Below are positions 1 to 61,933 of a DNA stretch of 61,933 bases, piece after piece. Positions within the stretch are counted from its first letter, which is position 1. Each line of letters begins with the position of its first letter. The DNA is from Lentimicrobiaceae bacterium (GTDB lineage Bacteria; Bacteroidota; Bacteroidia; Bacteroidales; JAGNHN01), in the NCBI GenBank assembly GCA_018001695.1, contig JAGNHN010000016.1, positions 1 through 61,933 on the forward strand. The letters are read 5' to 3'. The notes beneath the pieces are model-generated. The model made no database searches. It had not been told where the DNA came from and was given only the letters and a program-made list of their open reading frames with translations. The translations under genes were made by a program, and so were the position numbers.

Positions 1-36
1 GTACCTGGAAAAAATAAATACCCTGGTTGGTAGTAT

Positions 37-405
37 GAGACTTTTCTCATGGATATACCTTTAAATGAAGCGTTTCCCATCTATGATTATCTTACAAATT
101 TATATACGAAAGCTTGCTTTTCCAATAGCAAGACATAGAATCCTGCCGGCAAGCTTGAAATACTGATCTCCCTGGTGGAACTTAAAGAACCGGACATGAC
201 CCTATCATTTATCTTCATTATAGCCATAATTAGTAATGTGCAAAAAATAGCCGAACAATATACAAAACATACACATATAAAGCAAGTGAATTTTTTATCT
301 GCGGAGTAAGGCTAATTGAAATGAAGTAGAAACTCTGGCTGCAGTTGTTAATGAGCAGAGTAAGGGGTAGGGAAAGGAACAGGAAGAGGAAGAGGATGAG
401 GAAGA
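37..405 (+). repeat. Left copy of ~370-bp inverted terminal repeat
   Basis: This stretch is the reverse complement of the last ~369 bases of the window; position 37 pairs with 61933 and about position 405 pairs with about 61565. I count roughly 13 mismatches by eye (about 96% identity), so the copies have diverged and are not an assembly echo of one molecule. The inner edge is a purine-rich GAAGAG-type run. One frame is open except for a single TAG present in both copies, but the differences between copies are mostly non-synonymous, so I do not call a gene. It is probably a dispersed genomic repeat at which the contig ended. Positions 1-36 and 406-495 hold nothing I recognise. Confidence 0.85.
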
Positions 406-495
406 CATCCGGTCGTTACGCCCGGGTATCTATATTCTTGGCGTCTATGCTGCCCATGGCGTGGATCATATCCGGTTCATCAAAACGTAACAGCA

Positions 496-2877
496 CTAGT
501 CCTCCTCGCCAAAAGGCATCACATCCTGCTTCTCAGGCTTCTTGATAACGCCGAACTGATAGCGCAACTGAAATCCAAACCGGCGGTTATCCATATAGCG
601 CTCGCCACTGGAACGGATACTTACCTGGTCGAGGCTGAAGCCTGTAACCATGGTGCGCAGGACATCCCTGGCGCTGAGTGTAAGGGTGAGTTTCTTATCG
701 AGGAACGTCTGCGTCAAACCAAAATTCAGTTGGCCAAAAGTATTTAACTCATAAAAATTCTGCAGCCCCTTATGCATCATGAATCCAAACATGGTCAGGC
801 GGGTCTGTTCTGAAAGTTTCAGGGAGTGAAAAGTAAAAAACCGCCATCCATCTCTTGTAAACGACACAGGGATACCATCATAACGTCCGTCATAAGTGGT
901 CAGGTTGTATTGGATGCCCAGCACAAAGAAGTACCGCCCTCCCGGAGGGATGGCACCCGCTGCCTGGAAATAGGTTTCGCGGTTTTTACCAATGTTGTCG
1001 TAGGTTCTGACTGCCCTGACAGAAGGTTCAGCTTCCTGATATATGACATTGGTAAAGATATCCCTGACATAATTCCTGCCTATGGCGAAAATGGGACGTT
1101 CATCGAAGCTGATATTGGCTTCGATGTTGTCGGTAAACTGAGGCAGCAGATCCGGATTGCCTGTCTCGTACAGAAAAGCATCCACATAGCGTACAGCAGG
1201 ATTCAGCAAGCCGTAGCCCGGCCTGGCAATCGTACGGCGGTATATAAGAAAGGCTTTCATGTCAAATCCGGCAATGGTAATCAGCGAACGGCTGAGGTAG
1301 AGGTAAGGAAACCAATCCAGCCTCCGGACCACAAAACTGGTATCAACGGGTATTGTCTGCTGTCCCTCCATAAAGGTGTGCTCAAGGCGTACGCCTGTCT
1401 TCATGGTGATCTCTGCCGGCAAGGGCAGAGAGACCTGGGCATAAGCTGCCAGTATGGCTTCCTGATGCCTGAACACACTATTACGACTTGTGTCCGGCGT
1501 TCTGATGCCTGTTCCGGAGATCCAGAATGCGGTGTTACTCCGGAAGGGTTGATAGCTTGATTTAATGCCTGTCTCCAGCTTGATCCTGCTACGCCATGCC
1601 CTGGTTATATCGCTCTGAAAAACAAAGAAGAAACGCTGCTGAAGATTCTCTCCGTCGCCCGTTTTCGTAAGACTAAGGGGAGGCAGATAGGTATCCACAT
1701 AATCCTGGTCTGTTTCATTAGTCAAATAACTAAAGCTCAGCTTTGTATCCCATTCGGAACCCAGGGAATCCCAGATGCGCAGCAGGCCCAGGTCCTGCTG
1801 GACACTCACAAAACTGCTGTTGTTTTCGAGCGTATTCATGCTCTCTGACAAGATGGCCGGCAACGACGATTCAATGATATTCTGATGATCCGAAACGCTG
1901 GTTTTATCATTGATATTCAGCCTTGTATCGTAGCTCAGACTCAGAGAATCAGTCCAGTTATAATTCAACCCAAATCCCAGGTAGCCCTGCCGGCTGCCTG
2001 AAGTGGTCAATGCGCTTTGCCGGATGGCATTCCCACCATCCAGGTAACGCAGTGCATCCATGTTCTCATACCCGCCCTGGTAACTGTAGTTGAGGTTCAG
2101 GTAATACGAATGTCGCTCACCGGAATAATGAAGATTGGCTCCGGTAAAGGCGTTCCCGGCCTTCCCCTGGTTCATTCCTACCTGCAGTGAGCCATGCCGG
2201 CCCAGGTTGACACCCTTTTTAAGCACGATGTTCACGATACCACCCGCGCTCGACGCATCATAACGGGTGGAAGGTGTTCGCAGGATCTCGATGCGCTGGA
2301 CACTACCAGGAGGCAGACTGCGTAGGATCGCGGCCAGGTCCTGCTGGCTCATCTTCATCTCACGACCATTGATATACACTACGGCGGGACTTGCGGTATT
2401 CAGGAATATCCCGCCTTCCTGGTCGACATACACGCCAGGTGTCGCTTCCAGCACTTCAAGGGTGTTCGTGGCAGATTGGGCCATGGGCTCAGGATCCACG
2501 ATCATTTTATCGTCTTCCTGCCTGATCAGCGGCTTTCTGGCAACGACGGCCACCTCACCCAGGGTGATCACATCTTTTGACATCCGGAAAGTGAAGGCGC
2601 GCTGGCCCTCATGCACATGAAGGGTCTTATCCAGCGGCTGATAACCCATGAACCGTATCAGGAGCTGATACCTTCCATCCCTTGCAGCCTCAAAGCGCAG
2701 TTGTCCGTGAATATTGGTAATCCCGGATCTCGTCAGACTGTCATCCAGCCGGATCAGCTGCACACTGGCACCCGGCAGGGTTTGCTTTTCACTGTCCATA
2801 ACGGTAACCGTTACCGTCTGGGACTGAAGACCATAAAAGGACAGCATCAGCAAAAGAGAAGCCAGAAATGATTTCAT
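496..2877 (-). CDS. Outer-membrane beta-barrel receptor (TonB-dependent-receptor-like)
   Basis: A 793-residue exported protein. It has a signal peptide at about residues 1-20, then a carboxypeptidase-regulatory-like beta-sandwich (about 21-95, with GASV and FMGYQPL motifs typical of these domains). A plug-like domain follows (about 120-225, containing VVYINGREM and GGIVNIVLKKG), and the rest is a long region rich in alternating aromatic and polar residues, as in the outer-membrane beta-barrel family 3 proteins of Bacteroidota. The role would be transport or sensing at the outer membrane; the substrate cannot be told. No SusD-like partner lies beside it. It is divergently transcribed from the M23-like protein gene, with a 139-bp spacer. 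The start was chosen because the signal peptide begins there. Confidence 0.85.
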   Translation of the reverse strand: MKSFLASLLLMLSFYGLQSQTVTVTVMDSEKQTLPGASVQLIRLDDSLTRSGITNIHGQLRFEAARDGRYQLLIRFMGYQPLDKTLHVHEGQRAFTFRMSKDVITLGEVAVVARKPLIRQEDDKMIVDPEPMAQSATNTLEVLEATPGVYVDQEGGIFLNTASPAVVYINGREMKMSQQDLAAILRSLPPGSVQRIEILRTPSTRYDASSAGGIVNIVLKKGVNLGRHGSLQVGMNQGKAGNAFTGANLHYSGERHSYYLNLNYSYQGGYENMDALRYLDGGNAIRQSALTTSGSRQGYLGFGLNYNWTDSLSLSYDTRLNINDKTSVSDHQNIIESSLPAILSESMNTLENNSSFVSVQQDLGLLRIWDSLGSEWDTKLSFSYLTNETDQDYVDTYLPPLSLTKTGDGENLQQRFFFVFQSDITRAWRSRIKLETGIKSSYQPFRSNTAFWISGTGIRTPDTSRNSVFRHQEAILAAYAQVSLPLPAEITMKTGVRLEHTFMEGQQTIPVDTSFVVRRLDWFPYLYLSRSLITIAGFDMKAFLIYRRTIARPGYGLLNPAVRYVDAFLYETGNPDLLPQFTDNIEANISFDERPIFAIGRNYVRDIFTNVIYQEAEPSVRAVRTYDNIGKNRETYFQAAGAIPPGGRYFFVLGIQYNLTTYDGRYDGIPVSFTRDGWRFFTFHSLKLSEQTRLTMFGFMMHKGLQNFYELNTFGQLNFGLTQTFLDKKLTLTLSARDVLRTMVTGFSLDQVSIRSSGERYMDNRRFGFQLRYQFGVIKKPEKQDVMPFGEED

Positions 2878-3016
2878 GCAGGGCGTTGCATTGGTAAAAA
2901 CGGATTTGCAGGGGGACCAGAAACAGATGCATTAACCCGAAAAAGCAGGAAATGTTGCCATGATGCCGTGCAAATATTGCTAACTTTCCATCTTCAACAG
3001 CAATCTGAACAACGAC

Positions 3017-5248
3017 ATGTCCTTTCACAGCCTTGCGTCCTTGCTTCCTGCCCTGCTGCTGGTCCTTACACCGTCAAGCTGGAGCTTTGCGCAATCCATG
3101 CCTGTTCTGCCATCCGGGATGCTCCTGTCAACAAATGGCTGCTTCGTTACCGGCGATATTCCCGGATCCATGATGGCAAGTCAAAATGGCGCCTACAAAG
3201 TGCATTACCACATCCTGGATGCAGGTGATGAGATCAGGAAACTAGAGATAACGCAGATGTACCACGGAAACGAGAGAATGTATTCCCGTTTGCCCATTGA
3301 TGGTTCCGATATCATGCTCTCCAACCGGGGTGATCTCGCTGTGTTCGACACACGATTCCACGACATGGGAAGGTTGGATATCGTCATGTATTCAGTGACG
3401 GGAGAAAAGCGGTGGTCACATACTTTTTTCCACGCCGCCTTGTTTGATTTCTCTTCTGATGCCCGCTATTTTGCTGTCAACTCCGTGGAGGGTTGCCAGG
3501 TTTTTGATGTTGACAATGGGCACATTGCCGTCCGTTTTCCCGCATGCAGGCTGTTCGCCTTTTCGACCTCCGGCCATACCCTCGTTACATTATCCGGTGA
3601 GAAGCTTCACATCTATCGCAAGCTTGCGCTGCATGCCGACGCTCCTTTACAATCCGGAATTGTCCGGCGTATCGCTGTCAATTCCGATGGAACCCGCATT
3701 GCCTGTATAGATAAAAACCAATTATTGCTTTTCGACGGCGATGGAAAACAAATCCACCGCCACACCCTGGGTTCTGACCTGGCTTTTCGCGATCTTCGTT
3801 TCGAAAATGGACTGTTATACGCCGGTGTTCAACGGAAAGCACCGGGCCGGTCAACGGGATTCTTATACACCTTCAGGGAAGATGGCTCGCTGACCGATAT
3901 TCAGGAAGGCGCTTCAAAAACTTTTGCGCATCACAATCCCCCGCCAGATGCCAGGACGCATCAGGGAGGGATCCAGACGATACCCTGGCCTTTTGTCCCT
4001 TTCAATGGCATGCATACAGTCTGGAATTACTACGAGCAACATATGGGCAATGGCTATGACACATGGTCATATCTCCATCAGGGGCTGGATATCATCACAC
4101 CGGTGGGGGAACCCTGCTATGCTGTAGAGGCAGGTATTGTCAAATGCGTTCTGACGACAGGAGGCCAAGCCTACTGGCGGGTGGCTGTGAGCCCGGTACA
4201 GACACCAGATACATCCGAAGGCTGGTTGTATGCCCACCTGGATCCGGGAACCATCCAGGTGGAAGTGGGAGATACAGTGCAAATGCATGATTATCTGGGA
4301 GATATCATCCAATGGAGCACAAACTGGGGACATCTGCATTTTGTGAATATCAGGGATCACGGGCTGGTTTGGGCTTATGATGATGGTGAATGGGGCATCT
4401 TGTTCAATCCCCTGCTGGCACTCAGTCCGAACAGCGATACCATTGCCCCGCTCATCGAGCCCTTTGCTGCCGGCAGCATGCTGGGACTGCACCGCCATGG
4501 TTCCAATGGGGTTTTCCTGGATCCCGCCAATGTGAGCGGAGACATTGAGATCATCGCCAGGATCAGCGATTACCATGGACTTTCAGCATGGACCTTGCCG
4601 GCTTATCAAACCTATTACGGCATGAAGCGCCTCAGTGACCAGCAATGGGTCATTCCACGCACACTTGGACAGCAGCTCAATCATGCATATCCCTTCTACG
4701 CTGCAACCCAATACGAAGCCTATGCCCCCTTGCTGTATTACAAAGACAGTTTGCGCCTTCCCCCGCCCTGGATGAGCCTGATCAGAGAATACTACCATGT
4801 TTTGACACGCAATAACGGTGACACCTTGCTGGAACTAAACGAACTCAACCTGTTCATCCCGACGGCCAGCTACGTCGATGGCAACTATCGCATCTATATC
4901 GAAGCCTGGGATGAATGCGGCAACATGAATATGGATAGTATGGATGTTTATCTGAACAATGGAAATTCAACCGGCATTCGATCAAACATCTGTTATTCAA
5001 CAACATGGACAATCAGTCCCAACCCTGCCCGGGGCATAACCTGGATAAGCGGTCTATCTGGAGGTTTGGGCCAAACAGATTTTCTTCAATTATATGATGC
5101 TCAATATAATTTAAAACGCACGATAGGAATTAATGCGGCTGAATCAGAGGGACAACGCATACCTTTACACCTGGAAGATCTTGCCCCTGGCCTGTATTTT
5201 CTGAGAGCGCAGCAGGGTGGGCTTCTTAAACTCTTAATTATCAAATAA
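3017..5248 (+). CDS. Secreted M23-like metallopeptidase with beta-propeller-like N-terminus and T9SS sorting domain
   Basis: 743 residues. A signal peptide spans about 1-25. Residues ~40-300 look like a WD40/YVTN-type propeller (repeated 'SSDARYFAV' and 'NSDGTRIAC' style blades). Residues ~330-475 resemble the LytM/M23 fold: His354 and Asp358 in HQGLDI, and His439-Leu-His441 in GHLHF, correspond to the zinc-ligand positions of that family. The last ~80 residues (SPNPARG...APGLYFLRAQ) are a type A T9SS C-terminal sorting domain, so export through the type IX system to the cell surface or medium is expected. Whether it cuts peptidoglycan or another substrate is unknown. It could also be a non-catalytic carbohydrate- or peptide-binding version, although the ligands appear intact. 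Confidence 0.85.
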   Translation: MSFHSLASLLPALLLVLTPSSWSFAQSMPVLPSGMLLSTNGCFVTGDIPGSMMASQNGAYKVHYHILDAGDEIRKLEITQMYHGNERMYSRLPIDGSDIMLSNRGDLAVFDTRFHDMGRLDIVMYSVTGEKRWSHTFFHAALFDFSSDARYFAVNSVEGCQVFDVDNGHIAVRFPACRLFAFSTSGHTLVTLSGEKLHIYRKLALHADAPLQSGIVRRIAVNSDGTRIACIDKNQLLLFDGDGKQIHRHTLGSDLAFRDLRFENGLLYAGVQRKAPGRSTGFLYTFREDGSLTDIQEGASKTFAHHNPPPDARTHQGGIQTIPWPFVPFNGMHTVWNYYEQHMGNGYDTWSYLHQGLDIITPVGEPCYAVEAGIVKCVLTTGGQAYWRVAVSPVQTPDTSEGWLYAHLDPGTIQVEVGDTVQMHDYLGDIIQWSTNWGHLHFVNIRDHGLVWAYDDGEWGILFNPLLALSPNSDTIAPLIEPFAAGSMLGLHRHGSNGVFLDPANVSGDIEIIARISDYHGLSAWTLPAYQTYYGMKRLSDQQWVIPRTLGQQLNHAYPFYAATQYEAYAPLLYYKDSLRLPPPWMSLIREYYHVLTRNNGDTLLELNELNLFIPTASYVDGNYRIYIEAWDECGNMNMDSMDVYLNNGNSTGIRSNICYSTTWTISPNPARGITWISGLSGGLGQTDFLQLYDAQYNLKRTIGINAAESEGQRIPLHLEDLAPGLYFLRAQQGGLLKLLIIK

Positions 5249-5370
5249 GAACATAAGAAAACAGCCTAGCATGCAGGATTTAACTGAAGGGGAGATATTA
5301 AACTCACCAAGATTGAGGAAGTACGATCAGGATACCCATTTTATCCTGTTAAAAGAAAAAACACAAAGAC

Positions 5371-6093
5371 ATGGAACATCATGAGTGTAGGGCGTGGATT
5401 GCTATAGTGCACGATGAACTGAAGTCCCTGGGCGAAGAAAGGAACCGCATCAGCGGCCGGCGCTTTTTTAAGGAAGACGTGGAACTCCATGGTATACGGG
5501 CTGCCCTGGTAAGTGAGCTGGGCAGGAAGTATTATCAGGAGATCAAAGACCTGGATAAGGATGCCATCCTCTCCTGTTGTGAAGGATTATGGCAGACCGG
5601 GTACATGGAAGCCGGTTTCATCGCATGTCACCTTTCACATGCCATCAGGAAGCGATATCAACAGGCTGATTTTGATATATTCGAACACTGGATCCATCAT
5701 TACATCACCAACTGGGCCACCTGCGACACCTTGTGCAACCACAGCCTTGGGGCTTTTATCGAGATGTATCCTTCCTTTATCCATCACCTCAAGACATTCA
5801 CTCATTCCGGCAACCGATGGGTGAAGAGAGCAGCTGCCGTAAGCCTGATCGTGCCTGCCCGCAAGGGTGTGTTTCTGGAGGATATTCTGGAAATCGCGCA
5901 GCGCCTGCTGACTGATCCGGATGACATGGTGCAGAAAGGGTATGGTTGGTTACTGAAGGTAGCCAGCCAGCAGCACCAGCAGCTTATCTTTGATTTTGTT
6001 ATGCTGAACAAGCAAAAAATGCCCAGAACGGCGCTGCGCTATGCCATTGAAAAAATGCCACCGGAACTCCGGTATCAAGCCATGCAGAAGTAA
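5371..6093 (+). CDS. DNA alkylation repair protein, AlkD-like
   Basis: 240 residues, all-helical HEAT-like composition, matching the usual length of AlkD-type 3-methyladenine/7-methylguanine DNA glycosylases (PF08713). The diagnostic stretch NWATCDTLC places Trp115 and Asp119 at the positions of the family's DNA-contacting Trp and catalytic Asp. The enzyme would excise alkylated purines in the cytoplasm. It stands alone: the upstream gene ends 122 bp before it and the downstream gene starts 122 bp after it, with no sign of co-transcription with other repair genes. The start ATG is the only one that keeps the N-terminal helix. Confidence 0.9.
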   Translation: MEHHECRAWIAIVHDELKSLGEERNRISGRRFFKEDVELHGIRAALVSELGRKYYQEIKDLDKDAILSCCEGLWQTGYMEAGFIACHLSHAIRKRYQQADFDIFEHWIHHYITNWATCDTLCNHSLGAFIEMYPSFIHHLKTFTHSGNRWVKRAAAVSLIVPARKGVFLEDILEIAQRLLTDPDDMVQKGYGWLLKVASQQHQQLIFDFVMLNKQKMPRTALRYAIEKMPPELRYQAMQK

Positions 6094-6215
6094 TTATGTT
6101 AAATGATTGTATCAGAATAATTTATCATATATCCTATTTACTCCAGGCCCCCGGCATCAACGTTTTCATCAAACAAAACGCCGGTTGTGTTGTTTAATAC
6201 CATTAATCAGAACCC

Positions 6216-6647
6216 ATGTATACCGGATTAAAACACCTCCACTCCTATTTTGCCTACCTGGCGCTGGCAGCACTCGTTTTTCTGATCATATACAGCCTGC
6301 TGAGGTGGCTTGGTAAAAGACCTTTCACTGCTGCCAGCCAACGCCTGGCCCTTATTGGCCTCATCTTTGCACATGCCCAATTACTCGGTGGCATCGTTCT
6401 GTATTTCTTTTCCCCGCTGGGGTTTCTGAACTGGTCACCCGAGACAATGAAGCAATCTCTGCTTCGGCTCTATGCCCTGGAGCATCCGCTGATGATGATC
6501 ATAGGTATCGTCCTGATCACCATTGGGTATGCCCGTGTGAAGCGCGTACCTACCAGTACCCTTAAATACAAGACCATCCTGGTATTTTACGGTCTGGGCC
6601 TCGTATTCATTCTGAGCCGTTTGCCCTGGGCGGCCTGGCTGGGGTAA
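6216..6647 (+). CDS. Small four-helix membrane protein, cytochrome b-like
   Basis: 143 residues with four predicted transmembrane segments (about 12-31, 45-67, 90-107, 121-139). It resembles short Bacteroidota proteins often labelled 'cytochrome B', which share the MYTGLxHxHS start, a FAHAQLLxGxxLYFxSP motif and an ExxHPLMM motif. His residues at 7 and 9, in FAHAQ and in EHPL could ligate heme, but this is inference only. It is monocistronic as far as I can see. The function is unknown; no quinone or redox partner lies beside it. Confidence 0.75.
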   Translation: MYTGLKHLHSYFAYLALAALVFLIIYSLLRWLGKRPFTAASQRLALIGLIFAHAQLLGGIVLYFFSPLGFLNWSPETMKQSLLRLYALEHPLMMIIGIVLITIGYARVKRVPTSTLKYKTILVFYGLGLVFILSRLPWAAWLG

Positions 6648-7005
6648 TCAACGCACCTCTTATCCTTTGATTAGTCAGATGTCCGGAGAGCAGTCATGAA
6701 CTACAGGGCTGGTATGGGTAGCATGGTGTGCCAATATCATAATGTAGACGAATGAACAGCATCTAACCATTTCAAGTAAGTATTATTCCGGTTAATTAAA
6801 CTGGTGGCTTCGTCCTAGATCTGCCAATCAACATTTTGGTCTGCTAGTCTATAGGCAGACCTGGACCTTCCTGTTGATATGCCTTGTGCGCGATTCGCAT
6901 GATGAAAACGTAAAATTTCATAGCGGCACTTTCAACATTTGGAAGTTTTTCTTGTTAATATATTAACAGAAGAAAATCTAACAGATCAGACCAAAGTTAT
7001 TATCA
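6648..7005. other. Intergenic region upstream of the calcium operon
   Basis: 358 bp without a supportable gene. It holds a small perfect hairpin (7-bp arms GGTCTGC/GCAGACC at 6838-6861) that lacks a U-run on either strand and so is not an obvious terminator, and a Rex-like palindrome close to the start of the P-type ATPase gene (listed separately). Confidence 0.6.
6952..6969 (+). promoter_or_regulatory. Rex-like operator upstream of calcium ATPase operon
   Basis: TTGTTAATATATTAACAG matches TTGTTAA-N4-TTAACAA at every conserved base except the last. The inner 16 bases form a perfect palindrome. It ends 36 bp before the ATPase start codon, where bound repressor would block transcription. The same motif lies twice in front of hydABC in this window. 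Rex is the NADH/NAD+-sensing repressor whose operators have this form in Clostridia and relatives; no rex gene is present here, so the assignment rests on the motif. Confidence 0.6.
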
Positions 7006-9762
7006 ATGAAACATCAGGACAGTATTGCCAGGGAGCACTGGCATGCCTTCAGCGAGCAGGAAGCACTATCGGAATTGAAGTCCAATAGATCAGGATTGAA
7101 TCCGGAAGAAGCATCCAGACGTACAACATTTTACGGTCCCAACAAATTGCCTGAAGCCAGTCCGGAAACCCTTTGGTCTATCATCCTGCATCAATTGGTC
7201 AATCCACTGATCTTCATCCTTATCGCAGCGGCCTTTGCCTCTGTGCTGATTGGAGAAGGAAAGGATGCCATTTTTATTTTTCTTGTGATCCTGATCAATA
7301 GTGCCCTTGGTGCCTACCAGGAGTACAACGCAGAGAAAAGCGCATCGGGCTTACAGAAACTACTCAGGATCAGTGCCAGGGTTCGTCGTGATGGCCGTGA
7401 ACAGGAGATACCATCTGAAGAGTTGGTACCTGGTGATATCGTCGTGCTGGAATCTGGTGTAAAAGTTCCGGCGGACATACGGTTGCTGGAAGTCAGCAAT
7501 CTTGAGATTGATGAGAGCTTTCTTACCGGGGAATCCATTCCTGCTATCAAGCAGGTCAGCATCATGGACGAGAACACAGGCGTGGCTGAAAGGACCAATA
7601 TGGCCTTTGCCGGCTCCACGGTCATGTCAGGGAGAGGTTTTGGGATCGTGGTTAGCACGGGTGCCATGACCCAGGTTGGACAGATAGCCCAGAATGTCTC
7701 GGAAGGCAAATCCGCCAAGCCTCCCCTGATTCAGCGTACTGAGAAATTTATCAAACAAATCACGGTTTTCATTATTGCTTTGAGCGTCATCCTGGCCGTG
7801 GTATTGCGGATGCAAGGCATGGATATCCAGGCCATTTTCTTCTTCGTTGTTGCCCTTGCCGTCTCCGCTATTCCCGAAGGCCTACCTGTGGCCCTGACCG
7901 TAGCCCTGGCCATCGCCACTCGCAGGATGGCAAAGCGAAATGTAATCGTTCGACGGCTAAATTCAGTAGAGAGCCTGGGCAGTTGTACCGTAATCGCCAG
8001 TGATAAAACAGGCACATTGACAGTGAATGAGCAGACTGCGCGTAAAATCATTCTGCCTGAGGGCGAATCATACAGTGTTACCGGACAAGGCTATAACGGG
8101 GAAGGCAACATCATTGACGACAAGAATCCTGACGTGACTGTCAACAGTGGCTATTCTAAAGCACTGGACCTATTAATGAAAGTGGCCCTGAGCTCCAACG
8201 AAGCCAGTCTGGAAAAAGACGGAGACATATGGAAACATTATGGTGATGCCATGGAGGTTGCCCTCCTGAGCCTGGGTTATAAATGGGGCGCTAAACCGCG
8301 CAAATTCAGGGAGGAATTCCCGGTCGTGGATATGGTTCCTTATGAATCTGAGCATAAACATGCAGCCGCTTTCATCCAGGAAGGCCAATCCATCCGAATG
8401 GTGGCAAAAGGGGCTGTTGAAACGGTCCTTGGATTTTGTGACCGATCCTCAGATCATGATCTGAATGGGATATTTAACAAAGACGCCGTTCTTATTCAGG
8501 CAGAAGAACTGGCAAGCAATGGGTACCGGGTGCTGGCATTTGCTGATGGTATCTGGGAGGGGTTTGTGAAACAGGAACGCTATGCGCCCTCCTCATACCC
8601 TAAACTGGCATTCCGTGGACTTATCTGCTTCATTGATCCACTCAGGCCTGAGGCGAAGGAAAGCGTGGCAAAGTGCCGTTCAGCAGGTATCAAAGTAATC
8701 ATGATCACCGGGGACCATCCGGCAACAGCAGCAAACATCGCGACCGAAATAGGCATCATGTCGCCCGGTGATCAGGTTGTAACAGGTCAGATGCTGAGCG
8801 ACGCAGGACCCTCCGACAGCCCTGCATACGAGCAACTGGTCGCGGGTAGCACTGTCTTTGCCAGGGTCAATCCGGTTCAAAAACTTGAAATTGTGGATAT
8901 CCTTATCAGAGAAGGTGAGTTTGTGGCCGTTACCGGTGATGGGGTGAATGATGCGCCGGCGCTCAAACGAGCTAACCTCGGCGTAGCCATGGGTTCCGGA
9001 ACTGATGTAGCCAAGGATGTAGGCTCCATGATCGTAACAGATGACAACTTCTCCTCTATCGTGGCCGGTGTGGAAGAAGGGAGATTTGCCTATGACAATG
9101 TCAGAAAGGTGATTTTCCTGCTGGTATCAACAGGAGCTGCTGAAGTGATCCTGTTTATTCTGTCAATCATGGCCGGCCTGCCGCTTCCATTGCTGGCGGT
9201 TCAACTCCTCTGGCTCAACCTGGTCACAAACGGGATTCAGGATGTGGCCCTTGCCTTTGAAGGTGGTGAGCCCGGTACTATGCATAAGCGACCTAGAAAA
9301 CCAGCCGAATCAATCTTTAACCGGCTGATGATCAAACAAACCATCGTTTCAAGTGTTACCATGGGGTTCATTGTCTTCGGACTCTGGTACTGGTTGATCA
9401 GGTATTCAAATATTGATGAAGTACACGCCAGAAGTCTCATCCTGCTGCTTATGGTCTTTATGCAAAACTTCCACGCTTTCAACAGTCGCTCCGAAACAAC
9501 CTCGGCCTTCAGGGTTCCTCTGAAAAGAAATATCATTCTTGTGTTTGGTGTGATCGCAGCACAAGGTTTGCATATTTTAAGCATGCAAATCCCTCTTATG
9601 CAAAACCTTCTTCGTATTGAACCAATCCTGTTTCGTGAATGGATACTGGTGCTAACCCTTGCCATACCTATTCTGATATCCATGGAAATATTCAAAGCAC
9701 TGAATATTAGATTATCTCCAGGTGATTATAACCCGGTAAAAGGCAAAGCGAACGTAGCATGA
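7006..9762 (+). CDS. Cation-translocating P-type ATPase, calcium-type (P2A-like)
   Basis: 918 residues. It has an N-terminal cation-ATPase domain (~10-80), the actuator motif TGES at 174-177, the PEGLP membrane motif at 290-294, the phosphorylated Asp333 in DKTGTLT, and the hinge GDGVND at 644-649. It ends in a C-terminal block of six membrane helices (~700-905). PEGLP with this layout is characteristic of P2A Ca2+ pumps (SERCA/PMR1-like), which export Ca2+ or Mn2+ at the cost of ATP. It overlaps the next ORF by 4 bp (ATGA) and heads a four-gene cluster ending in a Ca2+/Na+ antiporter, which supports calcium as substrate. A Rex-like palindrome lies just upstream. Confidence 0.93.
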   Translation: MKHQDSIAREHWHAFSEQEALSELKSNRSGLNPEEASRRTTFYGPNKLPEASPETLWSIILHQLVNPLIFILIAAAFASVLIGEGKDAIFIFLVILINSALGAYQEYNAEKSASGLQKLLRISARVRRDGREQEIPSEELVPGDIVVLESGVKVPADIRLLEVSNLEIDESFLTGESIPAIKQVSIMDENTGVAERTNMAFAGSTVMSGRGFGIVVSTGAMTQVGQIAQNVSEGKSAKPPLIQRTEKFIKQITVFIIALSVILAVVLRMQGMDIQAIFFFVVALAVSAIPEGLPVALTVALAIATRRMAKRNVIVRRLNSVESLGSCTVIASDKTGTLTVNEQTARKIILPEGESYSVTGQGYNGEGNIIDDKNPDVTVNSGYSKALDLLMKVALSSNEASLEKDGDIWKHYGDAMEVALLSLGYKWGAKPRKFREEFPVVDMVPYESEHKHAAAFIQEGQSIRMVAKGAVETVLGFCDRSSDHDLNGIFNKDAVLIQAEELASNGYRVLAFADGIWEGFVKQERYAPSSYPKLAFRGLICFIDPLRPEAKESVAKCRSAGIKVIMITGDHPATAANIATEIGIMSPGDQVVTGQMLSDAGPSDSPAYEQLVAGSTVFARVNPVQKLEIVDILIREGEFVAVTGDGVNDAPALKRANLGVAMGSGTDVAKDVGSMIVTDDNFSSIVAGVEEGRFAYDNVRKVIFLLVSTGAAEVILFILSIMAGLPLPLLAVQLLWLNLVTNGIQDVALAFEGGEPGTMHKRPRKPAESIFNRLMIKQTIVSSVTMGFIVFGLWYWLIRYSNIDEVHARSLILLLMVFMQNFHAFNSRSETTSAFRVPLKRNIILVFGVIAAQGLHILSMQIPLMQNLLRIEPILFREWILVLTLAIPILISMEIFKALNIRLSPGDYNPVKGKANVA

Positions 9763-10400
9763 CGTCTCAGCCCTTCGATGATGGCAAAAAAATCACAGTG
9801 ATGACCAGGTTTCTTTCAGTAAATAACTTATTAAAAATCATGATTTTGATTATCATGATCTGCCTTTCTTCTGCAATTTCTGCCCAGATAAAATGGGAAA
9901 AGGAATACCGGATAAAGGAGCGTGAAGTTCCTGCCAGGGCGCGGGATTACATCGCTACGCTAAATATCGAGGACAAAATCAAGTGGTTTCGGGAAGAGAG
10001 CAAAGACCAGGTAAGTCTGGAAGCCAAAACAAGCTTTCGCAGCAGGCCCATCAGCATAGAATTCAGCCTGGATGGAAGTTTGCTGGATGCAGAATTACAG
10101 ATTTCTGAGACGGCCATTCCCGCTATAGCCCGATCGACTATCAACGCCTACCTGAAGAGCAGGTTTGACAAATACCGGATCATGCGGATTCAGGTACAAT
10201 ACAGTGGTGATCCCGGAGCAGTGAAAACCATGCTTTTACAAGGTACTGTTCAGGACGGACTGGTTCAAAAATTCGAAGTTGAAGTGAAAGGAAGAAGCGG
10301 TAAAAGTCTGGATTTGTATGAGTTTTTGTTCTCCCGGGAAGGAAAATTCGAAAAAGAGTCGCGAATCGTGCTGAGAAACCCTGATAACCTGACATACTGA
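9759..10400 (+). CDS. Exported PepSY-like protein of unknown function
   Basis: 213 residues if translation starts at the ATG overlapping the ATPase stop codon. An internal Met at residue 15 (position 9801) would give a more compact signal peptide (LLKIMILIIMICLSSAISAQ follows it), so 9801 is a real alternative. The mature part has two roughly similar halves (about 50-120 and 120-200) of alpha/beta character, like PepSY or DUF2874 proteins of the Bacteroidota periplasm: 'IKWFREES...SIEFSLDGSLLDAE' and 'FDKYRIMRIQVQY'. It has no catalytic motif. Its position between the Ca2+ pump and a DUF2490 protein suggests a periplasmic accessory role in cation handling, but this is inference. Confidence 0.7.
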   Translation: MTSQPFDDGKKITVMTRFLSVNNLLKIMILIIMICLSSAISAQIKWEKEYRIKEREVPARARDYIATLNIEDKIKWFREESKDQVSLEAKTSFRSRPISIEFSLDGSLLDAELQISETAIPAIARSTINAYLKSRFDKYRIMRIQVQYSGDPGAVKTMLLQGTVQDGLVQKFEVEVKGRSGKSLDLYEFLFSREGKFEKESRIVLRNPDNLTY

Positions 10401-11083
10401 TGGGAAGATCAGGCATCATTCTGTTTCTCCTTGCTTTCAGCAATCTTGCATGGGGTCAACATGCCTATCAGGCGGGTGTACTTCCGGGGATAAGCCTCAG
10501 TAAAGGGCTTGGAAAGGGATGGGGCATCAACCTGCGTGCTGAAACCCGTCAAAAGCTGGTTGAAGGCATTGCAGGTGAGGGTAGCGACATGGGGTATGCA
10601 CACCTTCTTGCTGACTATTCCCTGATCCTGAGCAGGCGGTCGGGTCTGAACAACCGCCTTTCAGCAGGTTATCTCCTCAGGCATGAACCGGAGCAGATAA
10701 GACACCGTCTTTTGCAACAATATACCATCGTCACACAATTTAGTAAACTGAGATTGGCACACCGGATCGCGTCGGATCAGACCTTTGGAGGTGAGGATCC
10801 CTTATCGGTTCGTTTTCGGTACAGGCTGGGCTGGGAACAAGCGCTACGTGGACAATCCATCGATCCGGGTGAATTGTATTTCAAGCTTAGCAATGAGTAC
10901 CTGTTTGAGATTGAGCAAGATGAACATGATCTTGAAATGCGCTGGCAGCCCTTTCTTGGTTATTACCTCAGTGATAACAACAAGCTGGAAGGTGGCCTCG
11001 ACTACCGGCTTTCGTCTCTTCTTAACGCACCCGGACGAAGCAGAATTTGGCTCAGTATCAATTGGTTGATCAGCATCAAATAA
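10400..11083 (+). CDS. DUF2490 outer-membrane beta-barrel protein
   Basis: 227 residues. It has a signal peptide (~1-19, ending AWGQ) followed by amphipathic beta strands with aromatic girdles, ending in the IWLSINWLISIK strand typical of an outer-membrane barrel. The spacing of strand motifs (RLSAGYLLRHEP, LRLAHRIASDQTF, FRYRLGWE, FLGYYLSDNNKLEGGLDYR) is that of DUF2490 proteins. The start codon overlaps the previous stop by one base (TGATG), so the genes are translationally coupled. It may form a porin or anchor that completes the envelope path for the cations moved by the flanking pump and antiporter. Confidence 0.85.
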   Translation: MGRSGIILFLLAFSNLAWGQHAYQAGVLPGISLSKGLGKGWGINLRAETRQKLVEGIAGEGSDMGYAHLLADYSLILSRRSGLNNRLSAGYLLRHEPEQIRHRLLQQYTIVTQFSKLRLAHRIASDQTFGGEDPLSVRFRYRLGWEQALRGQSIDPGELYFKLSNEYLFEIEQDEHDLEMRWQPFLGYYLSDNNKLEGGLDYRLSSLLNAPGRSRIWLSINWLISIK

Positions 11084-11114
11084 ACCATTTTACCAGAAAA
11101 GAATCTTTAGAACA

Positions 11115-12071
11115 ATGATTATTAATATCTTACTACTTATAGTTGGTTTTCTTCTCCTTATCAAAGGGGCAGATTGGTTTGTCTCAGGGGCCTCCGCCCT
11201 GGCGAGAAAATACCATGTCTCAGATTTGGCCATTGGCCTGACCATTGTCGCCTTTGGGACTTCAGCACCTGAACTGGTCGTTAATGCCTTCGCCTCGGCA
11301 ACCGACCACCAAAGCATCGTGTTTGGCAATGTGATTGGCAGTAATCTCATGAACCTGTTACTAATTCTGGGCCTGGTGGGAATCATCTCCCCTGTTCCGG
11401 TTCAATCCAGCACAGTATGGAAGGAAATACCCCTATCGCTTCTGGCGATCATCCTTCTTTTCTTCATGTCAAATGACTATATCAGAGGAACCTCTCCATT
11501 GCTGGGCAGGTCGGATGCGCTCGTGCTGCTTGGGATGTTCGGACTCTTCCTGTTTTATGTTTACAGTCAGTTACGCAAGGATCCTGTACGTGTGAAAGGC
11601 AATGAGGAAACGATGGCAGGATGGAAGATATGGCTGCTGAATGCCGGTGGACTGGCTGCCATGATCGCCGGAGGCAGGCTTGTGGTACCCAATGCTGTTG
11701 ACCTTGCCACCTTACTGGGCGTCAGTGAGAAGATCATTGGCGTTACGATTGTTGCCGCCGGCACATCGCTGCCGGAACTGGCCACTTCGGTCGTGGCCGC
11801 TATCCGGAAAAATAATGATATGGCCGTTGGTAACATCATCGGGTCCAATATCTTCAATATCTTTTTTATCCTGGCTATCAGCGGCCTTATCCGGCCCATT
11901 CCCTTCGACCGGGCATTCAATCTGGACATCCTGTTGCTGGCAGGTGGAACAGTGTTTATGTTCCTGGCCATGTTCATGTCAGGCCGGCGTAAGCTGGACC
12001 GCTGGGAAGCAGTGCTTATGACCAGTGCTTACCTTGGATATTTAGGTTTTCTGATATACAAGGAATTATAG
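11115..12071 (+). CDS. Calcium/sodium antiporter (CaCA family, YrbG-like)
   Basis: 318 residues, about ten membrane helices in two inverted halves. Each half carries the alpha-repeat signature: GLTIVAFGTSAPELVVN and GNVIGSNLMNLLLILG in the first, GVTIVAAGTSLPELATS and GNIIGSNIFNIFFILA in the second. These Gly-Thr-Ser-x-Pro-Glu motifs bind Ca2+ in the K+-independent Na+/Ca2+ exchanger family. It sits 31 bp after the DUF2490 gene and is the last gene of the calcium operon. Together with the P-type ATPase it provides both ATP-driven and gradient-driven Ca2+ export across the inner membrane. Confidence 0.93.
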   Translation: MIINILLLIVGFLLLIKGADWFVSGASALARKYHVSDLAIGLTIVAFGTSAPELVVNAFASATDHQSIVFGNVIGSNLMNLLLILGLVGIISPVPVQSSTVWKEIPLSLLAIILLFFMSNDYIRGTSPLLGRSDALVLLGMFGLFLFYVYSQLRKDPVRVKGNEETMAGWKIWLLNAGGLAAMIAGGRLVVPNAVDLATLLGVSEKIIGVTIVAAGTSLPELATSVVAAIRKNNDMAVGNIIGSNIFNIFFILAISGLIRPIPFDRAFNLDILLLAGGTVFMFLAMFMSGRRKLDRWEAVLMTSAYLGYLGFLIYKEL

Positions 12072-12231
12072 AGACAACTGGGTATCCTTATCCGGTAGAT
12101 GAAATAGGACATCCTCCCGGTTTAATTAAATCATTTGGCTTCAGAGGGCTATCCTCAGATTTGACCTGAGACGCAAACATTGGGTAATACGTCATAACAA
12201 TGGATTACCATCTGACCATCCCTGGTGTCCT

Positions 12232-12263
12232 AAAAAAAGAGGCTGCCCTTTTGAGACAGCCTC
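12232..12263 (-). terminator. Rho-independent terminator of hydABC
   Basis: Reading the minus strand, a perfect 7-bp stem (GAGGCTG/CAGCCTC, 11-nt loop) is followed directly by seven T residues, 18 bp after the hydA stop codon. The plus-strand side has no T-run, so it serves the hydrogenase operon and not the antiporter. Confidence 0.85.
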
Positions 12264-12280
12264 CCCTTAACCAGGTTGAA

Positions 12281-14074
12281 TCAATGCCTTTCCCTGGGTT
12301 TGTAATGCGTATGGAGTAAGTCATGTGACTTATGTCCGAGGGGTTCACCCAGGAAGTCCTTGTAAATTTGTACCACTTCCGGGTTTTCATGGGATTTACG
12401 CAGTGTAAGTCCTTCATCTTCAGCATAAATAGCTTCCGCCCGTTTCTCACGGATTTCAGGGGAAGTCGGTATTGGCTGGCCGCCACCACCCAGACAACCG
12501 CCCGGGCAGGCCATCACCTCGATAAAGTGATAGTTGGCTTCGCCTGATTCGACTTTTTCCATCAGGTGTTTGGCGTTGGTCAGACCATGGGCAACCGCGA
12601 CACGAAGTTCCACACCTTCGAGGAAGTTCCACTCCGGTTTGGTATCCTTGATCAATACGCTGGCTTCCCTGACGCCTTCCATACCCCTGACGGGCATAAT
12701 GTTGAGGTTGGCGAAAGGCACCTCACGTCCGGTTACGATTTCATAGGCCGTACGCAGCGCCGCTTCCATCACACCACCGGTGGCACCAAAGATCACAGCA
12801 GCACCGGTAGAATCACCCATGATACTGTCGTAATGCATGTCGTCCAGTTTTATAAACTCGATACCAGCTTGCTTGATCATCATAGCCAGTTCGCGGGTTG
12901 TCAGAACGTAATCGACATCCTTGTAACCACTGGCGCGCATTTCGGGGCGGTTTGCCTCAAACTTCTTGGCAGTACAGGGCATGATGGAAACCGACACCAT
13001 GTTCTTGGGATCCAGACCCTTCTTCATGGCAAAATACGTCTTGGCCAGGGCACCAAACATCTGCTGTGGTGATTTACAGGAAGATACGTTTGGCAACAAG
13101 CTCGGGAAGGTATGCTCAATGAATTTGATCCAGCCAGGTGAGCAGGAGGTGGTCATGGGGAGTGCGATGCTCTCATCTTTGTCGACGAGGGCTTTCTTCA
13201 GGCGCACCAGCAGCTCGGTACCTTCTTCCATAATGGTAAGGTCGGCGGTGAAGTCGGTATCCAGCACCGAATCAAATCCGATATGTTTCAGTGCAGAGAC
13301 CATCTTACCTGTAACCCTGTGACCGGGCTCAAGACCCAGATCCTCACCCAGTCCGATACGGACAGCCGGGGCTGTCTGAACCACGACATGCTTGGACGGA
13401 TCATTGATGGCTTCCCAGACCTCTTCCATGTAGTTACGTTCAACGAGGGCACCGGTGGGACAGCGGTTGATACACTGGCCGCAGTTGGTGCAAACCACAT
13501 GATGCATGGGTTTGTTGAGGAAGGTGGTGATCATCTGGTGATCCCCCTTATGGGCAACGCAGAGGGCGCCGACTGCCTGCAGCTCGTCGCAGGTGCGCAC
13601 GCACCGCTGGCAGCGGATGCATTTGCTATTGTCTTTTTGGATGGATGGAGAACTGATATCCAAAACCTTGTCCTTGGCCTTAACCAGATCCAGAAACACA
13701 TGGTCTCCTACCCTGTATTCGGCCGACAGGTCCTGCAGCTCACAATGCCCGTTCTTGAAGCACTTCGTGCAATCGGCATTATGCTCAGAGAGCAGCAGCT
13801 CGATCACATGCTTGCGGGCGTTGCGCACCTTGGCGCTGTTAGTGAAAACCTCCATGCCCTCGGATACGGGTGTTGCGCAGGAGGCTGCCAGTGCTTTGGC
13901 ACCGGTCACTTCTACTACACAAACCCTGCAGTTACCGGCGACACTCAGGTCAGGGTGGTTACAAAGGGTAGGTACGCGGAAGTTGAGTTTTTCAGCTGCC
14001 TCCAGAATGGTGGTGCCCTCTTCAACGGTCACCGGTATGTTATTTATCTTAAGATTTACCAGGTACTTGCTCAT
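12281..14074 (-). CDS. hydA: [FeFe] hydrogenase catalytic subunit HydA (trimeric NADH-linked type)
   Basis: 597 residues from the ATG at 14074; the reading frame is open further upstream but overlaps hydB, and homology begins at MSKYLVNLKI. Cofactor sites in order: [2Fe-2S] Cys38, 49, 52, 66; His-ligated [4Fe-4S] His98, Cys102, 105, 111; two [4Fe-4S] clusters at Cys152/155/158/162 and 195/198/201/205. The H-cluster domain has L1 TSCSPGW (Cys311-Ser312), L2 MPCTAKKFE and L3 EVMACPGGCLGGGGQP. A fused small-subunit-like tail forms the C-terminus. It makes H2 from electrons delivered by HydB/HydC. It is the last gene of the operon, 34 bp after hydB, followed by a terminator. Note Ser in place of the second Cys of the common L1 TSCCPxW. 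Confidence 0.95.
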   Translation of the reverse strand: MSKYLVNLKINNIPVTVEEGTTILEAAEKLNFRVPTLCNHPDLSVAGNCRVCVVEVTGAKALAASCATPVSEGMEVFTNSAKVRNARKHVIELLLSEHNADCTKCFKNGHCELQDLSAEYRVGDHVFLDLVKAKDKVLDISSPSIQKDNSKCIRCQRCVRTCDELQAVGALCVAHKGDHQMITTFLNKPMHHVVCTNCGQCINRCPTGALVERNYMEEVWEAINDPSKHVVVQTAPAVRIGLGEDLGLEPGHRVTGKMVSALKHIGFDSVLDTDFTADLTIMEEGTELLVRLKKALVDKDESIALPMTTSCSPGWIKFIEHTFPSLLPNVSSCKSPQQMFGALAKTYFAMKKGLDPKNMVSVSIMPCTAKKFEANRPEMRASGYKDVDYVLTTRELAMMIKQAGIEFIKLDDMHYDSIMGDSTGAAVIFGATGGVMEAALRTAYEIVTGREVPFANLNIMPVRGMEGVREASVLIKDTKPEWNFLEGVELRVAVAHGLTNAKHLMEKVESGEANYHFIEVMACPGGCLGGGGQPIPTSPEIREKRAEAIYAEDEGLTLRKSHENPEVVQIYKDFLGEPLGHKSHDLLHTHYKPRERH

Positions 14075-14108
14075 GGTTATGTCTATTATCGGTTTCTGAA
14101 TCAGAGGA

Positions 14109-15275
14109 TTAATAGATGATCTCTTCCCGGAAATTATCCACGATGGAGTTGAAGGGATTGGCGACGGATTGACCCAGGCCACATTTGGCGGCCAGTTTCA
14201 TGGTATCAGCCAGTTTCTTGAGTTCGTCGAGATAGTCGGGCTTGCGTTCTCCACGTTTCACGGCTTCGATGCCTTTGAGGAGCTGCTGGCAACCGACACG
14301 GCAAGGGGTGCATTGACCACAGGATTCCTCGGTGAAGAATTCCAGGTAATCATGCAACACATTATACATTGAGCGGGAGCTGTTAAAGACCATCATGGAT
14401 CCGCCCGTAGGGATACCCTCAAAACCAATGACGGTATTGTTGAAGTTCTTCCTTGGGACACAATGTCCGCTGGCGCCTCCCACCTGTACCGCTTTGGTAT
14501 CGCCATCACCAAATTCTTCCACGAAATCAGCCAGGGGCATACCCAGCTCAAGCTCATAGATACCTGCAATGGGCGTATCTCCAGAGACGGAGAAGACTTT
14601 CGATCCCCTGGAATCTTTGGTTCCCAATGCTTTAAACTGCTCCGGACCCAGGGTGCAGATCATGGTGGTATAGACCAGGGTTTCCACATTATTGATGACC
14701 GTAGGCTTATAGTTGTAGCCGGCACGGGTCGGGTAAGGTGGTTTGTTCCTGGGCTCACCACGTTTGCCTTCCATGGATTCGAAAAGTGCGCTTTCTTCTC
14801 CGCAGATATAGGCACCGGAACCCGACTTCAGGTATATGGTATAGTCCAGTCCCAGTTCCCTGGCCTTGGCATTGAATTTGTCAATTTTCTGCTGCAAACC
14901 TTTCAGCAGGAAGTTATATTCACCCCTCAGGTAGATATAACCTTCGCGGGCGCCGATGGCATACCCGCAGATGGCCATACCAACCAGCACCTTTTCAGGC
15001 ACCCTGTCCAGGATTTCCCTGTCTTTAAAGGTACCGGGCTCCCCTTCATCGGCATTGCAAATGACGTATTTGGTATCTCCGCTTTCATTGCGGGTGAATT
15101 TCCACTTCAATCCGGTAGGAAAACCGGCTCCACCCCTACCCTTGAGCCCTGAATCAATCACATCCAGGATCACTTCATCCGGACTGCGCTGCAAAGTTTT
15201 GGCGAGCACATCCATGGGATCACACATATCGGTGGCAAAAATGATATCAACCTTTTTCAATTGTTTCTTTTCCAT
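14109..15275 (-). CDS. hydB: Hydrogenase NADH-binding subunit HydB (short NuoF-like form)
   Basis: 388 residues. It has the FMN/NADH site GRGGAGFPTG (47-56) and NADEGEPG (74-81), SGAYICGEESAL (~153-164), and one [4Fe-4S] cluster at Cys319, Cys322, Cys325 and Cys365. HydB proteins of bifurcating hydrogenases are usually near 600 residues, with an N-terminal thioredoxin-like [2Fe-2S] domain and a C-terminal two-[4Fe-4S] ferredoxin domain; both are absent here, leaving a bare NuoF core. The enzyme would oxidise NADH and pass electrons to HydA. It lies 27 bp after hydC. Complex I NuoF is ruled out by the hydA neighbour and the absence of other nuo genes. Confidence 0.93.
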   Translation of the reverse strand: MEKKQLKKVDIIFATDMCDPMDVLAKTLQRSPDEVILDVIDSGLKGRGGAGFPTGLKWKFTRNESGDTKYVICNADEGEPGTFKDREILDRVPEKVLVGMAICGYAIGAREGYIYLRGEYNFLLKGLQQKIDKFNAKARELGLDYTIYLKSGSGAYICGEESALFESMEGKRGEPRNKPPYPTRAGYNYKPTVINNVETLVYTTMICTLGPEQFKALGTKDSRGSKVFSVSGDTPIAGIYELELGMPLADFVEEFGDGDTKAVQVGGASGHCVPRKNFNNTVIGFEGIPTGGSMMVFNSSRSMYNVLHDYLEFFTEESCGQCTPCRVGCQQLLKGIEAVKRGERKPDYLDELKKLADTMKLAAKCGLGQSVANPFNSIVDNFREEIIY

Positions 15276-15302
15276 AACACTATGAGGCTTTGGGTGGAAG
15301 AT

Positions 15303-15770
15303 TTACTTCTTTTTTGCGTACTCTTCTACGATCTCAATCGCACGGTGAGGTGTGATCTCAGGATAAACGTCACCGTTTACCAGCATAACGGGGCCTTTAT
15401 GGCACCATCCAAGGCAATTGGCTGTAAGGAGTGTAAACTTGCGATCCACCGTTGTTTCGCCGACTTTGACTTTCAGCGTTTCCTCCAATGCCTGGATGAC
15501 CTGATCCTTACCGGCCATATGGCAGGTGATGGTCTTACATACCCGGATGATGTATTTACCCCTGGGTACGGTATCCAGGAAAGTATAGAATGAGGCCGTG
15601 CCATATACTTCAGCTGCAGAAATGTCCAGTTCCCTGGCCACTTCCAGCATGGCTTCCTCCGACAGGTATCTCTCCTGCTGCACGACACCTTGCAATACCG
15701 GCATCAACGCATTGCGGGAATTTCCATGTTTGCCAACCAGGTCCTTGATTAAGGCTTGTGTGTTCGTCAT
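15303..15770 (-). CDS. hydC: Hydrogenase [2Fe-2S] subunit HydC (NuoE-like)
   Basis: 155 residues of the thioredoxin-like ferredoxin family. It has an N-terminal helical bundle (~1-60), then the [2Fe-2S] ligands Cys78, Cys83, Cys119 and Cys123 in the usual C-x4-C...C-x3-C pattern, with YGTASFYTF before them. It pairs with HydB as the electron entry module. It is the first gene of the operon. The start is fixed by a strong GGAGG Shine-Dalgarno sequence 4 bp upstream (plus-strand 15775-15779), unusual for this phylum where such sites are mostly weak. Confidence 0.93.
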   Translation of the reverse strand: MTNTQALIKDLVGKHGNSRNALMPVLQGVVQQERYLSEEAMLEVARELDISAAEVYGTASFYTFLDTVPRGKYIIRVCKTITCHMAGKDQVIQALEETLKVKVGETTVDRKFTLLTANCLGWCHKGPVMLVNGDVYPEITPHRAIEIVEEYAKKK

Positions 15771-15774
15771 ACTT

Positions 15775-15779
15775 CCTCC
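15775..15779 (-). promoter_or_regulatory. Strong ribosome-binding site of hydC
   Basis: Minus strand GGAGG, 4 nt before the hydC ATG. Most genes in this window have only A-rich leaders, so this strong site suggests high translation of the hydrogenase once derepressed. Confidence 0.7.
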
Positions 15780-15815
15780 GTTGGTTTTTACTGGTTTAGA
15801 GTGAGTTATATTTTC

Positions 15816-15833
15816 TTGTTAACAGATTAACAA
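15816..15833 (-). promoter_or_regulatory. Rex-like operator 1 of hydABC
   Basis: TTGTTAACAGATTAACAA is a perfect TTGTTAA-N4-TTAACAA inverted repeat, the form known for Rex repressor sites. It lies 46 bp before the hydC start, just downstream of the predicted -7 box, so bound repressor would sit at or after the transcription start. Confidence 0.78.
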
Positions 15834-15845
15834 TCAAATTCGTGG

Positions 15846-15853
15846 CAAAAGTA
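15846..15853 (-). promoter_or_regulatory. Predicted -7 promoter box of hydABC
   Basis: Minus strand TACTTTTG fits the Bacteroidota -7 consensus TAnnTTTG exactly. It lies between the two Rex-like operators. I see no good -33 TTTG at the usual distance, which would be consistent with a promoter that is weak unless conditions favour it. Confidence 0.55.
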
Positions 15854-15862
15854 AACATCCTT

Positions 15863-15880
15863 TTGTTATCTTGCTAACAA
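15863..15880 (-). promoter_or_regulatory. Rex-like operator 2 of hydABC
   Basis: TTGTTATCTTGCTAACAA (plus strand) has outer half-sites TTGTTA/TAACAA with one mismatch in the seventh position. It starts 47 bp from operator 1 and covers the region upstream of the -7 box. Two sites flanking one promoter suggest tight repression. Confidence 0.6.
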
Positions 15881-16160
15881 TAGAATTCACAATAAACCTG
15901 AATGCCTGAATTGTTATTTAGACTAATTATACAGTAAGGACATATTGAAATGCGGTTCTCATTTCATGTTGTAAAATCAATATACTAATTCACCTATCTT
16001 GTTCATTTCGTTATGATTGAATATATTTTGCATTCTGCATGTTTATATGTTTATAATACGTACAGTACTACCTGGTGAAAAGACAATATTCTTCAAGGCC
16101 TGCGTGGATGTAAGCGTCAATTTCTCATCTTTGTCTATAGCGTAACCTAAGCAGGGAATC
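15881..16160. other. Intergenic region between hydC operators and truA
   Basis: About 280 bp, AT-rich, with no supportable gene. Together with the Rex-like sites, the spacer between hydC and truA is 390 bp. I see no clear promoter box or stable hairpin for truA. Confidence 0.5.
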
Positions 16161-16904
16161 ATGCGGTATTTCCTTGAATGCGTCTATGATGGCACAGGCT
16201 TCGGAGGTTGGCAGCGCCAGCCCAATGCACCCAGTATACAGCAGTGTATCGAGGAGGCGCTTTCGATTGTATTAAAAACAGAAACGTCCGTTACCGGAGC
16301 CGGACGCACAGACGCCGGTGTTCATGCGCGCTGCATGCCGGCTCATTTCGACACCGAGAGCTCGCCTGAGCCATACAGACTCATCCATGCCCTGAATGCC
16401 ATCCTGGAGCCCCGCATAGCCATCCTGGACCTGTATCCTGTGCGGGATGATGTCCATGCGCGTTTCTCAGCCATCGACAGGACGTATGATTACCTGATTA
16501 CCAGGCGAAAGAACCCTTTTCTCATTGACAAAGCCTACCATTACTCCGGAAACCTTGCACTTGAACAGATGACGCTTTGTTGCGAGGACCTGCTGGCACA
16601 CCGGGATTTCGCCTGTTTTTCAAAGGCGCATTCCGATGTTGGCTCATATCTATGCCATGTTATGGAAGCGGAATGGAAGGAAACAGATGACTGCCTCATA
16701 TTCACCATCAAGGCAAATCGATTCCTGCGTAATATGGTAAGGGCCATTGTTGGAACAATGCTTGAGGTAGGGAGAAAGAAGATGGATCGTCAGGCGTTCA
16801 GAGAGGTACTGAACTCTGGTGACCGGTCACAGGCCGGATGGAGCGTGCCTGCCAAAGGCTTATATCTCACCAGGGTTAACTACCCGCCAGAGATAAGAAT
16901 TTGA
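16161..16904 (+). CDS. truA: tRNA pseudouridine(38-40) synthase TruA
   Basis: 247 residues, the normal length. The catalytic Asp51 lies in GRTDAGVHA, and the first motif YDGTGFGGWQRQ is typical of TruA. FLRNMVRAIVGTMLEVG near the C-terminus is also a family signature. It isomerises uridines 38-40 in the tRNA anticodon arm. It is divergent from the hydrogenase operon and converges on the MORN-like gene (22-bp gap). No operon partner. Confidence 0.96.
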   Translation: MRYFLECVYDGTGFGGWQRQPNAPSIQQCIEEALSIVLKTETSVTGAGRTDAGVHARCMPAHFDTESSPEPYRLIHALNAILEPRIAILDLYPVRDDVHARFSAIDRTYDYLITRRKNPFLIDKAYHYSGNLALEQMTLCCEDLLAHRDFACFSKAHSDVGSYLCHVMEAEWKETDDCLIFTIKANRFLRNMVRAIVGTMLEVGRKKMDRQAFREVLNSGDRSQAGWSVPAKGLYLTRVNYPPEIRI

Positions 16905-16926
16905 TACCCATGAAATGTCGCCTCAA

Positions 16927-17394
16927 TCAGTAAACCCGTTCACTGACCAGCACACCCTTTTCATCCCACATATACCAGGTTCCGGCCTTTCGACCCTCTT
17001 CGTAAAACATCTCATACCGCTTGACGCCCGACTCATCCCAGACATGCCAATAGCCATGCTTTAAACCGTTTTTCCAGCTGGCTTCGGCCAGGCGGATGCC
17101 AGCTTCACTGTAATTCACCCACAGGCCATCCTTAGCCCCCATCTGGTAATAACGCTCCTCGCTCACCTTCCCGTTTTCAAAGAAAAGCGTGACCTTTCCA
17201 TGTTCCACCCCATCCTTAATATGACGTATCAGCTTGATGGCACCGGAATCGAAATAAACCTGCTGGGTGCCGGTATACAACATTCCATCCTTAAAAAAAT
17301 GCCCATCCCGGATCTGCAACTCCTGTCCGCTTGCTACACCGGTCAACAGGAACAATCCCACAATCAGGGTGCATGCTATCCTCGTTTTCATCAT
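16927..17394 (-). CDS. Exported MORN-like repeat protein (YwqK family)
   Basis: 155 residues from the first of two adjacent Met codons (17394 or 17391), which start a signal peptide ending GVASGQE. The mature part carries about five repeats of the form 'YFDSGAIKLIRHIKDGVEHG', with GxxHGxxxxF/YxENGxxxxExxY spacing, as in proteins called 'YwqK family antitoxin'. That name comes from Bacillus and should not be taken as function here, since this one is secreted and has no toxin neighbour. It follows the TonB receptor gene by 90 bp on the same strand and may be the distal gene of that transcript. Confidence 0.75.
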   Translation of the reverse strand: MMKTRIACTLIVGLFLLTGVASGQELQIRDGHFFKDGMLYTGTQQVYFDSGAIKLIRHIKDGVEHGKVTLFFENGKVSEERYYQMGAKDGLWVNYSEAGIRLAEASWKNGLKHGYWHVWDESGVKRYEMFYEEGRKAGTWYMWDEKGVLVSERVY

Positions 17395-17484
17395 CTTTAA
17401 CTTTCTATTAAAATTAGTAAATCCATACTTACCATGCAACAGCCGGCAGGAAATACCCATGAATGACATACTACGCCTGCACGA

Positions 17485-20385
17485 TTAGAATTTGTGACTG
17501 ATCCCCAGACTGAAGGACATCCCCGGATTGATGCTGCTGTAGGTCTGATCGTCTGCCTTGTAGGATGAATAATAACTAAAAACATTATCATTCAGCAGAT
17601 TAGAAACCTTGAAATCCAATGCCGTTCGGCGCTCCTCTCCGAATTTCTTATTAAAACTGAAATTCAGGCTATGGAATGGGGCAATATAGACATCAGGATA
17701 CAAGCCGCCGCCCACGATGGTTAGCGTAGCTCCCTTTACATTATAAAAGAAACCTGCATCCAGTCCCCTCTCCAAAATGCTATAGACAACCCCGGCATTG
17801 ACAACATACGGTGACTGACCCGCCATTTGCCTGGACTTTTCAAGGCTCTCCCCTGTTCTCAGGAAATTCCTGCGCGAATTATACTCCGATTCTGTCATAT
17901 CAATGCGCGAGGACACCCAGGTCAAATTGCCGCTCAGGTTGAAATTCTTCAGTTTAGTCGTGATGAAATCCAGGTCCTTGCGAAACTCAAATTCAAATCC
18001 AAGCAACTGGCCATCTCCTACATTGCGCGGCTGGTATTCCGTGCTTGTCTGAGCCTCCGGAATGCGCACCAACTCAATCGGGTTATCAAAGCGTTTAAAA
18101 AACGCGCTGAGTGAAATCACCTGGCTTCGCTCCAGGAACAACTCCCAACGCAGATCCAGGTTGTCGATCCGTGTTTCGGTCAGTTGTCCATCCCAATCGG
18201 AATACGTAAAGAGGGATCCATTGAAAATCCTGTTCGTGATGGGATCAATAATCTGGGCAAACGAAAGCTCCTTGAAAGAAGGGCGTGCGATGGTGCGTGC
18301 ATAAGAGGTCCGGAAGTTCTGTTTTGGCGACAGCGAATAGATCAGGTTGACAGTGGGGAAAAAGTCCATCGATTCCAGAACTTTATCGTTGTCGAGGTTC
18401 TTGCCATTTTGTGTATCCCCGCTCGCAAAGGCCTGATCGCGTCCGGTATGCCGCTGGATGTAGTTTTCGACCCTCAGTCCCAGGATAATCTTCAGCTTTT
18501 CCAGGAGGTTAAATTCATTGGAAACATAGGCAGCAATATTATTGATATTGGATTGATAGGCATTGGGATTCGGGTTATTATTACCCGATTGGTAATAGAT
18601 GCTGTTGGGTTTATTGGGGTATAGATTACCGGGTAATAGAACCAGGTCAGGATCAGGTGTTAACCACTGCTGGGTGGAAAAAAACTGCATATCAAAGAAT
18701 AGGATTTCATAATCCCGGTATTTAAAGGCATGGTTCAGCCCCACCTTGAATTTGGCATCTCTTTTCAGTAATAAGTATTTCTTTGTTGCATCGAAACGGC
18801 TGCTGATGTTGAGCTCGCTAAGATCACGCCAGATACGGGAAGGATTGCCACCCGCACCTGCACTGAATACCGTGTCGGCATCTTTAAAAGTAAAAGCCGT
18901 TTTTCGGATATCCGGATCACTTGAAGATGAATAAGTTGGCGAAATCCGCCAGTCGATTTCCCAGCCCGGGCCAACGAAAACATGGGTACCACCCAGGAAA
19001 AGATTGGTGAGTGACCGCTGGTTGTATTCCAGGTTGTCAGAGCCTGCAAAGTAGCCTGATTGTCCAATGGCCTGGCCGTCGTTATCGATAAAAAACTTTC
19101 CTGCCCTGCTCTCTCCGTTCTGGAGATGCAACAGCGTCAGTCTAAGTTTGGCATATTTGGTTTTATAAGCCAATCCGCCGATGCCCCCTAAGAGCACATT
19201 CCGCTCACCATAAGCACCTGTCTGGACCGTAGCATACCTCAATTCTGTCTGATCTGGGTTAGTATATCGCTGATATTCACCATAAGTAACATCATCATAG
19301 TATTTATAATCGGTCTTATAGGAAAGTGCAAGGATATATCCCAGCTTCGGGTCTTTGTCCGTTTTGCGTCCTTCTTTTTGCAATGCGATCTGATTACCAA
19401 AAGAGATTCCAAGACTATAGTCCATAAGGCTGGACTGTCGATGGGCGCCCAGTTGGGGGTTGAAACTTTTAATGAAATCAACCACTTCGGACTGGGATGC
19501 ACCGCTGATGGGTGTGGGCACATTGGGCTTGGTAGCGCGGGTAGGGATGGCACGGCTGCCATCATCAAATCCCAGGAAATCGGTTTTTCCGCCTTCGTAG
19601 GTCAGAAAATCAGAATTAAAATGCATATCAGGATTGAAGGCAGTGCTGAATGAAACACCTAAGATGCGGGTATCCGGAAAGTCCTTGGTTTCGATATTCA
19701 GCATACCCCCGGTGAAGTCGGCCGGCATGTCAGCGGTGAAGTTCTTGCTTACCACGATGTTATCGACCAGGTTGGTCGGGAAGATATCCATCTGCAGGCT
19801 GTTCCTGTCCGGATCCAGGCCAGGAATATCCATATTATTCAGAGTTGTCTTGGAATAACGATCTCCCAATCCCCTGACATACACATACTTACCATCTTCA
19901 ACCGACACCCCTGTCACCCTTTTCGCTGCTTCTACCGCGGTGGCATCCCCAATAAGCTGCATGCGACTGGCGGAGATTCCATCCATGATGGCGGCAGATT
20001 TCATTCTCAGCGTATTAATAGCTGTCTCTGAGGTACGTACCACTTCAGCTGTGACGACCACCTCCTGAAGATCCAGTGAGCTCTCCTTGAGTTTCAGGTT
20101 ATTCAACAGTCTCACTTCTCCTTCCCGGATAATTACTTTTTCGATGACCAGGGTCTGATAAGAGATATAAGACACCTGGATATCATAGGTTCCCGGCGGA
20201 ACATCCACCGAGAACTTACCATCGAGGTCGGTGATGGTGCCACGCGAGGTTCCCTTCAGAAAGATGGACACGCCCACCAGCGATTCTCCGGTCTTGTCAT
20301 CATAGACTGAGCCCCTCAGTGTTCCACGCTGCGCAAACAGCGAGAGTGAGGTAAATAATAAAACAACTATAAATAAAATCCTCAT
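17485..20385 (-). CDS. TonB-dependent receptor
   Basis: 966 residues. A signal peptide spans ~1-18, then a carboxypeptidase-regulatory-like domain (19-105: GTLRGSVYDDKTGESLVGVS). Next comes a plug domain (~110-235, with GVSVEDGKYVYVRGLGDRYS, TLNNMDIPG and GGMLNIETKDFP), and a beta-barrel to the end, terminating in aromatic-rich GMSFSLGISHKF. It would import a ligand with energy from TonB/ExbBD, which are not encoded here. The upstream same-strand gene is a beta-helix lipoprotein, and a PhoB-like repeat array lies before that gene, so a phosphate-linked substrate is a working guess. A strong hairpin lies 26 bp upstream of the start codon, between the two genes. Confidence 0.92.
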   Translation of the reverse strand: MRILFIVVLLFTSLSLFAQRGTLRGSVYDDKTGESLVGVSIFLKGTSRGTITDLDGKFSVDVPPGTYDIQVSYISYQTLVIEKVIIREGEVRLLNNLKLKESSLDLQEVVVTAEVVRTSETAINTLRMKSAAIMDGISASRMQLIGDATAVEAAKRVTGVSVEDGKYVYVRGLGDRYSKTTLNNMDIPGLDPDRNSLQMDIFPTNLVDNIVVSKNFTADMPADFTGGMLNIETKDFPDTRILGVSFSTAFNPDMHFNSDFLTYEGGKTDFLGFDDGSRAIPTRATKPNVPTPISGASQSEVVDFIKSFNPQLGAHRQSSLMDYSLGISFGNQIALQKEGRKTDKDPKLGYILALSYKTDYKYYDDVTYGEYQRYTNPDQTELRYATVQTGAYGERNVLLGGIGGLAYKTKYAKLRLTLLHLQNGESRAGKFFIDNDGQAIGQSGYFAGSDNLEYNQRSLTNLFLGGTHVFVGPGWEIDWRISPTYSSSSDPDIRKTAFTFKDADTVFSAGAGGNPSRIWRDLSELNISSRFDATKKYLLLKRDAKFKVGLNHAFKYRDYEILFFDMQFFSTQQWLTPDPDLVLLPGNLYPNKPNSIYYQSGNNNPNPNAYQSNINNIAAYVSNEFNLLEKLKIILGLRVENYIQRHTGRDQAFASGDTQNGKNLDNDKVLESMDFFPTVNLIYSLSPKQNFRTSYARTIARPSFKELSFAQIIDPITNRIFNGSLFTYSDWDGQLTETRIDNLDLRWELFLERSQVISLSAFFKRFDNPIELVRIPEAQTSTEYQPRNVGDGQLLGFEFEFRKDLDFITTKLKNFNLSGNLTWVSSRIDMTESEYNSRRNFLRTGESLEKSRQMAGQSPYVVNAGVVYSILERGLDAGFFYNVKGATLTIVGGGLYPDVYIAPFHSLNFSFNKKFGEERRTALDFKVSNLLNDNVFSYYSSYKADDQTYSSINPGMSFSLGISHKF

Positions 20386-20410
20386 ATGTGGATGAATTAT
20401 GAATAACGAT

Positions 20411-20445
20411 GAGACAGACCTGCCGTTTCGTTGCAGGTCTGTCTC
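20411..20445 (-). other. Intercistronic hairpin between lipoprotein and TonB receptor genes
   Basis: A perfect 13-bp stem (GAGACAGACCTGC paired with GCAGGTCTGTCTC) with a 9-nt loop. No T-run follows on the minus strand, so it is more likely an RNA-stability or attenuation element than a terminator; it would favour expression of the upstream lipoprotein over the receptor. Confidence 0.7.
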
Positions 20446-20502
20446 GCTCTCAAAGCAATCTCGTATGTTGTGCTTTCAATCTGTGAATACCTTACCTTCC
20501 TG

Positions 20503-21714
20503 TCAGAATCCGGCCAGTTTACCGGCCTTGTGAGCCCAGGTCCACGTAAATGCAGTCATATTGGCCTTGTTGGTCGTGCCGGCGGTCACACCTGCAGGAA
20601 CAGCACCATTGACGTAATTAGCCAGATCGGCAGCAGGAACATTGAGCTGAATACCTGTAAAGGTTACTACGGGAGCAGTTACACGGTTGATTTTCTGTCC
20701 GGGAGCAATCTTGGTGATATAAATATCTACCAGATTGACACGTGAATTCTGGTCAACATTGATCAGGTCTGAGGAAAAGCGACCCATTGCACTATCGGTG
20801 GCGAGGACAAGGCCATTTTTGATGGTATGGGTTGCTTCGTAGGAACCTTCCGGTCCATCCAGTTCGAAATTATGATCATCGGGAGCAATGACAACAAAGT
20901 TATCAAGGGTCCCGGACCAGGACTGGTCGGTATCAATGGCATCATCACCCACATTCCAAACCAGGGCGTTTTTGACATTCACTGAGCCGCCAAACCATTC
21001 AATACCATCATCCTGGTTGGCAACGATTTCGATGTTCTCGATGATTGTTCCAGAACCAACACCACCCAGTGTCAGGCCGTTGATCTCGTTACCGGAGCCA
21101 ATATTGGTACCACCATGGCGGATGGAAACATAGCGAATGATTCCGGAGTTATCATTATCATCATTACCACCGTAAAGACCGTTAGGGTCAGAGGTCGGGA
21201 TACCTTCGATCTGCACTTCGGTGACATCACCTGAGGTATTGGATGCTGATATTCTGGCTTTTCCCATGATGAGCACACCACCCCAAAGACCATTCACATC
21301 GGGATCCAGGTTGGGGCTGTTGAAGTTACCTGCCAAAATGTCGGCGGGAGCGATCTCATCAGCCACAGAGGTGAAGATGATCGGGGCGTCGGCGCGTCCA
21401 TCGGCGATAAGCCTTCCACCGCGGGCGATGAGCAGTGCAGTGGCATTGGCACCGGTACCGGCCTCACCTTTGATAATGGTACCTGCTTCGATGGTCAGTG
21501 TTGCTCCGCTGACAACCGTGATTCTACCACCCAGCTGGTACACATTGTTGCGTGTCCAGGTGGTATTGGTGGTGATATTCTGCTTCACAATGACATTGCC
21601 AGAGGGTGTCGGCGTGGGATCGTCATCATCTTCATCCTTACAGGAAGTGACACTGAATGTGAGTACGGCTGCCACGAACAACCAGGCGAGAGACCATGTG
21701 TTTTGCTTTTTCAT
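20503..21714 (-). CDS. Surface lipoprotein with predicted parallel beta-helix
   Basis: 403 residues from MKKQNTW; 15 upstream in-frame codons are unlikely because the lipoprotein signal begins here (lipobox FSVTSC, then acidic KDEDDDD linker and PTPTP, which favours surface export in Bacteroidota). The mature part repeats 'GGRLIADGRADAPIIFTS', 'GGTNIGSGNEINGLTLGGVG' and 'NIEIVANQDDGIEWFGGSVN', typical of right-handed beta-helix folds. No catalytic motif was recognised. It is the first gene of the pair with the TonB receptor and probably acts as its surface partner, by analogy with SusD-type proteins but without SusD homology. A PhoB-like operator lies about 70 bp upstream. Confidence 0.8.
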   Translation of the reverse strand: MKKQNTWSLAWLFVAAVLTFSVTSCKDEDDDDPTPTPSGNVIVKQNITTNTTWTRNNVYQLGGRITVVSGATLTIEAGTIIKGEAGTGANATALLIARGGRLIADGRADAPIIFTSVADEIAPADILAGNFNSPNLDPDVNGLWGGVLIMGKARISASNTSGDVTEVQIEGIPTSDPNGLYGGNDDNDNSGIIRYVSIRHGGTNIGSGNEINGLTLGGVGSGTIIENIEIVANQDDGIEWFGGSVNVKNALVWNVGDDAIDTDQSWSGTLDNFVVIAPDDHNFELDGPEGSYEATHTIKNGLVLATDSAMGRFSSDLINVDQNSRVNLVDIYITKIAPGQKINRVTAPVVTFTGIQLNVPAADLANYVNGAVPAGVTAGTTNKANMTAFTWTWAHKAGKLAGF

Positions 21715-21786
21715 GTTGATTTCTTTTTTTGAATAGTCATCTGAAATTTGATGATGCAAAGAAATCCCGGCAGTATTAGTTGAGTA

Positions 21787-21845
21787 TTAACAGCCTGTTA
21801 ATTCTGCGTTAAGTTGAATAAGCATCGCTTAACGAATACTTAACA
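21787..21845 (-). promoter_or_regulatory. PhoB/PhoP-like direct-repeat operator
   Basis: TTAA cores occur at 21787, 21798 and 21809 (exact 11-bp steps) and again at 21829 and 21840 (11 bp). On the gene strand the upstream pair reads CTGTTAAG and TCGTTAAG, resembling the CTGTCAT half-site of the E. coli Pho box and the TT(A/C/T)ACA repeats of Bacillus PhoP. Eleven-bp spacing puts the units on one face of the helix, as OmpR-family regulators require. It lies upstream of the lipoprotein/TonB receptor pair. Confidence 0.55.
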
Positions 21846-21925
21846 GTAATCAGTATGCAGTAATCAGCTAACATTCAGGTATTTCGCTGATGGCTGATTG
21901 TTGTAAACTGATCGCTATAAACTGA

Positions 21926-22816
21926 TCACTGGTAAGCAATGATGAACCGATCCTTGCCTCTGAAGTCCTTCTCTACGCACATATCTGTGAATCCAGTGGC
22001 GGATAACAAGGATGATGTCTCAGTTGCCAGGGCCTCGTTGATCTCTACTGCCAGGCACCCGCCAGGTTTCAGCAACCTCCGGGCCCAGTCAGCCAAAGCA
22101 CGGTAGTATAGCAGAGGGTCGTTATCCGGGACAAACAAAGCGGAAGGGGGCTCATGTTGAAGGACATTGGGATGCATCTGGGCGCGCTCGGCATCACGCA
22201 CATAGGGAGGATTGGAGATGAGCAGATCAACCGCCGGCCAGTCTGATGGGGGCTCCAGTAGATCAGCCTTTCTAAATACCACATCAAGCTTAAGCTCCAG
22301 GGCATTTCTTTGAGCCACCACCAGGGCGGCTTCGTGCTTATCGAAGGCATAGACTGCAGCCTGAGGGAAGAAGCTTTTCAAGGCAAGGGCGATGGCGCCG
22401 CTACCGGTACAGGCATCAAGCATACTGAAGCCTGGGCCGGCGGTGCCATCCAGGGGTTGAATTGTCCTTAGCTTGTCTACTACCTTGAGTACAAGTTCTT
22501 CCGTCTCTGGCCTTGGAATCAGCACGGCAGGCCCAACCCTGATTTTCATGCCGCAGAATTCCGTATAACCTGTAATGTACTGCCAGGGCCTGCCTGTCTT
22601 CAGCTCACCGACCACGTAAATGAGATCGCGCAGGACACTCTCGGATAGCCTGGCTTCGCGCTGCATTTGAAAGCTGCTGTAATCATAACCACTCACCTCT
22701 TCAAAGAAAAGCCGGAACAGGAACAGCGCTTCTTCATGATTATATAGCTGCGCTATTTCTCTGATAAAGGCTTCTTTCACCTCAATAAATCGGTTGTTCT
22801 TAAAGATCATGGTCAT
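21926..22816 (-). CDS. prmC: Release factor glutamine methyltransferase PrmC
   Basis: 296 residues from the Met at 22816 (22810 also possible); longer frames would overlap ribD's start. It has an N-terminal helical domain (1-75), SAM-binding DACTGSGAIALAL (~134-146) and the catalytic NPPYV motif at 202-206. It methylates the GGQ glutamine of release factors RF1/RF2. It is divergent from ribD with a 49-bp spacer, a pairing I regard as common in Bacteroidota. Confidence 0.94.
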   Translation of the reverse strand: MTMIFKNNRFIEVKEAFIREIAQLYNHEEALFLFRLFFEEVSGYDYSSFQMQREARLSESVLRDLIYVVGELKTGRPWQYITGYTEFCGMKIRVGPAVLIPRPETEELVLKVVDKLRTIQPLDGTAGPGFSMLDACTGSGAIALALKSFFPQAAVYAFDKHEAALVVAQRNALELKLDVVFRKADLLEPPSDWPAVDLLISNPPYVRDAERAQMHPNVLQHEPPSALFVPDNDPLLYYRALADWARRLLKPGGCLAVEINEALATETSSLLSATGFTDMCVEKDFRGKDRFIIAYQ

Positions 22817-22865
22817 GTCGCTACACTGATCAAGGATCGAAGGTAAAAAAAAGTAATTTTGTTCC

Positions 22866-23933
22866 ATGTCCGATCATCACCTCTATATGCAGCGATGCCT
22901 TGACCTGGCAGCGTTGGGTCTGGGTAGCGTCTCGCCCAATCCTCTCGTTGGGTCTTTGATCGTTAAAGACGGGCGTATCGTCGGAGAGGGCTACCATCGG
23001 GTATGCGGAGGACCGCACGCAGAGGTCAACGCCATCAACGCAGTCAAAGACCAGGCGCTATTGAAGGATGCCACGCTCTACGTTAACCTGGAACCCTGCA
23101 CACATTATGGCAAGACACCGCCTTGTGCCGACCTTATTGTAAGCTTGGGTATTCCCCGTGTGGTGATTGGCACGCATGACCCCTACCCTGCCGTATCCGG
23201 TTCCGGAATCCGGCGGCTGCGGGAAGCCAATATAGAAGTAATCACAGGGGTGCTGGAAGACCGGTGTCGCTGGCTAAACCGGCGGTTCTTCAGGGTTCAC
23301 GAAGATGGCAGACCCTATATCATATTGAAATGGGCGCAATCTGCAGATGGATGGCTCTCACCTGAAACTTATGCAGCATCTGAACGTGAAAAATACTGGA
23401 TTACCGGCAAGCCGGCGGTGCAATGCGTACACAAATGGCGGTCGGAGGAAGATGCCATCCTGGTGGGCAGAAACACGGTTGAACGCGATGACCCCAGCCT
23501 TACGGTAAGGTCGTGGCCAGGAAGAAATCCGGTGCGCATCGTTCTTGATCCTGATGCATCATTGACACCCGGCAGGAAGATATTCAGTGAGGATGCGCAA
23601 ACCTTTGTCTACACCAGGCGAGCAGCCTCACAGCCTTCACCAACACATTATATAAATATTGACACAGAAGATTTCCTGGCTGGGGTTATGAAAGATATTC
23701 TGAAGAAGGGAATCAACAGTGTACTCGTCGAAGGAGGCTACCTGACCCTGCAACATTTCCTCGAAAGACGCTTATGGGATGAAATACGGGTCTTTACCGG
23801 TGTCAGGAAGTTTGGAACCGGAACACCTGCCCCATGTCTTCCAAACATACCATCGCAATCCATAAAAACAGGGGCGGACCTCCTGGAGATATTCTTCAAC
23901 CCTGCGCCAAGCGGAACCGACACGACGCAATAA
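22866..23933 (+). CDS. ribD: Bifunctional riboflavin biosynthesis deaminase/reductase RibD
   Basis: 355 residues. The N-terminal deaminase domain (1-145) has zinc ligands His51 (HAEVN, with Glu53 as proton shuttle), Cys78 and Cys87 in PCTHYGKTPPC. The C-terminal reductase domain (~150-350) has WAQSADGW, DAILVGRNTVERDDP and VEGGYLT. It converts the GTP-derived pyrimidine to 5-amino-6-ribitylamino-uracil phosphate in two steps. It heads a plus-strand run of five genes with very short spacers, though the others are unrelated to flavin synthesis. Confidence 0.96.
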   Translation: MSDHHLYMQRCLDLAALGLGSVSPNPLVGSLIVKDGRIVGEGYHRVCGGPHAEVNAINAVKDQALLKDATLYVNLEPCTHYGKTPPCADLIVSLGIPRVVIGTHDPYPAVSGSGIRRLREANIEVITGVLEDRCRWLNRRFFRVHEDGRPYIILKWAQSADGWLSPETYAASEREKYWITGKPAVQCVHKWRSEEDAILVGRNTVERDDPSLTVRSWPGRNPVRIVLDPDASLTPGRKIFSEDAQTFVYTRRAASQPSPTHYINIDTEDFLAGVMKDILKKGINSVLVEGGYLTLQHFLERRLWDEIRVFTGVRKFGTGTPAPCLPNIPSQSIKTGADLLEIFFNPAPSGTDTTQ

Positions 23934-23944
23934 GGCAGTTTTCC

Positions 23945-25807
23945 ATGAAGAAAGAAACGACATCTAAACCTAAAGAGTTGCGCTTGCTGGGGATCCCGGC
24001 AATACAGCAGTGGATAGCTATATCTGTCATTGTCCTCATCACCCTTTTTCTATACTGGCCCGCCCATCGCTTTGCTTTTCTCAATTGGGATGATGATGTA
24101 TATATCACCACATCATCATTAATACAGAATATTGATAAACAGGGTATTATTGATATTTTTTCAAGCTTTTCCAATTCCAATTACCATCCGCTGACAACGA
24201 TTACATATGCTTTGATTTACAGATTCTTTGGGCTTGACAGTACCGCCTACCACCTGCTCAACATCGTGCTTCATCTCTTCAATGTATTACTGGTATATTT
24301 CCTTTTGAAGCGATTCAGCACAACAGGATTCCTGGCTTTGTTCGGCGCGGCTGTCTTCGCCTGGCACCCGATGCATATTGAATCGGTAGCTTGGGTATCG
24401 GAGACGAAAGACCTGCTCTATACGGGTTTTCTGCTCCTCTCATTGCTGGCTTACCTGCGTTACCGGGAAGCGAAGGGCGCTTCGCTGGCCTGGTATATAA
24501 TAACATTGCTGTTCTATCTGCTCTCCTGTTTGTCCAAATCGGCGGCCGCCATCTTTCCGGCGTTTTTAATCCTGATCGACTGGTACCAGCAACGACCATG
24601 GAAAAAAGTCTGGTTTGATAAGATTCCCTTTGCTCTGCTGGCGCTGGCGACTGCCGTTACAGCTGTGCTATCGCAACAGGCTGACCAATCCATCAATATG
24701 GCCGGGGATTTCCCCTGGCCTGCCCGCTTGCTCTTCGCCGCATACGGGATCTGGTATTATGCGCTGAACTTCGTCTTCCCGATCCGGCTATCTGCTTTGC
24801 ATTATTTTCCGGATCCTTCCCAGCCACTGCCGGCGATCTATTACGTCGCCGGACTGGCAACGGCAGGACTCATCGCCTTCATATTGCTTCGGCTGAGGAA
24901 GCGGAGCCCGGCAGGCAGGCCCCGCACCTATTATCTGGGTTTGGGTCTGTATGTTGCTGCTTTATTGATGGTTCTGCAGCTCATACCCATCGGTCGGGCT
25001 GTCGTTGCGGAACGATATACCTATCTGAGTTACCTCGGACTTATCCTCATTGCGGGAAACTGGCTGGAGCCCTGGTTTCAGCGCGCAGACATCAGGAAAC
25101 AGGCTACTGCCAGGGCATTGCAGGCATTGACCCTGGTTTTCCTGTGCTGCCTATTGCTCCTCAGCCATTTGCGCATACCCGTCTGGAAGGACAGCATCGC
25201 GCTCTTTGATGATGTCATCCGCAAGTATCCTGATCGTGGCTACGCCTACCTGGCCAGGGGGAATACATGGCTCAATATGAAGGAAACAGATAAAGCGCTG
25301 GCAGACTACGGCCGGGCGATTACCCGGGAGCCTGAGCTGGGACCGGCATATTTCAGAAGAGCCACCTTACTGATGGCCCTGGGCAGATACCAGGAGGCCA
25401 TACCGGACGCTGAAAAAGCGGTCGAACTGCTTCCTGATAACCCGGAAGCATGGCATAACCGCGGCACCCTGAAATACATGGGTAAGCTATATCCAGAATC
25501 CCTGACTGACTTTAGGCAGGCTACAGAACTTGCCCCTTCATTTACCGAAGCATGGAAAAACACAGCCCTGGCAGCCTACAGGTCGGGCGATATGGAGGAG
25601 GCCATGCAGGCCCTGAACAGCGCCATACAAGCAGATGATCAGTTTGCTGAAGCCTGGTATTACCGTGGGATATTTAAGCTCGAATCGGGTGATACCACCA
25701 TTGGTTGCCAGGACCTTCTTCATGCCGCGCAGTTGGGGAATGAAAAAGCAAGAGAGAAAGCAGCTGCTGTATGTCCTTCACCTGATTTGACGCATGATGC
25801 CAGGTAA
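23945..25807 (+). CDS. TMTC-like membrane glycosyltransferase (GT-C) with TPR tail
   Basis: 620 residues from MKKETTSK; the frame is open upstream but that part overlaps ribD. About ten membrane helices fill residues 20-410, with the acidic loop motif NWDDD at 48-51 after the first helix, as in GT-C enzymes that use lipid-linked sugars. FAWHPMHIESVAWVSETKDLL (split into motifs HPMHIE and SETKDLL) is shared with the eukaryotic TMTC O-mannosyltransferases. The last ~190 residues are about five TPR repeats (AYLARGNTWLNMKETDKALADY and similar). The likely role is protein glycosylation at the periplasmic face with TPRs binding the acceptor. The acceptor is unknown. Confidence 0.8.
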   Translation: MKKETTSKPKELRLLGIPAIQQWIAISVIVLITLFLYWPAHRFAFLNWDDDVYITTSSLIQNIDKQGIIDIFSSFSNSNYHPLTTITYALIYRFFGLDSTAYHLLNIVLHLFNVLLVYFLLKRFSTTGFLALFGAAVFAWHPMHIESVAWVSETKDLLYTGFLLLSLLAYLRYREAKGASLAWYIITLLFYLLSCLSKSAAAIFPAFLILIDWYQQRPWKKVWFDKIPFALLALATAVTAVLSQQADQSINMAGDFPWPARLLFAAYGIWYYALNFVFPIRLSALHYFPDPSQPLPAIYYVAGLATAGLIAFILLRLRKRSPAGRPRTYYLGLGLYVAALLMVLQLIPIGRAVVAERYTYLSYLGLILIAGNWLEPWFQRADIRKQATARALQALTLVFLCCLLLLSHLRIPVWKDSIALFDDVIRKYPDRGYAYLARGNTWLNMKETDKALADYGRAITREPELGPAYFRRATLLMALGRYQEAIPDAEKAVELLPDNPEAWHNRGTLKYMGKLYPESLTDFRQATELAPSFTEAWKNTALAAYRSGDMEEAMQALNSAIQADDQFAEAWYYRGIFKLESGDTTIGCQDLLHAAQLGNEKAREKAAAVCPSPDLTHDAR

Positions 25808-26324
25808 GACCATTATCATCGCAGGAGACCGGGCATCAGGAAAAACAACCTATGCCACGCAGGTATGTGACTGGTTTGAAAACAAGGGCATCCCATACAC
25901 GGCCATTCTGTCTCCCGGATTCTTTGAGGGGTCAGAACGAACATATTACAAGCTCTTGTGCAGGCCGGGTGGGCAGGAATACCTGCTATGTCAACGCCAG
26001 GCTGATCAGGAGTATGTTAAAGGCGGCGGATTCTGGTTCAATCCCGCTGCCATCAGAGCAGGCATCGATTATCTCCAAAAGACAGGACCTTCTGCGAAGG
26101 TCGTGCTGATGGATGAGATCGGCCGGCTGGAGGCTGAAGGTATGGTCTGGGCGCCTGTCCTGCACACCTCCGAATCCTGGAGCAGCCACCGTGTCATTTG
26201 CATAAGAACCCCTTTTATTCCCCTGATCATGAACATAATACGTTCTGAAGATCTGCATATCATTGACACTGGAACAGATTTCGCTCAGATGATCACCTTG
26301 CTCCAAACCCTTGACATCTCATGA
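25794..26324 (+). CDS. THEP1-like nucleoside-triphosphatase
   Basis: 176 residues. Walker A is GDRASGKTT (residues ~11-19) and Walker B is VVLMDEIGRLE (~103-113), followed by a short alpha/beta domain; this is the NTPase_1 (THEP1) P-loop pattern. It overlaps the end of the TPR gene by 14 bp and the next gene by 4 bp, so it is translationally coupled to both. Physiological substrate and role are unknown even for characterised relatives. A start at 25797 is equally possible because two Met codons are adjacent. Confidence 0.8.
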   Translation: MMPGKTIIIAGDRASGKTTYATQVCDWFENKGIPYTAILSPGFFEGSERTYYKLLCRPGGQEYLLCQRQADQEYVKGGGFWFNPAAIRAGIDYLQKTGPSAKVVLMDEIGRLEAEGMVWAPVLHTSESWSSHRVICIRTPFIPLIMNIIRSEDLHIIDTGTDFAQMITLLQTLDIS

Positions 26325-27172
26325 TATATCTCATTTTAGCCATTCTGACGAGCACGACTATACTCGTCGTATTCAAACTCCTGCCCAGGTATCAGGTCCA
26401 CCTTCCCCAGGCGATCACGCTCAACTACCTGACGGCAGCTACCCTTGGCTATCTGAGTATCGCAGGAGAGTTCCGAATTGCTGACATTCCCGGAAAACCC
26501 TGGTTCGCATTCTCCCTGCTCACCGGCCTTGGTCTGATTGCAGGATTCTACACATTTGGTATGTCCACACGTAAGGTTGGAGTCGCGCTGACCTCTGTCG
26601 CCAGCAAAATGTCGGTTGTAATTCCAGTCCTGCTCGGATTTATCGTTTTCCATGACCCGATGGGAATATCCCGTGTCGGAGGCGTACTGCTGGCATTACT
26701 CGCCTTCTACCTCACCCTCTACAGGAAAGGCAGCAGGGCGGCCGGCCTGGCTGTTCTCATTTTCCCTATCCTGCTCTTTCTCATAAACGGGGCCAATGAC
26801 AGCCTTTTCAAGATGGCAGAAGCCTGGTTTATCGGTGATGACTTTGTGCTTTTCCTGGCTACTGCTTTTCTGGTTGCCCTGGTTCTTGGGCTGGCCTTTT
26901 CTTTCTGGCCGGGCAAGCAACGCGAAGGACTGAAAAGCCGGCATGTCGTGGCAGGCATCGTCCTTGGGCTACTTAACTGGTACTCGACCCTGGCCGTGCT
27001 GAAGGGCCTGAGTGTTTTCGATGTCAGTGTGTTTTATCCGGTCTACAATGCCGGTGTTGTCGGGCTTTCAACCCTGATCGGTGCTTTCTATTTCAAAGAA
27101 AAGTTAAGCAACCTGAACTGGGCCGGTGTAGGCCTGGCCCTGCTTGCGATTCTTGTCATCGCAACACGTTGA
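26321..27172 (+). CDS. EamA/DMT-family transporter
   Basis: 283 residues with ten hydrophobic helices in two five-helix halves, as in drug/metabolite transporters: the first half ends with LLALLAFYLTLYRKG and the second with GLALLAILVIATR. Helix-4/5 motifs (VGVALTSVASKMSVVIPV and SVFDVSVFYPVYNAGVVGLS) are typical. It exports or imports a small metabolite across the inner membrane. Start ATG overlaps the NTPase stop by 4 bp. Confidence 0.85.
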   Translation: MIYLILAILTSTTILVVFKLLPRYQVHLPQAITLNYLTAATLGYLSIAGEFRIADIPGKPWFAFSLLTGLGLIAGFYTFGMSTRKVGVALTSVASKMSVVIPVLLGFIVFHDPMGISRVGGVLLALLAFYLTLYRKGSRAAGLAVLIFPILLFLINGANDSLFKMAEAWFIGDDFVLFLATAFLVALVLGLAFSFWPGKQREGLKSRHVVAGIVLGLLNWYSTLAVLKGLSVFDVSVFYPVYNAGVVGLSTLIGAFYFKEKLSNLNWAGVGLALLAILVIATR

Positions 27173-27204
27173 ACTGGATATTGCAGAATGTCTATTTTTA
27201 CAAC

Positions 27205-28158
27205 ATGAGCAAAGCTGAACCTCGTCGTGCAGATTATCTGCGTAAGGCAGCCCTTGTAGGTATCGCCGGTAATGCCATTCTTGCCGGGCTGAAAATCATT
27301 GCAGGAATTGTTGCAGGCAGTTATGCAGTGATTGGCGACGGCCTCGATAGCCTTGCCGATGTCGTCACTTTTCTGATCACGCTGATCGCCGCTCGCGTTA
27401 CAGCCAGGCCCGCCGACCTGAAGTACACCTATGGTTACCAGAAGGCTGAATCGATTGCTACCAAAGCCTTATCCTTCGTCATCTTTTTCGGTGGGGTGCA
27501 ATTCATCATCGCAGCAGTAAACAGGTTAATGGATGCCCAGGCTCACACCATGCCGGGTTATCTCGCACTGGTAGCCACGGTCGCTTCCATTATTGGGAAA
27601 TGGGTCCTGAGCAAGTGGCAACACCGCCTGGGAAAACAATCCGGAAGTGAGTTGCTGATCGCGAATGCACGGAATATGCAGAATGATATTCTGATCTCTT
27701 TCTCAGTCCTGATTGGGCTCGGCCTTACCTATTACTTTCAGCAACCCTTGGTTGACCTCATCCTCGCTTTGCTGGTAGGTCTCTGGATCATCCGCGTGGC
27801 CTACCAGATCTTTATGGAGGCCAACCTTGAGCTGATGGATGGGATCCGTGATCCGGATGTATATTTTAAGATATTCCGTGCAATGGAAACGGTCCCTGAA
27901 GCGACAAATCCACACCGTATCAAGGTTCGGGAATTTGCAGGCAAATATCTGATTGCCATGGATATAGAGGTTGCGCCATCCCTCAACATCGAAGAAGGGC
28001 ACCGAATTGCCTTGAAGCTGGAACAAGCCATCAAGGAGGAGATACCTATGGTTCATGATATCCTTATTCATATCGAGCCCTTTGGCAATGATGAAAAAGA
28101 GGAGGCCGGCATCACACCCAGGGAAGTCCATGAAGCCTACAAAGGCAAACAGAAATGA
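27205..28158 (+). CDS. Cation diffusion facilitator (CDF) metal exporter
   Basis: 317 residues from MSKAEPRR; the longer frame would need a TTG start. Six membrane helices span ~15-200 with a cytoplasmic ferredoxin-like domain after (~205-295: NPHRIKVREFAGKYLIAMDIEVAP). The TM2 site DSLAD has the two Asp of the family's transport site, but the TM5 site reads NMQND, with Asn where Zn-transporting relatives have His. This suggests a metal preference other than zinc (for example Fe/Mn), as an inference only. It is the last gene of the ribD-led run. Confidence 0.9.
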   Translation: MSKAEPRRADYLRKAALVGIAGNAILAGLKIIAGIVAGSYAVIGDGLDSLADVVTFLITLIAARVTARPADLKYTYGYQKAESIATKALSFVIFFGGVQFIIAAVNRLMDAQAHTMPGYLALVATVASIIGKWVLSKWQHRLGKQSGSELLIANARNMQNDILISFSVLIGLGLTYYFQQPLVDLILALLVGLWIIRVAYQIFMEANLELMDGIRDPDVYFKIFRAMETVPEATNPHRIKVREFAGKYLIAMDIEVAPSLNIEEGHRIALKLEQAIKEEIPMVHDILIHIEPFGNDEKEEAGITPREVHEAYKGKQK

Positions 28159-28213
28159 AGCGATAGCGCCTTAGGACCAAAAGTGATCATTCAGTACCAA
28201 TCATCATAAATGT

Positions 28214-29986
28214 ATGACAAAGAACATTATACATATTAGAACACTGCTGCTTCTATTGGCAGTCATGGCCCTGCTCCCGGGCTGCCATCGGAACCATTCA
28301 GGCACAGAACACCTGATTATTGTACAAACGAGCGATATCCATGGTGCCATTTTTCCTTATGATTTTACTTTAGATAGTGCATCTCAAGGATCATTGGCTC
28401 AGGTACATCAGCTTGTCGACTCTCTGCGACGAAACCATCCGGGCGCGCTCATACTTCTCGACAACGGGGACCTGATACAGGGTGATCCCTCGTCGCATTA
28501 TTATAATTTTATTCAGACTGACAGTATTCATTTGTTTTCAAGGGCGTTGAATTTCATGGGCTATGACGCAGCCACTATGGGGAATCACGATCTTGAGGGT
28601 GGGCATGCCGTGTACGACCGGATGGTGGCAGCAAGTCAATTCCCCTGGCTGGGGGCCAATATCCTCAGGACCTCCGATTCAATCCCATACTTCAAGCCCT
28701 ATCATATCCTGCAACGTGGTGATCTGAAAGTGGCTGTATTGGGACTGATCACGCCACAGGTACCCCAATGGCTCCCATCTTTCTTATATGAGGGCATGTA
28801 TTTTGATGATATGGTGGCCAGTGCACAGAAATGGGCAGACATTATCGAGAGAGACGAGCAGCCTGACATTCTGATCGGGCTATTTCATGCAGGCGTTGAT
28901 ACCAGTGCGAAGGGATATGGCGCATTTGCCGAACATGCCTCTGCTGCAGTAGCTGCGAAGGTGGCAGGCTTTGATCTCATCCTTGCCGGCCATGACCATC
29001 GTGGCTGGAATACCCGCGTACCGGGTCCGGAAGGCGACAGTGTGCTGATTCTGGCACCTGGTAGCCGGGGCAAGGATGTGGTGGTGGCAGAGTTGGAGAT
29101 ACACCAGAAAAGCAAGCAGATTATCAGCAAACATTGGGATGCCAGGCGGGTAAGCCTAGAAGTCATTCCTCCCAACCCGGCCTTCATGAAGCGATTTGAA
29201 GCTGATTATGAGAATATCCGTCGCTATGTGGCAGATACCCTTGCCTGGTTGCAGCAACCACTGCCTTTTCAGCCGGCCTTGTTTGGCCCTTCTGCAGCTG
29301 TCGACCTGATACATGAAGTGCAATTAGATGCCAGTGGTGCCCAGATATCCTTTGCTGCCTCCATGTCATACGAGGGGTCTCTCGCTGCCGGTCCGGTTTG
29401 TGTCCGGGATCTTTTCCGTCTCTATCGCTACGAGAACTACCTATATGTGATGGAATTAAGTGGTCAGGAGGTGGATCAATTCCTTGAATATGCCTGTGGA
29501 AGGTGGTATGCGCAGATGCACACAGAGGAAGATGACCTGCTGCAATATCAGTATGACGGAGCGGGCAACATCAGCAGGCGGGGCAAGTATCCTGCCACGG
29601 TAGAACCCTTTTATAATTATAGCACTGCTGCTGGCATCAGGTATACGGTTGATGTGCGGAGGCCAGCAGGTGACAGGGTAGAGATTCTATCTTTCGAGAA
29701 TGGTGATCCTTTCCGCGCTGATGCCAGATACCGCGTCGCCATCAATTCCTACCGGGCCCATGGAGGCGGTGGGCATTTGACACAGGGTAGCGGTATCGTC
29801 AGAGACAGCCTCCCTGGCAGAATCGTGTGGAGCTCTGATAGCGAGATCCGCAGCCTGATGGCCGCATGGTTTCGTAAGACAGCTAAGGTTCACCCAAAGG
29901 CAAGAGGTAATTGGTCGGTAGTGCCGGCAATCTGGCACAAGGCCGCGGTACAAAGAGAAACAGAGAGATGGTCAATACCTGAATGA
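28214..29986 (+). CDS. Lipoprotein bifunctional metallophosphatase/5'-nucleotidase (UshA-like)
   Basis: 590 residues. It has a lipoprotein signal (lipobox LLPGC at ~20-24). The N-terminal calcineurin-like phosphatase domain carries the metal motifs TSDIHGA, DNGDLIQGD, GNHDLE and LAGHDHRG in order. The C-terminal 5'-nucleotidase domain (~375-560) has YRVAINSYRAHGGGGH. It hydrolyses nucleotides or 2',3'-cyclic nucleotides outside the inner membrane to release phosphate and nucleoside. The gene is monocistronic or co-transcribed with the YigZ gene 15 bp downstream. The upstream spacer (55 bp) shows no Pho-like box. Confidence 0.9.
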   Translation: MTKNIIHIRTLLLLLAVMALLPGCHRNHSGTEHLIIVQTSDIHGAIFPYDFTLDSASQGSLAQVHQLVDSLRRNHPGALILLDNGDLIQGDPSSHYYNFIQTDSIHLFSRALNFMGYDAATMGNHDLEGGHAVYDRMVAASQFPWLGANILRTSDSIPYFKPYHILQRGDLKVAVLGLITPQVPQWLPSFLYEGMYFDDMVASAQKWADIIERDEQPDILIGLFHAGVDTSAKGYGAFAEHASAAVAAKVAGFDLILAGHDHRGWNTRVPGPEGDSVLILAPGSRGKDVVVAELEIHQKSKQIISKHWDARRVSLEVIPPNPAFMKRFEADYENIRRYVADTLAWLQQPLPFQPALFGPSAAVDLIHEVQLDASGAQISFAASMSYEGSLAAGPVCVRDLFRLYRYENYLYVMELSGQEVDQFLEYACGRWYAQMHTEEDDLLQYQYDGAGNISRRGKYPATVEPFYNYSTAAGIRYTVDVRRPAGDRVEILSFENGDPFRADARYRVAINSYRAHGGGGHLTQGSGIVRDSLPGRIVWSSDSEIRSLMAAWFRKTAKVHPKARGNWSVVPAIWHKAAVQRETERWSIPE

Positions 29987-30001
29987 AAGAAATGTTGATT
30001 G

Positions 30002-30610
30002 ATGACCGAAGACACTTATACAACCCTGGAGGGTCCATCGCAAGGAAGCTATAAAGAAAAAGGAAGCCGTTTCCTGGCTTTTGCCTATCCAGTCTCATCC
30101 TCCGAAGAGGCCCAGGACACCCTTCTTGCCTTGCGCAGACAATATCATGATGCCCGTCACCATTGCTATGCCTACCGGCTGGGCCATGATGGCAGTCAGT
30201 ACAAACTCAGCGACGATGGAGAGCCATCGGGAACCGCCGGAAAACCCATTCATGGACAGCTGTTGTCCTTCAATCTGACACAGGTATTGGTGGTGGTCAT
30301 ACGATACTTTGGCGGCGTAAAGCTGGGAACAGGGGGCCTGATTACAGCATATAAGATAGCAGCACGTGACGCCCTGGAGCAGGCCAAGCTAAAAACCTGC
30401 ATCATCACATCCATGATGCGGATCAGATATCCGTTCGCCCGTACGAGCGAAGTCATGCGCATACTCAAGGAGATGGAAGTGCGTATCGGGAGCAGCCAGT
30501 ATGCTAACGACTGCCTTGTAGAGGTGGAAATACGACGCAGAGACCTTGCAACCTTAAAATCCAGGCTGGATCTGTTGTATGATGTTCTGGTTGAGATCGG
30601 AGTAGAATAA
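30002..30610 (+). CDS. YigZ/IMPACT family protein
   Basis: 202 residues from the ATG at 30002 (a TTG lies directly before it). The N-terminal UPF0029 domain has the family signatures ARHHCYAYR, DDGEPSGTAGKP and VVVIRYFGGVKLGTGGL, and a DUF1949-like C-terminal domain follows. YigZ relatives are linked to translation stress in eukaryotes (IMPACT) and are of unclear role in bacteria. It is convergent with the thioesterase gene, 10-bp gap. Confidence 0.92.
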   Translation: MTEDTYTTLEGPSQGSYKEKGSRFLAFAYPVSSSEEAQDTLLALRRQYHDARHHCYAYRLGHDGSQYKLSDDGEPSGTAGKPIHGQLLSFNLTQVLVVVIRYFGGVKLGTGGLITAYKIAARDALEQAKLKTCIITSMMRIRYPFARTSEVMRILKEMEVRIGSSQYANDCLVEVEIRRRDLATLKSRLDLLYDVLVEIGVE

Positions 30611-30620
30611 GAGCCTGTTA

Positions 30621-31025
30621 TCAAAAATACGGTTGGAAGAGATCCAGGAACCACTTCGGAGGTCTCACCGGTTTGCGGTGCAGCAGATCTGTGAAGACAA
30701 GCGTTGTTTCACCCTGATTGATCATTGTATCTGATTCATTAAATATTTCGTACCGGAACAACATCCGGACGCCAGGAAGTGCCGGGATGATGGTCTTTAT
30801 TGTGAGCAAGTCATCATAATAAGCCGGCCACAGGTATTTTATCGAGAGGTTGGCAACAGGCATCAAAATGCCCGAATCTTCCAGAATCCGGTAGGATGTT
30901 CCCAATTCCCGGAGGGCTTCGACCCTTCCTACCTCATAATACATGGGGTAATTCCCATAATACATGTATCCCATCCGGTCAGTTTCGGCATAAATGACCC
31001 TGCGCCGGGTAATGGAGGTGAGCAT
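30621..31025 (-). CDS. Acyl-CoA thioesterase, YbgC-like hotdog fold
   Basis: 134 residues, single hotdog domain. The motif ETDRMGYMYYGNYPMYYEVGR matches the TDxxGxxYxxNYxxxxExxR signature of the 4-hydroxybenzoyl-CoA thioesterase/YbgC family (catalytic Asp at 16). It hydrolyses acyl-CoA or acyl-ACP thioesters in the cytoplasm. It is divergent from dnaA across a 508-bp spacer that contains a perfect 19-bp palindrome. Confidence 0.88.
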   Translation of the reverse strand: MLTSITRRRVIYAETDRMGYMYYGNYPMYYEVGRVEALRELGTSYRILEDSGILMPVANLSIKYLWPAYYDDLLTIKTIIPALPGVRMLFRYEIFNESDTMINQGETTLVFTDLLHRKPVRPPKWFLDLFQPYF

Positions 31026-31533
31026 ATCATGTTGGTTTAGACCTGGCTAAAGTAATACTTCTTTCTTCCGGAAAAAAAATCTTAAGTTTCGTACTCTGAG
31101 GCTTGAATTCCTGAGAAAATTTCTCTATTTTTCACCCCTGAATTGAGCCATAATCCCTGATAATTCGGACTTGCAGAAGAATTGACTGATAATCAGTCAA
31201 CCATGATCAGAACGCTCCAAAAAATTGTCAACCAAGGGCGATTGGCCCCGTTCCAAGTCCGAAACACTAAGTTATACCTAACCAGCGCTTTACCTCATGA
31301 CAAAACCGAAATACCCTGAATAACAGCATATTACAGCGAAGTCATCCTTGCTTATAGGACAATTTTTCTATAAAATCAATATTGACCAGGCTTTTTTTTC
31401 AACCTATTTGCTGTGATATTTGTCTTCCGAACCCGCGCATCAGATTCACCGGTTCGTATTCCTGGCACAAAGCAAGGATCGTTAGGGTCCTGAAATGTTT
31501 TCATTTGTAGATCCAAAAGGGTAAAAGACTGTG
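31026..31533. other. Palindrome-rich spacer upstream of dnaA
   Basis: 508 bp without a gene. It holds a 19-bp odd palindrome at 31182-31200, a 10-bp inverted repeat whose arms (31164-31173 and 31254-31263) enclose it, and GAGAAAATTTCTC at 31113-31125. I found no TTATCCACA-type DnaA box on either strand, so I do not call it oriC. Confidence 0.6.
31182..31200. promoter_or_regulatory. 19-bp perfect palindrome, probable operator
   Basis: TTGACTGATAATCAGTCAA has 9-bp arms around one central base. The form is like operators of TetR-type regulators of acyl-CoA metabolism, which would fit the thioesterase gene 157 bp away, but no regulator gene is present in the window. An alternative is a dnaA control site. 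Confidence 0.5.
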
Positions 31534-32970
31534 ATGGAAAAGGATTTTATTGGCGTATGGGATAATTGTCTCAACATTATCAGGGACAACATCAGCCACC
31601 AGAAGTTCAAAACGTGGTTCGAACCTATCAAACCAATAAAGCTCGAAGAAAATGTGCTGACGATACAGGTTCCCAGCCAGTTCTTTTATGAATGGCTGGA
31701 AGAACATTATATCAACCTGTTAAAGAAGACCATCCGCCAGGAGCTTGGACAAGATGGCAGGTTGGAATATAGCATCGTCATGGATGGCTCCTATTCCAGC
31801 AAAGACCCTTTCACCATCAAAATGCCCACCAGCGATAAGCCATCGGTGAGCAATGAACCCGTCAGTATGCCCATTGATATTAATAAAGGCCGTTCCAAAG
31901 ATATCCCTAATCCCTTCATCATCCCCGGGCTGAAGAAGCTCAAGGTCCATTCACAACTGATCGATACCTTGTCTTTTGATAATTTCATTGAGGGTGAATG
32001 CAACCGCCTGGCGAGGTCTGCCGGCTACGCCGTTGCCAACAATCCTGGTAAAACAGCTTTCAACCCTCTATTTATCTATAGTCCGACAGGCCTGGGAAAG
32101 ACGCACCTGGCCCATGCTATCGGGTTGCAGGTCAAAAGTAATTTCCCGGATAAGACCGTGCTTTACCTGGCCACCGAACAGTTCATCCAGCAGTTCGTCG
32201 AATCAGTACGCAATAATACCCAGAACGATTTCGTACATTTTTACCAGATGATCGATGTACTGATCATCGATGATATCCACTGGCTTTCAGGCAAAGAGAA
32301 GACACAGAATGTCTTCTTCCACATATTCAACCACCTGCACCAGAACGGCAAACAACTGGTCATCACATCCGACAAACCACCGGTGGAGCTGAAAGGCATG
32401 GAAACCAGGTTATTGTCGCGCTTCAAATGGGGCCTTGCCGCTGATATGCAGGTTCCAGACATTGAAACCCGTATTGCCATCCTTGATAAGAAACTATATA
32501 CCAATGGCATCACTATGCCTCGGGATGTTGTGGAATACCTAGCTTACAGCATTTCCACCAACATCCGCGAGCTTGAAGGTGCCCTGATCAGTATCCTGGC
32601 CCAATCCAGCCTCAACAAAAAGGAGATCACCCTGGAACTGGCCAAGCAGATGATCGATAAATTCGTCAAGAATACGTCCCGTGAGATTTCCATCGACTAT
32701 ATCCAGAAGATGGTGTGCGACTACTTCAACCTGCCGCTGGAGATGATGAACTCCAAGACCCGCAAACGCGAGATTGTGCAGGCAAGGCAACTGGCGATGT
32801 ATTTTGCAAAAAAACACACCAAGTCCTCCCTGGCTACCATCGGGCTCAATTGCGGGAATAAGGACCATGCTACGGTTCTCCATGCCTGCCGTACGGTTAA
32901 CAACCTGATTGAGACTGATAAGCAGTTCAGGATCTATGTTGAAGAACTGGAGAAGAAGATCCGTATCTGA
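31534..32970 (+). CDS. dnaA: Chromosomal replication initiator protein DnaA
   Basis: 478 residues from the ATG (a GTG lies one codon before). Domain I covers ~1-85 (WDNCLNIIRDNISHQKFKTWF) and a variable linker ~86-140. The AAA+ domain has Walker A SPTGLGKTH and Walker B VLIIDDIHWL. Domain IV at the C-terminus carries the DNA-binding signature GNKDHATVLHACRTV. It unwinds the origin. dnaN is not beside it; the next gene is a protein-tyrosine phosphatase, as gene order around dnaA is loose in this phylum. Confidence 0.97.
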   Translation: MEKDFIGVWDNCLNIIRDNISHQKFKTWFEPIKPIKLEENVLTIQVPSQFFYEWLEEHYINLLKKTIRQELGQDGRLEYSIVMDGSYSSKDPFTIKMPTSDKPSVSNEPVSMPIDINKGRSKDIPNPFIIPGLKKLKVHSQLIDTLSFDNFIEGECNRLARSAGYAVANNPGKTAFNPLFIYSPTGLGKTHLAHAIGLQVKSNFPDKTVLYLATEQFIQQFVESVRNNTQNDFVHFYQMIDVLIIDDIHWLSGKEKTQNVFFHIFNHLHQNGKQLVITSDKPPVELKGMETRLLSRFKWGLAADMQVPDIETRIAILDKKLYTNGITMPRDVVEYLAYSISTNIRELEGALISILAQSSLNKKEITLELAKQMIDKFVKNTSREISIDYIQKMVCDYFNLPLEMMNSKTRKREIVQARQLAMYFAKKHTKSSLATIGLNCGNKDHATVLHACRTVNNLIETDKQFRIYVEELEKKIRI

Positions 32971-33035
32971 TTCAGCACTTACTTGACAACTTTCTTGATT
33001 ATCTGTATCTTCCCCAATGAAAAAAACATGGAGGT

Positions 33036-33503
33036 ATGAATATACTATTCGTTTGTCTGGGCAATATTTGCCGCTCCCCCATGGCGGAGGGCATCCTAAA
33101 ACAGAAATTCAGAGATAACGGAATTGCCGGTCTGGTTGAAAGTGCCGGTTTTGAGTCGTATCATATCAACGAACCCCCTGACGACCGTGCCATTGAAACA
33201 GCCAAAGCCCACGGGATCGATATCCGTGCCAAACGTGCGAAGCTCTTCTCCAGTGAGGATTTTGACCGCTTCGACCATATTTATGTCATGGATGAGAAAA
33301 ATTTCCGTGATATTTCTTTCTTTATCAGAAATGATGAGGACAAAGCCAAGGTCGATTTTGTCATGAACCTGCTGGAGCCCGGCAGAAACAGTGCGGTACC
33401 AGATCCGTACTACCGCCGCATCGAAGCCTGCGAAGAAGTCTTCGGCGTATTGTCCAGGGCCTGCGACGTTATCATCAATCGGATTAAAGATGGCAGCCTC
33501 TGA
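33036..33503 (+). CDS. Low-molecular-weight protein-tyrosine phosphatase
   Basis: 155 residues. The P-loop is CLGNICRS with nucleophile Cys7 and Arg13, and the general acid Asp is in VPDPYY near residue 127. It removes phosphate from tyrosines; in bacteria it often opposes BY-kinases in capsule control, although no kinase is encoded nearby. It lies 65 bp after dnaA and 12 bp before the dehydratase gene, so the latter is probably co-transcribed. Confidence 0.93.
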   Translation: MNILFVCLGNICRSPMAEGILKQKFRDNGIAGLVESAGFESYHINEPPDDRAIETAKAHGIDIRAKRAKLFSSEDFDRFDHIYVMDEKNFRDISFFIRNDEDKAKVDFVMNLLEPGRNSAVPDPYYRRIEACEEVFGVLSRACDVIINRIKDGSL

Positions 33504-33515
33504 TTATCAGCCAAT

Positions 33516-34460
33516 ATGCCGGTAACACAGGATCAAATCCAGACGGCCATCCGCCGCATTCAGCCTTATGTGCATCATACGCCTGTACTAACCAGTGAGT
33601 GGATTAACAGGTATACCGGAGCGACGCTATTTTTTAAATGTGAGAATTTTCAGAAAGCCGGGGCATTTAAATCCAGGGGTGCCGTGAATGCCGTATTCAG
33701 TCTTGATGAAGCGGACAAAAAGGCTGGTGTCTGCACGCATTCAAGTGGCAACCATGCACAGGCACTTGCCAGGGCAGCCTCGCTACGTGGCATTCCATCG
33801 TATATTGTCATGCCCGATAATTCCCCGAAAGCCAAAGTAGCTGCAGTACAAGGATATGGAGGTCAGATTACTTTTTGTCCACCAACCCTTGCGGACCGGG
33901 AACGCACACTGGCCCAGGTCAAAGCCATGACGGATGCCACTGAGATTCACCCATACAATGATTACCGCACCATTACCGGGCAGGCAACAGCAGCATGGGA
34001 GTTTCATCATCAGATTGTAGATCTGGATATCATCATGACACCAGTCGGCGGTGGTGGCTTGTTAAGCGGAACAGCGCTCTCCACTGCTATCTTACGACCA
34101 TCCTGTCTGATCTATGGTGCCGAGCCGGCAGGCGCAGATGATGCCTGTCGTTCTTTAAAGGCCGGCCACATAATACCCTCCGAACAACCCAAAACTATTG
34201 CCGATGGGTTATTGACATCCTTGGGAACCTTGACATTTCCCATCATTCATCAGCATGTCAAAGCCATCCACACCGTTAGCGAGGAGAACATCATCCTGGC
34301 CATGCGTACCATTTGGGAGCGGATGAAAATCATCGTCGAACCATCAGCCGCCGTCGGATTGGGTGTTGTGTTGCAGTACCCTGAATTATTCAAGGGCCGG
34401 CGGACTGGCGTGGTTTTATCAGGTGGCAACCTCGACCTTGACCACTTACCCTGGCAATGA
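33516..34460 (+). CDS. PLP-dependent serine/threonine dehydratase or serine racemase
   Basis: 314 residues, fold-type II. The Schiff-base Lys52 is in AFKSRGA, the substrate loop is SSGNHAQALA, and the phosphate-binding glycine loop is PVGGGGLLSG. Length and the lack of a C-terminal ACT domain point to a catabolic threonine/serine dehydratase or serine racemase, not biosynthetic IlvA. The next gene starts two bases after its stop codon. Confidence 0.9.
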   Translation: MPVTQDQIQTAIRRIQPYVHHTPVLTSEWINRYTGATLFFKCENFQKAGAFKSRGAVNAVFSLDEADKKAGVCTHSSGNHAQALARAASLRGIPSYIVMPDNSPKAKVAAVQGYGGQITFCPPTLADRERTLAQVKAMTDATEIHPYNDYRTITGQATAAWEFHHQIVDLDIIMTPVGGGGLLSGTALSTAILRPSCLIYGAEPAGADDACRSLKAGHIIPSEQPKTIADGLLTSLGTLTFPIIHQHVKAIHTVSEENIILAMRTIWERMKIIVEPSAAVGLGVVLQYPELFKGRRTGVVLSGGNLDLDHLPWQ

Positions 34461-34461
34461 A

Positions 34462-35194
34462 ATGAAGAAAGCAGCGCAGCATAAGGCAACCCTGTGGCTC
34501 TTGCCCGTCACACTCGGAGATACGCCCGTCGAAACCGTACTACCATCATACAACCTGGATGTCATTCGCTCTTTGGAATATTTCATTGCTGAGGACCTGA
34601 GATCTGCAAGGCGGTTTTTTACGCAGTGCCGGCTATCATGGCGACCTGGATCCGCATAAGTTTCAGACACTGAATGAGCATACCAGGGAAAATGATTTCT
34701 TTGATCTGGTTTCCTGGATCCAGGACCGTGGAGTGTGCGGATTATTGTCTGAATCGGGATTACCCTGTATCGCTGATCCGGGAGCCAGGCTTGTTCAACT
34801 TGCCCGGGCTGCCGGCATACACATCAGGCCATTGAGTGGACCATCTTCCCTTTTCCTGGCCCTGATGGCTTCCGGGTTTGATGGACAGCACTTTACATTT
34901 CATGGTTACCTACCCATTGACAAGTCAGTCAGGGCGCAGACCATTCGCGAACTGGAGCGGAATGCCCGCCAGGGAAGAGGAACCCAGATTTTCATCGAAG
35001 CACCCTACCGCAACAACCAGATGTTGGCTGAGCTGTTGCGGTTATGTTCACCCGAAACCTGGCTTTGTGTGGCATCGGAACTCACGACTCCCCAGGAATG
35101 GATACGGGCAGATGCCATCGCTTCCTGGAAGAAATCCCTGGTTGACCTTCACAAGCGCAATGCTGTCTTTCTGTTAGCGGCTTATCCTCAGTGA
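34462..35194 (+). pseudogene. SAM-dependent methyltransferase (tetrapyrrole methylase/RsmI-like), frameshifted
   Basis: Two frames together encode one RsmI-related protein of about 243 residues. The first (from 34462) gives ATLWLLPVTLGD...LRSARRF and stops at 34659; the second continues with AGYHGDLDP...ENDFFDLVSW and CGLLSESGLPCIADPGA to 35194. Removing one T from the T6 run at 34615-34620 joins them and restores RRFLRSAGYHGD, the expected family sequence. Joining therefore needs a +1 shift, not a -1 slip. It is either a homopolymer error in the assembly or a recent frameshift mutation; coding quality on both sides is intact, which favours an error. The tail overlaps slyD by 7 bp. Confidence 0.85.
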
Positions 35195-35694
35195 TGATGG
35201 CCACCATGGCCATGCACATGTCCATGGTCAATTTCCTCCGGCGTAGCGGCCCTCACTTCCACAACCTCACCCGTGAAATACAGGTTCTGACCGGACAAAG
35301 GATGGTTGAAATCCATCGTAACATATTCTTCCCCAACCTCTACTACGCGGCCGTGCATCAGGTTGCCATCCATGTCGCGCATCGGAAGAAAGGTTCCCTC
35401 CACCAGCAGGTCTTCCTCCAATTTACCCTCAACTTCAAATGCCTGCAATGGGATATCGACGATGGCCTCTTCATCTGTTGGACCATAAGCCTCATCTTCT
35501 GTCATTCCAAATGAGAACACATCACCGGCTTTCAGGCCGCTCAGGTTTTGCTCGAACTTCTCCAGCAGTACACCTGCTCCAAACAAGAACACGGAAGGAT
35601 TATCCTTCTCAACTTTTTCTACAATCTCTCCATCCTGATCATCCACATGAAGCGTGTAGGCGAGGGAGACAACGGCATGCTTACCAATTTCCAT
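35188..35694 (-). CDS. slyD: FKBP-type peptidyl-prolyl isomerase, SlyD-like
   Basis: 168 residues. It has the split FKBP domain with an insert-in-flap domain: VSLAYTLHVDDQDGEIVE, then VFLFGAGVLLEKFEQNLSGLKAGD, and the flap insert ~70-130, ending with FNHPLSGQNLYF. A C-terminal His-rich tail (about eight His in the last fourteen residues) should bind nickel or other metals. It acts as a prolyl isomerase and chaperone, and in some bacteria as a nickel donor for hydrogenases. The hydrogenase here is iron-only, so that role does not apply. It converges on the methyltransferase gene. Confidence 0.93.
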   Translation of the reverse strand: MEIGKHAVVSLAYTLHVDDQDGEIVEKVEKDNPSVFLFGAGVLLEKFEQNLSGLKAGDVFSFGMTEDEAYGPTDEEAIVDIPLQAFEVEGKLEEDLLVEGTFLPMRDMDGNLMHGRVVEVGEEYVTMDFNHPLSGQNLYFTGEVVEVRAATPEEIDHGHVHGHGGHHH

Positions 35695-35793
35695 CTCAGA
35701 TTCGGTTTATAGGTTAAAGGTCAGCCCTAGCGGCTTTACGGCGTGCAAGGTAGTCAAACTTGGGCGGGGGTGCAAACAGTAAATCTAAAAAGA

Positions 35794-35826
35794 CTTGGGT
35801 TATGGCATAATCTTTGTATAATTTTG
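35794..35826 (+). promoter_or_regulatory. Predicted Bacteroidota promoter of the 35.85-kb gene
   Basis: CTTG (35794-35797) lies 21 nt before TAATTTTG (35819-35826), fitting the TTTG/TAnnTTTG -33/-7 pattern with the usual 19-21 nt spacing. It is 23 bp upstream of the start codon at 35850. Confidence 0.6.
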
Positions 35827-35849
35827 TCATCAACTTAAATCACCCCATT

Positions 35850-36824
35850 ATGCGTAAAATACTGCAAATCACCCTGGTTATCATATTTCCGCTGGGCCTG
35901 TTTTCCCAGGACAAGGTGTTCATGCCCTATCCTGAAGTCATCAATATGCATCCCGATTATCAATATTCCCTGACCCGCCTGTTCAGGACCTATGTCGTGC
36001 AGGAAGGCCGGTACGAATTGATCACGCCCGAGGCAGGGCAAGGTTATGCCCCTCCCATCAGTCCCGAAAACGCAAGGGTCAAAGCGAAAGAACTTGGAGC
36101 AAAGTATTATCTTATGGCAGAGTTCAACCAGATTTCAGATGTTGTCATCTCCAGTTTCACGATGTATGAAACTGAAACCGGCACGAAGTTCTGGTCAGAC
36201 ATGATGCGGGCGCTCACCCCCGATGACATTGACCCCATTCTGTCACGCCTGGCCCTGTCGATGGGAACAGCCGATAAAGCGTCCAAGAAATCAGACATAT
36301 ACAGTGTCACCAGCTACGATGCCATGGAACTCCGTCAGCAACGTTCACGGTATAACTTCGGCGTTACAGTAGGTGGCGCCCTGCCCTTCAATGCCAATGT
36401 GGATAAGCCTTTTGGTGCCGGGACAGGGATCATCTTCTCCTACGATTCCCGAAACCTTATATTTGATATCAAAGGTGAGTACTATTGGAGCGAAGCAGAT
36501 GTCTACAACATGAGTCTGGATGTGCTTTGGCCCCTTACTGCTGCGTCTGCAACGCCCTTCCTTCAGGGTGGACTCGGCCTTGCCGGCATGGATGTCTTAA
36601 GAATGAAAAAAGATGTGGATTGGTTCGGGAATGTATATGAGTACGAAGATTATGAGACCAACGGCGGGCTGATGCTGTTCCTGGGAGCCGGATACATTCT
36701 GAACAGAACCAGCGATGTCCACCTCAGGGCCGGTGGCCGCGTCTTTGTGCCTACCTTCAGCGTTGACGACCGCTTCATGCCTGGTCTGATGGTCAATCTC
36801 ACCATATTATTCGGGAGAAAATGA
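35850..36824 (+). CDS. Exported protein: LpoB/CsgG-like N-terminus plus outer-membrane barrel
   Basis: 324 residues from MRKILQ; 12 upstream in-frame codons would misplace the signal peptide (~1-20, ending LFSQ). Residues ~25-150 (YSLTRLFRTYVVQEGRYELI, AKELGAKYYLMAEFNQI, FTMYETETGTKFWSD) resemble the nucleotide-binding-like fold of CsgG/LpoB proteins, in which such sentences recur. The remainder (~165-324) is a small beta-barrel (YNFGVTVGGALPF, FLGAGYILNR, LTILFGRK). The function is not known; it may sense or anchor at the envelope. The next gene overlaps by 4 bp. Confidence 0.7.
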   Translation: MRKILQITLVIIFPLGLFSQDKVFMPYPEVINMHPDYQYSLTRLFRTYVVQEGRYELITPEAGQGYAPPISPENARVKAKELGAKYYLMAEFNQISDVVISSFTMYETETGTKFWSDMMRALTPDDIDPILSRLALSMGTADKASKKSDIYSVTSYDAMELRQQRSRYNFGVTVGGALPFNANVDKPFGAGTGIIFSYDSRNLIFDIKGEYYWSEADVYNMSLDVLWPLTAASATPFLQGGLGLAGMDVLRMKKDVDWFGNVYEYEDYETNGGLMLFLGAGYILNRTSDVHLRAGGRVFVPTFSVDDRFMPGLMVNLTILFGRK

Positions 36825-37204
36825 AGTATTTGATCATTGCCGGTGCGTTATTGATGCTGTTGCTGACATCCTGTGGTTCTACGAGGCTGATAGCTGACAA
36901 CCAACGTGCTGAAATCTATGTGGATGGCAGGTTCCAGGGTATGGGGACAGCCTATATACCCCGCACAGGTATACCGGTGAAAGCTACAGTCAGCACCTTC
37001 ATGAAAGGACGTCAGACTGGAGAAGTGGAGATCAAACGTCATTTTACCGGAACAACTTTTCTGCTGGGATGGATCACCTATGGCACCGGTTTTTTTTGGG
37101 GGTGGCGTTATCCCCGCGAGATATATATACCTGCCAATCGAAGGTCTGAAGAAGACCCGCAGCAGAATATCTGGATGAAACCACCAGGCAGCCCACGGGA
37201 ATAA
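36821..37204 (+). CDS. Small lipoprotein, PEGA-like
   Basis: 127 residues. Lipobox LLLTSC (~14-19). The mature part starts with a PEGA-like beta-sandwich (AEIYVDGRFQGMGTAYIPRTG), a hydrophobic hairpin (FLLGWITYGTGFFWGW) follows, and the tail is polar. PEGA-like modules usually bind cell-wall or surface ligands. It is translationally coupled to the LpoB/CsgG-like gene (ATGA overlap), so the two are likely to act together. Function unknown. Confidence 0.75.
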   Translation: MKYLIIAGALLMLLLTSCGSTRLIADNQRAEIYVDGRFQGMGTAYIPRTGIPVKATVSTFMKGRQTGEVEIKRHFTGTTFLLGWITYGTGFFWGWRYPREIYIPANRRSEEDPQQNIWMKPPGSPRE

Positions 37205-37210
37205 ACCACA

Positions 37211-37978
37211 TCAAGCATAACCAGCCAGTTTATAAGCCACCCACCCTATCATCTCATGTACCAGGATACGCCATTTCAATAAGGCATCGGTATCCGGAAC
37301 AAGCAGATGCTCAAGATCATACCTCCGTGAGCCAACCCATTTATCGGCAGGATAGGTATGAATCGCTATTCCTGCTTCCCGGAAGCTAGCGGCTGCACGG
37401 CGCATATGGCTGGCCGAAGTGATGAGTAAAACCGTATCCTGAATGCCTGCCTGCTGCAGTATCATGGCTACATTCTTTGCATTTTCGTATGTATTACGAC
37501 TAGTCGAATCAACGAGGATGTCATCATGGGGCACCCCGGCTACCAGCAGAAAATCACGCAGCCACGCGGCTTCGAACTCACTTTGATGCAGCGGATGACT
37601 TGGGCCCCCGGATAGTATTATAGATAACACCCTATCCTGCTTATAAAGCTCCAGGGCCTGTATTACCCGGTCCGCCGGCGCTCTGAATATCCGCCTATCC
37701 GTCGAATGGTCCATAGTAACCATATGCCCTCCCAGTACGACTGCTGCCGCATATACCGTATCAATTTCATTTACAGATTTTAACGGAAGCTCCCATCTGC
37801 GCATTACCTCATCAACCAGAAATGAATTCATCAGCAGATAAATCAATCCGAATGCAATCAATGCCCTGCGCCGGATGCGCTCCCGCGACTTTCCCAGCCA
37901 AATCCAAAGTATCGCGGCCAGGATCCAGGCAGAGGGCGCCAGAAAGTAATGTAATATTTTGGAGATACAGTAGAACAT
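37211..37978 (-). CDS. YdcF family (DUF218) membrane protein
   Basis: 255 residues from MFYCISK; the ORF start further upstream overlaps the VWA gene, whereas this start lies 10 bp after its stop codon. Two N-terminal membrane helices (~9-25 and 36-54) precede a DUF218 domain: AAVVLGGHM, ALELYKQDRVLSIILSGG, DILVDSTSRNTYENA, LLITSASHMRRAAASF. The SRNTYENA stretch is the family signature. Relatives (SanA/YdcF, ElyC) act in envelope and peptidoglycan precursor balance. It is likely co-transcribed with the VWA-like gene upstream. Confidence 0.88.
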   Translation of the reverse strand: MFYCISKILHYFLAPSAWILAAILWIWLGKSRERIRRRALIAFGLIYLLMNSFLVDEVMRRWELPLKSVNEIDTVYAAAVVLGGHMVTMDHSTDRRIFRAPADRVIQALELYKQDRVLSIILSGGPSHPLHQSEFEAAWLRDFLLVAGVPHDDILVDSTSRNTYENAKNVAMILQQAGIQDTVLLITSASHMRRAAASFREAGIAIHTYPADKWVGSRRYDLEHLLVPDTDALLKWRILVHEMIGWVAYKLAGYA

Positions 37979-37988
37979 AGGACGGGTA

Positions 37989-40070
37989 TCAGTAACCGCC
38001 GAACCACTTTCGCATAAACCATTCAAGACTAAGCATCAGGAGAATGATGGCAAAGACCCATTTCAGGTTAACCAGGTCATTGAACTTCTTTTGGGCATAC
38101 TCCACCGGCTTAACTTCATCACGGGTCCTGATCAGCTTCCCGATGTCGTCCATCCTGTCAGGTGTCAGCATTTCTCCGCCACTGCCCGATGCCAGGGCAT
38201 ACAAAAACGCATGGTCAGCCCGGGATGAAGTCAGTTCTGCCTTGACGGGACTTATTGTGAAGCTGCCATTCTTTTTATACATACTGCCTCCCAGACTGGT
38301 ATTGGCCTCGTAGACATAAGAACCGGGCGCCAGTGAGCCTGCATTAAGATAGTATGCATTGCCCCTTCTTGAAAACTGAAATGGGTAACGTTTACCGTCT
38401 TCATCGGCAATCTGTATCTGAGCATCGGGCGTATTGACCAGCTCGTAGGCATCATTATATAATTCTGCCTCAATTACAATCTCCTCATTTTCAGGATAAT
38501 CATATCTGGCAATCACCCTGAACCTACTACGGTCCTCACGAACCGAAAGGAACTGAACAGTTTTATTGATCCACTCATCAAATGCCTGATGGTTGCCCGC
38601 ATCCATATAATTCTGAATACGCCATTTCCATATGCCCTCACCGCAGACAATACCGGATCGTCTCTCCGGATCTTTGTTAAAAGCTATCAGGGGATAATCA
38701 GATACCACAGTACCCAATTTCTGAAACAACAATACATCTGTTGACGTAGTAATCCGGTATTCAGCAAAAGGCGAAACCAGGGGCGGAAACTTGCGCAGAG
38801 ATTCCCTCATTCCAGAAGAAATGGTAAACAATGCAAATGCTTCAGATAAGGCAGGCTGAGCTTCATTGATACCCTTCTTTGCCTGGATAATCCGCACGCC
38901 AAGGTTCATCTCATTGAAAGCCCGTAAGTCGGTCTGTTGGCCGGTGAACACGAGCAACGGCACTTTTTCCTCTTTCGCCGCGGTTAACACAGATTTTACG
39001 GGATACTTCAAAGAAGGCAACTGGTGAAGGATGACGAGATTGTACTCATTGATGCTGGTAACCGGATCGGCTGCCATACGCAACGTGATCTCATAATTCT
39101 CGTTGTCTTCCAGGCTCTGTTTGATGGCGCCAATATCAGGGTGAGGCGCAGCGGCAAGGATGAGAACCTTCTGCCTGGCATCCAGGACTTCAACGAACAC
39201 ATCCAGGGTGTTGTTCTGCGCATTCACTTCATTATTCAATACCTGCAGCGCCAATGACAGGCGCATAACCCCACTCCGGTCGGCTTCCATGATAAATGTA
39301 TGGGCATAGCTAAAATCACGGGAGGAAGCTTTTAAGGTATGGCTATCCATTACCTGACCATCACGGCTGACGGTGAGGCGAAGAGTTTCGTTTTCGCAGT
39401 CTGTCGCTCGCAGGATGACTTCGACGGGAAAGCGGTTGTTGAGGTAGGTAATGCGGTTGAAATGGGCGCGGACAAGGATGGCATCTTTCTGGACATTTGT
39501 GTCGCCCAGGGCGATGGTATACACTGGAAAGGGGTAGCTCATCCCACTGAAGACCGGGTTATAACCGCGATTCAGGATTCCATCCGACGCAACTATTACA
39601 GCACCAATATTCCTGTTAAGGTATCGCGCATCGACCTCATCAAAAACACGGCTGAAATCGGAGTATTTGTCGCCAAAATCTGCATCAGTCCCGTCGCGGA
39701 GCCGGTCACCAAACAACACTGGCCGTACTTCATAATTGCCGGATAAATCGCGGATGAGATCTTTCCAACCTTCCAGGAAGGCAGACCGCACCTCATTCGA
39801 GTCACGACCGGCTATCATTGAGGCACTGTTATCCAGGGCAAAAACGACGATGGGCTTCTCGGTATAGCGGAAAACACTCCGTATCATGGGAGACAGCAGT
39901 AGAAATGACAGGATGCTGACAGCGAGGAAGCGGGCTGTTGCCATCACCCAGCGGGCCCAGAACGGGTAAGGACCCCTTTTCTCTCTGAAGTATAAAATGC
40001 CGGCTATCGTCAATCCTGCAAGGAGACAGAATACGATAAACCAGGCCGGGTATGCCGTGATAATCCGCAC
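37989..40070 (-). CDS. Membrane-anchored VWA domain protein
   Basis: 693 residues. Two N-terminal membrane helices (~10-28 and 44-63) are followed by a von Willebrand A domain whose MIDAS motif is Asp80-x-Ser82-x-Ser84 (ALDNSASM). Beta-sandwich segments (~200-300) come next, then a glutamine-amidotransferase-like alpha/beta domain (~300-400, VLILAAAPHPDIGAIKQSL), and a C-terminal membrane helix (~670-687). This is the layout of large Bacteroidota VWA proteins thought to work at the inner membrane with BatA-like systems; no MoxR ATPase is beside it. The function is undetermined. Confidence 0.8.
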   Translation of the reverse strand: MRIITAYPAWFIVFCLLAGLTIAGILYFREKRGPYPFWARWVMATARFLAVSILSFLLLSPMIRSVFRYTEKPIVVFALDNSASMIAGRDSNEVRSAFLEGWKDLIRDLSGNYEVRPVLFGDRLRDGTDADFGDKYSDFSRVFDEVDARYLNRNIGAVIVASDGILNRGYNPVFSGMSYPFPVYTIALGDTNVQKDAILVRAHFNRITYLNNRFPVEVILRATDCENETLRLTVSRDGQVMDSHTLKASSRDFSYAHTFIMEADRSGVMRLSLALQVLNNEVNAQNNTLDVFVEVLDARQKVLILAAAPHPDIGAIKQSLEDNENYEITLRMAADPVTSINEYNLVILHQLPSLKYPVKSVLTAAKEEKVPLLVFTGQQTDLRAFNEMNLGVRIIQAKKGINEAQPALSEAFALFTISSGMRESLRKFPPLVSPFAEYRITTSTDVLLFQKLGTVVSDYPLIAFNKDPERRSGIVCGEGIWKWRIQNYMDAGNHQAFDEWINKTVQFLSVREDRSRFRVIARYDYPENEEIVIEAELYNDAYELVNTPDAQIQIADEDGKRYPFQFSRRGNAYYLNAGSLAPGSYVYEANTSLGGSMYKKNGSFTISPVKAELTSSRADHAFLYALASGSGGEMLTPDRMDDIGKLIRTRDEVKPVEYAQKKFNDLVNLKWVFAIILLMLSLEWFMRKWFGGY

Positions 40071-40096
40071 TTTGCTATGTTTAAATTACTTTAAGT

Positions 40097-40798
40097 TTAG
40101 CGTGAGAAAGAAGTCAACACGCTATAATTCTCCAGTTTACCGTTACTCCCATAAGAAGCCATTTTTACAACCCCGACTCCTTCCGCAATCCATTCTTCAG
40201 ACTTTGACTTGACCTTCATCAGGAGTTTGGTTTCGGTATCGTAGGCAATCTTATAGCATTCGAAAGTGCCCGCCGGTGTGGTTAGATTCTCTTTCGCTTC
40301 CACAACCCGGTCTGATACAACAACTTGCATGCTCATCATCTTCATCCCCTGGTTCATAATGGTAATATTCATCACGCCGCCTTTGAGAACCTGTCCAACC
40401 TGCAGACTGGACGGAAACTCGAGTTGGTCGCCATCAATCTGTACTTCCATGCCCTCATATGCACCCATCATGGCAGGTCCCAGTAGTTTTTTCATATCCA
40501 CCCGAATCAATCCATCCTGGCAACTGATCTCAAAATCACCGCTAAACTGCTCTGCACCTTTATCATCCCTGAATAACTGGGACATAACATACGCCATTCC
40601 CCCGTCTATCTGCCGGATTGATTTCACTTTCTGTACCGAAGACCCGGAGAGCTTATCCTTCTTGTCATAATGCCTCATTTCGATTGTAAATCCCTCCTTA
40701 TAAGGGAAATAGGCATTGCAGTCCTGAGCCACTATCTGCACTGAACCCATAAAGGCAAGCAATAAAATGCCGAACAATAAGTTTCTGGTAGGTTTCAT
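40097..40798 (-). CDS. Exported protein, DUF3108/TapB-like
   Basis: 233 residues from MKPTRNLL, which begins the signal peptide (~1-25, ending QIVAQ). The open frame continues upstream but overlaps the divergent TonB receptor region. The mature part is beta-rich: CNAYFPYKEGFTIEMRHYDKKDKLSG, then LEFPSSLQVGQVLKGG, and PAGTFECYKIAYDTETKL, ending EGVGVVKMASYGSNGKLENY. This pattern (stiff 'pfkeG' start, 'tPaGtFecyKi', 'apGvGvVk') is shared by DUF3108-like proteins of this phylum, some named TapB. Function unknown; periplasmic. It is 26 bp upstream of the VWA gene on the opposite side but on the same strand. Confidence 0.75.
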   Translation of the reverse strand: MKPTRNLLFGILLLAFMGSVQIVAQDCNAYFPYKEGFTIEMRHYDKKDKLSGSSVQKVKSIRQIDGGMAYVMSQLFRDDKGAEQFSGDFEISCQDGLIRVDMKKLLGPAMMGAYEGMEVQIDGDQLEFPSSLQVGQVLKGGVMNITIMNQGMKMMSMQVVVSDRVVEAKENLTTPAGTFECYKIAYDTETKLLMKVKSKSEEWIAEGVGVVKMASYGSNGKLENYSVLTSFSR

Positions 40799-40920
40799 AA
40801 TTGGAATGATTTTTGGATACAATGGCCAAAGATACGTTTTTCTGAGCGGCCCTACATCACATAAGGCCATGCGGATTGCTACCAAACACATGTATATTTG
40901 TTTATTCAAACCCAAATAAT

Positions 40921-43275
40921 ATGCATCGAATCCTTCTGTTGCTCACCCTTTTATGTATGTTACTCCTCCCCCAATTCCTGGGTGCCCAATCCAAAAACCG
41001 AACCCTGAGCGGTTACGTTACTGAAGAAGGCAGCCGGGAGTTACTAATAGGCGTCAATGTCTACTTCCCGGAAATATCCAAGGGCACCACCACCAACCGC
41101 TATGGATTCTATTCCATCACAGTGCCACCTGGCCGTTACCAGGTCATCTTCTCTTATGTTGGATATCAGCCTGAGGTCAGAAGCATCCAGCTTGAAAATG
41201 ATATGAGTGTCAATATCGCACTGAAATCCAGCATTGAGTTGGAAGGGGTTGAAGTGAAAGCCACACCATATGAGAGGATAAGTGAGGCAATACAGATGAG
41301 CACCATCGTTCTGCCTGTCCAGCAAGTCAGGGATATCCCCGCCCTGCTGGGAGAAAAGGATGTGTTCAAGGCGCTTCAACTGATGCCGGGTGTACAATCC
41401 GGTTCGGAAGGAAGCAGCGGATTGTATGTGAGGGGTGGTGGACCTGACCAGAACCTCATTATTCTGGATGACGCTACGGTTTACAATGCCAACCACCTCT
41501 TTGGCTTTTTCAGCCTTTTTAACGGCGACGCTCTAAAGAGCATTGAGCTGACAAAAGGCGGGTTTCCTGCGCGCTATGGCGGACGCCTGTCCTCTGTGGT
41601 AGATATGAATATGAAAGATGGGAATAAAGAAAAGCTGCAAGGTACGGCAGGCATCGGACTGATTTCATCGCGCCTGGTGCTTGAGGGACCAATCGTCAAA
41701 GAAAAATCCAGTTTCCTTGTATCGGCAAGGCGAACCTACCTGGACGCCCTGACGATGCCTTTTCAACCTGAGGATTCACGGGGCGGCTATTATTTTTATG
41801 ACCTGAATGCTAAGGTTAATTATGACTTCGGACCGAAAAACAAACTCTACCTCAGCGGGTACTTCGGAAGGGATAAATTCTATTTCAAAGAAACCTATGT
41901 CAATTCGAAGTCACAAGCCGGATTGTTTTGGGAAAATGGCACGGGTACACTCAGGTGGAATCATCTATTCAACAACAAGCTTTTCAGCAATACTTCTCTC
42001 ATTCTTAGCAACTACCGCCTGAACATATTCACGGAAGAAAAATATAACAACAGTGAATTTGAGCTTTCATATCAATCAGGCATTCGTGACATATCCGTAA
42101 AACATGACCTTGATTACAGCCTCTCTCCCAACCATCAGATCAGGGGCGGATTCCTGGTCACCTTCCACAAATTTACCCCAAGTGCCATTGTACTCAAAGA
42201 CAGTGATGCAGACATCTTCGACCGTAAAATAAAGGCAATCAACAATATAGAATCAGGTATCTATATCGAAGATGAAGCCCGGTTCGGATCAGCATTCCGT
42301 GTCAACACCGGCATCAGGGTAAGTGGTTTTACGCATGAGAACAAGACCATCATACGGCCCGAACCCCGTATTTCGATGGCTTATAAGCTACGATCCGATT
42401 TATCGGCTAAAGCATCCTTCGCCATCATGAACCAGTACGTACATCTACTCAGCAATACGGGGCTGGGCTTACCGACGGATCTTTGGGTTCCCTCGACTTC
42501 AAATATAGGTCCGCAGCAAAGCTGGCAGGTGGCAGCCGGGCTCGCCAGGGATCTCATCAGCAGAAACCTGGAACTGAGCATCGAAGGCTACTACAAGAAA
42601 AGCAATGACCTACTGGGATACAAGGATGGCGCTAGCTTCCTGCTGATCGATGACCCGACAGATGCAGAAGAATTTAACTGGGAAGATAACATCACCCAGG
42701 GTCAGGGCTGGTCTTATGGTGCTGAAGTATTATTACAGCGAAAAACCGGTAAGCTCACGGGCTGGATCGGATATACGCTCTCCTGGACGCAGCGACAGTT
42801 TGATGACATCAACCAGGGCGAGAAGTTTTATGCCAAATATGACAGAAGGCATGACGTATCAGTCGTGGGGATATACAAGATTACAGACGACATCACCATC
42901 AGCGGTACATGGGTTTATGGAACAGGAAATGCCATAACCCTTCCATTGGCCGACTATCATGCCATCATCCATAATCCTGTGACTACTGAACAGGAATACT
43001 ACAACCAATGGTATTATGTAACCGATTACGGTGGAAAGAATGCCTTCCGGATGGCTGCTTATCACAGACTGGATTTTGCCGTTCAATTCCACAAGGAAAA
43101 GGAGCACTACAAGCGTACCGTGGAACTGGGTGTTTACAATGTATATAACCGAAGGAATCCTTTCTTTTACTATATCGGGAGCACCGGCGATTTCACCAGC
43201 CAGGAGAAGAAAGTGCTGAAGCAGGTATCACTGTTTCCGCTCATTCCATCCATTTCTTACACCATCGATTTTTAA
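40921..43275 (+). CDS. TonB-dependent receptor with carboxypeptidase-like N-domain
   Basis: 784 residues from MHRILLLL, where the signal peptide starts (~1-22, ending LGAQ). A carboxypeptidase-regulatory-like domain spans ~25-110 and a plug domain ~115-230 (IPALLGEKDVFKALQLMPGV, GLYVRGGGPDQNLIILDDATV, GGFPARYGGRLSSVVDM). The barrel continues to the end, with the last strand PSISYTIDF. The plug sequence is the kind seen beside DUF4249 lipoproteins, and one lies 18 bp downstream, so the two form a receptor/lipoprotein pair. The ligand is unknown. Confidence 0.92.
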   Translation: MHRILLLLTLLCMLLLPQFLGAQSKNRTLSGYVTEEGSRELLIGVNVYFPEISKGTTTNRYGFYSITVPPGRYQVIFSYVGYQPEVRSIQLENDMSVNIALKSSIELEGVEVKATPYERISEAIQMSTIVLPVQQVRDIPALLGEKDVFKALQLMPGVQSGSEGSSGLYVRGGGPDQNLIILDDATVYNANHLFGFFSLFNGDALKSIELTKGGFPARYGGRLSSVVDMNMKDGNKEKLQGTAGIGLISSRLVLEGPIVKEKSSFLVSARRTYLDALTMPFQPEDSRGGYYFYDLNAKVNYDFGPKNKLYLSGYFGRDKFYFKETYVNSKSQAGLFWENGTGTLRWNHLFNNKLFSNTSLILSNYRLNIFTEEKYNNSEFELSYQSGIRDISVKHDLDYSLSPNHQIRGGFLVTFHKFTPSAIVLKDSDADIFDRKIKAINNIESGIYIEDEARFGSAFRVNTGIRVSGFTHENKTIIRPEPRISMAYKLRSDLSAKASFAIMNQYVHLLSNTGLGLPTDLWVPSTSNIGPQQSWQVAAGLARDLISRNLELSIEGYYKKSNDLLGYKDGASFLLIDDPTDAEEFNWEDNITQGQGWSYGAEVLLQRKTGKLTGWIGYTLSWTQRQFDDINQGEKFYAKYDRRHDVSVVGIYKITDDITISGTWVYGTGNAITLPLADYHAIIHNPVTTEQEYYNQWYYVTDYGGKNAFRMAAYHRLDFAVQFHKEKEHYKRTVELGVYNVYNRRNPFFYYIGSTGDFTSQEKKVLKQVSLFPLIPSISYTIDF

Positions 43276-43293
43276 AACAACCGGAGGACATCT

Positions 43294-44133
43294 ATGAAAA
43301 CCATCATAAAAACATCGATTGCAGGAATCCTTTTTCTTCTGACAGTTGCCTGTGAAAAAATTGTTACCAATGTTGATCTGCCTGATTATGAAGCAAAACT
43401 GGTTGTGCAGTGTTTTCTGTCTCCGGAGAATGAGAACATTGAGGTATTTGTCAGTGAATCAGTTCCCATTTTCTCCACGACACAGCCTGGTTCAACCAAC
43501 AGCATCATCAATGCAACCGTAAGGCTGGAAGGTCCCGGGCAAAATGTGATCCTCCCCTTCAGCGAGGTGAAACAGAGATACATCCTCCCGGCCAGCTCCT
43601 TTTCTGTCGTAGGAGGTGAAACCTACCACCTTTATGTCAGCGTCCCCGACGGCCGGCAGGTGAAGGGCAGCACAACAGTGCCGCTGGCACTGAGTCAGAA
43701 CCTTGAAATAACGGAGCTAGAAGAGTTACCGGGGGGATATGGTGAATACAAGCTGGCGATGCGCATGCAGGATATGCCTGGCGAGGGGAACTTCTACCGC
43801 GTCACAGCCTATCAGGTCTTCGAAGACGCATTCATTGGTGGATCCACCTACACCTGGGAATTGTATTTTGATAAAGGGGAAACACTGGTGAGTGATCAGG
43901 GTAGAGATAGTTACACCTTCACTTACCGTTCCACTTTCTACTGTCCGGATTGCAAGGAACTGCAAGCCTTACTACTGACCACGGATGAGGCATATTACCG
44001 TTACCATAAAAGCGTTTATGGCTTCACCGGAGATGATCCCTTCTCTGAACCCGTTATTGTATACAGCAATATTGAAGGAGGACTGGGTGTGTTCAGCTCC
44101 TATCGTCAGTTCAAACTTACCAGACAGCTGTAG
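43294..44133 (+). CDS. DUF4249 family lipoprotein
   Basis: 279 residues. Lipobox LLTVAC (~15-20), then a beta-rich DUF4249 fold (LVVQCFLSPENENIEVFVSESVPI, NATVRLEGPG, YHLYVSVPDGRQVKGSTTVP), typical of proteins encoded next to TonB receptors in Bacteroidota. A GGAGG ribosome-binding site at 43283-43287 precedes its ATG. Outer-membrane-anchored partner of the upstream receptor, by position. Two cysteines (CPDC) occur near residue 216. Confidence 0.88.
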   Translation: MKTIIKTSIAGILFLLTVACEKIVTNVDLPDYEAKLVVQCFLSPENENIEVFVSESVPIFSTTQPGSTNSIINATVRLEGPGQNVILPFSEVKQRYILPASSFSVVGGETYHLYVSVPDGRQVKGSTTVPLALSQNLEITELEELPGGYGEYKLAMRMQDMPGEGNFYRVTAYQVFEDAFIGGSTYTWELYFDKGETLVSDQGRDSYTFTYRSTFYCPDCKELQALLLTTDEAYYRYHKSVYGFTGDDPFSEPVIVYSNIEGGLGVFSSYRQFKLTRQL

Positions 44134-44145
44134 CGATGAGCTTTA

Positions 44146-44892
44146 TCAGGTATTCATGGCACCGCAAACACTGATAACCTGACCACTCACATAAGCAGAT
44201 AGCTCAGAAGCCAGGAACACCGCTGCATTGGCGACATCATCCGGGGTGCCGGCACGTTTCAGGGGAATAGCATTGACCCAGTTCTTACGGACATCATCCG
44301 GCAATTTGGCCGTCATTTCAGTTTCAATGAATCCGGGAGCAATGGCGTTGCAACGGATATTCCGTGATCCCAATTCCTGCGCCAGACTCTTGGTAAAACC
44401 GATCATGCCTGCCTTGGATGCTGCATAATTGGATTGCCCGGCATTGCCACTCACGCCTACCACAGAACTCATGTTGATGATGGCACCATACCTTTGCTTC
44501 ATCATAGGTTTAATTGCGGCGCGACTCAGATTGAATGCTGATTTGAGGTTCACCTGGATGACGCTGTCCCATTCAGCCTCACTCATCCGCATCAGCAGGT
44601 TGTCGCGGGTAATACCGGCATTATTGACCAGAATATCAAGGGTGCCGAAATATGCGATGACCTCATTAACAAGCTGCTCAGCCTGCGAAAAATCGGATGC
44701 ATCCGAGGCATAACCCTTGGCCTTGACGCCCATAGACTGGAGCTCTGCTTCCAATGCTTCAGCAATCTCATCATACCGCAGATCTGAGAATGCAATTTGC
44801 GCACCATGTTGTGCGAAAGTCAGGGCGATAGCCTTGCCTATTCCGCGGCTTCCGCCGGTAACCAGGGCAACTTTTCCTTCCAGTAGCTTCAT
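44146..44892 (-). CDS. fabG: 3-oxoacyl-[acyl-carrier-protein] reductase FabG
   Basis: 248 residues, classical short-chain dehydrogenase. The NAD(P)-binding GGSRGIG is at ~13-19, NNAG at ~89-92, and the catalytic triad includes Ser in MSSVVG and Tyr-x3-Lys in YAASK, with the PGFIETEMT loop after. It reduces beta-ketoacyl-ACP in fatty acid elongation. Other fab genes are absent nearby. It lies convergent with the DUF4249 gene (12-bp gap). Confidence 0.92.
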   Translation of the reverse strand: MKLLEGKVALVTGGSRGIGKAIALTFAQHGAQIAFSDLRYDEIAEALEAELQSMGVKAKGYASDASDFSQAEQLVNEVIAYFGTLDILVNNAGITRDNLLMRMSEAEWDSVIQVNLKSAFNLSRAAIKPMMKQRYGAIINMSSVVGVSGNAGQSNYAASKAGMIGFTKSLAQELGSRNIRCNAIAPGFIETEMTAKLPDDVRKNWVNAIPLKRAGTPDDVANAAVFLASELSAYVSGQVISVCGAMNT

Positions 44893-44991
44893 TTAGTTGA
44901 TTGATTTGGTTTGAGTTAGGTTGATATAAATACCTTTTCCCTGCCCGTCTGGCCGTTCTCCCATCCTATATGTAAGGAGGTTTCTCATGCA

Positions 44992-47900
44992 TCAGATCCA
45001 TCTCACCAGGGGAAAATCCTGGCGATGGGGAAGCTCGGGATGTTTTGGAAACAACCTGAATGCAAAATCATAAACACCTGCCTTTCCGATCGGGAAGGAG
45101 CAGGTATAATGCAGATTCCCATCTTTCTCTCTGAATCCCTTGAGCTCTTTTGTAAGGATGATTTCGTCCACTTCGCCGCTGGTATCTTTATTTCCGAAGA
45201 GGACTTCTACACCCAGGTCATTTTCGTTGAAGCCGTTGGGCCTAATAATCACTTCAGCCTCAAATCCTTCTCCCAGATCCAAGGGTCGCACCGTGGCGTC
45301 AGGTATTCCAACAGAAAGAACTTCAAGTGAGTTCCATTGCCTGCGCATTTCCTGCTTCCATTCAGCGATTTCCTTCACCAGGGCGTATCCATCAGCCCTG
45401 AGTCTGGCTGCCCTTCTGTACATTGGCTGATAATACTGGTGAACATAATCATCCAGCATCCGTTTCATTGTGAAACGTGGTGCTACAAAGGCGATGGTGT
45501 TCTTGATATTCTGGATCCATTCTTCAGGCAAACCTTCCTGGTTTCTCTGATAGAACATGGGGATAATAGTCTCTTCCAGTGTATTGTAGATCGTTTCAGC
45601 ATCCAGTTGATCCTGAAATTCCTGATTCTGATAGGTTCGCTCCTCTTTGATGGCCCATCCGGCTCCTTCCTGGTATCCCTCGGCCCACCAACCATCGAGT
45701 ACGCTGAAATTCAACACCCCGTTCATGACTGCTTTCTCACCTGAGGTGCCAGAGGCTTCCAGTGGACGGGTTGGGGTGTTCAGCCAGACATCCACACCCT
45801 GAACCATCCTGCGACCTAACTCCAGGTCATAGTTTTCGATGAAGACGATCTTACCTGCGAATTGCGGTAGCCGTGAAATCTCAATAATCCGTTTGATCAG
45901 GTCCTGACCGGCCTTATCACTAGGATGCGCCTTGCCGGCAAAAAAGATCTGAACAGCTTGCCCTGGCTTATTGAGAATTTCAGCAAGGCGGTTAAGATTG
46001 GTGAATAAGAGATGCGCACGTTTATAGGTGGCAAACCTTCGGGCAAATCCCAGTGTCAGGGTCTGCTCGTTCATGGTCTCCATCGTCTTCAGGATCAGGC
46101 CGGGGCTCTCCTGCCGCCGTGTCATGTCCTGCCCTACCCTGTTTCTTAAGTATTTGAGCAAAGAGGAGCGGTAATAGCACCTCAGATCCCAGATTTCTTT
46201 GTCCGGGACATCATGGATGCGGCTCCATAGGGAAGTATCGTCTTGCCGGTTTGTAAAATTGGATGCAAGGCGATCTTCGTGTAACTGGCGCCACTTTCGA
46301 CCAGTCCAGGTTGGATAATGAACACCATTGGTGACATGTCCGATGTGTATTTCCTCCGTGAAATAACCTGGATAGAGTGTCCGGAACATCTTACGGCTGA
46401 CGCGGCCATGAATCGCGCTTACCCCATTCATCGACTGCGAAAGTCTGGCAGCCAGAACGCTCATCGAGAACTTCTCCGAGCTGTTACCCGGATAAAAACG
46501 TCCCAGGTCCAGGAATTCGTTCCAACTCAGGTTCAGGCGGTCGGCATAGTGAGGAATGTAGGTACGGATCACATCTTCCGTAAAATAGTCATGTCCCGCC
46601 GGCACTGGGGTATGGGTTGTGAACAGCGTAGTAGCTCTAACGATTTCCATGGCCTGCGGGAAGCTCATCCCTCTGTCCTGGACACATCGACGAAGACGTT
46701 CGACTCCTGTGAATGCAGCATGCCCCTCGTTACAATGGTAGATATCCGGCTTTATTCCAATAGATTCCAGCATCCGGATCCCTCCCACCCCTAGCAGGAG
46801 TTCCTGCTTGAAGCGGTTGTCCCAATCGCCACCATACAGGTGATGGGTTACACCCTTATCCTGCTCTTCATTTTCTTCGATGTCGGTATCCATCAGGTAC
46901 AAGGGAATACGCCCCACATCGCACCGCCACACCTTGGCATGCATGGTGCGGCCAGGCAAAGCCAGTCTCACCATGACCCAATGACCGTCTTTATCGCGAA
47001 CAGGAACAACAGGAAGGTGACTGAACTTTTGGGCCCGGCTTTCGGCTACCTGATCACCGGTGAGGGATATAGCCTGCTTAAAGTATCCATAGCGGTAAAG
47101 CAGGCCAACACCTATCATATCCAGATTATTATCGCTGGCTTCCTTAAGGTAATCACCGGCCAGTACGCCCAAACCACCGCTGTATATTTTAATGGAATCA
47201 TGCAGCCCAAATTCCATACTGAAATAGGCGACCCTGGGCTTTATTGCTGCAGGCTTCGCCCCCATATAAGCATCAAAGTCAGCTAAAACCTGGTTCATCT
47301 GACGCTTAAAGTCCTCATCTTCTGACAGGCTCTGATAATCTTGTACGCTCAGCGATTCCAACAAAGCAACAGGATTACCCTCCGTTTCGGCCCATTTATC
47401 CGGGTCTATTCGCTCAAAGAGCGCGCGGGCAGAGGAATTCCAGGTCCACCACAGATTGGTCGACAGCCGTTCCAATCCCTGCACGGATTTAGGAACCTTC
47501 AGATTCACTAAAATCTTCTTCCACATCGGCCGCTCATGGGCGAAATCAAAGGACCGTTCTCTGACAAGTGGCCTGGGCAAACCTGTATAGTCTGGTCGAC
47601 GGCTGCCAACATCCTTGAGCGCGATATCATAAGCCTCGTGATAATGGACCACGAGCTTACTCCAGCGTGCAGAATGAGAGAGTTCGAATGCCTGTAAGCT
47701 GGCTGATGAACGAACGGCATCCTCCATTTGCAGGTGTTGAGAAATGATATCCGCTAAACGCAGCGCCACATCAGCATCTTTACCCTCCTCACGCTGCACT
47801 ACGTGCAAGGCATTCCCCAGTCCGGGATGCAGGTTTTCCATCCATCGTCCGAATCCGGTCATACTGGTCGTGATGGCCGGGACACCGTAGGCGAGGCTTT

Positions 47901-49242
47901 CCATGGGTGTGTAACCCCAGGGCTCATAATATGATGGAAACACAGAAAGATCAAAACCGGCCAGTAATTCGTAGTAATCCAGGCCATAAATCCCATCAGC
48001 ACCATTGAGATAGGCAGGCGTAAACAAAGCATATAAACCATCCCTGCCAGTATCGTTAAAACCCATTTGCACCAGCCTGCTGTAGATGGGATCATGACTG
48101 GCATCGTGTAGGTGATGCGTCAGTATCTCAGGTAGGTGCTCATCCTCAACCGTCTGACTATTTAACCGGGCTGCCAGAACGGGATTAGGCCCTGTCTGAT
48201 TGGCCGGAACCATAAAAAACAGGACCAACGGGCGGTCCTGGTTTGGCCTGGCCTGCATAATGGCCATCGCATCAAGCAAGACATCGAGCCCTTTGTTGCG
48301 AAACTCATATCGTCCACTGGTAAGAACCAGCATGGTGTCTTCGGGTAAGGTCTGGCCTGTCGCAGCCCTTGCCACCTTAAGCAGACTTTCACGCGCGATG
48401 GTGCGCTTCCGCCCGGCCTCGCCAGGATCCGGCATATAAGACTCGTCAAAGCCATTGGGAGTTATCAGATCAGGCATCTTACCCAGAAAATGTCCACATT
48501 CCTTCGCCGTAAGCTCGCTAACGGTTGTGAAGGCATCGGCATGCCTGGCAGACAAAAGTTCAAGAGAATATTTGGATCGAACTCCCAAACTGGAAGCCAT
48601 TGCATCAGGTTTAAATCCACCCATATCGTGATACAAAGGCATACCGTGTCCTGCAATGGAACGGCCCAGGACCGTGGCATGCGTTGTGAATACGGTACCC
48701 AGATAGGGTGCATATTTTCTGAGGTACAATACCCCCATCCCGGTCATCCACTCATGAAAATGGGCCACTGCCTGATCGTGGGCGTTGAGATGATTGTGGG
48801 CGAACGACTCTATGAGCTTTCCGGCAGCGTAACCAAAAAGAGCAGGCTCAATATAGTCCCAATGGCCGGTGATACTGTCCAGTTCATAGGTCTCCCAGAA
48901 TTCAGCAAAGATGCTATCCTTCAGGCTGAAGAGCGGCGTGAAGTCAACCAGGATGGCAATGGGTTGCGTGGGGATGTTCCATCGACCGATGCGGCATTTA
49001 ATACCTTCTGCGTCAGCTCTTTCGCGCCAGACCGGAAACAATGTCTTATCTTCAAGAAAATCAGGGTTTTCCCTGGTTTCCTTCCAGACATCAGGGCCAA
49101 TCAGGATGTAGTTGTCACCGTATTTTTCCTGGATTCTGGCAGCCTTGGTCGCCAGAACTGTATAAATACCCCCTATTTTGTTGCAAACCTCCCAGCTGAT
49201 CTCAAAAACAAAGTCAGGGTAGCGCTTATCATCAGATGTCAT
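44992..49242 (-). CDS. Fused glycogen synthase (GT3) and alpha-glucan phosphorylase (GT35)
   Basis: 1416 residues. Residues ~8-560 are a GT3-type (eukaryote-like) glycogen synthase: FEISWEVCNKIGGIYTVLATKA at the N-terminus and the Glu pair in YYEPWGYTPMES (~439-449). Residues ~570-660 are a DUF3417 module and ~670-1300 a GT35 phosphorylase (VAYFSMEFGL, YSGGLGVLAGD). The PLP Lys is Lys1170 in EASGTSGEKAVMNG. A beta-sandwich tail (~1330-1416) ends the protein. The N-terminal half extends alpha-1,4-glucan from a nucleotide sugar; the C-terminal half shortens it with phosphate to glucose-1-phosphate. Opposed activities in one chain imply control by allostery or by scaffolding. It is the last gene of the glycogen operon. 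Confidence 0.9.
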   Translation of the reverse strand: MTSDDKRYPDFVFEISWEVCNKIGGIYTVLATKAARIQEKYGDNYILIGPDVWKETRENPDFLEDKTLFPVWRERADAEGIKCRIGRWNIPTQPIAILVDFTPLFSLKDSIFAEFWETYELDSITGHWDYIEPALFGYAAGKLIESFAHNHLNAHDQAVAHFHEWMTGMGVLYLRKYAPYLGTVFTTHATVLGRSIAGHGMPLYHDMGGFKPDAMASSLGVRSKYSLELLSARHADAFTTVSELTAKECGHFLGKMPDLITPNGFDESYMPDPGEAGRKRTIARESLLKVARAATGQTLPEDTMLVLTSGRYEFRNKGLDVLLDAMAIMQARPNQDRPLVLFFMVPANQTGPNPVLAARLNSQTVEDEHLPEILTHHLHDASHDPIYSRLVQMGFNDTGRDGLYALFTPAYLNGADGIYGLDYYELLAGFDLSVFPSYYEPWGYTPMESLAYGVPAITTSMTGFGRWMENLHPGLGNALHVVQREEGKDADVALRLADIISQHLQMEDAVRSSASLQAFELSHSARWSKLVVHYHEAYDIALKDVGSRRPDYTGLPRPLVRERSFDFAHERPMWKKILVNLKVPKSVQGLERLSTNLWWTWNSSARALFERIDPDKWAETEGNPVALLESLSVQDYQSLSEDEDFKRQMNQVLADFDAYMGAKPAAIKPRVAYFSMEFGLHDSIKIYSGGLGVLAGDYLKEASDNNLDMIGVGLLYRYGYFKQAISLTGDQVAESRAQKFSHLPVVPVRDKDGHWVMVRLALPGRTMHAKVWRCDVGRIPLYLMDTDIEENEEQDKGVTHHLYGGDWDNRFKQELLLGVGGIRMLESIGIKPDIYHCNEGHAAFTGVERLRRCVQDRGMSFPQAMEIVRATTLFTTHTPVPAGHDYFTEDVIRTYIPHYADRLNLSWNEFLDLGRFYPGNSSEKFSMSVLAARLSQSMNGVSAIHGRVSRKMFRTLYPGYFTEEIHIGHVTNGVHYPTWTGRKWRQLHEDRLASNFTNRQDDTSLWSRIHDVPDKEIWDLRCYYRSSLLKYLRNRVGQDMTRRQESPGLILKTMETMNEQTLTLGFARRFATYKRAHLLFTNLNRLAEILNKPGQAVQIFFAGKAHPSDKAGQDLIKRIIEISRLPQFAGKIVFIENYDLELGRRMVQGVDVWLNTPTRPLEASGTSGEKAVMNGVLNFSVLDGWWAEGYQEGAGWAIKEERTYQNQEFQDQLDAETIYNTLEETIIPMFYQRNQEGLPEEWIQNIKNTIAFVAPRFTMKRMLDDYVHQYYQPMYRRAARLRADGYALVKEIAEWKQEMRRQWNSLEVLSVGIPDATVRPLDLGEGFEAEVIIRPNGFNENDLGVEVLFGNKDTSGEVDEIILTKELKGFREKDGNLHYTCSFPIGKAGVYDFAFRLFPKHPELPHRQDFPLVRWI

Positions 49243-49350
49243 ATAGTTCTGAATAGATGCATATGTGTTTTGAAGGACACAAAAATAAAGCTTTCAGGAA
49301 TAGAAAAAGTCATGCCCTGGCACCAGGCCGGGGCATGTCGCGCTGCCATC

Positions 49351-50904
49351 TCAGGAAGGCCTGGTTTTCAGGACCTCATGAACCTCACGGAGTATCGTGG
49401 TCCTCGCCTCCTTGATGTCCTTCGACGCCGGATTCTTAAGTCGCAGCGACATGTACTCATTCAGGGGCCTCCGTCCCAGGCACCCAACGAGCCGTTCCTT
49501 TGTCTCTGCTGAAGCATCAAAGAGGGCAGTGGCAAGCACGGAGGGTGCTACCTGTTTCAAAGCCTGTTTGAGGTATATCTTGGGCACATCCGGCATGGCC
49601 TCCCAATTCAGGCTTTTATCCGCTTGCACAGCGGGGCGTGTGGGTTTGGCTGGAACAGGGCGGTTGCGCTGAACAAGCGTAACCCGCGGCTGTCCTAATA
49701 CCTGACTTGTTCTGTGCTTTGTATGGGTCTCGACCCTGGCAGTGAAATCAGAAAGGACATTCATATAATTGATAAACGCCTCGTAGGGCGAAGTATATGG
49801 ATTGAAGTACTTATGTACCTCTCCATCGGAAAACCACTTTGTACACATATAATAGAAGTGGTCGCTGGTCTGAAGGTACTGCCAGTCACGTAAAAGCTGA
49901 TCGTTGGTAACCAACTCCATGGCTTCCAGAAGACGGTATAGTTTATCAAAAGCCTCGTCCTGCAATTCATTGCCGAGCCAGGCTGTCAGGTCACGCTCTT
50001 CATCGGCCCAGCTCACAGCATAAGGCACATCAATTTTTGCCACAGGTTGAAGGGCTTCTCCGATCTGTGAGGGTGTCATGAAGTGAAAACCGGTATCCTT
50101 GATAACTTTCTCAGGCATGGAGCGGAGAAAACGGAAAATCCCTGTTTCTTCCCACTGATGCTCCCCAAAAGTCTCATAATCCATAAACAGGTTCACAACC
50201 TCTTCCTCAGGGTTAATATCCCTGAGCCAGCTGGCAAACTTTGCAGCGGTAAGTGGCCATTCAGCCCAGTTTCTGGCTGAAAAACGGAATGCGATGTCAT
50301 CGCTCAGTCTGAAATTCCGGAGCAGCACCTTCAGCTTTGGATTGGCGGGATTATAGTACAGGAAATTAGGACTTCTCCAGCCCAGGATATGCTTGGCGCC
50401 TTCTGTCAGCATGGTCGTGAAACCCATATCATATGCCAATTCTCCGATCCGGTTGGAATAGATCAGCTCTGTGTTGCGGAAAGACTTTGGTGATTGCCCA
50501 AAGAACTGCTGGATCTTTTCCCTGTGGACATTCACCTGGCGCTGAAATTCCTTCTCATCCCGCATAGAAACGAGTGAATGACTGTCTGTCTCGGCCAGGA
50601 ACTCCACGTTACCCGTCTCTGCCAGTTGACGGAAACTCTCAATCACCTCAGGTGCATACATTTCAAGCTGGTCAAGGGCCGTCCCGCTGATACTGAAGCT
50701 CACCCTGAAATCATCGGGGTACTCGGCAATAAGCTCCTTCAGTATTTGATTGGCAGGCAAATAGCACTTCTGCGCTACCCTACGAATAATGGTACGGTTC
50801 TGATAATCATCATAGTAATGATGATCCTTGCCTATGTCGAAAAAGCGGTACGTTTTCAGCCTGAAAGGCTGGTGGATTTGAAAGTATAAGCATACTGCTC
50901 GCAT
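49351..50904 (-). CDS. Glycoside hydrolase family 57 alpha-amylase/4-alpha-glucanotransferase
   Basis: 517 residues from MRAVCLYF; upstream in-frame codons overlap the GT4 gene. The GH57 motifs appear in order: FQIHQPFR (~8-15), the nucleophile Glu146 in SFRNTELIYS, and the acid/base Asp242 in FMDYETFGEHQW. The last ~110 residues (KIYLKQALKQVAPSVLATAL onward) form a helical extension with no known motif. It hydrolyses or transfers alpha-1,4-glucan chains in the cytoplasm (no signal peptide). Located between the GT4 gene (29-bp gap) and the GT3-GT35 fusion (108-bp gap), it belongs to the glycogen operon. Confidence 0.92.
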   Translation of the reverse strand: MRAVCLYFQIHQPFRLKTYRFFDIGKDHHYYDDYQNRTIIRRVAQKCYLPANQILKELIAEYPDDFRVSFSISGTALDQLEMYAPEVIESFRQLAETGNVEFLAETDSHSLVSMRDEKEFQRQVNVHREKIQQFFGQSPKSFRNTELIYSNRIGELAYDMGFTTMLTEGAKHILGWRSPNFLYYNPANPKLKVLLRNFRLSDDIAFRFSARNWAEWPLTAAKFASWLRDINPEEEVVNLFMDYETFGEHQWEETGIFRFLRSMPEKVIKDTGFHFMTPSQIGEALQPVAKIDVPYAVSWADEERDLTAWLGNELQDEAFDKLYRLLEAMELVTNDQLLRDWQYLQTSDHFYYMCTKWFSDGEVHKYFNPYTSPYEAFINYMNVLSDFTARVETHTKHRTSQVLGQPRVTLVQRNRPVPAKPTRPAVQADKSLNWEAMPDVPKIYLKQALKQVAPSVLATALFDASAETKERLVGCLGRRPLNEYMSLRLKNPASKDIKEARTTILREVHEVLKTRPS

Positions 50905-50933
50905 AACACTCCTAACTTTAACATTATCACTGT

Positions 50934-52220
50934 TTATCTCCCCGTTGCCTGACGATAAACCTGCATCACCTTGGCAGCGGCATTCTCCCATTTGAGGTTA
51001 TCCACCTCATCTTTCCCATATTTTACAAAAGTCTGGGAAAGCGCTTTGTAATGTAACAGCCCGTAAATATCATCGGCAAGTCCTTCGATATCCCAGAAAT
51101 CGACCTTGAGGGCATGCCTTAAGACTTCCGAAACGCCTGATTGCTTTGAAATGACGACGGGCACATTGGAACGCATGGCTTCCAGAGGGACGATCCCAAA
51201 AGGCTCAGAGACTGAGGGCATAACAAAAACATCAGTCATAGCAAACAAGTGATCGATCATATCGCCTCGCAGAAATCCCGTAAAATGAAAGCGGGTGCCC
51301 ATCCCTAGCTGGGCAATGCGTTTGATCATCTTTTCAAGAAGATCGCCTGAACCTGCCATCACAAAGCGTACGTCCGGATCACGCTGCAGAATCAGGTTGG
51401 CAGCTTCAACAAAATACTCCGGGCCTTTCTGGTATGTAATTCTGCCCAGGAAGGTGACCACTTTTTCCTTGATATAACGCTCCTGATCCTCAACAGGTTT
51501 GGCATCGGTGGGTTCAACAGCATTGTGCACCGTTATAACTTTATTGGGATCAATACCGTAGCGCTCTATGACGAGATTCCTTGTAAAATGACTTACTGCG
51601 ATCACGAGATCCGCTTCCTGCATACCGGTACGTTCAATGTCATAGACGATCTGATTGACATTTTCACCGGAACGGTCAAACTCTGTTGCATGCATATGCG
51701 CAACCAGGGGCTTGCCTGTTGCACGCTTGGCAGCGATACCAGCATGATACGTAAGCCAGTCGTGAGCGTGTATCACGTCAAAATCGACCTCCTGTGCAAT
51801 TTGGCCACCCACCATGGCATACCGGGCTACCTCTTCCAGCAGATTTGGCCCATATTTTCCGGAGAATTCATATTTAGCCGATACTACATTCTTCTTCTCC
51901 TTCTTCTTCCTCTGCTCAATCTTCTCTTTCTCAACAACATAACTCTCCGGATCCATGTATGGAACCAGCAGTGCGTCCACCTCAAGGTATTTCAGGTTTT
52001 CCTGGTAATCCCGGATATTCTCCTGGGTAAAATCAACAGGTATTTCACTGGCATTCAATATCCTGACAGCCTGCTGATCCTCGTCCCCATATGCCTTGGG
52101 TACGACAAAATGCACCTGGGCCCCATGTTTCATCAGGCCTTTGGTGAGCCCGTAACAGGCGGTGCCTAAGCCTCCGGAAATATGGGGAGGAAACTCCCAT
52201 CCAAACATCAACACTCTCAT
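50934..52220 (-). CDS. Glycosyltransferase family 4, glycogen-synthase-like
   Basis: 428 residues. The N-terminal GT-B half has MFGWEFPPHISGGLGTACYGL, typical of glycan synthases that use ADP- or UDP-glucose, and the C-terminal half has GRITYQKGPEYFVEAA and the E-x7-E motif in SVSEPFGIVPLEAM. A charged Lys-rich linker (~100-125: EKIEQRKKKEKKN) is inserted in the first domain. It probably elongates alpha-glucan. The same order debrancher-GT4-GH57 is seen in Bacteroides genomes, to my recollection, so it is a conserved glycogen cluster. Confidence 0.9.
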   Translation of the reverse strand: MRVLMFGWEFPPHISGGLGTACYGLTKGLMKHGAQVHFVVPKAYGDEDQQAVRILNASEIPVDFTQENIRDYQENLKYLEVDALLVPYMDPESYVVEKEKIEQRKKKEKKNVVSAKYEFSGKYGPNLLEEVARYAMVGGQIAQEVDFDVIHAHDWLTYHAGIAAKRATGKPLVAHMHATEFDRSGENVNQIVYDIERTGMQEADLVIAVSHFTRNLVIERYGIDPNKVITVHNAVEPTDAKPVEDQERYIKEKVVTFLGRITYQKGPEYFVEAANLILQRDPDVRFVMAGSGDLLEKMIKRIAQLGMGTRFHFTGFLRGDMIDHLFAMTDVFVMPSVSEPFGIVPLEAMRSNVPVVISKQSGVSEVLRHALKVDFWDIEGLADDIYGLLHYKALSQTFVKYGKDEVDNLKWENAAAKVMQVYRQATGR

Positions 52221-52239
52221 CTCTTTACCTGCTTTGATA

Positions 52240-54207
52240 TTATTTCCTGACTTTGTCTGTGGTGTCTGTCTTGTCGATCAACCATTTCAGACGTAACAAC
52301 TCCGCCACAGAAGGGGCATAAGAAATGGCGCCACCCGGCCGCTGTGGCGGGTCCCCGTCGTACACCTCCGAAACAGTGCCGATGCCGGCTTCAAGCACCG
52401 CAGGTTCAAAACCATCGAACAAGCGGCGCAACTGACCGAAACCACTCTTCCCATATACCCGCAAGATGGCATCTGCAAACAACCCGATTAACCATGGCCA
52501 GGCTGTTCCCTGGTGATACGCCCTGGCTCTTGAGGTCTCATCACCATGGCAATCACCCAGATAGGCCGGATTCTTAGGAGAAAGGGTTCGCAATCCGCGC
52601 GGTGTTAGTAGCTCTTTGCTAACCACATCCACCACCCCTTTCTGCTGTTCTTCATCCAGCATGGTGTATGGCAGCGCAACAGCCATGATCTGGTTCGGGC
52701 GTACGGCGAGGTCGCGGAAATCACCATTCACATAATCAGCCAGATATTTCTTGTCATGGATCCAGAAATCCCTGATAAAGGCCTGTCGTGTCTGATCCGC
52801 CTGGGTTTCCCATTGCGCAGCCAGCGCGCCATCTCCAGACATAGATGCCAATTCAGCTGCAAACATTAACGCATTGTACCACAAGGCATTAACTTCGACA
52901 GCATACCCAATCCTGGGCGTAACCGGCTGACCAAGAGCGCGCGCATTCATCCACGTAAGAGCATTACCAGGCTCTCCGGCATATACGAGACCATGCTCCA
53001 TCATGCGGATATTGTAAAGGGTGCCTTGATGAAAGCCTTCAATCACGCGTTGCATGGCAGGCCCGAACCGCTTCCAGACATCGCCGGGGTTACCACCGGC
53101 CATCAAGATGTACTGCTGTAGCGACCAGAAAAACCATAAGGGTGCGTCAGCAGCATTGTAGTAACGTGCACCTCTTTCCCCATAAACGGGGAACAACGGT
53201 CCTTCCATATCATCTACCAGATGCTGCAGCACCTGCATAAAATGTTGAGTATTCCCAGATGTGAGGAACAAGCCCGGTGATGATATGAATGATTCACGCG
53301 AAGAAGATGCATACCAGGGAAATCCGGCCACAACACTGACATGACTGCCTCTCTCGATCAGGAACTGCTGGGCTGAATTGACCAGACAGTGCTCAAAGCT
53401 GTCTCGCGGGATGCGCCTGGATACCTCCAGGTTGAAGAGCCGCTTCAGGCTCCCCGGAGCAACCTCGGAGGTCCCTGCTGAAAAAATAATGGACTCCCCT
53501 TTCTTGATAGGCAATTCAAAAAATCCGGGGACGAAAAGGTCCTCCTGATGAGCATAACCTCTCTCCTTTTCTTTTGAATACTCAATGTCATAATACCATT
53601 CGGGTGCATGGGTGTATTCCACGGGTCTGGAAAACTGCATATAAACCGGCGTGTAGCCCTGGTAAAGGCATACCCGGATTCCCTGCCGAGACGGCTCATA
53701 GCCTGTATCGGCATCCACATTGGCACGGGTCAGGGTATGGACGTTTCTAAAAGCAAGAAAAGGCTTGAATCTGAGCGTTGTGGGGGAATGCGCATCAACG
53801 AGGGTGTAGCGTGTTAAGAGGCGGTCGTCTTTTTGCGAGAATAACTGCTCTTTGGTCAGAACAACACCCCCAACACGGTAGGTAAGCTTAGGGATAGGAT
53901 CCGAGCTCAGGTCCCGCAGGTATTTATGACCACGTGGAAGATAAACCTCGCCTTTGAACTTATGGATACCAAGATTGAACTCAGCTTCATGCTGTATCAC
54001 CGTCTCGTCGAGGGTGGAGAGCAAAACATGATTCCCGCCATCCACTGCCGGCTGGGGTGAGATCAACAGACCATGGTATTTCCGGGTATTGCATCCTATG
54101 AGGGTTGTACTGGCATAGGATCCGGCCCTGTTGGAACGCAGAAACTCCTTGTCCAGCATATACCCTAGGTTGATCAGTTGGCTTTTATCGTATTCAATGT
54201 AACTCAT
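52240..54207 (-). CDS. Glycogen debranching enzyme, amylo-alpha-1,6-glucosidase (GH133-type)
   Basis: 655 residues. The N-terminal domain (~15-225) has SNRAGSYASTTLIGCNTRKYHGLL and the C-terminal (alpha/alpha)6 barrel (~280-640) has AGFPWYASSSRESFISSPGL, YNAADAPLWFFWSLQQY, and the HQGTAWPWLIGLFADA motif (YHQGTAWPWLIG). This combination is the bacterial form of the GDE_N/GDE_C debranching enzyme. It removes alpha-1,6-linked glucose at branch points. It is the first gene of the operon, 19 bp before the GT4 gene. Confidence 0.93.
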   Translation of the reverse strand: MSYIEYDKSQLINLGYMLDKEFLRSNRAGSYASTTLIGCNTRKYHGLLISPQPAVDGGNHVLLSTLDETVIQHEAEFNLGIHKFKGEVYLPRGHKYLRDLSSDPIPKLTYRVGGVVLTKEQLFSQKDDRLLTRYTLVDAHSPTTLRFKPFLAFRNVHTLTRANVDADTGYEPSRQGIRVCLYQGYTPVYMQFSRPVEYTHAPEWYYDIEYSKEKERGYAHQEDLFVPGFFELPIKKGESIIFSAGTSEVAPGSLKRLFNLEVSRRIPRDSFEHCLVNSAQQFLIERGSHVSVVAGFPWYASSSRESFISSPGLFLTSGNTQHFMQVLQHLVDDMEGPLFPVYGERGARYYNAADAPLWFFWSLQQYILMAGGNPGDVWKRFGPAMQRVIEGFHQGTLYNIRMMEHGLVYAGEPGNALTWMNARALGQPVTPRIGYAVEVNALWYNALMFAAELASMSGDGALAAQWETQADQTRQAFIRDFWIHDKKYLADYVNGDFRDLAVRPNQIMAVALPYTMLDEEQQKGVVDVVSKELLTPRGLRTLSPKNPAYLGDCHGDETSRARAYHQGTAWPWLIGLFADAILRVYGKSGFGQLRRLFDGFEPAVLEAGIGTVSEVYDGDPPQRPGGAISYAPSVAELLRLKWLIDKTDTTDKVRK

Positions 54208-54262
54208 AAAAAACTGATATAATGCACCTTATCTTGTGAATCCGGCAAATGAAATGACGCTG

Positions 54263-54270
54263 CAAAATTA
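54263..54270 (-). promoter_or_regulatory. Predicted -7 promoter box of glycogen operon
   Basis: Minus strand TAATTTTG fits TAnnTTTG, 55 bp before the debranching-enzyme start, in the only AT-rich spacer ahead of the operon. No matching -33 TTTG at the right distance was found. Confidence 0.4.
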
Positions 54271-54478
54271 AGGCACCGGTTAATACCGAATGCATCTAAA
54301 TACACAAATAATAAAAATTTAACACATTAAAGATAGAAAGGTTTGGTCAGGCAAAAAATTAAATGACAGTAAGTTATTAAAAAAGTTACAAGGTATTCAT
54401 ACTGAACGGATAAAATCATTGGGCAATAAAGAAGCCCTGATAACGTATGTAACAGGTTATATGTAGTTTTGTGCACAG

Positions 54479-55897
54479 ATGCAGAATAAATTATTCATCG
54501 GGTTCGTGGCATTGATTTGGCTGGCGATGGCAGCATCCTGCCGTAAAGATGACGACATCAGCCAAAACCCTGATTTTCAATTACGTTTTTCTGTGGACAC
54601 CCTGCATTTTGATACAGTGTTCACCTCCGTAGGCACAACTACTCAATGGCTTAAGGTATACAACACCAGCGACAAAGATATTCGGATTCAGTCAATTGGC
54701 ATTGATGGTGGCAATGCATCCCGCTTTCGCATGAATGTCGACGGGATTCCTGGCGTATTTGTTCAGGATGTGGAGATTGAAGGAAATGACAGCATCTTTA
54801 TCTTCGTGCGGGCCACCATAGATCCCAACCAGGCCAACACACCCATGGTTATCGAAGATGCCATCCGGTTTACCCTCGATAACCGCGAACAAAGAGTGCC
54901 CCTGGTGGCATGGGGACAGGATGCCTACTTCTACCGCCGGGCCATACTCAGGTCTGATTTTACCTGGTCCAACGACAAACCCCATGTCATCTATGATTAT
55001 GTGCTCGTGGACTCATCCTTCAGACTCCAGATAACCGAAGGCACCACTGTTTACATGCACGCCCACAGCGTTTTGGCTGTTAACAAGGAGGCGACGCTCA
55101 TTGTCTCCGGCAGCCGCGATAACCCTGTGAAATTCCGGGGCGACCGGCTTGAGAAAGCTTATGAAGATATTCCAGGTCAATGGGGCCGGATCTGGCTCTC
55201 AGCCGGGAGTATCAACAATACCGTTGACTATGCCATCCTGGAAAACGGACAGGTTGGACTTCATGTAGACACCCTGGGCAATTCTGGTAACCCGACGCTC
55301 AGGATCAGCAACAGCATCATTCGCAACATGAGCTCCTTCGGCATGCTGCTGCAGGGCACCTGGGTGGAAGCCAGCAACTGCGTGATCAGCGATTGTGGGG
55401 AATTCAGCCTGGTGTTGAACATAGGCGGGAAATACGACTTCCGGCATTGTACTGTCGGGAACTACTTCAGCATGGGCATCCGACAGACACCTTCACTCGT
55501 CCTGAATAATTACTACATATATAATAAGGACACCATAGCGCGGCCACTCACGCAAGCCTATTTCAGTAATTGTATCATCTGGGGCAGAAACAGCGAAGAG
55601 TTCCTGATGGATAAAACCGGCAGGGCCGCCTTTGAGTATCAGTTTGACCACTGCATCATACGGTCAGAACAAACCCTGAATGATCCGCAGCGCTTCATCG
55701 CCTGCCTCCGCAATGCCGACCCACTTTTTGTTGATCCCTATCAACAGGACCTGCGGCTGAAAACAGGCTCACCTGCCATCGGAGCCGGGAACCAGCAAAC
55801 TGCCTCCGGAATTCCTTTCGACATCGCAGGGCAAAGTCGCCTCCCTAACCCTGACATCGGCGCATACCAGTACGTCCCCGACCCTGTCAGAAAATAG
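54479..55897 (+). CDS. Lipoprotein with predicted right-handed beta-helix
   Basis: 472 residues. Lipobox MAASC (~17-21) then acidic RKDDD, an Ig-like/DUF-type domain (~35-145), and a repeated beta-helix (~165-400: LITEGTTVYMHAHSVLAVNKEATLIVSGS split as TVYMHAHSVLAV and LIVSGSRDNPVKFRG; ILENGQVGLHVDT, RISNSIIRNMSSFGMLLQG). The end (SPAIGAGNQQTASG...GAYQYVPD) is the pattern found at the close of right-handed beta-helix surface proteins. Function is unknown; probably binds or degrades a polysaccharide outside the cell. TAGTTTTG (54464-54471) is a good -7 match only 7 bp before the start codon, which would make a nearly leaderless mRNA. Confidence 0.8.
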   Translation: MQNKLFIGFVALIWLAMAASCRKDDDISQNPDFQLRFSVDTLHFDTVFTSVGTTTQWLKVYNTSDKDIRIQSIGIDGGNASRFRMNVDGIPGVFVQDVEIEGNDSIFIFVRATIDPNQANTPMVIEDAIRFTLDNREQRVPLVAWGQDAYFYRRAILRSDFTWSNDKPHVIYDYVLVDSSFRLQITEGTTVYMHAHSVLAVNKEATLIVSGSRDNPVKFRGDRLEKAYEDIPGQWGRIWLSAGSINNTVDYAILENGQVGLHVDTLGNSGNPTLRISNSIIRNMSSFGMLLQGTWVEASNCVISDCGEFSLVLNIGGKYDFRHCTVGNYFSMGIRQTPSLVLNNYYIYNKDTIARPLTQAYFSNCIIWGRNSEEFLMDKTGRAAFEYQFDHCIIRSEQTLNDPQRFIACLRNADPLFVDPYQQDLRLKTGSPAIGAGNQQTASGIPFDIAGQSRLPNPDIGAYQYVPDPVRK

Positions 55898-55962
55898 CAT
55901 TTCTTTTTATAACGATCTATTAATCATTAATATAAGAAATATTCTTCTTAGCAATTAACTTT

Positions 55963-55978
55963 TTAGTTGCATAACTAA
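55963..55978 (+). promoter_or_regulatory. BlaI-type operator 1
   Basis: TTAGTTGCATAACTAA is a perfect TTAGTT-N4-AACTAA inverted repeat, upstream of the predicted -7 box for the blaI gene. A further half-site TTAGTT lies at 55983-55988. Confidence 0.65.
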
Positions 55979-55989
55979 GATATTAGTTA

Positions 55990-55997
55990 TAAATTTG
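55990..55997 (+). promoter_or_regulatory. Predicted -7 box of the blaI-blaR1 operon
   Basis: TAAATTTG fits TAnnTTTG; TTG at 55967-55969 is 20 nt upstream, giving a full -33/-7 pair. It lies between the two operators. Confidence 0.65.
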
Positions 55998-56007
55998 TAC
56001 AATAAAG

Positions 56008-56023
56008 AACTAATCTTTTAGTT
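56008..56023 (+). promoter_or_regulatory. BlaI-type operator 2
   Basis: AACTAATCTTTTAGTT is a perfect inverted repeat with the same half-sites as operator 1 in the opposite order, just after the expected transcription start and 21 bp before the BlaI start codon. Confidence 0.65.
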
Positions 56024-56044
56024 TATAAGTACAGCTGCGACACC

Positions 56045-56443
56045 ATGAAAACCAACAGCAAAAAGTTCAACGAGCTCACACGCGCAGAAGAACAGGTGAT
56101 GCACATCCTTTGGGACCTGGAAAAAGGATTTGTGAAAGATGTGGTGGAACGTTTCGAAGAACCCAGGCCTGCCTACAATACAGTATCTACGATCATCCGG
56201 ATTCTCGAGAAAAAGGGCTTTGTATCATATACGCCATACGGAAACACCTATGAATACTATCCCCTGATCAGCAGGGAAGAATACACAGCCTCGTATTTGA
56301 ATCGTTTTATCGGCAGATATTTCAGCAACTCATACAAAGAACTTGTTTCCTTTTTTACAGCCAACGAGAGCCTGAGCATTGGAGAGCTCGAGGAGATGAA
56401 GCGGCTCATGGACGAAATGATTCAAAAAAAGAAAAAACCATGA
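56045..56443 (+). CDS. BlaI/MecI-family transcriptional repressor
   Basis: 132 residues. An N-terminal winged helix (LTRAEEQVMHILWDLEKGFVKDVVERF, read here as LTRAEEQVMHILWDL and VKDVVERF) and a dimerising C-terminal helix region (ISREEYTASYLNRFIGRYF). In classic systems this repressor is cleaved after the sensor BlaR1 detects beta-lactam. Its stop codon overlaps the start of the M56 gene by 4 bp, the normal arrangement. The paired palindromes before it are its probable operators (autoregulation). No beta-lactamase gene is in the window, so the target may be another cell-wall stress function. Confidence 0.94.
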   Translation: MKTNSKKFNELTRAEEQVMHILWDLEKGFVKDVVERFEEPRPAYNTVSTIIRILEKKGFVSYTPYGNTYEYYPLISREEYTASYLNRFIGRYFSNSYKELVSFFTANESLSIGELEEMKRLMDEMIQKKKKP

Positions 56444-57732
56444 CACCCCTAGCTACCTATGGTTTGCAGGCATTCCTCTGCTCCCTGGTGTTCTATGCGT
56501 ATTATCGCTTCTTCCTCTCCGGTAAGACGCATTTCCATCTCAACCGCATCTACCTGCTGTTGATCATACCTTTATCGTTGCTCATACCTGCCGTTCACAT
56601 TCCGGTTAACATGCAGGCCACGGCAGTTGAAGGCAAGGTACTTCTTCCACTGATTCGCATCGGTGATCAGCCTGCTGATGCAAGAGGCTGGATCAATCCC
56701 CTCCCCTTTCTCCTGCTGATCATCTGCGTTTCAGGCAGTCTGTTCTTTCTGATTCGCAGCATTCACAGCCTGACATACATCAAGAAGATCCGAAGACAGT
56801 CACAGATCACTAGAATGCGAGGCCTGACCCTGGCCTGGCACCACCTGCCCATCGCCCCGTTTTCATTTGGACAGACCATTTATATGAATGTTGCTGTACG
56901 CCAGCATCCCGGATTTGAGAATATTCTGCTTCACGAACGCACCCATGTGCGCCAGAAGCATACCCTGGATATCATGTTCGTTGAATTGTTATGTATCCTG
57001 GGTTGGTTCAATCCCATACATCATCTGATAAAATCATCCATCCGGGAGCAGCATGAGTACCTCGCCGATGCAGCCGCTTTATCCCAACAGGATACCGGTG
57101 AAAACTACCTTTCCCTGCTCTTTGGATCTGGATATGGGCTCCAGCCGATTATCGCCCATCACTTTCACATCTCACTCACCAAAAAACGATTTACAATGGT
57201 AACAAAACATTTCAACCAAAGGTCCGGGCCCTGGGCAGCCCTACTTTCGCTGCCCCTGCTGGCCTCATTGTTCCTGGCCTTTACCTGCCAGGTTGGCCAG
57301 GCCAATGTGTCGCACACCGCGGTATTGCCATCCTCCTCACAGGTTGTGATCACCAGTCCCGACGCGAATGACTTTCCTACCAACCCTGCTGTTCAGGATA
57401 AGGATGGCTTTCAGGCTGTTAAAGTACAACCGGTATATCCCGGCGGACACGAGGCGATGGTGAAGTACATCATAAAGGCCCTGAAATACCCCGATCTTCC
57501 AAAGAAGAAAGGCATAGAAGGCACCGTGTACATCCAGTTCACCATCACTGAAACAGGCAAGGTGACAGATGCCCAGATTGTTAAATCTGTTGACCCTGAA
57601 CTGGACAAGGAAGCCCTGAGGGTGATATCCGCCATGCCCCACTGGACCCCGGGCAAAAACGATAAAGGTCAGGCTGTGGCAGTAAAAACAACCCTTCCGG
57701 TGAAATTTAAACTCACCAAAGACAAAGAATAG
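56440..57732 (+). CDS. BlaR1-type M56 peptidase fused to TonB C-terminal domain
   Basis: 430 residues. Membrane helices at ~5-25, 37-53, 87-105 and ~243-262. The cytoplasmic M56 zinc site is HERTH at 165-169, with Glu206 in HEYLAD as the third ligand. After the last helix, residues ~335-430 form a TonB C-terminal domain (YPGGHEAMVKYI, GTVYIQFTITETGKVTDAQI, MPHWTPGKNDKG). The penicillin-binding sensor domain of Staphylococcus BlaR1 is replaced by TonB, a swap I know from Bacteroidota. It likely senses a periplasmic signal and cleaves the BlaI repressor encoded upstream. Confidence 0.92.
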   Translation: MTPLATYGLQAFLCSLVFYAYYRFFLSGKTHFHLNRIYLLLIIPLSLLIPAVHIPVNMQATAVEGKVLLPLIRIGDQPADARGWINPLPFLLLIICVSGSLFFLIRSIHSLTYIKKIRRQSQITRMRGLTLAWHHLPIAPFSFGQTIYMNVAVRQHPGFENILLHERTHVRQKHTLDIMFVELLCILGWFNPIHHLIKSSIREQHEYLADAAALSQQDTGENYLSLLFGSGYGLQPIIAHHFHISLTKKRFTMVTKHFNQRSGPWAALLSLPLLASLFLAFTCQVGQANVSHTAVLPSSSQVVITSPDANDFPTNPAVQDKDGFQAVKVQPVYPGGHEAMVKYIIKALKYPDLPKKKGIEGTVYIQFTITETGKVTDAQIVKSVDPELDKEALRVISAMPHWTPGKNDKGQAVAVKTTLPVKFKLTKDKE

Positions 57733-57751
57733 TCACCAACCTAAGCTGTTT

Positions 57752-57808
57752 ACCGGTAAGTGCCATGATCAACAAGGCTGCATGACCAAAACGCTTACCG
57801 GTTTTTTA
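57752..57808 (+). terminator. Terminator of the blaI-blaR1 operon
   Basis: A perfect 9-bp stem ACCGGTAAG/CTTACCGGT (33-nt loop, itself able to pair partly) followed directly by TTTTTT, 19 bp after the BlaR1-TonB stop codon. Confidence 0.75.
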
Positions 57809-57961
57809 TTGGGTATCAGAGAAAGAAGGTCAAGGATTCTAATTATTTGCCACACTTCAGGTAACGCCATAAATAAGGACGAATCAAGACTCAGTTCATC
57901 ATCCGGGCCAGGGGAAAAATTCAATCATGTAATGTACCTTTACAGGGTTATTTATTGAAGG

Positions 57962-58861
57962 ATGCGCAACCTATTCATCATACTTGCCCTCATCACCAGC
58001 TTGCCTCTGTTTTCCCAATTTAAGCGGGAAAGCGAAATGGACCTGTCCTATGCCATGGGAATGACGGCCCCCAGGCACAGCAAGGTAGATACAGCCTTTG
58101 TTCCATCCTGGCGGTACGGACTGAACATCGGTTTTTATTTTGCCAATCAGAAATCGGCCGGTTTTTACAGTGGGAAAGAAGGTAACGAGAACGAAATCAG
58201 CTTTATCCTCGCCAACAAATACCGGTATGACGAAATCCGTCAATTGCTTAAAGCTGACACATTTATTCTTAGAGAGCTGCCAGCCCGGATGAGCTATGAT
58301 CCGGCACTGATGGTCGGCTTTCTTGCAAAATATCAATTCGACAGGCACCTTGGCTTCATTTTTCAGTTTAACTATGTCAAGCTCAAAGCCACTGACTTCT
58401 TTACATTGGAGGTGGATCCAATGCCCTTCCTGACCCAGCCAGACATCAGGTTGTATGGCATCGTGGGGGAAGAGGAGAGGGTGAATGTGGAGCTGGGACT
58501 CACAGCCCAGTACCCTATTGGCAACAAAATCAACTATTTCGTTGAGGCGGGACTGAACATCAATGACTCGGAGGCCAGGGAAAACAAGATCCAGATCGAA
58601 GGCATGGAATATGATATTGTGAATATTTACGGAAGTCAGAATTATGTTCCCAACACCAGTCTGCAGACCTATGATATCCGCCAGGGTGGCATAGGTTTTG
58701 GCATCTTCCTGAACACAGGAGTGCAATTCATCTTCAATGAAAATCTCAGTCTGGACCCCAGCGTCAGCCTGTGGTGGAAGCAGATAAATTTAGCGGGGTA
58801 TAATGCCTATACCCCGCATTTCTCAATCAACGTAAGGTTTTTGTTTAAGGATCTGCTCTGA
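57962..58861 (+). CDS. Outer-membrane beta-barrel protein of unknown function
   Basis: 299 residues. A signal peptide spans ~1-19 (ending LFSQ). The mature protein is strand-rich (YGLNIGFYFANQ, FLAKYQFDRHLGFIFQFNYVK, FLNTGVQFIFNENLSLDPSVSLWW, FSINVRFLF with terminal Leu-Leu), consistent with a small outer-membrane barrel. No close family was recognised. TACCTTTA lies 26 bp before the start, a weak -7 box. It ends in a hairpin terminator shared with the end of floA. Confidence 0.7.
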   Translation: MRNLFIILALITSLPLFSQFKRESEMDLSYAMGMTAPRHSKVDTAFVPSWRYGLNIGFYFANQKSAGFYSGKEGNENEISFILANKYRYDEIRQLLKADTFILRELPARMSYDPALMVGFLAKYQFDRHLGFIFQFNYVKLKATDFFTLEVDPMPFLTQPDIRLYGIVGEEERVNVELGLTAQYPIGNKINYFVEAGLNINDSEARENKIQIEGMEYDIVNIYGSQNYVPNTSLQTYDIRQGGIGFGIFLNTGVQFIFNENLSLDPSVSLWWKQINLAGYNAYTPHFSINVRFLFKDLL

Positions 58862-58863
58862 GG

Positions 58864-58884
58864 CCGGGATTATTTCCCGGTTTC
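58864..58884 (+). terminator. Hairpin terminator after the outer-membrane barrel gene
   Basis: CCGGGA/TCCCGG stem with 5-nt loop followed by a T-rich tail (TTTCCTTTT), 3 bp after the stop codon and overlapping the 3' end of floA on the opposite strand. Confidence 0.55.
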
Positions 58885-59889
58885 CTTTTCGTTTCCTTCC
58901 TTGGGCTTGGCCCCACCAACAGCCGGAGGTACATCCGCAATGGAATCCCGCATTTTGGTGTCAGCCTGAATATTCTGGAAACGGTAGTAGTCCATGATCC
59001 CCAGCTTACCTGTCTGGAAAGCATCGGCGATGGCCCTGGGAATTTCGGCTTCGGCTTCGATTACCTTGGCACGGGCTTCCTGCGCTTTGGCCTTCATTTC
59101 CTGCTCAGTGGCAACAGCCATGGCACGGCGTTCCTCAGCCTTGGCCTGGGCAATATTCTTATCTGCATTGGCCTGGTCCATCTGCAGGAAAGCACCGATA
59201 TTCTTTCCAACGTCGATATCAGCGATATCGATCGACAGAATCTCGAATGCCGTACCCGAGTCGAGGCCCTTAGACAATACCGTTTTCGAGATACTGTCCG
59301 GATTCTCCAGTACCGTCTTGTGGGAGGCAGCAGAACCAATAGAGGAAACGACGCCTTCCCCTACCCTGGCCAACACTGTTTCTTCACCGGCTCCACCGAC
59401 GAGCTGTCGCAGGTTGGCGCGCACCGTGACACGTGCTTTGGCAATGAGCTGAATCCCGTCCTTGGCCACAGCAGCCACCGGAGGGGTGTTGATAACCTTT
59501 GGATTGACGGACATTTGCACGGCTTCGAAGACATCGCGTCCGGCGAGGTCGATGGCGGTAGCCATTTTGAAGTCGAGCGGCAGGTTAGCTTTATCCGCCG
59601 ATATCAGGGCATTGATCACCGTTTTAACACGGCCACCTGCCAGGAAATGGGCTTCCAGCTCATCCCTGGTAACAGAAAGACCGGCCTTCGTGGCATTGAT
59701 CATGGCTGTCACAATGACACCTGGCGGAACCTTACGCCAGCGCATGAATACCAGCTGGATCAGCGAGATCCGCACCCCTGATAAGAGGGCAGTAAACCAA
59801 AGCCCTACCGGTATGAAATAGAAAATGATCCACAGTCCAAAAAGGGCCGCGATTCCAATGGCAATAATGAGAAAGATCTGAGATTCCAT
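58870..59889 (-). CDS. floA: Flotillin-like protein FloA
   Basis: 339 residues. An N-terminal membrane hairpin (~5-45, [20 protein letters not shown]) is followed by the SPFH-like core with the conserved [29 protein letters not shown], and a C-terminal coiled coil rich in Ala, Glu and Lys ([31 protein letters not shown]). The length and sequence fit UPF0365/FloA. It organises lipid microdomains in the inner membrane and works with NfeD, which is encoded 1 bp upstream. Final gene of the clpS operon. Confidence 0.95.
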
Positions 59890-59890
59890 A

Positions 59891-60361
59891 TTAGTTGTTT
59901 TTACGTTTTACAATGATACGGCTATGATCGATACGCACCACTTCGATGTCCACATTCTCATCCAGAAAACCCTCCATCGAGTGCACTTCTGTAATCACCC
60001 CATTGATCAGGGCCTTGCCGGCGGGTGCCAGCCTTGAAATGGACTGGCCGGTATCTCCGGTATGGATGCTTTGTTCATCAACAACATTCACCTTACCGTC
60101 AATATTCTTCGATAGCATCATCCTTTTCCAGGTGCGCGACTTCAGGCTGAAGTATAGTACCAGGACCGTAGCAACGACTGTACCTGCAAGGACGAGGTGA
60201 CCCGCTGTGGTACCGTAGAGGGCATAGGTTTCATAGATGCCAAAAACCAGCATGGCGAAACCGGCGATACCTACCACAGTGGTGCCTGGCACGACGAGGA
60301 TCTCCAGGATGAGAAAAAGCAAACCCACTACGATGAGGGCGAGGATTAATGTCCAGGGCAT
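59891..60361 (-). CDS. NfeD family membrane protein
   Basis: 156 residues: three membrane helices (~4-25, 29-45, 57-75) followed by a soluble OB-fold NfeD domain (~95-155: [21 protein letters not shown]). This is the short form lacking the ClpP-like serine protease module. It partners FloA in membrane microdomains. It lies 2 bp after the M48 protease gene and 1 bp before floA, so the three are translated together. Confidence 0.92.
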
Positions 60362-60363
60362 AA

Positions 60364-61179
60364 TTATCTGGGTTTATAGTATTTTTTGGCTTCGGGCATA
60401 AACTCACGCAAGGCTTTGATACGGTTATCATCGCCGGGATGCGTACTGAGGAATTCCGGGGGTTTCGGGCCACTTTTGGCCGCCATGGCTTCCCAGAAGC
60501 TGATGGCCCGTTCCGGATCAAATCCGGCCATGGCCATGAAAACCAGGCCCATTTTGTCGGCCTCATATTCATGCTGCCGCGAATAGGCCAGGGTTCCCAG
60601 TGTCGTTCCCACACCGTATAATGACATAAAAAGTTCCTTGGTCTGCTGAGGCTTTTCCTTCATGGCAACATCCAGGGATACAGCGCCCAGGGCAACTGCC
60701 AATTGCTGGCTGAGCCGCTCATTGCCATGACGTGCAATGGCGTGCGCCACCTCATGGCCCATCACCACGGCCAACCCACCTTCGTCTTTAGTAACAGGCA
60801 GGATACCGGTATAAACCACGATCTTGCCTCCCGGCATACACCAGGCATTAATGGCCTCATCGCGTACCAGGTTAAACTCCCACTGATAACCTTTAAGCTG
60901 TTTGGATAAGCCCTTGCTCTTCATATAATCCTGAACCCCGATGGCGAGTTGATGTCCCACGCGTTTCACCATGGCAGATTGCGGATCCGAGGAGGGCAGC
61001 GGAGGATTCTGACCTAGAAATTCCTTATAGCTGGTAAAGCTGAGGCTCAGCATCATATTATCTGGAACAACATTCAACTGCTTGCGACCGGTTACCGGTA
61101 CTTTGGAGCAGGAAGAGAAAGAACCGGCAAGTAAAGCCAGACTTATCCCCAGAATCATGAAAGAAATTACCCGTCTCAT
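60364..61179 (-). CDS. M48 family metalloprotease lipoprotein
   Basis: 271 residues. Lipobox FSSC (~20-24) with SKVPVTGRKQLNVVP after it, as in the M48 family of Gram-negative envelope proteases (BepA/LoiP-like). The zinc motif is HEVAH in GHEVAHAIARHG, and the downstream Glu is in EYEADKMGL. It degrades or cuts misfolded periplasmic or outer-membrane proteins. Encoded between clpS and nfeD with gaps of 6 and 2 bp. Confidence 0.93.
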   Translation of the reverse strand: MRRVISFMILGISLALLAGSFSSCSKVPVTGRKQLNVVPDNMMLSLSFTSYKEFLGQNPPLPSSDPQSAMVKRVGHQLAIGVQDYMKSKGLSKQLKGYQWEFNLVRDEAINAWCMPGGKIVVYTGILPVTKDEGGLAVVMGHEVAHAIARHGNERLSQQLAVALGAVSLDVAMKEKPQQTKELFMSLYGVGTTLGTLAYSRQHEYEADKMGLVFMAMAGFDPERAISFWEAMAAKSGPKPPEFLSTHPGDDNRIKALREFMPEAKKYYKPR

Positions 61180-61185
61180 AACATC

Positions 61186-61458
61186 TTAACTTTGAACTTC
61201 AACACTGAGTCCGCGCGCCTGTAGGCGGACAGCATAGGGCTGCAATATTTCATAGCTCCCTGACATTACCGGACATTTCCCATTGTAATGGGCCACCATG
61301 GCACATTGCTCAGCCTGCATCGGTTCATGCTTACAGATATCGATCAAACACGTGATGACATAATCAAACGTATTGACATCATCATTAAATAGAATCAGAT
61401 GATAACCCAGGCTGGATTCCTGGTCCTGCAGATGCTCCGGCTGTAATTGCTGACCCAT
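61186..61458 (-). CDS. clpS: ATP-dependent Clp protease adaptor ClpS
   Basis: 90 residues. The signature LILFNDDVNTFDYVITCL and GSYEILQPYAVRLQARGLSVEV match the ClpS fold; the N-terminal tail (~1-15) is the segment that enters ClpA. It binds N-end-rule substrates and delivers them to ClpAP. First gene of a four-gene operon with an M48 protease, NfeD and FloA. TACATTTG at 61479-61486 (minus strand) fits the -7 box 20 bp before the start. Confidence 0.94.
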   Translation of the reverse strand: MGQQLQPEHLQDQESSLGYHLILFNDDVNTFDYVITCLIDICKHEPMQAEQCAMVAHYNGKCPVMSGSYEILQPYAVRLQARGLSVEVQS

Positions 61459-61478
61459 CAGGCATTGTCTTTAACCTA

Positions 61479-61486
61479 CAAATGTA
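61479..61486 (-). promoter_or_regulatory. Predicted -7 promoter box of clpS operon
   Basis: Minus strand TACATTTG matches TAnnTTTG exactly, 20 bp before the clpS start codon. Confidence 0.5.
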
Positions 61487-61548
61487 ATCATTGCGCCGGA
61501 AAAACCATCATCAACCCTTCTCTAAACTTTCTGTTGTCCCTATCTCTA

Positions 61549-61590
61549 TCCCTCTTCCTCTTCCTCTTCCTCTTCCTCTTCCTCTTCCTG
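61549..61590 (+). repeat. CTTCCT hexamer microsatellite
   Basis: About six tandem copies of a TCTTCC-type hexamer, a pure pyrimidine tract on this strand, at the inner edge of the right terminal repeat. The left copy has only about three to four units, so unit number has changed. The reading frame across it gives only Leu/Phe/Ser repeats and is not a gene. Confidence 0.8.
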
Positions 61591-61933
61591 TTCCTATCCC
61601 TTCCCCTTATTCTGCTCCTAAACAACTGCAGACAGAGTTTCTACTTCATTTCAATTAGCCTTACTCCGCAGATAAAAAATTCACTTGCTTTATATGTGAA
61701 TGTTTTGTATATTGTTCGGCTATTATTTGCACATTACCAATAATGGCTATAATGAAGATAAATGATAGGGTCATGTCCGGTTCTTTAAGTTCCACCAGGG
61801 AGATCGGTATTTCAAGCTTGCCGGCAGGATTCTATGTCTTGTTATTGGAAAAGCAAGCTTTCGTATATAAATTTGTAAGATAATCATAGATGGGAAACGC
61901 TTCATTTAAAGGTATATCCATGAGAAAAGTCTC
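61565..61933 (-). repeat. Right copy of ~370-bp inverted terminal repeat
   Basis: Reverse-complement copy of 37-405, running to the last base of the window. About 13 differences from the left copy by eye. Positions 61459-61564 between clpS and this repeat hold only the clpS promoter region and the start of the pyrimidine tract. Confidence 0.85.

Follow-up and report, generated by a model that had tools for sequence, protein, structure and literature searches.

A predicted Rex operator ahead of a cation ATPase and Na+/Ca2+ exchanger operon in a Lentimicrobiaceae bacterium

In the window analysed here, a stretch of 61,933 nucleotides from a Lentimicrobiaceae bacterium, an 18-bp palindrome lies ahead of four genes that overlap or almost touch and together form an operon (7006-12071). 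It is likely that this palindrome serves, in this species only, as a Rex operator controlling the operon, which encodes a P2-type ATPase, a 213-aa protein, a DUF2490 protein and a Na+/Ca2+ exchanger. The features of the locus are as follows:

6934-6941, forward strand: putative -7 box, AACATTTG, which starts 18 bp before the operator and differs from TANNTTTG at one position
6952-6969, no strand: predicted Rex-type operator TTGTTAATATATTAACAG (pattern search, genome-wide counts, weight matrix)
7006-9762, forward strand: P2-type cation ATPase of 918 aa with DKTGT and PEGLP, and with Asn742 at the position of the transmembrane-6 Asp of Ca2+ pumps
9759-10400, forward strand: protein of 213 aa that matches no known family; 4-bp overlap with the end of the ATPase ORF
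10400-11083, forward strand: DUF2490 protein; its gene shares 1 bp with the one before it
11115-12071, forward strand: Na+/Ca2+ exchanger family protein (TIGR00367, 243.9 bits against a curated cut-off of 179.65)

The palindrome ends 36 bp 5′ of the ATPase start codon, exactly where the original prediction had placed it. Its inner 16 bp, TGTTAATATATTAACA, are perfectly palindromic, and the whole site departs from TTGTTAANNNNTTAACAA, the published Clostridiaceae Rex consensus (PMC8457756, PMC8579813), at a single position, the last, where A is replaced by G. The further claim that it differs by one base from the site of the hydrogenase genes held as well, as the operator at 15816-15833 matches the consensus without mismatch. 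That operator is one of two belonging to the neighbouring convergent hydEBA operon, both of which lie at its end far from the ATPase operon:

12281-14182, reverse strand: HydA, NADH-dependent [FeFe] hydrogenase of group A6
14109-15275, reverse strand: HydB, NuoF-like subunit
15303-15770, reverse strand: HydE, NuoE-like 2Fe-2S subunit
15816-15833, no strand: predicted Rex operator 1 of hydEBA, TTGTTAACAGATTAACAA, no mismatches; a double site occupies the same place in the sister species (G001)
15863-15880, no strand: predicted Rex operator 2 of hydEBA, TTGTTATCTTGCTAACAA, two mismatches

Across the whole genome (3.2 Mb, 97.8% complete), we found 7 sites with at most one mismatch to the Rex consensus, against none for the reversed control. 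When two mismatches were allowed, the counts rose to 27 and 9, respectively, and several of these sites sit within genes. A search of the window alone with up to three mismatches gave a weak signal (5 matches against a shuffle mean of 2.24). We also scored the site with a weight matrix built from 12 other operators, taken from this genome and from that of its sister species. It reached 21-24 bits, within the leave-one-out range of 13-25, and a score this high is expected by chance 0.02-0.18 times in 3.2 Mb, or 0.004-0.03 times over 2,700 promoters of 200 bp (2,700 being an assumed round number). The G at its final position recurs at the gcvP site, so that both end in CAG, and the threonine dehydrogenase site of the sister species ends in CAC. 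The end position is therefore tolerant, which answers the single mismatch.

The motif is shared with a set of redox genes. Five of the other six sites with at most one mismatch precede NAD(H) or redox genes, namely two hydEBA-type hydrogenase operons, an Fe-S flavoenzyme, gdhA (glutamate dehydrogenase) and threonine dehydrogenase, whose gene is paired with that of glycine C-acetyltransferase (kbl). The remaining site is flanked by a cluster that includes Fe-S protein genes, assigned by sequence only, and by a gene for an outer-membrane protein. Sites with two mismatches precede gcvP (glycine dehydrogenase) and saccharopine dehydrogenase. The half-sites of the ATPase operator, TTGTTAA and TTAACA, are those of this redox set, and the ATPase promoter region carries an operator that matches the genome's own Rex motif. 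The same genome encodes two Rex paralogues, both scoring above curated cut-offs, on contigs C15 and C33 (L017:2713-3405 and L016:2497-3111). We consider it quite likely that the sequence at 6952-6969 is a Rex operator. The analysis also predicts the Rex regulon of a Bacteroidales lineage.

Two further observations concern other promoters of this genome. At three of them, weaker Rex-like sites are placed exactly 17 bp off the main operator (L012:1330-1347, L013:4099-4116, L015:4256-4273) and are perhaps tandem operators. Additionally, ATGTTTAAACATTAACAA (L168:3974-3991), a possible weak Rex site with two mismatches, lies 56 bp 5′ of nqrA, a gene of the Na+-translocating NADH:quinone reductase.

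The -7 box of Bacteroidetes promoters reads TANNTTTG. It starts 11-20 bp before the operator at the first hydEBA operon and at the flavoprotein, threonine dehydrogenase and gdhA promoters, and the one-mismatch variant found ahead of the ATPase gene is similarly placed; a clear -33 element was not seen in the ATPase promoter. The distance from operator to start codon, 36 bp for the ATPase, is 45 bp for the proximal hyd1 operator, 47 bp for hyd2, 50 bp for the flavoenzyme, 56 bp for gdhA and 25 bp for saccharopine dehydrogenase. Since the -7 box variant lies just upstream, the operator sits where a bound repressor would block transcription. Rex sites that overlap a C. bescii promoter or lie 3′ of it accompany repression (PMC8579813).

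Rex is bound to DNA at a low NADH/NAD+ ratio and released at a high one (PMC8457756). At a low ratio, Rex would thus occupy 6952-6969, immediately 3′ of the -7 box and at or close to the start of transcription, and so block the operon. As NADH rises, Rex would leave, and the cation-export operon would be switched on together with the convergent hydEBA. The operon would accordingly be silent under oxidised conditions and expressed with hydEBA under reduced ones. Such logic would agree with the original suggestion that ATP is saved when reducing power is short. We put forward more tentatively that Rex couples NADH/NAD+ directly to the cation-export operon of a P2-ATPase clade with Asn in transmembrane segment 6 (M6), in which case pumping or Na+/Ca2+ cycling would be switched with hydrogen production. 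It speaks against assigning the site to Rex that its target is not an NAD(H) enzyme. Should Rex indeed control the operon, cation export in a fermenting anaerobe would be set by redox poise, a link that did not turn up in the Rex papers searched.

The closest known counterpart is found in Clostridia and Caldicellulosiruptor, whose Rex regulon (Ravcheev et al. 2012, cited by PMC8457756 and PMC8579813) has the same 18-bp palindrome, a bifurcating [FeFe] hydrogenase as core target and operators at or downstream of the promoter. The present case differs in its Bacteroidales host and in that the regulon would also take in an operon for a cation ATPase and an exchanger. Among the targets named in the Rex papers searched, we found neither a P-type ATPase nor calcium, and the original comparative-genomics study may contain an earlier mention. 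The regulator, the motif and the logic are known; to judge by the papers searched, the target is new.

The original prediction proposed looking for the palindrome upstream of orthologous ATPase genes and took its absence upstream of close ones as a refutation. It was absence that we observed: the upstream DNA could be read for 77 of 80 orthologue loci (L048-L127), and a site with at most two mismatches was present at none of these 77. The site was not found at Na+/Ca2+ exchanger homologues in relatives either. A Rex operator in this genome is well supported by the Rex genes, the redox regulon that shares the motif and the promoter geometry, but not by the orthologues.

The relatives nevertheless do carry the motif elsewhere. 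As a positive control, hydE-like genes in 15 of them were scored, and 13 of 28 reached 13 or more; the genes preceded by the motif are mostly in Rex-bearing genomes, an association that is no more than suggestive (Fisher p = 0.08 for the 15 genomes). Ten other genomes have both Rex and an ATPase orthologue, and in these the site occurs at a hydE-like gene in 8 and at the ATPase in none (Fisher p = 0.0007). Conservation before orthologues in Rex-bearing relatives is therefore lacking, although such conservation supports membership of a Rex regulon and does not strictly define it, as Rex regulons vary between taxa. In the sister species, the hydEBA promoter still has both of its sites (proteins 79-87% identical) and the threonine dehydrogenase site is also retained; this species has no ATPase, and another hydrogenase cluster lies 3′ of its hydA.

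The operon is patchily distributed: of the 295 genomes searched from the order, 3 (this one included) have an ATPase orthologue, and in the data examined the operon's Rex site is confined to this species. Because neither the 77 orthologues nor the 10 Rex-bearing genomes carry it before the ATPase, Rex control of the operon would be lineage-specific. The closest orthologue in the sets searched shares only 71% identity, so we read the absence as evidence against ancestral control and not against control as such. This control was probably gained within the lineage, either when the ATPase operon was acquired next to hydEBA or later. A site in one species only makes this an example of regulon drift and not a general rule.

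Some candidates for conservation were set aside. Relaxed sites at the ATPase orthologues L060 and L070 (TTGCAAATATTTTAACTA) and L053 (TTGATAATGGAATAAAAA) score about 7-11.5, against 13-23 at hydE, and no Rex was found there. Adjacency of ATPase and hydrogenase genes was likewise rejected as evidence of co-regulation, as it also occurs, without a Rex-like site, in L099 and L104, two Clostridia metagenome genomes with the ATPase near hydEBA-like genes. We also noted that several relatives have two Rex paralogues (G063, G068, G076, G073, G082 and G001 were listed) and that in relatives Rex genes lie within about 6-11 kb of hydE-like genes, for example on G063:C129, G063:C70, G068:C576, G076:C78, G082:C12 and G073:C159.

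The missing site in orthologues would also be expected if the palindrome matched the motif by chance, or were a relic, and the operon were not under Rex. The background seen at two mismatches (9 control sites against 27) and the intragenic position of several such sites point the same way. We regard this explanation as unlikely: 0.004-0.03 such sites are expected over all promoters of the genome, reversed controls never reach one mismatch or fewer, and the position and the -7 box agree with those of the other operators. Less likely still is an operator for another regulator, such as a local repressor that responds to metals or cations and has a Rex-like half-site. The perfect 16-bp palindrome would suit many dimeric repressors and the target is an ion transporter, yet we found no gene for another regulator within or beside the operon, and both half-sites belong to the redox set of the genome.

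A third alternative is a variant of Rex control and does not exclude it: the ATPase may pump Na+ or another monovalent ion instead of Ca2+, which would link redox state to sodium energetics. Its probability falls somewhat short of even. The operon was originally described as one for calcium efflux, a description that is uncertain and has partial support. The exchanger passes the cut-off for calcium/sodium antiporters. The ATPase has the P-type core (DKTGT, PEGLP in M4, N- and C-terminal cation ATPase domains), but falls below all three curated calcium-pump cut-offs (TIGR01522, 570 against 798 bits; TIGR01116, 546 against 703; TIGR01517, 432 against 507). It also has Asn742 where the aligned SPCA1 and LMCA1 have the M6 Asp, and 80 of the 81 clade members have Asn at this position. 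The M6 Asp is that of calcium site II, D800 of SERCA, and is needed for Ca2+ transport. Gene neighbourhoods at other loci also favour sodium: at eight archaeal loci (L106, L108, L109, L110, L114, L117, L125 and L127) the gene after the ATPase belongs to one shared cluster, and both members of it that were tested are SNF-family sodium symporters. The ATPase gene of L088 is preceded by one for a Na+/H+ exchanger. Calcium, on the other hand, is favoured by the antiporter in the same operon, by the closest solved structures, which are the Ca2+ pumps SPCA1 and LMCA1, and by Glu291, Glu713 and Asn738, which are kept at positions of calcium-site residues. We therefore hold calcium and sodium to be about equally likely substrates.

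With the P2A Ca2+-ATPases LMCA1 (Listeria) and SPCA1/PMR1, the protein shares the fold family, DKTGT, PEGLP or PE of M4 and an M6 Asn. It differs in that its whole clade has Asn for the M6 Asp, in the presence of the M5 Glu713 and in scoring below the calcium-specific cut-offs. The exchanger, in turn, differs from other TIGR00367 antiporters in sharing an operon with a P-type ATPase, an arrangement not seen at the other ATPase loci. The P2-ATPase clade, apparently uncharacterised, is widespread, and its Asn at the calcium-site Asp merits attention. Its M6 signature, NLVTNGIQ, was encountered in Bacteroidota, Ignavibacteria, Firmicutes, Desulfobacteria and methanogens.
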